The notes beneath the pieces are model-generated. The model was given only the letters and a program-made list of their open reading frames with translations, made no database searches and was not told where the DNA came from. Source: Gemmata sp. (GTDB lineage: Bacteria > Planctomycetota > Planctomycetia > Gemmatales > Gemmataceae). Taken from it: DNA of 34,985 nucleotides. The stretch spans positions 1-34,985 of the forward strand of contig JANWYJ010000060.1 of assembly GCA_025055115.1 (NCBI GenBank), written 5' to 3'. The translations under genes were made by a program, and so were the position numbers. Every line of letters starts with the position of its first letter. Within the stretch, counting starts at the first letter, position 1. Below, in pieces: positions 1-34,985 of the stretch.

Positions 1-645
1 GGGGCGGGGTTTCCCGCCCCGGAGAACGGCCAGCGCCGCGGCAAGGTCGTCGGGGTGAACACGGTCGGAAGCCCCCTCTTCGATTACGAGGGTGGCGGTG
101 GGCAGCCGTCGCCCCGTGGCGGGGAAACAGCCCACATTATCGCACACTTGCAGTGTGGAGGTGGTGAAGGCGATCGTGGTGGTCCCGGCTTTGGCTTTCG
201 GGGACACCACGGCCTTGAATTCCCATGTGATCGGTTCAAAAGTGACTTGATCGAATTCGCCTTCCCGGCCACCGAGGCGAGGTTTCCGTTCCCATTTCTG
301 CTGGGGTGGATCGGTCACGCGGCCGATGAAAATCACATCGCCGGGTTCAGGCAGTTCGATCAGGTTGGTCGCGGTCTGCCCCGGTTGATTGGGAACGACC
401 GGATAAGTCCACGAACCGGGTTTGGGGGTGATCGTCAGCTTCACCACCACGGTTTCCCCCCACTTCGCCTGGGCCGGCGCCACGGTGAGCGTCACTTCGG
501 CCCGGCTGGTGAATTCTTTGGGTAGTTTGCTGGTCGTCGCGGGTTGGGGGGAAAAGGGATCGTCGCCGAAGGGCGGCTGGGCGGCGCCGGGGGTTGCGAA
601 CGAACACACCAACAACACTGCACACAGGACAACAGAGCGTGGCAT
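1..645 (-). CDS. Secreted DsbD-alpha-like protein (partial, C-terminus beyond window)
   Basis: The frame is open from ATG at 645 to the window edge, giving 215 residues without a stop. An N-terminal signal peptide of about 22 residues (MPRSVVLCAVLLVCSFATPG) is followed by a beta-rich domain. Its end carries LQVCDNVGCFPATG, with C168 and C173, which resembles the active-site pair of the DsbD N-terminal (alpha) domain. In Escherichia coli that domain passes electrons from the DsbD membrane domain to periplasmic thiol proteins. The next gene upstream (806-1399) encodes a second protein with the same Cys-x4-Cys-Phe-Pro arrangement, so the two are probably paralogues. Because the C-terminus is missing, this could be a free-standing alpha domain or the start of a full DsbD with membrane helices. 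The family is well supported; the exact role is inferred. Confidence 0.7.
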   Translation of the reverse strand, partial: MPRSVVLCAVLLVCSFATPGAAQPPFGDDPFSPQPATTSKLPKEFTSRAEVTLTVAPAQAKWGETVVVKLTITPKPGSWTYPVVPNQPGQTATNLIELPEPGDVIFIGRVTDPPQQKWERKPRLGGREGEFDQVTFEPITWEFKAVVSPKAKAGTTTIAFTTSTLQVCDNVGCFPATGRRLPTATLVIEEGASDRVHPDDLAAALAVLRGGKPRP

Positions 646-689
646 GGCGTGGTATCGGGAAGGGAAACATCCGGGCGGTTAATTGTTGA

Positions 690-715
690 AGCCCACGGTG
701 GCATCACCGTGGGCT
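690..715. terminator. Hairpin between the two DsbD-alpha-like genes
   Basis: A perfect 11-bp inverted repeat (AGCCCACGGTG, GCAT loop, CACCGTGGGCT) is followed on the plus strand by GTTTTAT. It lies between two minus-strand genes, and the minus-strand side lacks a clear T run. It could attenuate the operon, but one arm also copies the 3' end of the gene at 806-1399 (CCCACGGTGAT, including its TGA), so it may have arisen by local duplication. Confidence 0.35.
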
Positions 716-805
716 GTTTTATAGAAGAAGAGGCGACATGTCGGTCTGCCTCATTGAGAGACGATACCGCGACACTGTGGGCGGCTTACACACCCGCGGG
801 GAAAA

Positions 806-1399
806 TCACCGTGGGTCCGAGCGTTGGCTGGTCGCTTTACGGACTTCCTCGGCATAGGCGGGTTCCACAGCCACCGCGGGGCCGTCCAGGATTTTCAGAG
901 TCGCTTCCACGGTGAGCTTCTTGGGTGGAAAGCAGGTGGTTGAGTCGCAGACACTGAGGCTGAAGTTGGGCAGTTGGATGGTCGTTTTGCCGGGCGGAGC
1001 CTGGGGCGCGACCACCGCCTTGCGGGTGTAGACGACCTTGCCGGTGTAGTAGCGCAATTCCTGGATGCCCAAGGCTGGCTCGGCTTTGCGGGCGAAGTCT
1101 TTCGGGTCAAGCGGTTCACCGACAAAAATAAGTTTGTCAGGAGCCGGGAATCGGATGAAGTTGGTCATCCCGGCGGCCGCGGGGTCCGGCTGGACCAGCG
1201 GGTAAGTGTGGTAGCCCTCGTGCAGTTCCACGGTGAGGGTGAAGGTGACGGTCTGGCCCGGGACGGCTTCCGCCGGGCTGAAGCGGCCTTCCACCTTTTT
1301 GACGGCTTTTTCATACCACTTTTGGGCAGAAGTGGTGGGAACTGCGACCATCATCGCCATGATGGCGCCCAGGCTCACTGTAACCCATCGGCCAGCCAT
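806..1399 (-). CDS. Secreted DsbD-alpha-like thiol-disulfide interchange domain protein
   Basis: The product has 197 residues with a signal peptide (about 1-25, cleavage near PTTSAQK) and one immunoglobulin-like domain. That domain ends in SVCDSTTCFPPKK, where C151 and C156 match the redox-active pair of the DsbD N-terminal domain; the spacing is four residues here and five in E. coli. There is no membrane domain, so electrons would have to come from a separate protein. The start at 1399 has a very good ribosome-binding site (AAGGAGG, six bases away). The stop of the upstream thioredoxin/NHL gene is only 14 bp away, so the two are almost certainly co-transcribed. Proposed role: periplasmic thiol carrier between a reductant and a client. 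The family is seen in the sequence; the partnership is inferred from gene order. Confidence 0.75.
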   Translation of the reverse strand: MAGRWVTVSLGAIMAMMVAVPTTSAQKWYEKAVKKVEGRFSPAEAVPGQTVTFTLTVELHEGYHTYPLVQPDPAAAGMTNFIRFPAPDKLIFVGEPLDPKDFARKAEPALGIQELRYYTGKVVYTRKAVVAPQAPPGKTTIQLPNFSLSVCDSTTCFPPKKLTVEATLKILDGPAVAVEPAYAEEVRKATSQRSDPR

Positions 1400-1413
1400 T
1401 CAAAGCCTCCTTA

Positions 1414-3210
1414 TCACTTGTTGATCGGTTCCTGGGGTCGCCGGGGCGGTTCCACACCGGTGAGCTTCAGCGGGGTGAATACCCGGTTGTTGATATCCCA
1501 TACGACGATGCGATGGGAATTGGTGTCGGCGATGTACAACTTCCCATCCGCGTAGCTCAACCCGGCTGGTTCATTGAGCAGCATGGGGCCGAAGATACCA
1601 AAGGGCCGGCCATTCAACAGCGTGGTCAGCTTGTGGGTGGCCAGATCGTAGACTTTGATTTTGTTGTTGTACGTGTCGGCAATGTAAATTTTCCCATCGT
1701 GATAGGTCACGCCGAGGGCATGTTGCATCCGGGCTTCGGTGAGGCTGTCTTCATCGCCATCCCGGCCCGGTCCGTCGCGGTCACCGAAAACGAACAAGCC
1801 ACGACCGACGAGCGTTTGCACCCGCGCGTCGGGGTCGAGCGGCACGGCCCGCAGCGAGCTGGTTTCGCTATCGGCGACAAATAGCCGCTGGCCGTCGCTG
1901 GCCAGCCCACTGGGCTGAGCGAAGCACGCCGCACGCAAGGCTCCGTCGCGGAGCGTTTCGGCCCCGGTACCCGCGTAGGGCATCACCGTGTTCGCTTTCA
2001 GGTCCAAAACCCAGATCTGGTGATGCCCAGCGAGGGCTATGTACATCTTATCACCTTCGATGAGCAGGTCCCAGGGGCTGTTGAGGCCAATTTCCTTGGC
2101 CGGAATGGGACGGTTGAGACGGCGTTCCTCGGGTTCGCCTTGCCGGCCGGTCCCGGCCACCGTAGTGACTGTTTTCGCCGATAAATCCACAGCCCGAATG
2201 CTGTGGTTTTTCCGATCCGCGACATAGAGAATGTTATCCCGCAGGGCCATCCCTTGCGGATCATCGAATTGGGCTTCGTCGAACTTACCGTCCTTTTTGC
2301 CCGGAAGCCCCGTGCCGATGACGGCCTGTTGTTTCCCCGTCAAATCGGTCACCACCAGGCGATGGTGGGTGCTGTCGGCAATGAACAAGCGCTTCCCTTT
2401 GGCATCGGCCAGTACCTTGCCAGGAAAATACAACGGGGTGGCGGTTTCCCGGTATTTCGCCAGATCGAACCGCAGCGGCGTTTCGTTGAGTGTTTTCTTC
2501 TGCCGATGTTCCTCCACCAACCGGCCGATAACAATATCGAGCAATTCATAGTTCCCCTCACCGGTGGTGTAGCCGTAGAGGTTGCCTTCTGGATCGATGA
2601 GAACCAGCGTGGGCCATGCATCGCATTCGTACTTGTCCCAAAGCGCATGGTTGGCATCGTTGACCACGGGGTGGTCGATCTGATAGCGAAGAATGGCCTT
2701 GCGGATGCTGGCGGTTGATTTTTCGCTATCGAATTTGGGGGAATGGACGCCGATGACCACCAGTTGATTCGCGTACTTCTTGTGCAATTTGGCCAAATCG
2801 GGCAGATTGTGGATGCAATTGATGCAGCAGAGTGTCCAAAAATCGAGCAGCACGATTTTGCCGCGCAGGGACGGCCGCTCGACCAGGGGGTTGAAGCTAT
2901 CGTGAATCCACAGGGGGGCTGCGCTATTGAGCCAGGCGACGCCGCCTGTCAGCTCGGGGGCGGCGATTTTGCGTTTTTCGCGAGGTTCGGGCGAGGTGGC
3001 GGTGGGCCACAGTGGATTCATCACTGCCGGGGCGGGGGTGGCAGCCGGTGGGGCGGGCGGATCGGTTGGCGTTTCCTGCGACCGGCGCGTCGCGGCCACG
3101 GCCACCAGCGCCGCGCCAGCCGCGAGGGCCAGCACCACGGCCCACCCAAGGCGGACGGACGCCAGCGGTTGACGCCGGGTCGACAAGACCGGCGGCGGGG
3201 CATCGCTCAT
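1414..3210 (-). CDS. Membrane-anchored thioredoxin-like/NHL-repeat protein (NHLRC2-like)
   Basis: The product has 598 residues. Residues 20-40 form a single membrane anchor, followed by a Pro/Ala linker and a thioredoxin-fold domain (about 90-230). The active site is DFWTLCCINCIHNLPDL, with the redox pair C129/C132 preceded by C128. The CCINC version of the motif is typical of the TlpA/NHLRC2 group. From about residue 260 to the end there is a six-bladed NHL beta-propeller with repeats such as NSPWDLLIEGDKMYIA and GVTYHDGKIYIADTYNNKIK. The topology implies that both domains sit outside the cytoplasm. It is the first gene of a redox unit with two DsbD-alpha-like genes downstream. In animals NHLRC2 combines thioredoxin and NHL domains, but no bacterial substrate is implied. 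The domain call is strong; the client is unknown. Confidence 0.85.
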   Translation of the reverse strand: MSDAPPPVLSTRRQPLASVRLGWAVVLALAAGAALVAVAATRRSQETPTDPPAPPAATPAPAVMNPLWPTATSPEPREKRKIAAPELTGGVAWLNSAAPLWIHDSFNPLVERPSLRGKIVLLDFWTLCCINCIHNLPDLAKLHKKYANQLVVIGVHSPKFDSEKSTASIRKAILRYQIDHPVVNDANHALWDKYECDAWPTLVLIDPEGNLYGYTTGEGNYELLDIVIGRLVEEHRQKKTLNETPLRFDLAKYRETATPLYFPGKVLADAKGKRLFIADSTHHRLVVTDLTGKQQAVIGTGLPGKKDGKFDEAQFDDPQGMALRDNILYVADRKNHSIRAVDLSAKTVTTVAGTGRQGEPEERRLNRPIPAKEIGLNSPWDLLIEGDKMYIALAGHHQIWVLDLKANTVMPYAGTGAETLRDGALRAACFAQPSGLASDGQRLFVADSETSSLRAVPLDPDARVQTLVGRGLFVFGDRDGPGRDGDEDSLTEARMQHALGVTYHDGKIYIADTYNNKIKVYDLATHKLTTLLNGRPFGIFGPMLLNEPAGLSYADGKLYIADTNSHRIVVWDINNRVFTPLKLTGVEPPRRPQEPINK

Positions 3211-3445
3211 AACACATTCTCCGGTGTCGGTTCAGAATCGCGAATTCTATGGTAAAGCGCCGCGCCGGTGGGGTGAAGTACGAAACGGTCCCGTTCCATC
3301 ATCGCTTGCGTTCACGGCCACAATCAACAACAGCAGCTCTACCCGTAAAGACCCACGCTACAGCGCCGCCGATTGGCAGATATATTGAACGAACAATGAT
3401 CTCAGACCGGTAAAGGCCCACCCGGTAAAGACCCCCGCCACAGCG
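3211..3445. repeat. Short imperfect repeats between two minus-strand genes
   Basis: No gene is seen in this 235-bp spacer. It contains related copies of a GTAAAGaCCCaCGCTACAGCGC-like element near 3344, 3410 and 3425. On the minus strand the copy near 3355-3369 (cgctaca.cgccgcc) repeats the stop-codon region of the M48 gene (3446-3448) with one mismatch and an offset of 88 bp, which is out of frame. Confidence 0.6.
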
Positions 3446-4987
3446 CTACATCGCCGCCAGCAATTCCCGCCAGCCCACCGCCTGGCCCAGCACGATCAGC
3501 GCCGCGGTTAAAGACAGCATCAGGACCCACTTGAAGACGAATAAGCGGCGCTGGAAACGGCGTTCAGCGGCCAGATCGTCGGCCAGACGGTGCAAATAGG
3601 CCACGCGCTGGGCAATCGTTGCATGTTGCCACGCCCGCATCCAGGCCCAGACGTTTCTGACGAACTTCCCAAACGTCGTTTGCCCTTCGCCCAAAACCAG
3701 ACTGATCCCATTGAGATCGCCCACCCGGGCTAGCGCCCGGGCGAAGGTGTGAATCCCGGTGGGGCACAACGCCCGCCCGCCGGAGGGATACCGGGTGGTC
3801 GCATCATGCCCCGTGCAACGCGGATTATCGCACGAGACGGCTTTGCAGCCGAAAATGTCGGCCTGCCGCTCACACCGCCGCGACAACGCCCCAAAGACCA
3901 CAAACAGATACACCGCGATCACCGCCACCGGTGGCAACAACAGCCACGTTTGATACTTTTCCAGCCACGCTTCGTAACCGGGTTGGTTCAACAGCCCGGA
4001 GCCATCAATCTGTTGAGCCAAGAAGAGCATCAACGCCGCCAGGGTGGACAGACTGAGCAGCAGAAACGCCGCGTAGAGCCAGATGTGCCCGTGCTTGGCA
4101 TGGCCGATCTCATGACCAAAGACGGCATCGAGTTCGTCGGGGGGAAGTTCTTCCAGCAACCGATCGGTGAACACGACATAGCGTAAACGGGGCAATAATC
4201 CAGCAATCATGGCATTGGCGGTCGCGCCGTGGGTCGGCCACAACAGAAAATCCGTACAGAGGAAGTTCAGCCGCCGGGCCAGGGCTTCGAGTTGGTCGCG
4301 GATAGGCCCCGCCGGCATCGGTTGCAGCCCTAATAGCGGCTTCATCACCACAGGCATCAGCAACAAGACCACCGGCACAATCGCCAACGAACCCACGCGG
4401 TACCAATCGCTGTGAGTCACTTCCGGCGCCCAGCGACTGAGCGTTTGTTGCAAGACGATGAGCACCACCGGAATCATCACCAAGAGGGCAAATTGCCGGG
4501 CGTTGTGCCCGACAAAACGGCCTCGCGATTGGAATAAGCGGTTGGTGTTGGCCGAACGCTGTAACGCCCGTTCGGTGTCGTAATCGATCAGCCAGCAGCC
4601 CACCAGCAGAACAAAGTACGGCAGCGGAACCAATAACTCGGCCAACGGAGCCAACCGCACGGTACCGTTCCACTCGATCACCAAGTGATGCTGAACAAAC
4701 CATCCCCAACCAAAAGCGACAATACTGACTACCGTCGTTGTCAAATTGACGAAAAACAACACCCGCCGCCACTGCCCATACACCCGGCCCACGACCTTCC
4801 GCCGCTCCGGATCGTGTGCGAGCGTCCGAATCACCCACGTTCGCAGGACCAACGCCGCCACAAGCACCAGCGACACGGCACTGCCGGTCAGAGCCAGGGC
4901 GGTCCATTGCGGGGGATCGAACGGCGGCTCCGGCCATTCGACCGGCAAACACGCCGCAATCAGCGTGAAGACAAGCAGAAGCGGCAT
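3446..4987 (-). CDS. M48-family integral membrane metallopeptidase
   Basis: The product has 513 residues and many hydrophobic helices. The zinc site is FGHEIGHAKHGH, with HEIGH at 292-296, and the third ligand is probably E373 in CERQADIFGC, as in M48 (HtpX/Ste24) peptidases. These enzymes cleave proteins at or in the membrane and often serve in quality control. The start at 4987 (MPLLLVFTL) is chosen over an in-frame one 13 codons upstream because AGGAG lies five bases before it. Just after the third ligand is a cysteine-rich insertion (C372, C380, then CDNPRC, TGHD and another Cys) that is not in textbook HtpX and may bind a second metal. The peptidase family is secure. The substrate is unknown. 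Confidence 0.85.
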   Translation of the reverse strand: MPLLLVFTLIAACLPVEWPEPPFDPPQWTALALTGSAVSLVLVAALVLRTWVIRTLAHDPERRKVVGRVYGQWRRVLFFVNLTTTVVSIVAFGWGWFVQHHLVIEWNGTVRLAPLAELLVPLPYFVLLVGCWLIDYDTERALQRSANTNRLFQSRGRFVGHNARQFALLVMIPVVLIVLQQTLSRWAPEVTHSDWYRVGSLAIVPVVLLLMPVVMKPLLGLQPMPAGPIRDQLEALARRLNFLCTDFLLWPTHGATANAMIAGLLPRLRYVVFTDRLLEELPPDELDAVFGHEIGHAKHGHIWLYAAFLLLSLSTLAALMLFLAQQIDGSGLLNQPGYEAWLEKYQTWLLLPPVAVIAVYLFVVFGALSRRCERQADIFGCKAVSCDNPRCTGHDATTRYPSGGRALCPTGIHTFARALARVGDLNGISLVLGEGQTTFGKFVRNVWAWMRAWQHATIAQRVAYLHRLADDLAAERRFQRRLFVFKWVLMLSLTAALIVLGQAVGWRELLAAM

Positions 4988-5145
4988 AACACTCCTAGAG
5001 ATTTCCCGGCGATCGTGGACGACCACTCAGACCACAGGGGCGATCCGGCCGGCGCCTCCAACCCAGTTGTCGTTGTGTCAATCTCCCCCGTCTTGGGCAC
5101 ACCGGTATGGAGAAAGAATAGGTCGTGGTGGTTTTCGGATAGCCT

Positions 5146-5754
5146 TCATTCTTGGACTTCATCACCCGACACGACCAACAACCGGCTGCGTTCGCCCGCG
5201 GCCAGTGTCACCGTTCGCCGGGCTTGATAGATTTTCCCGTTCTGCGTCCACCGGGCGCGAATTTCGAATGTGTGTGTCGCTAGCGCTGGGAGAACCGGTG
5301 AGACGAGAACGTATTCTTCGCACGCAGCCCCGGGCATTTTCTGGCCTGCGACCCAAATTTCGGCGGCTGCGGGAAATTGCACCGTCAGCTGAGCCGGGGC
5401 TTCTCCCGACAAGGGCCGCACCGGTTCACCACGCCGCGGTTCCCCCCCCGCAACCGGTGGCCACGCTGGTACCCGAGGGATAACCACCCACGGATAACCG
5501 TAACCCGGCGCGATTCCCCACGGAAAATAACCCGGGAACACCCAGGGCAGAAGGATCAGAGGATTATTGGGTAGCACCGGATTGGCCCCCTGGGCGGGCC
5601 GCAGAGGATTGGCGAAGGGCATACCCGGCCCCCAAGGGCTGCCAGGCATAATCCCCGGCCCCAATGGCACCAGTGAGCCGGACCGCGGCGGCTGCGCGGC
5701 CACCATCGATCCCCCCAGTAGCACCAGCCCCATGGTCATCATCATCCGCACCAT
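5146..5754 (-). CDS. Secreted TIGR03000-domain protein
   Basis: The product has 202 residues. The start at 5754 is preferred because it opens a signal peptide (MVRMMMTMGLVLLGGSMVAA) and has GGAGG upstream; the frame runs on 79 codons further without another credible start. After the signal comes a Pro/Gly/Trp-rich low-complexity region (25-115). A C-terminal domain (about 121-196) follows, with LTVQFPAAAEIWVAGQKM and later FEIRARWTQNGKIYQARRTV and LAAGE. This layout of 'LPADA.iwvdG ... vra.w..nGk ... v.aGe' is that of TIGR03000, a domain I know mainly from Planctomycetes. Its function is unknown; it is presumably an envelope or surface protein. It lies upstream of the M48 gene in the same direction (159 bp gap). 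Confidence 0.7.
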   Translation of the reverse strand: MVRMMMTMGLVLLGGSMVAAQPPRSGSLVPLGPGIMPGSPWGPGMPFANPLRPAQGANPVLPNNPLILLPWVFPGYFPWGIAPGYGYPWVVIPRVPAWPPVAGGEPRRGEPVRPLSGEAPAQLTVQFPAAAEIWVAGQKMPGAACEEYVLVSPVLPALATHTFEIRARWTQNGKIYQARRTVTLAAGERSRLLVVSGDEVQE

Positions 5755-6648
5755 ACCCCGCCCTCCGCGACAAGATACCCATTCTAACCATCGGGAGCCT
5801 GACGCAGCTTGGAGATTCTGCCGTACAACCGGCGCTAGATCATGGTTTCGCAAAACTTGGCCGAGCCATGAATGCCGAGGTAGTTTCGCAGCAACGCCCG
5901 TGGGGTGGTTTCGCAGGAGCGTTTCTGCAAGCCGGGCGAAAGGAAATGGCCCACGGGTTTCAGAAGCGGTAATTGTCTCGTCTTCCCCCACCCCCGGATA
6001 GTCCGATGACCTCAGAAAATCGCCCGCATTAGGGTGCTGTGAAGTGCTTCACTTCCGGCTCGTAACCGGATAGTCCGATGGCCCCAGAAAATCGCCCGCA
6101 TACTAGGGACGAGGGATGGTACACATACTAGGGACGAGGGATGGTATTTTCACGCACTTGACCAACAAGGGGTGGTACTTCCACGCACTGACAGAGGATG
6201 GTTTCTCCACACCCTTGGCCCAGCTTGTTTGGTCACGGGGGTGGCTAACGGAGGGGTAGCGAAAGAAGGTCACTGGATACAAAGAAGGTCACTCGATACG
6301 TGGGACAAACTGATGAAGTTTCACGAACGGGGTGGCTAGCGGATGGGAGAAGCTCACGGGGGTGGTGAAAGGAAGGTGAAAGCAAGCAAAACAACAACGC
6401 GAAGGTTTAACAAAAGCCCAAACGTGGCGAATGAAGCTCACAGGATTGGCGAAAAGACGTGGAGCACAGGATGACGTGGGGCACAGGATTCGGTGGAGTA
6501 CCGTGGATGTCCGATCGAGCAATCTGCCCCAGCGCTTCAGCGTCTGGTCCTAACTCAGCGGTGGGCGGTGCTGTGGGATGTCCGATCGAGCAATCTGCCC
6601 CAGGGTGGCGAAAGGACGTGGAGCACGGGATTCGGTAGAGGGTTCCCC

Positions 6649-6728
6649 AAGCAGGTTCTATCGCACTCAATCGTGGTGGGGAAAGGTTCCAAGCAGGTTC
6701 TATCGCACTCAATCGTGGTGGGGAAAGG
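6649..6728. repeat. Direct repeat, 2 x 38 bp, 42-bp period
   Basis: Two identical 38-bp copies (6649-6686 and 6691-6728), each beginning AAGCAGGTTCTATCGC, are separated by TTCC. No inverted ends or transposase accompany them, so they look like a recent local duplication. Confidence 0.9.
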
Positions 6729-7195
6729 AAGTGGGGCACGGGATTCGGTAGGGGGACTCGCAAACCCCTACTATTCCCGTGCCCGTGTCTGGAGTGGAGG
6801 TCTCGTTAGCCGGGACTCGCAAACCGGCTTGTAGGAAACAAAAGCATCGTGCGTGCCAAAAGTGTTCGTATTGCCGGGGTGAAAAGGCGGATTTCAACGC
6901 AAGTCACGATCATCGAAACACTTGCGGAATTGAAAAAATTCTCATTCCATCCGCGGCAACGAATGGCTCCGAAATCGGATGTCTTTGTCCGATCCATTCT
7001 GCAACACTCAGTGTGCAATTTTGCAAAGCCTCCTGCTGCCCCCCGGATTGGCCAGCGGCGGCCATCCCCCAGCCGCGGACAACTCGGTTCCGCCCAACGG
7101 GATTTGCCAGCGGCGACCGTTCTCTTCAACCGCAGAAACTCCTGGACCTGTGACCATTTTTTGAACAGATCAACCCTCCCGGTCGCGGTTTCTAT

Positions 7196-7328
7196 CCTGG
7201 CCCACGTGTTGCCAATCCGACAAGACTTCGCTCACCAGCCTGAAATGCTATTATCCACTTGAAATGCCATTACCAACGAACAGCCGGCCCTGGCCCACGT
7301 GTTGCCAATCCGACAAGACTTCGCTCAC
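7196..7328. repeat. Direct repeat, 2 x 40 bp upstream of the acyltransferase
   Basis: Identical 40-bp copies lie at 7196-7235 and 7289-7328 (beginning CCTGGCCCACGTGTTG). The second copy lies inside the 5' extension of the acyltransferase reading frame. This is one reason to reject the far-upstream start and use 7411. Confidence 0.9.
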
Positions 7329-7410
7329 AGGTTCTGTAAGAAAGTCCCGTGGTAAGAAAATCCCGAGGGTGGATGCACCCATTCTCACCTACGCGAGGGG
7401 AGCGCGGTCG

Positions 7411-8259
7411 ATGGCGCGGTGGATGTTGGATTGCCGAAACATCTGTGGGCACCCGTGGCGCTTGGGATTAGCCACAGAACCCCACGAACTCGATGAGGTC
7501 TTCCAACTCCGCTACGATGTTTTTGTTGTTGAACAAGGTTACAACCACGTGGGGACGGCAGCCGGTCCGCAACGCGACAAAGACGCCATCGACTCATGGT
7601 GCGAACATTTGTTTTTGTATGACGACGAGCAGCAACGGGTGGTAGGAACCTATCGCGTCATTCGCGGAACCGAGGCGATGCGCCACGGCGGATTTTACGC
7701 TCACGATGAATTCGATCTGTCGCCGTTGCAGCCGATTGCTCACCAAATCTTGCAAGGTGGCCGGGCCTGCGTGGCTCGTGACTATCGCAGTACGCTGGCG
7801 TTTCAGTATCTGTCGTACGGGATGGAATTGCTCCTGCGCGAATATCACTGCCGCTATCTGCTAGGAGCCGACAGTTTCCGGGCGGATGACGAAACCCTAT
7901 GCCGTATCTATTCTTATGTTCACACCTACAAGATGGACCCCGAATGGTTCGTCGCTCCCTGGCCGGCCAACCGTGTCGTGGGGTTACAGAAAGTCGCAGT
8001 TTCCCCCGATGACGAAAAATTCCTGCCCGACATTATCCGGATGGATTTCCGCCTGGGATTTCTCGCATGCAGCGAACCGGTTTGGGACCCGGGCTTTGGC
8101 TGTTACGACATCCTGATGCTCGGCCGCCGCGACCGCTTCACTCCCCTGTATCACCGCATTGTCGACCGTATTGAACGGCAACTCGCCGCTCACGGCAGGG
8201 CGAACGCAACGCCCGAAAACTTCCAGCAGGCCTGTCAGCCGCAACGACCTTCCTCATAA
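7411..8259 (+). CDS. OlsB-like GNAT acyltransferase (PF13444-type)
   Basis: The product has 282 residues. The start at 7411 (MARWMLDCRN) is preceded by GAGGGGAG; the frame extends 49 codons upstream, but that part is repeat sequence. Residues 20-130 carry marks of the acyl-homoserine-lactone-synthase/OlsB-like GNAT group: LRYDVFVVEQG (33-43), VVGTYRVI (78-85) and LQGGRACVARDYR (114-126). Relatives transfer a fatty acyl group from acyl-ACP to an amine such as ornithine to make phosphate-free lipids, or are annotated hemolysin-like. The usual Glu-Leu-Gly-Arg before the conserved Cys reads Gln-Gly-Gly-Arg here, so the acceptor may differ. No OlsA-type acyltransferase is adjacent. Fold confident; substrate uncertain. 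Confidence 0.7.
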   Translation: MARWMLDCRNICGHPWRLGLATEPHELDEVFQLRYDVFVVEQGYNHVGTAAGPQRDKDAIDSWCEHLFLYDDEQQRVVGTYRVIRGTEAMRHGGFYAHDEFDLSPLQPIAHQILQGGRACVARDYRSTLAFQYLSYGMELLLREYHCRYLLGADSFRADDETLCRIYSYVHTYKMDPEWFVAPWPANRVVGLQKVAVSPDDEKFLPDIIRMDFRLGFLACSEPVWDPGFGCYDILMLGRRDRFTPLYHRIVDRIERQLAAHGRANATPENFQQACQPQRPSS

Positions 8260-8556
8260 CCCCGCCTCGGAGCCATTCTTCAACCCACGCTCATCGTGGC
8301 CAAACCAACGTTTGTGGCCACGAATAACGACGAACCTTACATCGGTGAGGGCAACCCACGGGCAAGCCGCAGCAGCATGGGCAAGCCGCAGCAGCATGCG
8401 GCTTCGCCCAGGCTATTCGCGAATCACAATCCCCAGGACCACGGTTTGGCCCCTCCGCAAGTTGTGAACCACTGTAGCCGCTGTTGCGGCGTGGCTACGG
8501 TTTGGCCCCTCCGCAAGTTGCGAACCACTGTAGCCGCTGTTGCGGCGTGGCGGACA
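8260..8556. repeat. Convergent intergenic region built of duplications
   Basis: Two tandem 19-bp copies lie at 8360-8378 and 8379-8397. Two 55-bp copies differing at one base lie at 8441-8495 and 8497-8551. The 15-bp sequence ctattcgcgaatcac at 8413-8427 copies the last codons and stop of the minus-strand CDS (8557-8571). No gene is supported here. Confidence 0.85.
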
Positions 8557-9672
8557 CTATTCGCGAATCACGATATCCACTCCGGTGGCGTCGGCTGGCA
8601 CCGTTTCGGTTGTGGTGACACCATGGCCGCATTTCCAGCGGAACTGGGGCGGCAATTGGGCGTGCAAGTACGTCATGGCGGGCAATTTCACGGTTTGGCC
8701 TTCGATCGTCAGTGTCAGATCATGTCGAGTGTGGTTGTAGAAGCCGATTTGGCGTAGCCCCGGGATGTTGCGGTTGCCGTTGGCCGGAAAGACACTCACG
8801 CGCACACCTTGGGCTGCCCCCGACAGTGGGCTGGAACGAGCTTGCACCTCTTTGGGGGGAACCAAAGGCACGACGGGCGAATCGGGCGGCAGGGTCAGCG
8901 GAGGCAGGCCATCGGGCGGCGTTTGACCCGGTTTTTCGGGGGGTGTGAGAATATCGGGCGAAGGAGCTGGGACGGGCACCGCCACCCCCGGATTGTCCGC
9001 AGGCAGAGCTGGAGGCGAGACCGGAGGAAGGTCATGTGGGGATTTTCGCGGCTCCGGGGGAGCTGCAGTCGCGGGATCGTGGGGCTTTTTCGGTTCCTGG
9101 GGAGAAGGAGGTACTAGCGGCGGTTGCTGAGAGGGCGTTGGGGCGGGATTGTGAGGCTTTTTCGGTTCTTCGTCGTCAGGCAGAACCAGCGGCGGAAGTT
9201 GCGGGCTGGTATCGGCTTTGGGCAGGTCGAGAGTCGGTTCTTGGACACCGGCCAGGGGCGTCTTGGGTACGGATACGGGAGGGATTTTGGCTTCGTCGGG
9301 CTTGGGCTGAGGGATCGGGGGGGGCAGCGGTTCGGTACTGACCACTGGGCGAACCGGCTCCACTTGCGGTGGCCGTGACACCGGGGCGGACGGTCGACCG
9401 GCGGAAGCCGGGACGATCCGCGGCGGTTGCAAAGGGGCCGGTCCAGCTGCAGCCGGCAGGACCGGGCTGGCGTATCCGGGCAGGCACGGATAGCCCGCCA
9501 CCGGCACGCCGGAAACGTAAAGCGGCCCAGCGGGCAGCGTAGAAATCGGGGCACAATACACCGGGGCTTCGTAATAATACACAGGGCGTGCCCCGCGCAG
9601 CCAACACGCCGCCGCCCAATCGGGCAGCAGTACCGAAGCCGCAAACGTAAAGACACACAGCAGGCGCTTCAT
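8557..9672 (-). CDS. Secreted proline-rich protein with conserved C-terminal domain
   Basis: The product has 371 residues. The start at 9672 opens a signal peptide (MKRLLCVFTFAASVLLPDWA) and has AAAGGAA upstream; the longer frame is not credible. Residues 30-75 are Tyr/Pro/Gly-rich, and about 85-280 is a Pro/Lys/Glu linker with degenerate repeats such as EPKKPHNPAPTPSQQPPLVPP. The last 85 residues form a compact domain (VRVSVFPANGNRNIPGLRQI, then a beta-rich part with KCGHGVTTTE). I do not recognise a characterised function. The architecture (signal, long proline spacer, small domain) suggests an exported envelope protein that reaches through the periplasm. It is divergent from the hydrolase gene at 9742, with 69 bp between starts, so the two probably share a promoter region. 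Confidence 0.65.
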   Translation of the reverse strand: MKRLLCVFTFAASVLLPDWAAACWLRGARPVYYYEAPVYCAPISTLPAGPLYVSGVPVAGYPCLPGYASPVLPAAAGPAPLQPPRIVPASAGRPSAPVSRPPQVEPVRPVVSTEPLPPPIPQPKPDEAKIPPVSVPKTPLAGVQEPTLDLPKADTSPQLPPLVLPDDEEPKKPHNPAPTPSQQPPLVPPSPQEPKKPHDPATAAPPEPRKSPHDLPPVSPPALPADNPGVAVPVPAPSPDILTPPEKPGQTPPDGLPPLTLPPDSPVVPLVPPKEVQARSSPLSGAAQGVRVSVFPANGNRNIPGLRQIGFYNHTRHDLTLTIEGQTVKLPAMTYLHAQLPPQFRWKCGHGVTTTETVPADATGVDIVIRE

Positions 9673-9741
9673 GGTGGATTCCTTTCCCTCAAGCTGTTCC
9701 GGCGATTGAGAAGTTGTAACTTTTTCCGGGGGTACGATGCA

Positions 9742-11205
9742 ATGCGACCTGGCCGAGATTCTGCCATGCGAGCGGCCGTCATTTCTCTCAGCTGCCTGGT
9801 GATTGGCGCGACAAACACGGCCGCCCAACCGCGGGCCGACAACCGCGACAGCGCCGCACTCCGCTACGAACTGGGGCAACGCCTCAAGCGATTCGAGATG
9901 GCGTGGGAAAAACAGCCGCACGAGGAAGCTCGGAAGCGAGCCTTACCCTTCGTGGAGAAGATCACCCAGCAATTCTTCTCCTTCCAATTCGGAGAAGCCG
10001 GTCGTTCCCTGGATCGTGCAAGCTATGCCTTGCTCACCGCCAACGAACCCAGCCTGACCCGGCAATGGGTCTGGAGCCTCTTTGCGGTCCCAGAAACCCG
10101 CGTCGTCGATGGAGCCACCAAAGAACTGACCGTCACCATTCAGTCGTTCTACCCCATTCGCGGCGAGCTACCCAAGGGATGCGAAGTTCAGCTATGGTTC
10201 AACGACCAACAAGTGACCAAATCGACACCGAAGAAGTTGCCGCACACGCTGGCAGTGCCGCTGCCACCGTTGGGCGAATTCCAGCAGTTGGACCGGAAAT
10301 TGTACTTTCTCGTCGAAGCCGGCTCGGAAATGCGCTACACGACAATTGGCATATCACAGATCAACAAACTGAACGATCGTCTGGCGGCGTTGAAGAAAGC
10401 CGCCGACGATCGCGCCGCGCCGGAGACGATCGAGAAAGCCACCCTCCGCAGCCGCGTGGCCCTGCTGACGGATTTGGCCGCTGGTATATCCCCGGAAACG
10501 GATCTTCCCGCGGGCCAATTATTGGCCAACGCCGAAACCATGCTCAACGGTCAGCCGTTTTTCGGGATCGACAAAACCGGGCAATTCTGGCTGAGCGTGC
10601 CCATCGAAGGCCAGAAAGCGACACCGGTTCGTATCTTCGTGCCCCACGGACTGGACGCCAAGAAGCCGGTTCCGGTGGTGGTAGCGCTCCACGGGGCCGG
10701 AGGGTCGGAAAACCTGTTTTTTGAAGGCTACGGGGCCGGACAGATCGTCAAGGAATGCCGCGAACGTGGCTGGCTGTTGGTGGCGCCACGCAGCGGCGCG
10801 TTGTTTGGAGCAGCTCCCCCCGTGCCGGCACTTCTCGATCAACTCGCCCAACGTTACCCCATCAACCGCCAACGGGTGTTCGTCGTCGGCCATTCCATGG
10901 GGGCGATGCAAACGATGGAGTTGGTGCAAAAACACCCAGGGCAGTTTGCCGCGGTGGCCGCTCTCGGCGGGGGCGGTACCATCCGCGATGCCAAAGCCTT
11001 CGCCCAGCTCCCGATCTTCATTGGTGTCGGCGAAAAAGATACACTGGCCCTGCGTGGCGCTCGCGCGCTGAAAACAACCCTCACCCACAACGGCGCTGAA
11101 CAGCTCATCTACAAAGAATATCCGGCTATTGAACATATGGTTATAGTCCGGCAAGCACTGCCGGATGTGTTCGCTCTCTTCGACCAGGTCAATCGATCGA
11201 AATAG
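9742..11205 (+). CDS. Secreted alpha/beta-hydrolase (esterase/peptidase-like)
   Basis: The product has 487 residues. The start at 9742 gives a signal peptide with a basic n-region (cleavage near NTAAQP); ATG at 9766 is an alternative, and upstream codons overlap the divergent gene. Residues 30-270 form an N-terminal region without a recognisable family. Residues 300-487 form an alpha/beta-hydrolase: VPVVVALHGAGGSENLFF (oxyanion region), nucleophile elbow VGHSMGAM with S385, acid D433 in GEKDTL and H465 in IEHMV. This resembles LpqC/PHB-depolymerase-like and S9-type esterases. It likely acts outside the cytoplasm on an ester or peptide. The hydrolase call is strong; the substrate cannot be read. 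Confidence 0.8.
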   Translation: MRPGRDSAMRAAVISLSCLVIGATNTAAQPRADNRDSAALRYELGQRLKRFEMAWEKQPHEEARKRALPFVEKITQQFFSFQFGEAGRSLDRASYALLTANEPSLTRQWVWSLFAVPETRVVDGATKELTVTIQSFYPIRGELPKGCEVQLWFNDQQVTKSTPKKLPHTLAVPLPPLGEFQQLDRKLYFLVEAGSEMRYTTIGISQINKLNDRLAALKKAADDRAAPETIEKATLRSRVALLTDLAAGISPETDLPAGQLLANAETMLNGQPFFGIDKTGQFWLSVPIEGQKATPVRIFVPHGLDAKKPVPVVVALHGAGGSENLFFEGYGAGQIVKECRERGWLLVAPRSGALFGAAPPVPALLDQLAQRYPINRQRVFVVGHSMGAMQTMELVQKHPGQFAAVAALGGGGTIRDAKAFAQLPIFIGVGEKDTLALRGARALKTTLTHNGAEQLIYKEYPAIEHMVIVRQALPDVFALFDQVNRSK

Positions 11206-11485
11206 CTTCCTGGGGCAGAGGGGTGGAAGCCCGCACGCCGATCGAGGCAAAGAAGGCAGATTGGCACCGCCCGACAGGGGGGCCGGCCGGTTGTTGCGGC
11301 CGCCACGATGCAGCGCCGGGTCACCACTATCGCAGCATTCTCACCACTTGTACCGAAGGTAACGAACTCAGCGAATACACGTGTCCTTCCCGGCTGCCGG
11401 AGTGGGGACCGTACGGTTCCACAAGACCCCCTGCGGTCGGCCAACCGATGAGCTACCTGTCGGCATGTGACACGGAGGCTCCTCG
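11206..11485. other. Intergenic region upstream of the DUF1573 gene
   Basis: A 280-bp spacer without a supported gene. It should contain the promoter of the gene at 11486, whose ribosome-binding site is CACGGAGG just upstream. No clear repeat or RNA structure was recognised. Confidence 0.4.
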
Positions 11486-12580
11486 ATGTTTCCAGTGAAG
11501 CGGATTGTGACGATTCCAACGGCGTTATCGGCTTTTCTGATACTGGCGACGGCGTTGGCTGCGGCCCAGCCGGCCCCGGCTCCCTCCCCCCCTCCGCCAG
11601 TAGCGGCTCCGTGGGCCAATAAGTTCTTCCTGCCCGATATCGCGACCAACCGCGAACAAGCCCCACCGGCGGTCATCACTCACAACTTCGGGGAAGTTCC
11701 GCACGGCACCCTATGTGTTCACAAGTTCACTATTACCAATATCTACGATACGCCGATGCAAATTCTCGAGGTGCGAAAAAGCTGCACCTGTTTAGACTAT
11801 GTGCCGATGGACAAAGTACTTCAGCCGAATGAAACGGCGGAATTCATCGTGACGATGAACACCGCTAAGTTTGTCGGTCACAATGCCCAAACTTTTTACG
11901 TCACATTTGGGCCGAAGTACATTTCCACCGCGGTGATTCGCGTTTCCGCGACCAGCCGCACCGAGGTGAGCCTCAACCCCGGGGCCATCAACTTCGGAAC
12001 GGTGCCACAGGGTTCGCGTCTGAGTCAATCGATTACGGTGAAGTATTCGGGCCGCAACCGCGATTGGCGAATCACGGAAGCTGTTCCGACCACTGGTCCT
12101 TTGGAGGTGCGTTTTGGGGAAACCTATCGCGGTGGGCCATTGCGCGGCGGGGCCGAATACGCGGTTGAAGTGTCTCTCAAACCCAGCGCCGCGGCTGGTC
12201 CGATTTCCGAGCAAATCACTCTCAAGACCAGTGATCCGAACAATCCGTTGATTCAAATCGGCGTCACTGGGAATATCGTTGCGCCGCTCGAACTTTCCCC
12301 CCCGAAAGTCCGTCTCGAAGCGCACGTAGGCCGTGAACCGGTGACGCAACGGGTCTTAGTCCGTGCGGCCAAACCCTTCAAGATCACCGCGGTGGACGGC
12401 GCGGTGGGCGATTTGACGGTCGATCTGCCGGCCACCCCGGCGGCGTTACCCGTACAGGTCATCACGCTCAAATACCAACCGAAGCAAGCGGGTATCGTGT
12501 TGTATGAACTCCGTGTGCGTACCGATTTACCCGGAGAGCTGACGGCGACCCTGCCGGTGGAGGTGGAAGGATTGAAATAG
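11486..12580 (+). CDS. Secreted DUF1573-domain protein
   Basis: The product has 364 residues with a signal peptide (about 1-27, ALAAAQ) and a Pro-rich spacer. The DUF1573 core follows (about 66-165): HNFGEVPHGTLCVHKFTITN, then VRKSCTCLDY with C100 and C102. The rest consists of two more immunoglobulin-like modules, e.g. LNPGAINFGTVPQGSRLSQS. DUF1573 proteins are common in Bacteroidetes and Planctomycetes and are structurally like the ASPM/SPD-2/Hydin fold. Their role is not settled, and the CTC motif may bind metal or be redox active. A strong terminator follows at 12617, so this gene is probably a separate unit from the VWA genes downstream. Confidence 0.8.
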   Translation: MFPVKRIVTIPTALSAFLILATALAAAQPAPAPSPPPPVAAPWANKFFLPDIATNREQAPPAVITHNFGEVPHGTLCVHKFTITNIYDTPMQILEVRKSCTCLDYVPMDKVLQPNETAEFIVTMNTAKFVGHNAQTFYVTFGPKYISTAVIRVSATSRTEVSLNPGAINFGTVPQGSRLSQSITVKYSGRNRDWRITEAVPTTGPLEVRFGETYRGGPLRGGAEYAVEVSLKPSAAAGPISEQITLKTSDPNNPLIQIGVTGNIVAPLELSPPKVRLEAHVGREPVTQRVLVRAAKPFKITAVDGAVGDLTVDLPATPAALPVQVITLKYQPKQAGIVLYELRVRTDLPGELTATLPVEVEGLK

Positions 12581-12616
12581 CCGCAGCTGCGGGGAATAAC
12601 GAAATAATCCGTGAAC

Positions 12617-12652
12617 GGGGGCTGGGACGAACTCATTCGTTCCAGCCCCCTT
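12617..12652 (+). terminator. Strong stem-loop terminator after the DUF1573 gene
   Basis: A 15-bp stem (GGGGGCTGGGACGAA paired with TTCGTTCCAGCCCCC, one G-U pair) encloses the loop CTCA and is followed by TT and CCCC. It lies 37 bp after the DUF1573 stop and 40 bp before the VWA gene, so it should separate their transcripts, though the T run is short. Confidence 0.7.
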
Positions 12653-12691
12653 CCCCTTGCTGGCTAGCTTCGGCGGCGGCATCATGAACAC

Positions 12692-13768
12692 ATGCCATAC
12701 GCCATTTCTTTCACCAACCCGGAGTTTTTGTGGCTAACCCCACTGGCATTGGGGCTGGCGTGGTGGTGGTTGGTCCAGCCGCGACCGGCCCTGCGTTTTA
12801 GCGCCCTGAGCCGCTTCGCCGCTCGCCGCGGGGGGCGTGCCACCGTGGCTTTGGGATGCGGGGCAGCGCTGCGATCGCTCGCCTGTTGCGCTTTGATTGT
12901 GGCCTGCGCAGGGCCTCGACGGCCCGATCTGCAAACCCGCCTGCCCGCAGAAGGGATTGCCCTGATGATGGCTATCGACAATAGCGGCAGCATGGGTGCC
13001 GCTGACGTGACGTGGAACGCCAACAGCCCCCCCATTTCGCGGCTGGAAGCGGCCAAACGCGCTTTCAAACTCTTCATCGGCGGCGGTGAAGCCCCCGATG
13101 GCACCCGTTTTGAACCACGCCCGGGCGATGCGGTAGGCCTCATCACCTTCGCTGCTATCCCGCGGGTCGAGTGTCCGCTGACACTCAATCATTCGGTCTT
13201 GTTCCAAGTGATTGATGCACTGGAGCCACGCACCGGTGTTGATGCCGGAACGAACATCGGCGATTCGCTGGCCGAAGCAATAGCCCGGCTCGATGGCGCC
13301 CGGTCGAACCGCCAAGCCAAAGTGCTGATCCTCATGAGCGATGGCGAACATAACATCTACAAAGAAGATGTCCCCAACGCGCAACAACCCGGGATTGACC
13401 GGACCATCCGACCGCGGGAAGCGGCCCAACTGGCTGCGGCACTCGGGATTCGCGTTTATACGCTCGACACCGGCGACGATCCCCCTCCCGGCGCTTCCCC
13501 CGAGGCCGTGGCGCAACGGCTCGCCGGCCGCCGCACCCTGCAAGCGATTGCCGAAATGACCGGAGGGCGGTCGTTCCCAGCCGCCCGCGGTGACGAATTG
13601 CTGGCCGCCTACCGCGAGATCAGCGAACTGGAGAAAACCCGCGACGAAGCCCCGATCTACCGACGCTATTTCGAATATTCCTCGTGGTTTGCGGGGGCGG
13701 CTTTCGTCTTGTTATTGATCGCCCACCTTCTGGAACGCACCCTCTGGCGTGTGGTGACCTCGTGGTGA
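12692..13768 (+). CDS. batA: BatA-like von Willebrand factor A membrane protein
   Basis: The product has 358 residues. Two N-terminal hydrophobic segments (about 8-28 and 56-74) precede a VWA domain with the metal-binding DxSxS motif in MAIDNSGSMGA (D96, S98, S100). VLILMSDGEHN follows later, and there is a C-terminal membrane helix (about 333-352). This is the topology of BatA (Bacteroides aerotolerance) proteins, whose VWA domain faces the periplasm. BatA-D proteins usually work with a MoxR AAA+ ATPase; a moxR lies 7 kb away across one opposite-strand gene. The next VWA gene begins about 60 bp after this stop, and an in-frame GTG even overlaps it. The symbol is by architecture, not demonstrated orthology. 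Confidence 0.75.
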   Translation: MPYAISFTNPEFLWLTPLALGLAWWWLVQPRPALRFSALSRFAARRGGRATVALGCGAALRSLACCALIVACAGPRRPDLQTRLPAEGIALMMAIDNSGSMGAADVTWNANSPPISRLEAAKRAFKLFIGGGEAPDGTRFEPRPGDAVGLITFAAIPRVECPLTLNHSVLFQVIDALEPRTGVDAGTNIGDSLAEAIARLDGARSNRQAKVLILMSDGEHNIYKEDVPNAQQPGIDRTIRPREAAQLAAALGIRVYTLDTGDDPPPGASPEAVAQRLAGRRTLQAIAEMTGGRSFPAARGDELLAAYREISELEKTRDEAPIYRRYFEYSSWFAGAAFVLLLIAHLLERTLWRVVTSW

Positions 13769-13824
13769 TCCTGGCGTTTTCTTCCGGCATCGGCGGCTGG
13801 CTGACCGATGCGCACGAATTTTTC

Positions 13825-14865
13825 ATGGCGGTCCGATTCAGACAACCGGTCATGCTCTGGTTGCTGGGGATCGTGCCACTGTTGGGAATTCTCAACCGCC
13901 TGGCGCAGCGGCGGAATCGGGCTGCCCTGGCCGCTGTGGGCCGCCCGGCAACCGTGGCCGGGCAACTGATCCAGCCGCAGAAACGCACCCGGTGGCACGG
14001 CTGGGCGTATCCGTTGGCGTGGGTGTTGCTCGTGGTGGGCTGGGCCGGCCCGCGCTGGGGCCGCAGCGACGAAGTGGGAGTGGCGCTGGGGCGTGATGTT
14101 GTCCTGGTGATCGACCTGAGCCGCAGTATGTGGGCCGATGACATGAGCGACCCGGTTCACCGCAGCCGATGGGAAGCGGCCCGGGCCGGAGCCCTCGACT
14201 TGCTGCAAGCGATCGCGCGGCGGGGCGGACATCGTGTCGCCGTCGTGGTTTTCGCCGCCAAAGCGAAACTGCTGTGCCCGCTCACCACCGACTACGAGCA
14301 TGTCCGCGTCATTCTCGAAGACCTCCACGGCGTCTACCCCCCGCCGGAGATTCGCCCCGGGGCCGACCCGACCATCACCTCCGGGACGCGTCTTGGCGCG
14401 GCGTTGGTTCTCGCTGTGCAAACCCACGATCGCCAATTCACCGGTTCCCAAGACATCATCCTGCTTTCCGATGGTGATGATCCTGCGGCAGAGCAGAAGG
14501 AGTGGCTCCGCGGCGTCAATGCGGCCATTGCCGCCACCATTCCCGTGCATACCGTCGGTATTGGTGACCCCACCGGAGCCATCGACCCGTCCAAACAGCG
14601 TGTCGTCATCATCGACGATGAACCGCAATTCGCCACCGCGTTGCACGAGGAACCGCTCCAGCAGATCGCCCGCGAAACCCGTGGCGAATATCTCCCGGCG
14701 CGCCGCGAAGTCCCCGCGCTGGGTGAATTCTTTCGGTCCCGCATCGAACCCCAACCCAGCCGGCTCTATAGCGGCGATCCACTGCCGCAACAGCAAGACC
14801 GCTCCGTGTGGTTTCTCGCGGCCGCTCTGGCCCTGTTCACCCTCGGCTGGCGACACGGTCGCTGA
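13825..14865 (+). CDS. batB: BatB-like von Willebrand factor A membrane protein
   Basis: The product has 346 residues. The start at 13825 (MAVRFRQPVMLWLLG) matches the usual short N-terminus before the first membrane helix; GTG at 13762 or 13765, overlapping the previous stop, is an alternative because no good ribosome-binding site is seen at either. Helices lie at about 10-22 and 60-75. The VWA domain has the motif VLVIDLSRSMWADDM (D97, S99, S101), and a hydrophobic helix closes the protein. It follows the BatA-like gene and precedes TPR and BatD-like genes, the standard Bat order. The last 31 bp of the gene are repeated at 14913-14943 with the stop changed (TGA to TCA). Confidence 0.75.
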   Translation: MAVRFRQPVMLWLLGIVPLLGILNRLAQRRNRAALAAVGRPATVAGQLIQPQKRTRWHGWAYPLAWVLLVVGWAGPRWGRSDEVGVALGRDVVLVIDLSRSMWADDMSDPVHRSRWEAARAGALDLLQAIARRGGHRVAVVVFAAKAKLLCPLTTDYEHVRVILEDLHGVYPPPEIRPGADPTITSGTRLGAALVLAVQTHDRQFTGSQDIILLSDGDDPAAEQKEWLRGVNAAIAATIPVHTVGIGDPTGAIDPSKQRVVIIDDEPQFATALHEEPLQQIARETRGEYLPARREVPALGEFFRSRIEPQPSRLYSGDPLPQQQDRSVWFLAAALALFTLGWRHGR

Positions 14866-14943
14866 ACGCTTTTCAACCCCGATGAAACGAACATTTACGA
14901 AGTTTTGACAAGCTGTTCACCCTCGGCTGGCGACACGGTCGCT
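14833..14943. repeat. Copy of the batB 3' end, 2 x 31 bp, 80-bp offset
   Basis: The 31 bp at 14833-14863 (inside the CDS, reaching the first base of its stop) recur exactly at 14913-14943. The stop is not kept in the copy (GCTGAA versus GCTCAA), and the offset is not a multiple of three. Confidence 0.95.
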
Positions 14944-15225
14944 CAACGGCTCCCGGAAAGCATTCCTCACAAATTCGCTCGGGTTTACCACAACAAATTC
15001 GCTCGGGTTTACCGCAATGGCCAGCGTGGCGCAGAACACTCAGAACCGCGCGGGGAGAAATCGCCCAACCACATGACAACCGACAACGACAACCCGCCCC
15101 AACGCGGTATGATGAAAGGGAAGGAGGGGGGGAGGGCCGAAGCGGACCAGAAAGGTTCGACCACTAGAGTGCGACTCTTCGTCGCGATCACGCTGGCGAA
15201 AACAGCGTTCCCCGGAGCGCAGAGG
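14866..15225. other. Intergenic region between the BatB-like and TPR genes
   Basis: A 360-bp gap in an otherwise compact cluster. It holds the batB-end copy (14913-14943) and a 20-bp direct repeat (14970-14989 and 14994-15013, CAAATTCGCTCGGGTTTACC). The TPR reading frame is open through most of it, but no credible start or conserved protein sequence is visible before 15226. The gap may have grown by duplication. Confidence 0.55.
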
Positions 15226-16134
15226 ATGAACTTTCGACCATCGAAACGATTATTTCTCCTGGTGCTCGTGAGTGGCGGCGTGGCCGTTCTTGTCGCGGCT
15301 GGACCACTGCTGGCGGATTCACCTCTTGTCGCGGCCGGACCACCGCCGGCGGATTCGCCCGACGAGTGGATTCGTCAGGCCAATGCGTTGTTCGCGACCG
15401 ATCCGGCTGCTGCCGACGCTCTTTACGCGGCCGCCGAAGAACGAACGACCGATCCTGGTCTGGTCGCGTTCAACCGTGCAGCGGTTCTGTTCCACCGCGG
15501 TGACTACCGCGAAGCCGAACGCTACTACGACCGCGTACTGGCCGATGCGGCTTGCCCGCCGCACCGGTCCGCGCAAGCGTGGTACAACCGTGGGACTTGT
15601 CTGCTAGTGCGTGGCGGTTCGCTGAGTGTCTATCGTTCCGCGATCGCGTGCTTGGAAAACGCGCTGCAAAGCCCTGGGGCCGATGACCCGCTCAAAGCCA
15701 AAGCCCGGCACAATCTCGAAATCGCCAAACTCCGCTGGATCGAACTGGCGCAACAGGAAGCGAAAAGCGAATCGCCATCGCCCAATCAGAATGTTCCCCC
15801 CGAGGAGAATGCCCGGCCCCCGAGCCTGCCCCGCACGCCCGACAGCGAACCAGGCCACGAAGCGCCCCAGCCCACCTCCGGTTCTCCACTAGCGGCCCCA
15901 CCGATGCGGCTGCCGCTTACGCCCAGCGATCAACACTTATCACCCAGCGAAAAGCCGATCGCTGGCCACAATCCCAATTTGCTCATTCCGCAGGATAGCG
16001 ATATCGTGCAACGCTACAGTCCTGAGGAAGCCCGCGAGTACTTGAAGCGCACCGCCCCGCGCCGGCAACGGGAATATCAGGCTCTCCTGCAATCGCTCTA
16101 CGGCGCTGAGCGCATCGATATTCGCGATTGGTAA
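15226..16134 (+). CDS. TPR protein of the Bat cluster (BatC/BatE-like)
   Basis: The product has 302 residues. The start at 15226 opens a signal peptide or anchor (MNFRPSKRLFLLVLVSGGVA) with GGAG eight bases upstream. Residues 46-175 hold TPR-like helices, e.g. ALYAAAEERTTDPGLVAFNR, FHRGDYREAERYYDRVLAD and RSAQAWYNRGTCLL. A Pro/Ser/Glu linker and a short C-terminal region (SPEEAREYLKRTAPRRQREY) follow. BatC and BatE proteins are TPR partners of the VWA proteins and may scaffold the complex on the periplasmic side. Just after the signal core there is an in-frame 12-residue tandem duplication (LVAAGPLLADSP / LVAAGPPPADSP). The BatD-like gene follows 47 bp later. Confidence 0.65.
   Translation: MNFRPSKRLFLLVLVSGGVAVLVAAGPLLADSPLVAAGPPPADSPDEWIRQANALFATDPAAADALYAAAEERTTDPGLVAFNRAAVLFHRGDYREAERYYDRVLADAACPPHRSAQAWYNRGTCLLVRGGSLSVYRSAIACLENALQSPGADDPLKAKARHNLEIAKLRWIELAQQEAKSESPSPNQNVPPEENARPPSLPRTPDSEPGHEAPQPTSGSPLAAPPMRLPLTPSDQHLSPSEKPIAGHNPNLLIPQDSDIVQRYSPEEAREYLKRTAPRRQREYQALLQSLYGAERIDIRDW
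15289..15360 (+). repeat. In-frame 36-bp tandem duplication inside the TPR gene
   Basis: Two adjacent 36-bp units (15289-15324, 15325-15360) encode LVAAGPLLADSP and LVAAGPPPADSP at the signal-peptide/mature boundary. They differ at a few bases, so the event is not brand new. It is the only such duplication noticed wholly inside a gene body. Confidence 0.9.
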
Positions 16135-16167
16135 GGGGATGGCGGACACGATTGGTAAGGGGATGGC
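16125..16167 (+). repeat. Stop-codon duplication at the TPR gene end (24-bp period)
   Basis: CGATTGGTAAGGGGATGGC occurs at 16125-16143, where it includes the TAA stop, and again at 16149-16167. The offset of 24 puts a second TAA in frame eight codons downstream. The second copy lies just before the BatD-like start. Confidence 0.95.
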
Positions 16168-16181
16168 AGAGGAAATCGGGT

Positions 16182-17216
16182 ATGACGATGGCCGGTGCGG
16201 TTTGGCCCACGATAGCGCCTTCTCTGGTGCGACGGAGGACGCCAGCGCTGGTGGGGGTGGGGTTCTGGGTGCTGGCCATCCTGTTGGCCGAACCGCTGCG
16301 TGCCGATTTTTTTGAGCCAGCCGCCGACTATTACCGCGCCCAGGGCTACCGCATTGAGGTGCGCTGGCATATTCCTCATCCGACCGTCGCGGTGGGCAGT
16401 GATCTGTTGGCGGTCCTCATCATCACCGGAGCGCACAATCCGCTCGAAGTGCAAAAGCCGGACCTGACGAAACTCTCTGCGTTCCACGACTTCATCGTGA
16501 CCAATGCCGACGATCGCCCGCGCACAGCGCGCGATACGGAAATTCGCTTCCACTACAAACTGCAACCACGGCACAGTCGCGTCCAACACGTTCCGGCGCT
16601 GGAGTTTTACTATCGCAGTTTGGCTGCCCCGCCAGAGAGCAACCCTTTCCGACTGACGCGGGCTTACTCGGTACCCATCACCGTCACGGCCCCCCCGCCG
16701 CCGGTGCCGATTCCCATGACAGAGGCCGACCATCTGTTCCACATCACTTCCGGTGAGGCTGTTCTCCGGTCGCCGATGGTCCCGGATGGGTGGGCGTGGT
16801 TGGCGGTGGCGGTGTTCGGCCCTGTGGCGGCAGCCGGGTGGTATCTGTTGTGGCGGTGGCTCTATCCCGATGCTGCGCAGATGGCCCGGCAGCGGCGTTC
16901 GCGGGCGGCGCGTCGTGCCTTGGAGGCGCTTGAGAAGGCGGAGCAGCATCCGGAGCCGGCAGCGGCCATCGCCGCGGCGCTTCTGGGTTATCTCCGGGCG
17001 CGTTTTGTGTTACCGGAAAACGCCGTCACCCCCTCGGAGGTTCACGCGGCCTTGCTCGCCTGTGCGGTTCCCGCCGAGTTGGCCGAGCAAGCTGCGGAGG
17101 TTTTCCGGTTGTGCGATGAAGCCCGTTTTGCCCCCCAGCGCCCCCCCGGGACGACGCCTGCTGCCGCGGCGCAGGCGGTGTTGCTGCGGTTAGAAACGGT
17201 CGCCGCCCCCGGTTGA
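16182..17216 (+). CDS. BatD-like membrane protein
   Basis: The product has 344 residues. The start at 16182 has AGAGG about nine bases upstream. A signal/anchor segment (about 20-40, VGFWVLAILLAEPLRA) is followed by a beta-rich extracytoplasmic domain (45-195). A membrane helix (WAWLAVAVFGPVAAAGWYLL) leads to a helical cytoplasmic tail with ARRALEALEKAEQHPEPAAA and leucine/alanine-rich helices. This is the general plan of BatD, the large membrane partner in the aerotolerance cluster. Sequence conservation in BatD is low, so the call rests mainly on architecture and on following BatA-, BatB- and TPR-type genes. It is convergent with the S9 peptidase gene, 67 bp apart. Confidence 0.6.
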   Translation: MTMAGAVWPTIAPSLVRRRTPALVGVGFWVLAILLAEPLRADFFEPAADYYRAQGYRIEVRWHIPHPTVAVGSDLLAVLIITGAHNPLEVQKPDLTKLSAFHDFIVTNADDRPRTARDTEIRFHYKLQPRHSRVQHVPALEFYYRSLAAPPESNPFRLTRAYSVPITVTAPPPPVPIPMTEADHLFHITSGEAVLRSPMVPDGWAWLAVAVFGPVAAAGWYLLWRWLYPDAAQMARQRRSRAARRALEALEKAEQHPEPAAAIAAALLGYLRARFVLPENAVTPSEVHAALLACAVPAELAEQAAEVFRLCDEARFAPQRPPGTTPAAAAQAVLLRLETVAAPG

Positions 17217-17283
17217 AACGGGCGGGCACATTTCGCCCTACGTGCCCGGTCACGCGCGGAACTTGCGCTAGCGCGGTGGGCCA

Positions 17284-20200
17284 TTACGGTTGGCTGTAGA
17301 GTTTCTTCAGTTGCTCCCGTTCTTGGTCCCGTTCGCTGTAGGGGACGCCTTTTGCCATCCACTGTGGCGCAGGCTGACCTTTCAGGTGATGTTCGAAGAA
17401 TTGGAACATCCGCACGGAGAAATCGCGGGCCGCGTTTTTGTTCGTCAGGTTGTGCGGTTGGCCGTTGTAGTTGAGCAGATACACCTCCTTGCCCAAACGG
17501 CGCAGGGCCAGGTAATATTCGATTCCCTGATACCACGGCACCGCGTCATCCTGATCGTTGTGAATCATCAACAGGGGCGTCTGCACGCGATCGGCTGCGA
17601 AAATGGGGGAGTTTTCCAGGAATCGCAGGGGCGCTTCCCAGGGTGTGGCCCCGATGCGGCTTTGGCTCCGTTCGTATTGGAACTGGCGTGGTAAACCCGT
17701 GCCCCAACGGATGCCGTCGTAGGCGCTAAACATGTTGGCCACCGGTGCTCCAGCGACCGCGGCTTTGAAACGGTTGGTCTGGGTGATCATGTAAGCGATC
17801 TGGTAGCCTCCCCACGATTGGCCGTTGATACCGATGGCGTTTTCATCCACACAACCCTTATCCACAACCGCCTGCACCGCGGGCAGAACGCACTTCAGGG
17901 CGCTCGGCCCTGGGGCACCGACTTTGTAGGCAATATCCGGCATCAACACCAAATAGCCATTGCTGGCATAGAACGTCGGATTGATCACTTGCCCGCGCGT
18001 GACATCGGGAATGCGGAATTGATGCAAATTCTCCGACAATCGCTCGTAGATATACACAATCAGCGGGTACTTCTTCTGGGGGTTGAAGTTCTCCGGTTTG
18101 ATGAGAATGCCCGCGAGCTTGTCGCCATCCAAGCTGGTGTAGGTGATGAGTTCCGCCCGGCCCCAATTGTAGTTCCGGATGTGGGGGTTGATGTCGGTGA
18201 CGCGCTTCAATTCATGAAAATCCGGTGTGGTGACGTAGTAATCGGGATACTGTGTGAAAGTTTGTACCGTTAGCAGGTACACCTCGGCCTGGTGCGCTTT
18301 GACCGGAGTACCGTACGCGCGCGCGCCCATCAGGAGCAGTTTGGGCGTGCCGCCGGGTTCCAAGCGATAGAAGCCGGTGTCGTAGGTAGTGAGGTTCACA
18401 GCGGCCAGCAGCAGCGGTTGCTTCAGATCGATACCGCGTTCTTTGGTGCGCTCTTCGACACTGCGGGGTTGCACGATAGTGAAGCGAATGTTCTGGGTGC
18501 GGCCGATTTTTGTGAGGTTTTCGGCACAGGACCCATCGGCAGCGATTTTCCAAATGTCGTAGCGGTCGCGGAGCAGCACGAAACGGCCATCGCTACTCCA
18601 GCCAGCAGAACCGTACGCGCTGGGTGGGCTGGGCATATCATGGTGTTCGTTGAAGAACTTCACGCCGAGGTGGGCCGTCAGATTCGTCTTCTTCGCATCG
18701 GGAACGGAAATGGTGAACCAATTCTGGCCGTCGAAACCCAGTAGGTACTGGCCGGTCGGAGACAATGTCAGGCCGTGTTCGGCGGCTGTCAGAAGGGGCT
18801 TGATGGCCCCGGTGCGGATGTTGACGAGCGAATAGTCGTTGGGTACCGGGTAGGCGTAGCCGGTCATGAAGCGGTACTTGCTGTCGTCGGCGGCGATAGC
18901 CCAATCGCCGACACTGGGAGCCTCAACGGTCAACTGTTCGTTCGATAAATGGCGGAATTCCTTGGTATCGAGGTGGATGACGGCATTGTAGGTACGACTG
19001 CGGCCGCTGCGGCGTTCTTCCTCAGCCCGGACTTTCTGCATCGGCTGAATCAGTTCATCTTTCCAGTGCCAGATGTCGAGTTGGAAGTCGGGCGTGGTCG
19101 TGGTGACAGTCGCGGGGGTGCGGTCCGGGGCCGTGGCGACGAAAAGCCGCCGTCCGTCGCGCGAGAAGCTCAGGCCGCCAGTCCGCAGCGCCCAACCGGG
19201 TTTCAGCCCCGGCGTATCGGGACCGCAGACACGAACCACCGGCGGCGGGGCTTCCGCGGTGGCTGCCACCACGGGAGCCACCAAGGCTGCCCAGCCGGCG
19301 TTGGAAATACCCGCCGGGATGCGCGGCCGACCGGCTGGGGTAGGGTTCGTGTCACGCTGCCACACGAACAGTTGCCAGCGTTCGGGGGCTTTGGGGGTGG
19401 TCGGGGTACTGGAGCTGATGCCGCTGCCAGGTTTCTGCCCCGGTAAATGCGGCGGCGGGGCAAGGTTCGCCGGCGGAACTGTGCTATCGTCGTAAAAGAA
19501 GGCGAGTTGGGTTTGCTTTTCGTCCCAGGTCAGCCCGCTGTAGCGGCCCGGACCGACCTTCACCGGGGTGGCCGCCGTGTTGAAGCGCGGATTGAGCGCA
19601 TATACGCCATTTTTTTCGTCATTCTTCGAAGACACGATGTAAACCAGCGTCTTCTCATCATCGCTGAGGGTATATTCGCTGACATCAGGAATGGTGCGCG
19701 AGAAGGTGGCGGTCAGGTCGCGGATGAGCAAATCGCCCGGAGCACGAGCCGCGGGAGCTTCGGGTGAAGCGCCTTTCTTGGTACCGATGGCCCCCGGCGT
19801 AGGGAGCGACTTGGCGTCTTTCTCTTTGTCGGTTTCCGGCGGCGGTCCTCTGCGGTAGATGACGAACCCGGCCCCTGTTCCCCCGACCTGGAACGACGTA
19901 AACCCTTCGAGCCTCTCGATTTCCGTTCCCGTCGCCAGATCGACAATGGCCAAGGCCGCCTTGGGGTAGTCGTCGAGTTTGCGCTTCTCGGCTTTGGCTT
20001 GGTTGATCGCCGCTTGGGTTGGCGTCAGCGGCAGCAGAACACGTCGGCTGTCCGGGGTAAACCGCGGACTACCATAGGCCACGGAACCGTTGGGCAAGAC
20101 CGTGGGTGTGCCGCGGGGGAAACGGAATTCCTTGCCGGTGGCGATATGCCGGACGACCGCTTCCCCAAAGTCTTTCCCACCAACCAGATAGGCGACATAT

Positions 20201-20379
20201 TGCCCATCGCGCGATAGGCTAACGCCACTAGCGGTTTTCCAAATGTCGTAATCGGCAAAAGTGAGAACTTTCTTAGAAGCACTGGTCGCCGGTTGAGCCG
20301 TCAGTGGCCCGGCGCTGGCCCCGATCAGACTCAGCAAAGCGCCGAACGCGAAAACGCGCGGCCGCATGACACGCACCAT
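17284..20379 (-). CDS. Secreted S9-family prolyl oligopeptidase-like peptidase
   Basis: The product has 1031 residues. The start at 20379 gives a signal peptide (FAFGALLSLIGASAGPLTAQ) with GGGGAG upstream; the frame can be read from a TTG six codons earlier, but that is unlikely. Residues 40-730 hold WD/propeller-like repeats (e.g. VSLSRDGQYVAYLVGG, LSFSRDGRRLFVAT). The C-terminal 270 residues form the peptidase domain: nucleophile S855 in GINGQSWGGYQ, acid D944 in NDQDDAVP and H976 in GQPHNL. This matches the dipeptidyl-peptidase IV/acylaminoacyl-peptidase group, which removes or cuts short peptides. With a signal peptide it should act in the periplasm. It sits between the Bat-like genes and moxR on the opposite strand. 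Catalytic assignment is confident. Confidence 0.9.
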   Translation of the reverse strand: MVRVMRPRVFAFGALLSLIGASAGPLTAQPATSASKKVLTFADYDIWKTASGVSLSRDGQYVAYLVGGKDFGEAVVRHIATGKEFRFPRGTPTVLPNGSVAYGSPRFTPDSRRVLLPLTPTQAAINQAKAEKRKLDDYPKAALAIVDLATGTEIERLEGFTSFQVGGTGAGFVIYRRGPPPETDKEKDAKSLPTPGAIGTKKGASPEAPAARAPGDLLIRDLTATFSRTIPDVSEYTLSDDEKTLVYIVSSKNDEKNGVYALNPRFNTAATPVKVGPGRYSGLTWDEKQTQLAFFYDDSTVPPANLAPPPHLPGQKPGSGISSSTPTTPKAPERWQLFVWQRDTNPTPAGRPRIPAGISNAGWAALVAPVVAATAEAPPPVVRVCGPDTPGLKPGWALRTGGLSFSRDGRRLFVATAPDRTPATVTTTTPDFQLDIWHWKDELIQPMQKVRAEEERRSGRSRTYNAVIHLDTKEFRHLSNEQLTVEAPSVGDWAIAADDSKYRFMTGYAYPVPNDYSLVNIRTGAIKPLLTAAEHGLTLSPTGQYLLGFDGQNWFTISVPDAKKTNLTAHLGVKFFNEHHDMPSPPSAYGSAGWSSDGRFVLLRDRYDIWKIAADGSCAENLTKIGRTQNIRFTIVQPRSVEERTKERGIDLKQPLLLAAVNLTTYDTGFYRLEPGGTPKLLLMGARAYGTPVKAHQAEVYLLTVQTFTQYPDYYVTTPDFHELKRVTDINPHIRNYNWGRAELITYTSLDGDKLAGILIKPENFNPQKKYPLIVYIYERLSENLHQFRIPDVTRGQVINPTFYASNGYLVLMPDIAYKVGAPGPSALKCVLPAVQAVVDKGCVDENAIGINGQSWGGYQIAYMITQTNRFKAAVAGAPVANMFSAYDGIRWGTGLPRQFQYERSQSRIGATPWEAPLRFLENSPIFAADRVQTPLLMIHNDQDDAVPWYQGIEYYLALRRLGKEVYLLNYNGQPHNLTNKNAARDFSVRMFQFFEHHLKGQPAPQWMAKGVPYSERDQEREQLKKLYSQP

Positions 20380-20566
20380 AACTTCATCTCCCCTCAAGAC
20401 AGCCGTTGTGTTAGGTGTATTCCGCGAAGGTAGGATAACGCTAGCGGTTTTCCCTCATGCGCCCCACTTCGCCGAGCGAAAGATTCGTTTCAACCGGCAA
20501 GGTAGGTTTTCTCGGCGTATTCGTCCGTATCATGAGAGAGGAAACTGCGCGGATGTGGGGCGTGGT

Positions 20567-21541
20567 ATGAGCGATGTGCCGTCGATTGCTCGCGTGCGAA
20601 GTAAGCTGGACCCGTTTTATGAAGCCGTTGAGAGTGTCCTGATCGGCCAGCGCCACCTGCTGGATGGCTTATTGATCGGCTTGCTGTCGGATGGCCACGT
20701 TCTGCTGGAAGGCGTACCGGGTTTGGCGAAAACGCTCGCGGTGCGCACGGTCGCCCGCGCGTTGCAGTTGAAGTTCAGCCGGATTCAGTTCACGCCGGAT
20801 TTGCTGCCTGCGGATGTGATCGGAACCCAAATTTACCATCCCCGCACCGGGGAATTCACTGTCAAAACCGGCCCGGTGTTTGCGAATGTGGTTTTGGCCG
20901 ACGAAATCAACCGCGCTCCGGCCAAAGTGCAAAGTGCCCTCCTGGAGGCTATGGCCGAGCGGCAAGTGACCATTGGCGAAACCACCCTTCCGGTACCGCG
21001 GCCCTTCTTCGTTTTGGCCACGCAAAACCCCATCGAACACGAAGGAACCTACCCGCTGCCCGAAGCGCAGGTCGATCGTTTCATGCTGAAGTTGGTCATC
21101 GACTATCCCACCCGGGCGGCGGAATTGGCCGTTCTCGACCGGATGGGCGCTCTGACGGCTACGACCGACATTGCCCCGGTCCTCAATGCCGACGATTTGG
21201 AGCAATTGCGGCAGGCCACCGACGCCGTCTATGTGGATGCCAAGGTGAAGGAATACCTCATCGACATCATTCGGGCCACGCGCCATCCCAAGGACTATGG
21301 GCTGGACCTGACGGGGCTGATCCAACTGGGCGCCAGCCCCCGGGCGGCCATTGCCCTGTTGCGTGCGGCCAAGGCTCATGCCTTCCTGGGGGGGCGAGGC
21401 TATGTCACCCCGGAGGATGTCAAACAAGTCGCTGCCGATGTGCTGCGCCACCGCTTGGTAATGTCGTTTGAAGCGGAGGCCGAAGAATTGCGCCCCGAGA
21501 TTCTCGTGAAGCGGGTGCTTGATCAACTGCCAGTACCGTAA
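20567..21541 (+). CDS. moxR: MoxR-family AAA+ ATPase
   Basis: The product has 324 residues, normal for MoxR. Start 20567 (MSDVPSIARV) is used because upstream codons run into the divergent S9 promoter region. The Walker A motif is GVPGLAKT (49-56) with the MoxR-type LAKT ending, and Walker B is VVLADEINR (108-116). Then come ATQNPIEHEGTYPLPEAQVDRF (sensor/arginine-finger part, 22 residues in the protein) and a C-terminal helical lid (GASPRAAIALLRAAKAHAFL). MoxR ATPases remodel or mature partner proteins and are usually linked to VWA proteins; here the VWA genes lie across the S9 gene. No DUF58 gene, the common next neighbour, is present; lgt follows 37 bp later. Confidence 0.92.
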   Translation: MSDVPSIARVRSKLDPFYEAVESVLIGQRHLLDGLLIGLLSDGHVLLEGVPGLAKTLAVRTVARALQLKFSRIQFTPDLLPADVIGTQIYHPRTGEFTVKTGPVFANVVLADEINRAPAKVQSALLEAMAERQVTIGETTLPVPRPFFVLATQNPIEHEGTYPLPEAQVDRFMLKLVIDYPTRAAELAVLDRMGALTATTDIAPVLNADDLEQLRQATDAVYVDAKVKEYLIDIIRATRHPKDYGLDLTGLIQLGASPRAAIALLRAAKAHAFLGGRGYVTPEDVKQVAADVLRHRLVMSFEAEAEELRPEILVKRVLDQLPVP

Positions 21542-21578
21542 TTGTTCGGGGGACAGGCGGCGGCCTGTCGAAAATCGC

Positions 21579-23033
21579 ATGCGTCAAGTGCTTTTCACTC
21601 TGCCCGATCCCTTCGGTTGGTTCGGACCCGACGGCATCCCCCTGTACGGCTTTGGGGCCATGCTGTTTGTCTGTTTTGTCGTGGTGACGCTCTGGGGGTC
21701 GCGCCGCGCCCAGCGACTAGCCCACATGCCCCCCGAACGCTTCCAGGACATGGTCATTGTTCTGTTCGTCACCGGTCTGATCGGTGCCCGCGTCTTGTAC
21801 ATGATCCAGTACGCCCATCATTTCCCCGACAAAAGCCTCTGGGGGCTGCTGGGGGCGTTCTTCAAAATCTGGGAAGGCGGTATTATCTTCTATGGCTCGG
21901 CGCTGGGCGGTGCCCTGGGCTATGGCGCGTTCTACTGGCTGGTGCTGCGACGCTTCCGCATCAACGGCTGGCAACTGGCCGATGCCGTAGCGCCACTTCT
22001 GGCACTCGGCTTGGCGATTGGCCGCATCGGCTGCTACCTGAACGGCTGCTGCTGGGGCCAAGTGGCGATCGAAGAATACCAAACCGTTCCCCTGGGCGCC
22101 GCCCACTTCCCACTGTTGCCCGCCCACGCCCGACAACAATTGGTCCGCGAGCAGTTCCTGCAAACCACCACCGGCTTCACCGTCGAATCGCGATCGTCGC
22201 TCAGCTTCGAGGATCCACGCAGCCGGGTGCGCGCCGTGGAGAAAGATTCACCGGCTCAACAAGCCGGCATACGACCCGGCGATCGGGTAGTGAAAGTCAA
22301 TGGCGAACCCAATTGGATTTATTTGGACGTGGCCGGACCTGCCGACAAACTGCCGGCGGCTGTTGCCAGCGTCCACGATTACCATGGAACGATTCAGATC
22401 CTCTCCGAGGGCCGCCAGCGCATCACGTTTGCGGATTTCCCCCCCTATCTGGCAGCGCGCCTGACCCTCAGCCGCGTCGGCGGATTGGATATTTCCGTGA
22501 CCGATCGGCTCGAAGAGCTCGTCCGCGATTGGCCACGCGGAAAAACCCACCTGACGCTCTGTGTCGAACGGACCACTACCCCGGATGGTCCACCGCAAAT
22601 CCTGGACTTGCCAGCATTTGTGCCGTTAACCGTGGGTTTATACCCCACTCAACTCTATGAAACAGTCAGTATGGTCATCATCATTTTGTTCTTGCTGACC
22701 TACTACCCGTACCGCCGTCACGACGGCCAGTTGATGGTCCTCGTGATGCTGCTGTATGCACTTCACCGCTTCATCAACGAATCGCTGCGGATCGAACCGA
22801 CGGTCGGTCAGGGACTGACGCTGTCGCAATGGGGGAGTGTGGTCATTTTCGTGGCCGGGGTGGCGATGGAAGCGTTTTTGTGGTGGGCAATGCCGTCGCG
22901 GTGGAGCCGTGAAACGCCTGCGCCGGTGGCTGCGGCGGTTCCCGGGGGGGTAGAAGCGGTTTCGTCGGTCGACCCGGCGGCGTCGGCGAGCGAACCCGCG
23001 CCGCCCGGCTCGTCGTCGCCTGTGGCCGAGTGA
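21579..23033 (+). CDS. lgt: Prolipoprotein diacylglyceryl transferase with internal PDZ-like insertion
   Basis: The product has 484 residues, much longer than the usual 260-300. Lgt moves diacylglycerol from phosphatidylglycerol onto the lipobox cysteine of prolipoproteins. Family marks are LYGFGAML, GLIGARVLYMIQY, WEGGIIFYGSALGG (98-111), GRIGCYLNGCCWG (148-160) and YPTQLYE (355-361), with about seven membrane helices. Between the last two motifs, about residues 165-350 form an extra soluble part. It includes a PDZ-like segment, VRAVEKDSPAQQAGIRPGDR then VVKVNGEPN. The position corresponds to a periplasmic loop, so the insertion could bind protein C-termini outside the membrane. A Pro/Ala/Ser tail ends the protein. 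Enzyme identity is strong; the function of the insert is unknown. Confidence 0.88.
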   Translation: MRQVLFTLPDPFGWFGPDGIPLYGFGAMLFVCFVVVTLWGSRRAQRLAHMPPERFQDMVIVLFVTGLIGARVLYMIQYAHHFPDKSLWGLLGAFFKIWEGGIIFYGSALGGALGYGAFYWLVLRRFRINGWQLADAVAPLLALGLAIGRIGCYLNGCCWGQVAIEEYQTVPLGAAHFPLLPAHARQQLVREQFLQTTTGFTVESRSSLSFEDPRSRVRAVEKDSPAQQAGIRPGDRVVKVNGEPNWIYLDVAGPADKLPAAVASVHDYHGTIQILSEGRQRITFADFPPYLAARLTLSRVGGLDISVTDRLEELVRDWPRGKTHLTLCVERTTTPDGPPQILDLPAFVPLTVGLYPTQLYETVSMVIIILFLLTYYPYRRHDGQLMVLVMLLYALHRFINESLRIEPTVGQGLTLSQWGSVVIFVAGVAMEAFLWWAMPSRWSRETPAPVAAAVPGGVEAVSSVDPAASASEPAPPGSSSPVAE

Positions 23034-23126
23034 TCGATGGGTCGACTTCTCCCCCGAGGGAATAGGGCTTCCCCGAGGGAATAGGGCGATGCCCGAGTGG
23101 CTTTTAGTCGCTCGTAGCCAAGTGAT
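23034..23126. repeat. Convergent spacer with duplicated segments
   Basis: CCCCGAGGGAATAGGGC occurs at 23052-23068 and 23071-23087. A degenerate copy of the lgt end (GTGGCCGAGTGATCG versus GTAGCCAAGTGATCT) lies near 23114-23128, 92 bp after the true stop and out of frame. Confidence 0.7.
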
Positions 23127-23537
23127 CTAGGAGCGGGGGTTGTTGTCCCAACCGTAGGCTTCGCGTTCAAAGCGGTTATCATAGTAGAAGTTTTTACCAC
23201 TGCGCCACGCCCACCAACTTGACAGCACATACGCTGGGATGATGAACACCCCCCAGCGCTCGCATTGGCGCACGTGCACATGCTCGTGGTCGCGGGCTAA
23301 CTCCAGGCTGTCGCGCTCTTGGCCAAGAATGATGTGGCCCAGGCACATGGCCTGCGCATGAATGAGCAGGCCATGCCGCAAGAAGAACCGGGCCGCCCCA
23401 CCGTAGACTTCGAGAACACCACGTTCGAGCCGAACCCCTCCCCCGGTCAGCAAGGTCAGCGGGATAAAGGGCAAGCCCAGAAGCGTCACTGGGAATGCCC
23501 ACACATATCGCCAGAATGTCCACACGAGTTGGCGCAT
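23127..23537 (-). CDS. Small membrane protein with HExxH motif
   Basis: The product has 136 residues. One or two hydrophobic segments at the N-terminus (about 5-32) are followed by a short domain with LGHIILGQ, then RDHEHVHVRQCERWG, in which HEHVH (84-88) is an HExxH. A second hydrophobic stretch (97-112) and NRFEREAYGW (121-130) follow. HExxH with a downstream Glu (E124 or E126) is the ligand set of gluzincin metalloproteases, though this protein is far smaller than most. I recall similar short proteins annotated as hypothetical in several phyla. A protease or metal-binding role is plausible but not proven. It lies 3' to the beta-helix gene... in transcription order downstream of it, separated by 78 bp with a tandem repeat. 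Confidence 0.6.
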   Translation of the reverse strand: MRQLVWTFWRYVWAFPVTLLGLPFIPLTLLTGGGVRLERGVLEVYGGAARFFLRHGLLIHAQAMCLGHIILGQERDSLELARDHEHVHVRQCERWGVFIIPAYVLSSWWAWRSGKNFYYDNRFEREAYGWDNNPRS

Positions 23538-23551
23538 CGGTATGCCAGGCT

Positions 23552-23595
23552 ATTCAATCCCACAACGAAGTCGATTCAATTCCACAACGAAGTCG
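23552..23595. repeat. Tandem 22-bp repeat, two units
   Basis: ATTCAATCCCACAACGAAGTCG and ATTCAATTCCACAACGAAGTCG are directly adjacent (23552-23573, 23574-23595) and differ at one base. They lie between the beta-helix gene end and the HExxH protein start. Confidence 0.95.
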
Positions 23596-23615
23596 AGTCG
23601 TTGACCGTTGTTTAC

Positions 23616-25094
23616 CTACTTTCCATCATAATTCCGCTCGACCAACCCGCTTTCTGGGGCGATCTGTGTGGGGCGGCCCAAGTAGTTCTCCACAATCATG
23701 TTGGCCCGGCCGCCGATCGTTTTAATAGCCAGCGACCGGGCTTGCGGCCGATCGTCGCGAATCAGGCAGCCACTGATGCGGGAATGGGTCACATCCTTCA
23801 ACAACAATCCGACATCATCGCAGTCCAAAATCGTCACCTGTCCGACATTGATCCGGTCGCAGCGTTCCAACGTGATGGCAGCCGCGGCGGCGCGTGTCCG
23901 CGAGATCGTGAAACCGGTGAGCGTGCAATCGGTACAGTCGCGGAAGTGGATGGCGTTGGTCGTGGTGGGAGTCTCCTCGGCGGCATAGCGTGGGTTGCGG
24001 TCGAAGTTGTTCGGACCAATGGTGACGGCGGTGCTGTGTTCCACCAATACGTTGTGTTCATAGGCCGTCCAGCAGGTATTGCCGGTCATCACAACGCCGC
24101 GGGCATGATCGAGATGCACGTTCACCATCACATCCGACAGAATATTCCCGGTGATGGTGATGTGACCATCGCGAAGCTCGTCGGTGTCTTTCACCTTGTT
24201 GGCACTAGGCCCTTTCACACGGATGTTCGCGGAACCGGGAGCCAGGCGCGTATGCTGAATCGTGCAGCCGGTGATCGCGACTTCAGCATTCGATCCGCCC
24301 GTGCTGTCGATGAGGACATTGGCCGTGGGTGGTCCCTTGACGCCGTGATTGTTTTCGATGTCGCAACCGGTGATATGCAGGTTGCGCACCTGCCCGGCGC
24401 GACAGACAATGCCCCCGCCATCACAATAGCTGATGTGGCAGCCCGTGACATTGATTTGATGCAGATTGACAGCGTCGAGGAAAAGACCAATCCCGCGATT
24501 CTCATAAATGTGGCAATCGGAAATGATGATGTTTCGACTGCGCTGGGTCAGATGAATACCGTGGTAGCATTGGCGGATAAGGACGCGGGTGATGATCAGT
24601 TGCATCGTCCCGCTCACTTCGATGCCGTTGGCTTGCGCATGATCGCCGACAATCTCCAAACCGTCGATCATTGGCATCCGTTGATCCCACACTTCCGGCT
24701 TGACGGTGCGCGGTGCCGCGGTGCCCGTGTGCCCACCGACAATGCGCAACGCCGGTCCTTCCCCCTGCATCAGAAGGCGTGCCCCACCATCGCCACGCAG
24801 GGTGATGAAGCCGGTTTTCGCCAGGTCAACGACAATCGGCTTGGTGATGCGGTAAAGGCCTTTGGGAAAGTAGACGACCCCGTTGACCGCCGCGGCATTC
24901 ACCGCTTTCTGAATACCCTCGGTGGCATCGGCTTCCGCACCACCGGCTAAGAAATCACGGACATTGCCGCTGGCCGGCTGAGGCGGCGGTGAGGAAACCG
25001 GCTGTTGCGGCGAAGTTGGTGCCGTCAGTGCCGTAAGTACTACCCCAAAACCCACCACAATCGCAACCACGAAAGCGAAAGTCCGACGTGACAT
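23616..25094 (-). CDS. Secreted right-handed beta-helix (pectate-lyase-superfamily) protein
   Basis: The product has 492 residues. The start at 25094 (MSRRTFAFVVAIVVGFGVVL) is a signal/anchor with AGGAGG ten bases upstream; an in-frame TTG eight codons earlier is disfavoured. After a Pro/Ser linker, VRDFLAGGAEADATEGIQKA resembles the entry segment of pectate-lyase-superfamily/NosD-like parallel beta-helices. It is followed by many 20-25-residue turns such as IIISDCHIYENRGIGLFLDA and LHITGCDIENNHG. Such proteins bind or cleave polysaccharide, but the catalytic residues cannot be assigned by eye. It is read in the same direction as the upstream FHA gene (113 bp gap). Confidence 0.8.
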   Translation of the reverse strand: MSRRTFAFVVAIVVGFGVVLTALTAPTSPQQPVSSPPPQPASGNVRDFLAGGAEADATEGIQKAVNAAAVNGVVYFPKGLYRITKPIVVDLAKTGFITLRGDGGARLLMQGEGPALRIVGGHTGTAAPRTVKPEVWDQRMPMIDGLEIVGDHAQANGIEVSGTMQLIITRVLIRQCYHGIHLTQRSRNIIISDCHIYENRGIGLFLDAVNLHQINVTGCHISYCDGGGIVCRAGQVRNLHITGCDIENNHGVKGPPTANVLIDSTGGSNAEVAITGCTIQHTRLAPGSANIRVKGPSANKVKDTDELRDGHITITGNILSDVMVNVHLDHARGVVMTGNTCWTAYEHNVLVEHSTAVTIGPNNFDRNPRYAAEETPTTTNAIHFRDCTDCTLTGFTISRTRAAAAAITLERCDRINVGQVTILDCDDVGLLLKDVTHSRISGCLIRDDRPQARSLAIKTIGGRANMIVENYLGRPTQIAPESGLVERNYDGK

Positions 25095-25207
25095 AAGCCC
25101 TTTCCTCCTGCATCCCAACGATCCCCTGGAGGGAATCAGATATTCGCTCGAGGCTGGCGCCGCCTGGGATCATCACTGATCTCGTGTGGCGGGGCCACCC
25201 GAACTGA

Positions 25208-25624
25208 TCAATCCGCGGGGAAATCATCGTCGTTCGACCAGCGCCGGCTGGACGCCTCGGGCGACCCGGGCGGTGGCGCTTCCCGTTCGGTCGCCGGAAC
25301 GGCTTGGTCGTCGTTCGCCGGACCGACAACCTCGCCGCACACCTGGTATTTGAAATTCCCGATTTGCAGTTCATCACCAGGGTGGAGCTTCCCTTCCACC
25401 ACCCGTTGGCCGTTGATCTTGACGCCGTTGGTGCTGCCCAAATCACGAACCACCAGATAATCGCCAATGTGGGCCACGACACAATGCCGGCGCGAAACCT
25501 TCTTGGAATTCAGTTGAATGTCGCACTCCTCGTGCCGACCAAACAACAGAATCGGCTTATCCAGAAGGATGTTGGGGCCATCGGCCAAAGATAAGAGCTG
25601 TGTAGGCATGGTGTGCGAACCCAT
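25208..25624 (-). CDS. FHA-domain phosphopeptide-binding protein
   Basis: The product has 138 residues from ATG 25624, or 133 from the in-frame ATG at 25609 (MPTQLLSLADG), which fits FHA proteins equally well. The FHA core covers about residues 7-95: GRHEECDIQL (G29-R30), KKVSRRHCVV (S45, R46, H48) and GSTNGVKING. These are the residues that bind phosphothreonine peptides. A charged, disordered tail of about 40 residues follows (EREAPPPGSPEASSRR). A soluble cytoplasmic adaptor for Ser/Thr-kinase signalling is likely; no kinase gene is in the window. The start region is repeated 80 bp upstream. Confidence 0.88.
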   Translation of the reverse strand: MGSHTMPTQLLSLADGPNILLDKPILLFGRHEECDIQLNSKKVSRRHCVVAHIGDYLVVRDLGSTNGVKINGQRVVEGKLHPGDELQIGNFKYQVCGEVVGPANDDQAVPATEREAPPPGSPEASSRRWSNDDDFPAD

Positions 25625-25713
25625 CCGATATCATGCGATACGCCAACCGAGAAAAGGGTGGCGGTTTGACTGAGACACTCTGTGGGCATCGTGTGCGGAC
25701 CCATCCGATATCA
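25601..25713. repeat. Duplicated start region of the FHA gene (33 bp, 80-bp offset)
   Basis: The segments 25601-25633 and 25681-25713 match at 30 of 33 bases. The first covers both candidate start codons of the FHA gene. The second carries equivalent ATG codons in another frame, which lead only into an unrelated short reading frame. Confidence 0.9.
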
Positions 25714-25859
25714 CTCCTTATACCGTGGGCAGGGGCGGAGTGGGAGCAATTGTAGCCAAGAAAGTCGCTCTGCAGCTCTCCGCCGCAACGGCTTGCTCTT
25801 GACCGCAGCGCCGCAAACGCGATACCCTGCCCTCCTGTTGGCTTCTCGGAGCGGCCGGC

Positions 25860-27674
25860 ATGAAGATTGGGATCGACTTACGCTCACTAGACACCGAAGC
25901 TGCCTCCGGTGCGCTTCTTGGCGCGACCCTCCGCGAACTGTTGGCCAGCGATGCCGAGAATACTTATGTCGTCTTTCACACTCTGAACAATTATCACCTC
26001 CTCGAGGATACTCCGCCCCGCGTCATACGGTACACATATTCACTATTGCGCTTCACGGAAGAATTACAAGGTCGGTTGGAGTACGAAAACGATTACGATA
26101 TTCTTTTTCGGGTCGATCCCGCGGGCCGGCCCGAGCGGTTCCCACTGCAGCGGCAGATCGTCTATCTGTCGCAGTGGCCCTCGCACGAACCCCGGCAACT
26201 CACCGAAGCCCAACGCACCCGGCGGCGGGAGCTTCACGCCTACCAAACCGGCGGCGGGGCCTTCGCGGTGCCCGACGCCGCCACCTTACAGGCCCTCCAG
26301 GCCGATGATTGGACGACAATAGACGATCTGTTCGTCCTCCCCGTTGGGGCTGCCGGCGTGGCGGTTTTGCAGGCAGCATTCCAGCGTGTCGCAGCACGTG
26401 CCCGAGGGCCGTGCGTGCGGGTGAGTACGCCACCGGTGGTGTCGATTGTCACACCGTCGTTCAATCAAGGGAAGTTTATTCGTCAAACAATCGACAGCGT
26501 GCTCCAACAAGACTACCCACACATCGACTACCGGGTGGTCGATGGTGGCTCCACCGACGGAACTCTCGAAATACTCAAAAGTTACGGCAATCGGCTGCAA
26601 TGGACCTCAGAAAAGGATCGCGGGCAAGCCCATGCGATCAACAAAGGCCTGGCCCAGGCCCGCGGCGACATCTTCGCCTACCTCAATTCCGACGACCTGT
26701 TACGGCCCGGAGCGGTGGCCCGTGTGGTGCAGCACTTCCACGAGCGACCCGCCTGCGATTTGGTCTACGGTCGTGATGCCATGATCGACCACAACGGCCA
26801 TTATCTGCGAATGTATCCGACGGCCGACTATTCCTTTGAACGGCTGGTTCACGAATGCTGCATCAGTCAACCGGCGACGTTTTGGCGAAAACGACTGGCG
26901 AAGATCGTTGGTCCCTTCAACGAATCGCTGCATCTGATGATGGATTATGATTACTGGCTGCGGGCCGATCGCGCCGGTGGGGTTCTCGAACATATTCCTG
27001 AGGTGCTGGCGCAGACGCGGGTACATCGTGACGCAAAATCCAGCGGCGCGGGGAAAATCGAGCAATACCAACGCGAATTCTTCCGCGAATTATTTGCCAT
27101 CTCCATTGAACATGCCGGCTATGTCAGCCCGCATTACATTTTGCAATGGCTGTACGCGGCCGTGTTTTACCCTTACCCGTGGACACGGCCCCACGCCGAT
27201 CTGATCAACTACCTGTGCCAACGCTGGTACCACCAGCGCTACCGCTGTGGCATGAGCCGCTGGCAGACGCTGCGGATGTTAGCTCGGGAGGAATGGTGGC
27301 GGGTGCTGCGACGGCTATTGCGCCCCATGCGTTGTCTCGATCCGCGGCAGTGGTTTTGTGCCACCGCCCCAGCCGGATTGGATTTGGGACCGGATTTGTG
27401 GCTTGGTCCCGAGAACGCCTGTCCCCACCCGGGGGGTCCGCTGCGGTTGACGGGCTTTGCCGCATGTGATTGTGTCCTCAGTATTTACGCCGACCGGCAA
27501 GAATTGGCCGTCGTTCCCTTACAAGCGCAGACGCCCACGGATGTGAAGTTGGACGTGCCGCAACCAGGGGTCGTGCGCCTGCGTTTCTCGCACGCCGACA
27601 CGCTCCCCGATGGCCGCCGTGTTTGCTTCAAGCTGCAAGGAACCACCCTTCCCACCCACCGCGCTGTGGCTTAG
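25860..27674 (+). CDS. Family 2 glycosyltransferase with GT4-like N-terminal remnant
   Basis: The product has 604 residues and the start is preceded by CGGAG. Residues 1-130 begin MKIGIDLRSLDTEAASGALL, a typical opening of GT4 (GT-B) glycosyltransferases, but the remainder of a GT4 domain is absent. Residues 190-400 form a GT2 (GT-A) domain: VSIVTPSFNQGKFIRQTIDS, then VVDGGSTDGT, and the metal-binding-type FAYLNSDDLL (D278/D279). FMMDYDYWLR-like LMMDYDYWLRADRAG lies near the acceptor site. The last 200 residues include amphipathic and basic segments and a beta-rich end. It probably transfers sugar to a surface polysaccharide or glycan at the inner membrane. Donor and acceptor are unknown, and no polysaccharide operon surrounds it. 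Confidence 0.8.
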   Translation: MKIGIDLRSLDTEAASGALLGATLRELLASDAENTYVVFHTLNNYHLLEDTPPRVIRYTYSLLRFTEELQGRLEYENDYDILFRVDPAGRPERFPLQRQIVYLSQWPSHEPRQLTEAQRTRRRELHAYQTGGGAFAVPDAATLQALQADDWTTIDDLFVLPVGAAGVAVLQAAFQRVAARARGPCVRVSTPPVVSIVTPSFNQGKFIRQTIDSVLQQDYPHIDYRVVDGGSTDGTLEILKSYGNRLQWTSEKDRGQAHAINKGLAQARGDIFAYLNSDDLLRPGAVARVVQHFHERPACDLVYGRDAMIDHNGHYLRMYPTADYSFERLVHECCISQPATFWRKRLAKIVGPFNESLHLMMDYDYWLRADRAGGVLEHIPEVLAQTRVHRDAKSSGAGKIEQYQREFFRELFAISIEHAGYVSPHYILQWLYAAVFYPYPWTRPHADLINYLCQRWYHQRYRCGMSRWQTLRMLAREEWWRVLRRLLRPMRCLDPRQWFCATAPAGLDLGPDLWLGPENACPHPGGPLRLTGFAACDCVLSIYADRQELAVVPLQAQTPTDVKLDVPQPGVVRLRFSHADTLPDGRRVCFKLQGTTLPTHRAVA

Positions 27675-27788
27675 CTTCCCTCCTAGCGGCACCGGCCAGG
27701 CAACGTGCGGGATCATGACCAACGCCGTGAAGTGGACCGCTCCCCCGTGAGCCGCTGCTACGCTTAGGGCGGGCGAAGTGAGGAAGGA

Positions 27789-29078
27789 TCATCGTCGTCC
27801 GGGGGATGTTCGGCCATACCAGGCGACCAATTTGGGCAGTTCGCCGCGGTTGGCGAGCATACGTAGGGCGAATTTTTGTCGGGCAGCGCCCAGAAGCGGG
27901 TTGAAGCCGAAGTTGTCGTCCACCATGCGGACAGCTTGGGTGATGGCATCGTCCGGCTGGCGGCCGCCGTGGGTCAATACCCGAGCTAGCCACATCGCCG
28001 CGGGAAAGGTCAGGGCCAGTGATTCCAGCCCTTCCCACACGGCCAGTCCAAAGTTCGGCGGACCACAAAACTGCAACGATTCTACTTTCACCCGATGCCA
28101 TCGGGCCAACAGATCGGTGGCAGCTGCGCTGAGTTGGCCGAGTGGTAGTTCTCCCGCGGCAAAGGTGACCCGGGCCGGAAGAGCCGCGTGAACCGGCGGA
28201 ATGGTGCCGCGACCGGTGGCAAACCGCCACGCCGCCAGCCACCGCCGGATCGGCCCCCGTTGGGCGAAGCCCTTTTCGGCGCCGTGGTCTTTGCGGGCGT
28301 AGACCGCAACCAGTTGCCGGAAGATGGTCCGCCCGACCCAGCCGGGCGGCGGCAGTTCGTCGGCTTGGCGGGGGACTTCATCCTCGGCGGCCTGGCTGAG
28401 AACGTGCAACAACTCGCTCAGCCGCCCACCTGTTACGGCTTTCTTGGGATCGCCGCCACCGTCGAAGGTGGCTTTCTTCAACAGTTCCACCACAAAGAGA
28501 ATCTTCCGCCAGCGGCGCTCGAAGGGATCGGCCGCGTGAGCCAGAAGACGGGAAACCGCCGTCGCAAGACGGCCCAAATCATTCCACGACAGCGCCTGCG
28601 TGCCTTGCAAGGGTGGTGGTGGGGCGGTGAGCGTCCCGGGGGGGGCCGTGGCTTCAAAGAAGGTTGCGTATTCACGGGCTTCAGGGAGCTGTTCGGCAAG
28701 CGGCCGTCCTAGGTTCTGCGCCGCGGAGGGACAAGCCAAGCGCAGCCCAACGTTCCAATGATCGCCCGCGGGCACCAGCAGAAATGGGTAGATGCGGCAG
28801 GCCAGCGGTTTGGCCGCAGCGCCAAACTTGGCGTGGATGCGGCACAACTGATCGGGGCCGAGAAACACACACGAACCATCGCCACGGTGATTGAGATAGA
28901 ATTCGCCGCCCCGTTGCGTGAAAAAGGCGACCTGCGCCAATTCGGGCAGTTGCTCCCAGCCTTGCCCCTCAATCCGCCGGCGCTCCTCAGCCGTCACCGG
29001 GACGGCATACGACCGACAGCAATCACCGCAGGTATGGCAATCCCAATTCTGGAGCACCGTCAGCGCGCGAACCTGCAT
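27789..29078 (-). CDS. YkgJ-type cysteine-cluster protein
   Basis: The product has 429 residues, long for this family. The N-terminus holds the cluster NWDCHTCGDCCRSY (C14, C17, C20, C21), followed by GDGSCVFLGPDQLCRIHAKFG (C70, C79, H82) and PLACRIYPF (C94). This is the PF03692 (CxxCxxCC, zinc/iron-chelating) pattern. Residues 150-429 are a helical extension of unknown fold. Proteins of this group are thought to bind metal or an Fe-S cluster, but their role is not established. It begins 22 bp after the stop of the zinc-ribbon gene, so the two probably form an operon; the gap is a 15-bp tandem duplication that includes this ATG. Confidence 0.75.
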   Translation of the reverse strand: MQVRALTVLQNWDCHTCGDCCRSYAVPVTAEERRRIEGQGWEQLPELAQVAFFTQRGGEFYLNHRGDGSCVFLGPDQLCRIHAKFGAAAKPLACRIYPFLLVPAGDHWNVGLRLACPSAAQNLGRPLAEQLPEAREYATFFEATAPPGTLTAPPPPLQGTQALSWNDLGRLATAVSRLLAHAADPFERRWRKILFVVELLKKATFDGGGDPKKAVTGGRLSELLHVLSQAAEDEVPRQADELPPPGWVGRTIFRQLVAVYARKDHGAEKGFAQRGPIRRWLAAWRFATGRGTIPPVHAALPARVTFAAGELPLGQLSAAATDLLARWHRVKVESLQFCGPPNFGLAVWEGLESLALTFPAAMWLARVLTHGGRQPDDAITQAVRMVDDNFGFNPLLGAARQKFALRMLANRGELPKLVAWYGRTSPGRR

Positions 29079-29106
29079 GAGAACACTAGGGATGAGAACA
29101 CTAGGG
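29077..29106. repeat. 15-bp tandem duplication spanning stop and next start
   Basis: ATGAGAACACTAGGG is repeated directly (29077-29091 and 29092-29106). On the minus strand the first-read copy carries the TAG stop of the zinc-ribbon gene. The second gives another in-frame TAG five codons on and touches the ATG of the YkgJ-like gene. Confidence 0.95.
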
Positions 29107-30159
29107 ATTCGGGTGGACTTTCATAATTTCAAACGAACGGAAAAAAGGTTCCACAAAGGTTGGATCGCTGGCGGTCAGATGGCGTCCTTCGACCGACAGA
29201 TAATATACCCGTCCGTCACTGACGTAGACGCGCACGACACGGACGATGTTATTGTTCAAATGCACAGTCCACTCTCGGCCCCGTTGATCGTTGGCCCACA
29301 GGGTGACATCCCGGGGTTCCGACAGCCGGCCCCATTGGGCCAATTGCTGGCCGATGGCATCGAACCAGGCGTCGTCGCCAGGCGCCGGGGCCGCGGGGGT
29401 GGCCGCTTTAGCCAGGTAGACGTATTCATCGTCGAGTTCGGTTTGGTAAGTGGCGCGGCGACCGTCGTCGATACGCCAATTCAACTGCGGCAGGGGGGAA
29501 TCGGTGTGGGTTTCGATCAAACCCGGCATGCGGACTTTGAACCGCCCTTTCTCCGAGAAGACCACATGCCACGGATCGTCGGTGAACAAAGCCCGGACGC
29601 GGTCCATGAGGTCTTTCTTTAAGAAGTACAACCCGGCGGCCGCCAAATACGCCAGCCCCACCAACATGAGAACACCTTTGATGCGGGTGGTGGCGGTCCA
29701 GTCGATGGTGTACACCACCCCCATGCATAATGCAGAAGCGGCGAACGACAAGCAGATGGGTACGGCCAACGACAAAGCGGCTTTTTGCCCTGTCAGAAAA
29801 GGCGCGGCCCACCACAGAACCGGAATACCAAACGGCAGCAACGCCAACCCCAACAACACCGAAACCGGCAGACCCGCAATGGGCGGGGTGTGCGGATCGT
29901 GTTCGGGGTCGGGAATAAGGTCCGAGCCGGACGGAGCGGTTGCTTCCGCTGGCAGAGAGGTGGGCGGAGTGACTGGCATCGCCCGCGACCGTGCCGACCG
30001 GCCCACCCGGGGGGCAGGATACCGGGGGTGAATCGTTGGAATTTCTTCAATTGCGATAAACGATGCCGCACAGCGTGGGCATTGCACCACTTGGTGTAAT
30101 GCGTCCGGCTCAACCTGTGATTCGCCCCAGCATGTCGGGCACCGCACAACCAACGACAT
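29101..30159 (-). CDS. Zinc-ribbon membrane protein of unknown function
   Basis: The product has 352 residues; the start has GAGAGGGG upstream. An N-terminal zinc ribbon (C7, C10, C27, C30: RCPTCWG and VQCPRCAA) is followed by a Pro-rich linker. Three or four membrane helices lie between about 105 and 195 (PVSVLLGLALLPFGIPVLWW, FAASALCMGVVY, GVLMLVGLAYLAAAGLYFL). A C-terminal soluble domain (210-352) includes WHVVFSEKGRFKVRMPG and VRVVRVYVSDGRVYYLSVEG. It resembles the planctomycete habit of fusing an MJ0042-like zinc ribbon to membrane proteins. The soluble domain is not recognised. Confidence 0.65.
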   Translation of the reverse strand: MSLVVRCPTCWGESQVEPDALHQVVQCPRCAASFIAIEEIPTIHPRYPAPRVGRSARSRAMPVTPPTSLPAEATAPSGSDLIPDPEHDPHTPPIAGLPVSVLLGLALLPFGIPVLWWAAPFLTGQKAALSLAVPICLSFAASALCMGVVYTIDWTATTRIKGVLMLVGLAYLAAAGLYFLKKDLMDRVRALFTDDPWHVVFSEKGRFKVRMPGLIETHTDSPLPQLNWRIDDGRRATYQTELDDEYVYLAKAATPAAPAPGDDAWFDAIGQQLAQWGRLSEPRDVTLWANDQRGREWTVHLNNNIVRVVRVYVSDGRVYYLSVEGRHLTASDPTFVEPFFRSFEIMKVHPNP

Positions 30160-30265
30160 CCCGCCCCTCTCCCCCGTAATTCCTCGTCCCTGGAAGCTAC
30201 TCCCCCTGCCGTTATTCTATCGCCGCAGCGCGATCGACGGAATTGGCCGCGATGCCGCCAGCGAT

Positions 30266-31213
30266 TTAGGGTGTGGCCCGGATCGCCGGGGCTTTGAGCA
30301 ATTCGATTTTCTCACCGCGGCCAACGGCATACTGGAAGTTGGTGTTCTCCGTACAAGCCGCACCGATATTCCCTTGGGGGTCCAACGCGATGAAGGCGAC
30401 CCGCGTGGGATGAACGCCACGGCGTGCCGTGGCCGCATGCGCTCGCCGGCACGCGATTTCGCAAGCTTCTTGCGGCGATTTCCCGGCACGCATTTGCTCG
30501 ACAATCAACAGGCTGCCGCCAATGCGGATGATTTCTTCCCCGACTCCGGTGGCTCCGGCCGCTCCCGCGGTGTCGTCCACATACAAACCGGCACCAATGA
30601 GCGGGGAATCCCCCACGCGACCAGGCATCTTGTACGCCAGCCCACTGGTGGTACAAACCCCGCCCAGGTGCCCTTTGGCATCCCGAGCCAAGACCGTGAC
30701 CGTATCGTGATTGAACTCAGAAATATTGATCGCTGCCGCACCGCTGGTTTCGGTACTGGTGGGTTGTTTGTCGTTGTCCTTGGACTTGGGTCGGTCGGGG
30801 TGTTTTTCGAGCCATTCCTTGAGGCTTTCGAGAGTGTAGGGCATTTCCAAGCGGAAACCTTGCTCCAGGGCGAACCACTTGGCCGCTTCGCCCACCAGCA
30901 GCACATGGGGCGTCTTCTCCATGACGCGCCGGGCCAACGCCGATGGATGGCGAATATGTTCCACACACGCCACCGCCCCACAAGCGAGCGTGCGGCCATC
31001 CATCAGGCAGGCATCGAGGGTCAGCCGGCCCAACCGATCGGGCAGGCTGCCAAAACCGACGGAATTGCGGATGGTGGTATCGGCTTCCACCGCTTGGGCT
31101 CCGGCCAGGGCCGCGTCGAGAGCGGATTCGCCACGCCCCAGAGCTTTCATCGCCGCTTCAACCGCCGTGCGGCCAAAGGGCCAGGTGGCAATGGTGATCG
31201 GTTCAGCCATCAT
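30266..31213 (-). CDS. Isoaspartyl peptidase/glycosylasparaginase-type Ntn hydrolase
   Basis: The product has 315 residues. The start is taken at 31213 (or the next codon, 31210), because the open frame upstream begins only at a TTG and lacks a signal peptide. The alpha chain would be residues 1-170. The autocatalytic cleavage site and nucleophile are T171 in NHDTVTVLARD, followed by CTTSGLAYKMPGRVGDSPLIGAG, the substrate-binding region of the PF01112 family. Members hydrolyse isoaspartyl peptides, asparagine or GlcNAc-Asn linkages. HDT-V and GRVGDSP favour the glycosylasparaginase branch. A charged loop (about 137-158) just before the cleavage site is typical of the disordered pre-cleavage linker. 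Confidence 0.85.
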   Translation of the reverse strand: MMAEPITIATWPFGRTAVEAAMKALGRGESALDAALAGAQAVEADTTIRNSVGFGSLPDRLGRLTLDACLMDGRTLACGAVACVEHIRHPSALARRVMEKTPHVLLVGEAAKWFALEQGFRLEMPYTLESLKEWLEKHPDRPKSKDNDKQPTSTETSGAAAINISEFNHDTVTVLARDAKGHLGGVCTTSGLAYKMPGRVGDSPLIGAGLYVDDTAGAAGATGVGEEIIRIGGSLLIVEQMRAGKSPQEACEIACRRAHAATARRGVHPTRVAFIALDPQGNIGAACTENTNFQYAVGRGEKIELLKAPAIRATP

Positions 31214-31316
31214 CGCACCGACATGAGGTGATAGAAAAACCACTATCCGCAGATTACGCCGCCAAGAAGCGATGAGAAGACGCCGACGGATGGTTTTTTC
31301 CTGCAACCAAGGATCA

Positions 31317-31341
31317 AGCCTTGGATAGTTTATCCAAGGCT
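31317..31341 (-). terminator. Stem-loop between csrA and the asparaginase-type gene
   Basis: A perfect 11-bp stem (AGCCTTGGATA / TATCCAAGGCT) with a three-base loop lies 94 bp after the csrA stop in the direction of transcription. There is no T run after it on the minus strand, so it may be an mRNA-stabilising or Rho-linked structure and not an intrinsic terminator. Confidence 0.45.
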
Positions 31342-31434
31342 CACAACATTCGGAGGGAAAAGATGGGCCACGAGAAGTTCGGCGAGTTCCGGCCAGGCAG
31401 GAACGCGAAGGGAAGTCGGGACGGACAGACCCGT

Positions 31435-31638
31435 CTAGGACACCGCCGGGAGGTTCGACTGACCGTCGGCCCGCGGCTGCGGCGGGTTGATCGGCAATAA
31501 CTCTTGACGGTAAATCGGGACGTCGCGCGGGGCTTCAATTCCCAAACGAATCTTGCCACGATCAATATCAACGACGGTAATACAAATATTGTCGCCAATG
31601 AAAATCTTTTCGCCCAATTTGCGGCTCAGAACGAGCAT
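31435..31638 (-). CDS. csrA: Carbon storage regulator CsrA
   Basis: The product has 67 residues, with the family-defining start MLVLSRKLGEKIFIGDNICI and the RNA-binding elements VVDIDRGKIRLGIEAPRDVP and IYRQEL. CsrA homodimers bind GGA in hairpin loops of mRNA leaders and change translation or stability. GGAGGGA lies about nine bases before the start. It is monocistronic by spacing: 221 bp to the next gene downstream, with a hairpin between. The C-terminal dozen residues (NPPQPRADGQSN) are extra and probably disordered. A leader with a GGA-containing hairpin loop occurs 1.8 kb away (33398-33434), but a link is speculative. Confidence 0.95.
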   Translation of the reverse strand: MLVLSRKLGEKIFIGDNICITVVDIDRGKIRLGIEAPRDVPIYRQELLPINPPQPRADGQSNLPAVS

Positions 31639-32433
31639 GGTCGCGTCCCTCCGGTGTTCGTCACTCGTCCGTATAGCTCCCTAATTCTACGCCATGAATT
31701 GCCATGACGTTGCGCCGAGCGACCAAATCCAAGACCCACCTTAAGAATTGGGGAACGTATGTTCGGAATAATGGGTGCAGCGTACACGACAACGCACTCC
31801 AAGCCCCCGCGCATCGCTTGTGAATTTCTTCACTTGCCTGCGGTTTACCTATCCCCGGCCTGATGCGAACTTCAACCTAAGTGTCCAATGGGTTGAAGAT
31901 TGCATCGCAACTCCTGGCATCATCCCTCGGTGTGTTACGATCGCTCAGCTGAACTCGACGGTAATAAGCCACCGCCGCACACGGCCTAGCATCATCCCTC
32001 GGCCTGTTACGATCACCCAGCAGCGACATCTTCGACGGCAGATGCCCGCGCTTACTGGACCCAACACGGCGCAAATGGCGAATATCGTCTAGAAAAGTCT
32101 ATTTTCATCTGTCGATTCTGCGTTACAAAAGGCGAACTGCGCTGAACAGCAGCGCTGAACGCTTCCTATGCATCGCCGCGGCCGGTCGGTCGGTCGGCGC
32201 GATCGGCGGCCTGGTTGCCGTTTGCCCTGCCGGCGTTCTTCCTCAAATTTCCATAAAAATTTCCATAAGAACTCGTTACCTCCCGTTTTTCGTTGATCAC
32301 TGTTCGTGGGAACTCTGCGGTCATTCGTTGCGTAGGCGCGGGGGGGTCCTCGGTGGTCCGGCCACGACCCTTCTCTTGTCCCGGCTGCGCCTCCCGTCTG
32401 CGATTGTTCCGCAACATTTGCCGGCGCAGCGGT
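31639..32433. other. 795-bp non-coding region upstream of csrA
   Basis: No supported gene. It should contain the csrA promoter, but no clear -35/-10 pair was found. Repeats seen: a 32-bp element at 31918-31949 and 31989-32020 (GCATCATCCCTCGG start, 28 of 32 matching); a 12-bp tandem AAATTTCCATAA at 32245-32256 and 32257-32268; and a GGTC tetranucleotide run near 32182. Reading frames in the region (for example 31775-32092, plus) have no recognisable protein features. Confidence 0.5.
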
Positions 32434-32769
32434 TTAGGCAACACACGCCATCATGGCCGCCGCTTGTTCGCGAAGAAATTCCAGCGGCCGCGGGTCGCCT
32501 TCGTAGCGAGCATCGGCCGGATGGAACAACGCTTGCTTGAGCCGGGCACGCTGTTCCAACACTGCCAGTTTTTCGGGTGTTCCTGGCGCCGCCGTGGTGG
32601 GCACCGGTGGCAATGGCGCTTTGCCACAAAAATTGCCAATGCCTCGCCGAGCAAACTTGCTTGTGGGCGGGTATTGGTCTTTCACGCCGGGGGTGTAGTA
32701 GCAGGTCCAGCACAGCCCCCGCGGACGGTTCACTTTCGACTTGGAACAATGGCGACAAATGGTAGTCAT
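32434..32769 (-). CDS. Small CxxC...CxxC protein, planctomycete-type
   Basis: The product has 111 residues. The N-terminus holds two CxxC knuckles, ICRHCSKSKV (C5, C8) and GLCWTCYYTPG (C20, C23), a compact zinc-binding module. It is followed by VKDQYPPTSKFARRG, a conserved-looking basic segment, and a helical C-terminus (LEQRARLKQALFHPAD). I recall similar small proteins in Gemmata-like genomes, annotated as hypothetical. Binding of nucleic acid or protein is possible but unproven. It lies downstream of the 147-residue gene on the same strand (121 bp) and is probably read from the same strong promoter at 33440-33468. Confidence 0.65.
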   Translation of the reverse strand: MTTICRHCSKSKVNRPRGLCWTCYYTPGVKDQYPPTSKFARRGIGNFCGKAPLPPVPTTAAPGTPEKLAVLEQRARLKQALFHPADARYEGDPRPLEFLREQAAAMMACVA

Positions 32770-32853
32770 GGTTATTTCCAGGGTGGAGTTGGGGAAAAAG
32801 TCGTTAGATAGTCCGAAACTCTTGGCAGTTGAAGCTCATGAGGTTGTGTTGGG

Positions 32854-32895
32854 ACGGCAAACCCGCGCGTTACGACGGCAAACGCGCGCGTTACG
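32854..32895. repeat. 21-bp tandem duplication at a gene stop
   Basis: ACGGCAAACCCGCGCGTTACG (32854-32874) and ACGGCAAACGCGCGCGTTACG (32875-32895) are adjacent. The second contains the TAA stop of the minus-strand gene (32891-32893), and the first supplies another in-frame TAA seven codons later. Confidence 0.95.
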
Positions 32896-33334
32896 CTGCA
32901 ACGACATCGGCCGTGGGCGCAGCAGCAGCCGGTGCCAGTTGGTTCAACGGCCATCGCTCCGCCAGTGCCCTTTCGACCTCCGCAAGCAATTCCCGACGCA
33001 TCTCGTCCCGCGGAGTGTCGTCGAACCAATTGAGAAACCACCGACACGCGGCCGGTTCGCCCAACCGCTGATCAGCCTCGAAACAGACCCGGGCGAAAAA
33101 TTCTTCCACTTCTCCCACGGTCTCCAGATCATCCCCTTGCCAGGCGCAGTAACCCAAGGCACACGCGGCCTCGACCGGCCAATCGCTGACACACATCAAC
33201 GGTGGGGGTGTGGTGGTGCTACCTTGGGTCAGTCGCGGATCATCGCTGACCAACGCATCACGCAGAGCCTGCAAACCCGCGGTGGATAACACAGGCACAA
33301 ACCCCTCACGCCAAACTCGACGCCAGCTTTCCAT
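32891..33334 (-). CDS. Acidic hypothetical protein behind a strong promoter
   Basis: The product has 147 residues from ATG 33334, chosen because GGGAGGGG lies just upstream. The frame is open further up through the structured leader, where ATG 33421 has no ribosome-binding site. The sequence is Trp- and acidic-rich and mostly helical: ESWRRVWREGFVPVLSTAGL, SDWPVEAACALGYCAWQGDD, VGEVEEFFARVCFEADQRLG and CRWFLNWFDDTPRDEMRREL. No signal peptide or membrane helix is present, and I do not recognise a family. Its expression is likely high, given the near-consensus promoter. It may form a two-gene unit with the CxxC protein downstream. Confidence 0.65.
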   Translation of the reverse strand: MESWRRVWREGFVPVLSTAGLQALRDALVSDDPRLTQGSTTTPPPLMCVSDWPVEAACALGYCAWQGDDLETVGEVEEFFARVCFEADQRLGEPAACRWFLNWFDDTPRDEMRRELLAEVERALAERWPLNQLAPAAAAPTADVVAA

Positions 33335-33356
33335 AGTTGCCCCTCCCACGTTTGTT

Positions 33357-33372
33357 CGAGCGTTGCCGCTCG
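33357..33372 (-). ncRNA. GNRA-capped hairpin in the mRNA leader
   Basis: On the minus strand CGAGCG-GCAA-CGCTCG forms a 6-bp stem closed by a GCAA (GNRA) tetraloop, 23 nt before the start codon at 33334. It may position or protect the ribosome-binding region. Confidence 0.5.
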
Positions 33373-33397
33373 TCCCCGTTCGTTGTGGTCGATGGTG

Positions 33398-33434
33398 GTG
33401 TCGGGTGGTGGAACTCCTCATTAGCACCCGACAC
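33398..33434 (-). ncRNA. 10-bp stem-loop at the predicted 5' end of the transcript
   Basis: On the minus strand GTGTCGGGTG pairs perfectly with CACCCGACAC around a 17-nt loop that contains AGGAG. The stem begins about where transcription from the 33440-33468 promoter should start. A 5'-terminal hairpin like this can stabilise mRNA, and the loop GGA is also the core recognised by CsrA. Structure is seen; function is inferred. Confidence 0.55.
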
Positions 33435-33439
33435 ACGAA

Positions 33440-33468
33440 TTTATACATATGTTCACTCACACTGTCAA
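33440..33468 (-). promoter_or_regulatory. Near-consensus sigma70 promoter
   Basis: On the minus strand TTGACA (33463-33468) and TATAAA (33440-33445) are separated by exactly 17 bp. Upstream lies an A-rich tract (plus strand: runs of T at about 33482-33498), which resembles an UP element. This is the best promoter seen in the window and drives the gene at 32891-33334. Confidence 0.85.
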
Positions 33469-33527
33469 CACCGTAGAGGAATTTTTTTCTTTTTTTTTGG
33501 TTGCCAAATGGCCATTCATCAAATTAT

Positions 33528-33575
33528 TAGACATTTCTAGACTTCTCTCAGAAATGAAATTAGACAAAAGTAGAC
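33528..33575. promoter_or_regulatory. Two pairs of TAGAC motifs, operator-like
   Basis: TAGAC occurs at 33528-33532, 33538-33542, 33561-33565 and 33571-33575. Within each pair the copies are 10 bp apart (one helical turn), and the pairs are 33 bp apart. They lie 60-110 bp upstream of the strong promoter in AT-rich DNA. A dimeric activator or repressor site is possible; the binding protein is unknown. Confidence 0.45.
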
Positions 33576-34061
33576 ATCGCTCACCCCACCGCTCCCACTT
33601 GTCGGCAGTTGCAACAACTTCCGCCAACAACGACCAACGGCGCGCAAAAAAACCGTGACCCCGGGGCTTCTTTCCCAGAGCCGGCTTTCCAAGAACCCGC
33701 TTTCCCTGACGCTTGGCTCCAACGTGGCTGAGCGAACCGACAACGTGGCTGGTGCCCCACCTCCATCTCAGCTGGCTGACGAAGCTTGCTCAGCTGGCCG
33801 ACGAAGCTTGCTCAGTTGGCCGACGAAGCTTGGCTTTGGCCGACGAAGCTTGGCTTTGACCGACGAAGCTTGGCTTTGGCCGACGAAGCTTGGCTTTCTT
33901 CCAGCAACTCGCGAAGAAGTGAGGGGGTTCTCGTCTCAGCCGTTGTTCCCGGGCAGCGGTGAGAATCTCCGCTACGATGCAGCCAGAAAGCGTTGAGGAG
34001 TTAACATGAATAAGGAATTAACATGAGAAGGTGAAAGGACGTTGGAAGGTGAGAATCTCCC
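33576..34061. other. Non-coding region with tandem and dispersed repeats
   Basis: No supported gene. It holds the 20/22-bp tandem array (33768-33893), a copy of the 3' end of the TIM-barrel gene (33958-33996) and a short duplication around GAGTTAACATGAATAAGGAATTAACATGAG (33998-34026). The reading frame across 33655-33996 is made of the tandem repeat and is not a credible protein. Confidence 0.6.
33768..33893. repeat. Tandem array, three 22-bp and three 20-bp units
   Basis: Three units of TCAGCTGGCCGACGAAGCTTGC type (33768-33833) are followed by three units of CTTTGGCCGACGAAGCTTGG type (33834-33893). All share (G/A)CCGACGAAGCTTG with one variant base in the first unit. The change of unit length from 22 to 20 midway suggests two expansion steps. 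Confidence 0.95.
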
Positions 34062-34086
34062 CTACGAGATAGCCAGATAGCGTTGG
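33958..34086. repeat. Copy of the TIM-barrel gene 3' end, 90-bp offset
   Basis: Segments 33958-33996 and 34048-34086 are related (GGTGAGAATCTCC start). The second contains the last codons and TAG stop of the minus-strand gene. The first holds a TAG in the same frame, 90 nt further on. Confidence 0.85.
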
Positions 34087-34898
34087 AGAAACTCGAACGA
34101 TCGGCGGGCGGTGGCCACAGCATCGTGGCTGTGCCGGCTCAGTTCGACATACACACCACCGCGGTACCGCGCGGCCCGCAATCCCGTGAACACGTCGGCG
34201 AAATCGACTTCTCCTTCACCAAACATCCGGTGATCGTGAATGCCGCGAAGCATATCCTCGATGTGGATGTTCCAGAGCACCGGTTGCCACTGCGTCAGAA
34301 ACCGGCTGACGGGTAACTCGCCTTGGCACACCAAGTGACCGATGTCGAGGGTGAGGCCGAAGTACGGATGATGGACGCGGTCGAACAGTTCGGCGAAGCG
34401 GTCGAGGGTATCGATGAACATACCCGGTTCTGGCTCGAAGGCCAGCCGGACATTGCGCGTCGCGGCGTACTCGGCCAGGCGGGAGCAACCATCCACGAGC
34501 CGCTGCATCAGTTCCGCAGCCGGGGCCTCGTCGGTGGGCGTTCCAGACCAGAAGCTGACGGCCTCGGCCTGTAGGTCGGCGGCAATGTCGATGCATTGTT
34601 TCAAGAAGCAGAAGCGCGTCTGGCGTTCGGTGGATGATGGGCTGAGCAGTGTCGGTTGGTGCTTGCGGCGAGGATCGAGGAGAAAACGGGCACCCGTTTC
34701 GATCACGCAGCGGAGTTGATGGTAGGCCAATTGCTTCCGCACAGCGGTGAGGCGGTCGGGTAGTTCCGGGGCCAATGGGTCGAGGTGGTGAACGTCGAGA
34801 GTGAGGGCCACGCCGCGATAGCCAAGGCTGGCGATGATGGCAAGAGCATCGTCGAGCCGGTGATGGGCAAAGCCGTTGGTGTTGTAGCCGAGAAACAT
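34062..34898 (-). CDS. Sugar phosphate isomerase/epimerase-like TIM-barrel protein
   Basis: The product has 278 residues, normal for xylose-isomerase-like TIM barrels (PF01261). It begins MFLGYNTNGFAHHRLDDALA and has metal-site candidates typical of the family: LAFEPEPGMFID (Glu), LTLDIGHLVCQ (Asp/His), NIHIEDMLRGIHDHR (His/Glu/Asp) and GGVYVELSRHSH (Glu). Such enzymes isomerise or epimerise sugars or related alpha-hydroxy carbonyls with a divalent metal. Genes of this type also occur in ebo metabolite-transport clusters, but the neighbours that would show this lie outside the window. The start at 34898 is preceded by GGGGGG, then by a 16-bp tandem repeat. Confidence 0.75.
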   Translation of the reverse strand: MFLGYNTNGFAHHRLDDALAIIASLGYRGVALTLDVHHLDPLAPELPDRLTAVRKQLAYHQLRCVIETGARFLLDPRRKHQPTLLSPSSTERQTRFCFLKQCIDIAADLQAEAVSFWSGTPTDEAPAAELMQRLVDGCSRLAEYAATRNVRLAFEPEPGMFIDTLDRFAELFDRVHHPYFGLTLDIGHLVCQGELPVSRFLTQWQPVLWNIHIEDMLRGIHDHRMFGEGEVDFADVFTGLRAARYRGGVYVELSRHSHDAVATARRSFEFLQRYLAIS

Positions 34899-34910
34899 AC
34901 GCCCCCCGAG

Positions 34911-34985
34911 CTTGGCTGGTGATTCGCTTGGCTGGTGATTCGCTTGGCTGGTGATTCGCTTGGCTGGTGATTCGCTTGGCTGGTG
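34911..34985. repeat. 16-bp tandem repeat running off the right edge
   Basis: CTTGGCTGGTGATTCG is repeated perfectly four times (34911-34974), and a partial fifth copy reaches the window end. It starts 12 bp upstream of the TIM-barrel start codon, so it occupies the place of that gene's promoter or leader. Confidence 0.97.

Follow-up and report, generated by a model that had tools for sequence, protein, structure and literature searches.

A conserved two-gene operon of Gemmataceae with a predicted LexA-type operator in its promoter

The stretch of DNA analysed here, referred to as the window, comprises 34,985 nucleotides (approx. 35 kb) of contig C74 from a Gemmata-like genome of 4.93 Mb (G000, hereafter the own genome), and carries on its minus strand two small genes that we named P1 and P2 (Table 1). 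The original prediction for this locus described an acidic helical protein and a double CxxC protein encoded behind a strong promoter, and this anatomy was recovered: the two proteins have the character ascribed to them, the -35 and -10 hexamers are separated by a spacer of 17 nt and preceded by an A-rich tract, and a strong ribosome-binding site lies ahead of P1. The contrast between an AT-rich promoter and GC-rich surroundings is also real, with a GC content of 0.39-0.40 at positions 33400-33624 versus approx. 0.6 around them. Our promoter scan missed the P1 promoter because it demands a T at the last position of the -10 hexamer; comparison of upstream regions found the same promoter layout again in host loci across Gemmataceae. 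Since the layout of the locus recurs across the family and both genes are under purifying selection, it goes beyond what chance would produce. Within the 35-kb window, no Rfam family was matched at gathering scores and the tRNA scans gave no tRNA. Upstream of the operon, short tandem repeats (ccgacgaagcttgg... and cttggctggtgattcg..., at 33777-33897 and 34916-34985) lie on either side of a gene at 34062-34898, which we take to be sugar-isomerase-like. In the downstream context, csrA was encountered in 17 of 59 loci within the flanks retrieved, many of which are short, and a presumably asparaginase-like gene was seen near P1-P2 in 12 of 59; csrA and this gene were observed in the closer relatives (L065-L095).

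Table 1. Features of the P1-P2 locus (feature, window positions, strand, basis).
P1, first gene, 147 aa, acidic, helical, pI 4.3	32891..33334	-	
P2, second gene, 111 aa, basic, pI 9.6	32434..32769	-	
csrA, downstream context of P1-P2	31435..31638	-	Pfam CsrA, E 6.6e-24
-35 hexamer TTGACA	33463..33468	-	sequence; recurs in aligned host loci
-10 hexamer TATAAA	33440..33445	-	sequence; recurs in aligned host loci
A-rich tract 5' of the promoter	33482..33498	-	sequence
LexA-type palindrome AGTGAACATATGTATAAA (predicted) over spacer and -10	33440..33457	-	matrix, 18.6 bits; spacer-shuffle control
TGTCTA box, distal copy of the tandem with 10-bp period	33571..33576	-	box count, phasing
TGTCTA box, second tandem copy	33561..33566	-	box count, phasing
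TGTCTA box, proximal	33528..33533	-	box count, phasing
Leader stem-loop where the transcript is predicted to start; stem of 10 bp, loop of 17 nt	33398..33434	-	sequence; pair counts
AATGAGGAGTT, conserved, purine-rich, ribosome-binding-site-like, in the leader loop	33412..33422	-	aligned loci
Ribosome-binding site GGGAGGGG of P1	33340..33347	-	sequence; precedes ATG 33334

The P2 protein starts with a CxxC-N11-CxxC arrangement that resembles a zinc ribbon and ends in a conserved tail, PGTPEK...LFHPxDA; its predicted model is only moderately confident (pTM 0.47). The model of P1 is confident (pLDDT 93.3) and mostly helical, and the host copies of this protein have a median pI of 4.5. Close relatives have a P1 that is approx. 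80% identical to the copy in the window, and for distant ones the identity is 48-60%. Purifying selection acts on both genes, with dN values of 0.04-0.21 in 24 pairs in which dS was at least 1.0, or saturated in 11. Neither protein matched Pfam, NCBIfam or PADLOC at E<=1, the best PHROGs values were only 0.13-0.15, and neither matched the named phage records at E<=0.01. Profiles of P1 and P2 searched against PDB sequences reached best E values of 0.41 and 0.97; the P1 model gave nothing at E<=0.001 in PDB and BFVD, and likewise the P2 model in PDB. For the fold of P1, the best PDB comparison had an E value of 4.5 with Foldseek and a Z score of 3.5 among 97 chains with VIA. According to its model, P1 is an acidic all-helical protein for which no fold match was found in PDB or BFVD. 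The structure alignment A3 had 59 rows (P0002 and 58 of 72 references, L109, L119 and L138 having been removed earlier and the other omitted rows being mostly near-duplicates), and alignment A4 had 37 (P0001 and 36 of 52).

A search of 59 genomes, the own genome and its relatives, detected P2 in 37 and P1 in 29; all 29 P1-positive genomes also carry P2, and thus the two proteins co-occur as had been anticipated, whereas P2 without P1 was seen in eight of the 59. In a sample of the phylum of 392 genomes, among the matches listed, P1 appeared at E<=1e-5 in the own genome alone; a maximum of ten first-look candidates was scored in each genome, and weak relatives could escape such a search. A collection of named genomes contributed 60 P1 loci, most of them labelled Gemmataceae or just planctomycetes, and a few carrying odd labels (Bacteroidales, Bryobacteraceae, Singulisphaera, Isosphaera); the suggested link of the family to Gemmata-like genomes is supported. 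L124, a fragment of 26 residues, was excluded from all locus counts. P2 lies downstream of P1 in 50 of the 53 host loci that have 1.6 kb of 3' sequence, and the gap between the genes ranges from 33 to 350 bp with a median of 77 (53 loci). P1-P2 is a family-wide operon of Gemmataceae with one conserved promoter. The view of a self-contained, variable or defence-type cassette is not supported, given that the pair is kept across Gemmataceae behind that promoter and that no PADLOC family was matched.

The leader had been described as containing a stem-loop at the predicted start of the transcript, followed by a GNRA hairpin. The first structure exists as a perfect 10-bp inverted repeat, formed by GTGTCGGGTG (33434-33425) and CACCCGACAC (33407-33398) on the minus strand; nevertheless, its stability is ordinary, since the leaders were not clearly more stable than their shuffles (mean z of -0.51 for 28 leaders and -0.67 for the 18 closest), and although the arms pair in 89.6% of the cells, covariation is almost nil, with one pair changed on both sides. 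For this reason, the leader was discarded as a strongly structured RNA. The GNRA hairpin is present at 33372-33357 (6-bp stem, GCAA loop), but among the loci scanned a related form appeared only in L066, the closest relative. The stem is conserved, and so is the sequence in its loop: the window carries TGAGGAGTT, as do its 17 closest loci (the range L065-L082, leaving aside the paralogue L081), and overall it was found in 28 of 60 host upstream regions. What can be claimed for the leader is thus a highly conserved sequence within a stem that has weak support, and the conserved loop contains a GGA. Two further candidates were rejected: a regulon defined by AATGAGGAGTT, of which the own genome has two copies, the control level, with the other copy apparently within a reading frame; and a leader peptide from ATGAGGAGT, whose ATG or frame, as judged by eye, is not conserved between species.

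The alignment of P1 promoters revealed more than a sigma-70 promoter needs. The upstream regions, of which 49 of 60 could be anchored, read TTGACA-N3-ATA-N-TG-N-AC-N4-GTATA, and the additional part is a palindrome with the best form TGTAC-N4-GTACA, part of which doubles as the -10 hexamer. Because of this palindrome, the promoters of lexA, recA and the Y-family polymerase were compared. The lexA promoters read AGTGGACGGGTGTA and the P1 promoters ATAGTGAACGGATGTA, while dinB-like promoters of the genus carry ATAGTGAACGGATG in several cases and AGTGAACTATTGTTCACT in one. A palindromic matrix, AGTGAACAnnTGTTCACT, was built from sequences of the genus that lie upstream of lexA (17 regions) and of dinB-like genes (13 regions), with P1 excluded; its seed was picked after the promoters had been inspected, and some of the training sites are poor. 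The top match of this matrix in the 35-kb window is the palindrome of the P1 promoter, followed by sites of 15.9 (at 26027) and 15.1 bits, with scores of 13-16 bits at other window positions; the site of the dinB-like gene in the own genome is weaker, at 11.9 bits. Among host loci, 49 of 59 have a site of at least 9 bits ahead of P1 (background, 0.11 per kb), compared with one of 16 viral loci. By manual reading of their positions, 44 of the 49 best host sites coincide with the promoter and the other five (L079, L082, L091, L102 and L113) do not, and in 46 of the 59 loci a 9-bit site has a -35-like TTG within 14 nt, which is a loose rule. The host loci below 9 bits are L081, L109, L110 (with a short upstream region), L111, L118 and L119, in addition to L068, L069, L073 and L075, in which a weaker site is visible. 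When only the bases between -35 and -10 were shuffled (2000 shuffles), the site score was exceptional at p<0.01 in 50 of 51 loci, the set with promoter and site in register out of 60 tried, in a control that takes the best-scoring site as its start. The left half-site TGNAC, which falls outside both the -10 and the -35 hexamers, is kept in 47 of these 51 loci.

When the matrix was applied without retraining to Planctomycetes outside the genus, it reached at least 9 bits before recA in seven of the eight loci and before lexA in 17 of the 21, which supports that it describes LexA sites. Within the genus, 14 of 16 recA loci score below 6 bits, therefore the main recA seems to be outside the regulon; only two second copies of recA reach 9 bits, L280 with 16.4 (G005) and L281 with 9.3 (G009). 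A simple box pattern has 13 matches in the own genome (control 3), mostly within reading frames, and this genome encodes a full LexA with its DNA-binding and S24 domains. In the sister family, which yielded no P1, the box is carried by four P2 genes of full length (G037, G038, G039 and G043), with 12.4-19.1 bits, 41-85 nt upstream; the incomplete P2 matches of G040 and G041 have no box upstream. No clear box precedes P2 in G030 and G035, two genomes of the window's family that have P2 alone (9.9 bits at -171 and 8.6 at -58, one of the four P2 matches of G035 having been read). The P1 copies without an adjacent P2 (L081, L111 and L118) are also without a box. From the palindrome common to lexA and dinB-like promoters, it is predicted that LexA very probably controls the P1-P2 operon; the regulation would be of the LexA type. 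The operator-like sites announced upstream of the promoter do exist as the TGTCTA boxes described below, and the LexA-type palindrome inside the promoter, which had gone unnamed, is found besides them.

Upstream of the promoter, 56 TGTCTA boxes were counted in 35 of 55 host loci, where 0.5 would be expected, nearly all in one orientation (the reverse form TAGACA occurs twice, 0.5 expected) and often 10 bp apart; L081, L109, L111, L118 and L119 were left out of this count. With the looser pattern TGT[CA]TA the count rises to 79 boxes, spread over 41 of the 55 loci (0.8 expected), but the TGTCTA count is preferred because the looser one also takes in the TGTATA of some -10 sites. The distances from TGT[CA]TA boxes to the LexA-type site cluster at approx. 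56, 65, 76, 86, 97-99, 108, 118-120, 129 and 139, and follow a period of 10.5 bp with R values of 0.81 (63 boxes) and 0.79 (nearest box in 36 loci), in a set of related loci that are not independent. The exact tandem TGTCTAN4TGTCTA was found only at the P1 locus in G008 and G011. From this arrangement we infer that the boxes are sites for a second factor, the simplest reading being an activator bound to one face of the DNA.

Similar motifs were seen elsewhere. Upstream of P2 in G043 (L057), a tandem TAGACAN4TAGACA in the opposite orientation lies just 5' of a perfect LexA-type palindrome, AGTATACAAATGTATACT. In addition, a dispersed and apparently intergenic element of G000 and G017 has ATGTCTACTTTTGTCTA-like boxes at one end and CAAAAGTAGACAT at the other, with a palindrome near its end, GTTCCACGTGGAAC, which we assume to be parS-like; TGTCTA boxes are common to this element and the P1 promoter. 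Its core has 37 matches in G000, at least 40 in G017 and fewer in G001, G004 and G015 (examples lie around position 1500 of L315, L317, L319, L321 and L323 in G000, and of L316-L340 in G017). The 18 complete copies are 158-160 (nine) or 179-180 (nine) nucleotides long, two helical turns apart, and no target-site duplication of 2-10 bp was found at any of them.

Relatives of both proteins also occur in phages. Among IMG/VR contigs, P1 is encoded at 16 loci and relatives of P2 at 65; in 15 of the 16 P1 loci, the 1.5 kb that follow P1 gave no P2. Many of the P2 relatives on viral contigs (L163-L205) match only the tail (PGTPEK...LFHPxD, approx. 30-55 residues) without the zinc-ribbon part, as though phages made use of the tail as a short binding motif. 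Twenty neighbours of viral P1 genes, chosen by eye from 11 of the 16 contigs, gave 13 informative matches, three matches to unknown families only and four without a match. The informative ones are uracil-DNA glycosylase (UDG), PD-(D/E)XK nuclease, Sak4, YqaJ, sliding clamp, prim-pol, clamp loader, RecA, two primase-like proteins, ribonucleotide reductase, DNA polymerase A and a methyltransferase, and with these eye-picked neighbours a replication or recombination gene lies near P1 on eight of the 16 contigs. A prophage-like region of two Gemmata-like genomes combines P1, a LexA DNA-binding domain, a Rad52-like gene and a sigma-like gene, with P2 approx. 6 kb further on (domains checked for the G009 copy). 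The LexA-domain protein is placed beside P1 and the Rad52-like gene (L054, 6174-6674; L053, 6078-7016); that of L054 has no match to the S24 peptidase, and could possibly be an uncleavable mimic of LexA. In the P1 tree, which is poorly resolved and rooted at the midpoint, viral rows fall among several host clades with 12 changes, at least four of them forced by well-supported branches, a pattern that would suit repeated exchange between host and phage, in either direction, rather than a single viral origin.

Taken as a whole, the best explanation, to which we assign a probability of about 0.75, is that P1-P2 is an SOS operon of Gemmataceae, which may act at replication or recombination; under this reading, the operon is probably a new component of the response of bacteria to DNA damage and not a mobile defence cassette. 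According to this proposal, LexA bound to the palindrome over the spacer and the -10 hexamer would keep a strong promoter shut, and upon DNA damage the RecA-driven self-cleavage of LexA would release a burst of P1 and P2, as suggested by the operator and the intact LexA of the own genome. A second factor may tune or activate the promoter from the TGTCTA boxes, most of which lie 55-140 bp upstream and which share one face of the helix. P2 is probably the older SOS gene, since the sister family has it behind the same box without P1, and P1 would have been added in Gemmataceae. As to the task of the operon, the one that seems most likely is binding or modulation of the replication or recombination machinery when DNA is damaged, given that P1 copies of phages are often near replication and recombination genes; this assignment is tentative, with odds below even. 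A more far-reaching version, which we consider unlikely, would make P1 and P2 a new class of SOS effectors, P1 with a new fold, that control replication or the cell cycle upon DNA damage in bacteria whose division machinery is not the usual one; P1 would be captured repeatedly by phages in order to take over the replisome of the damaged state, and the factor of the TGTCTA array would tie the operon to the dispersed parS-like elements.

Among the alternatives, the one that survives best, with a small share of the probability, is that P1 or P2 is a damage checkpoint factor that halts division or the initiation of replication, as a functional stand-in for SulA, in bacteria that are not known to possess FtsZ. 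An SOS-type promoter, small proteins and strong conservation would all be in agreement with such a role, but the phage copies near replication genes suit a role in replication equally well. Slightly less probable is that the palindrome is read by another regulator, which could be a LexA-like repressor of the phage type or have no relation to LexA, and that its likeness to lexA and dinB-like sites reflects common promoter features. The LexA DNA-binding domain without a peptidase domain in the prophage-like region that has a P1 copy, and the main recA without a box, point in that direction; nevertheless, common promoter features would hardly account for a half-site kept outside both hexamers, nor for a score that spacer shuffles rarely attain, and the box also precedes lexA, both within the genus and beyond it, as well as recA of other Planctomycetes. 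It is quite improbable that the operon is a domesticated prophage remnant with no present SOS role: the phage and prophage homologues speak in its favour, yet viral P1 rows are scattered among several host clades, in so far as that tree is resolved, and the promoter is kept in host copies. The least probable reading, a toxin-antitoxin or phage-defence cassette in which the acidic P1 neutralises the basic P2, has in its favour the order of the genes and a compact operon, and is contradicted by the absence of PADLOC matches at E<=1, by a pairing that is not obligatory (the eight genomes with P2 alone, the 15 viral loci) and by a family-wide distribution with a gap of variable length.

The SOS reading of P1-P2 provides a concrete and testable predicted LexA box for Gemmataceae, and an unrecognised predicted target operon that bears this box more regularly than recA in this genus. 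Given that P1 and P2 are uncharacterised and common to phages, they may open a new contact point between host DNA repair and phage replication.

When the locus is compared with known systems, three of them are pertinent. In mRNAs repressed by CsrA, a GGA is exposed in the loop of a leader hairpin, within an ANGGA core. The P1 leader shares a conserved loop with GGA, and csrA is nearby in the genus; however, its hairpin has little covariation support and the ANGGA core is absent. The Gram-positive LexA box is GAACN4GTTC, and the P1 box resembles it, as well as the cyanobacterial one, in having half-sites G[A/T]AC and GT[A/T]C separated by four bases, but differs in being extended to AGTGNACN4GTNCACT and in overlapping the -10 hexamer. 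In the literature, the cyanobacterial box is given as AGT-N4-11-ACT (PMC13416735), the LexA of Planctomycetes is reported not to recognise the E. coli motif (PMC3108266), and the derivation of motifs is described (PMC3323433, PMC7739468, PMC13416735); no definition of a LexA box for Gemmata or other Planctomycetes was found in the parts of the literature covered by our search, a coverage that takes in few of the subscription journals. The usual core of the SOS response consists of lexA, recA, dinB and umuDC, as stated in PMC8565304. Like the operons of the LexA (SOS) regulon, P1-P2 has a LexA-type palindrome over its promoter, as do the lexA and dinB-like genes of the genus and recA of other Planctomycetes. 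It differs from them in that its two proteins match no Pfam, NCBIfam or PADLOC family, in that the main recA of the genus is without the box, and in the extra, helically phased array upstream of the promoter.
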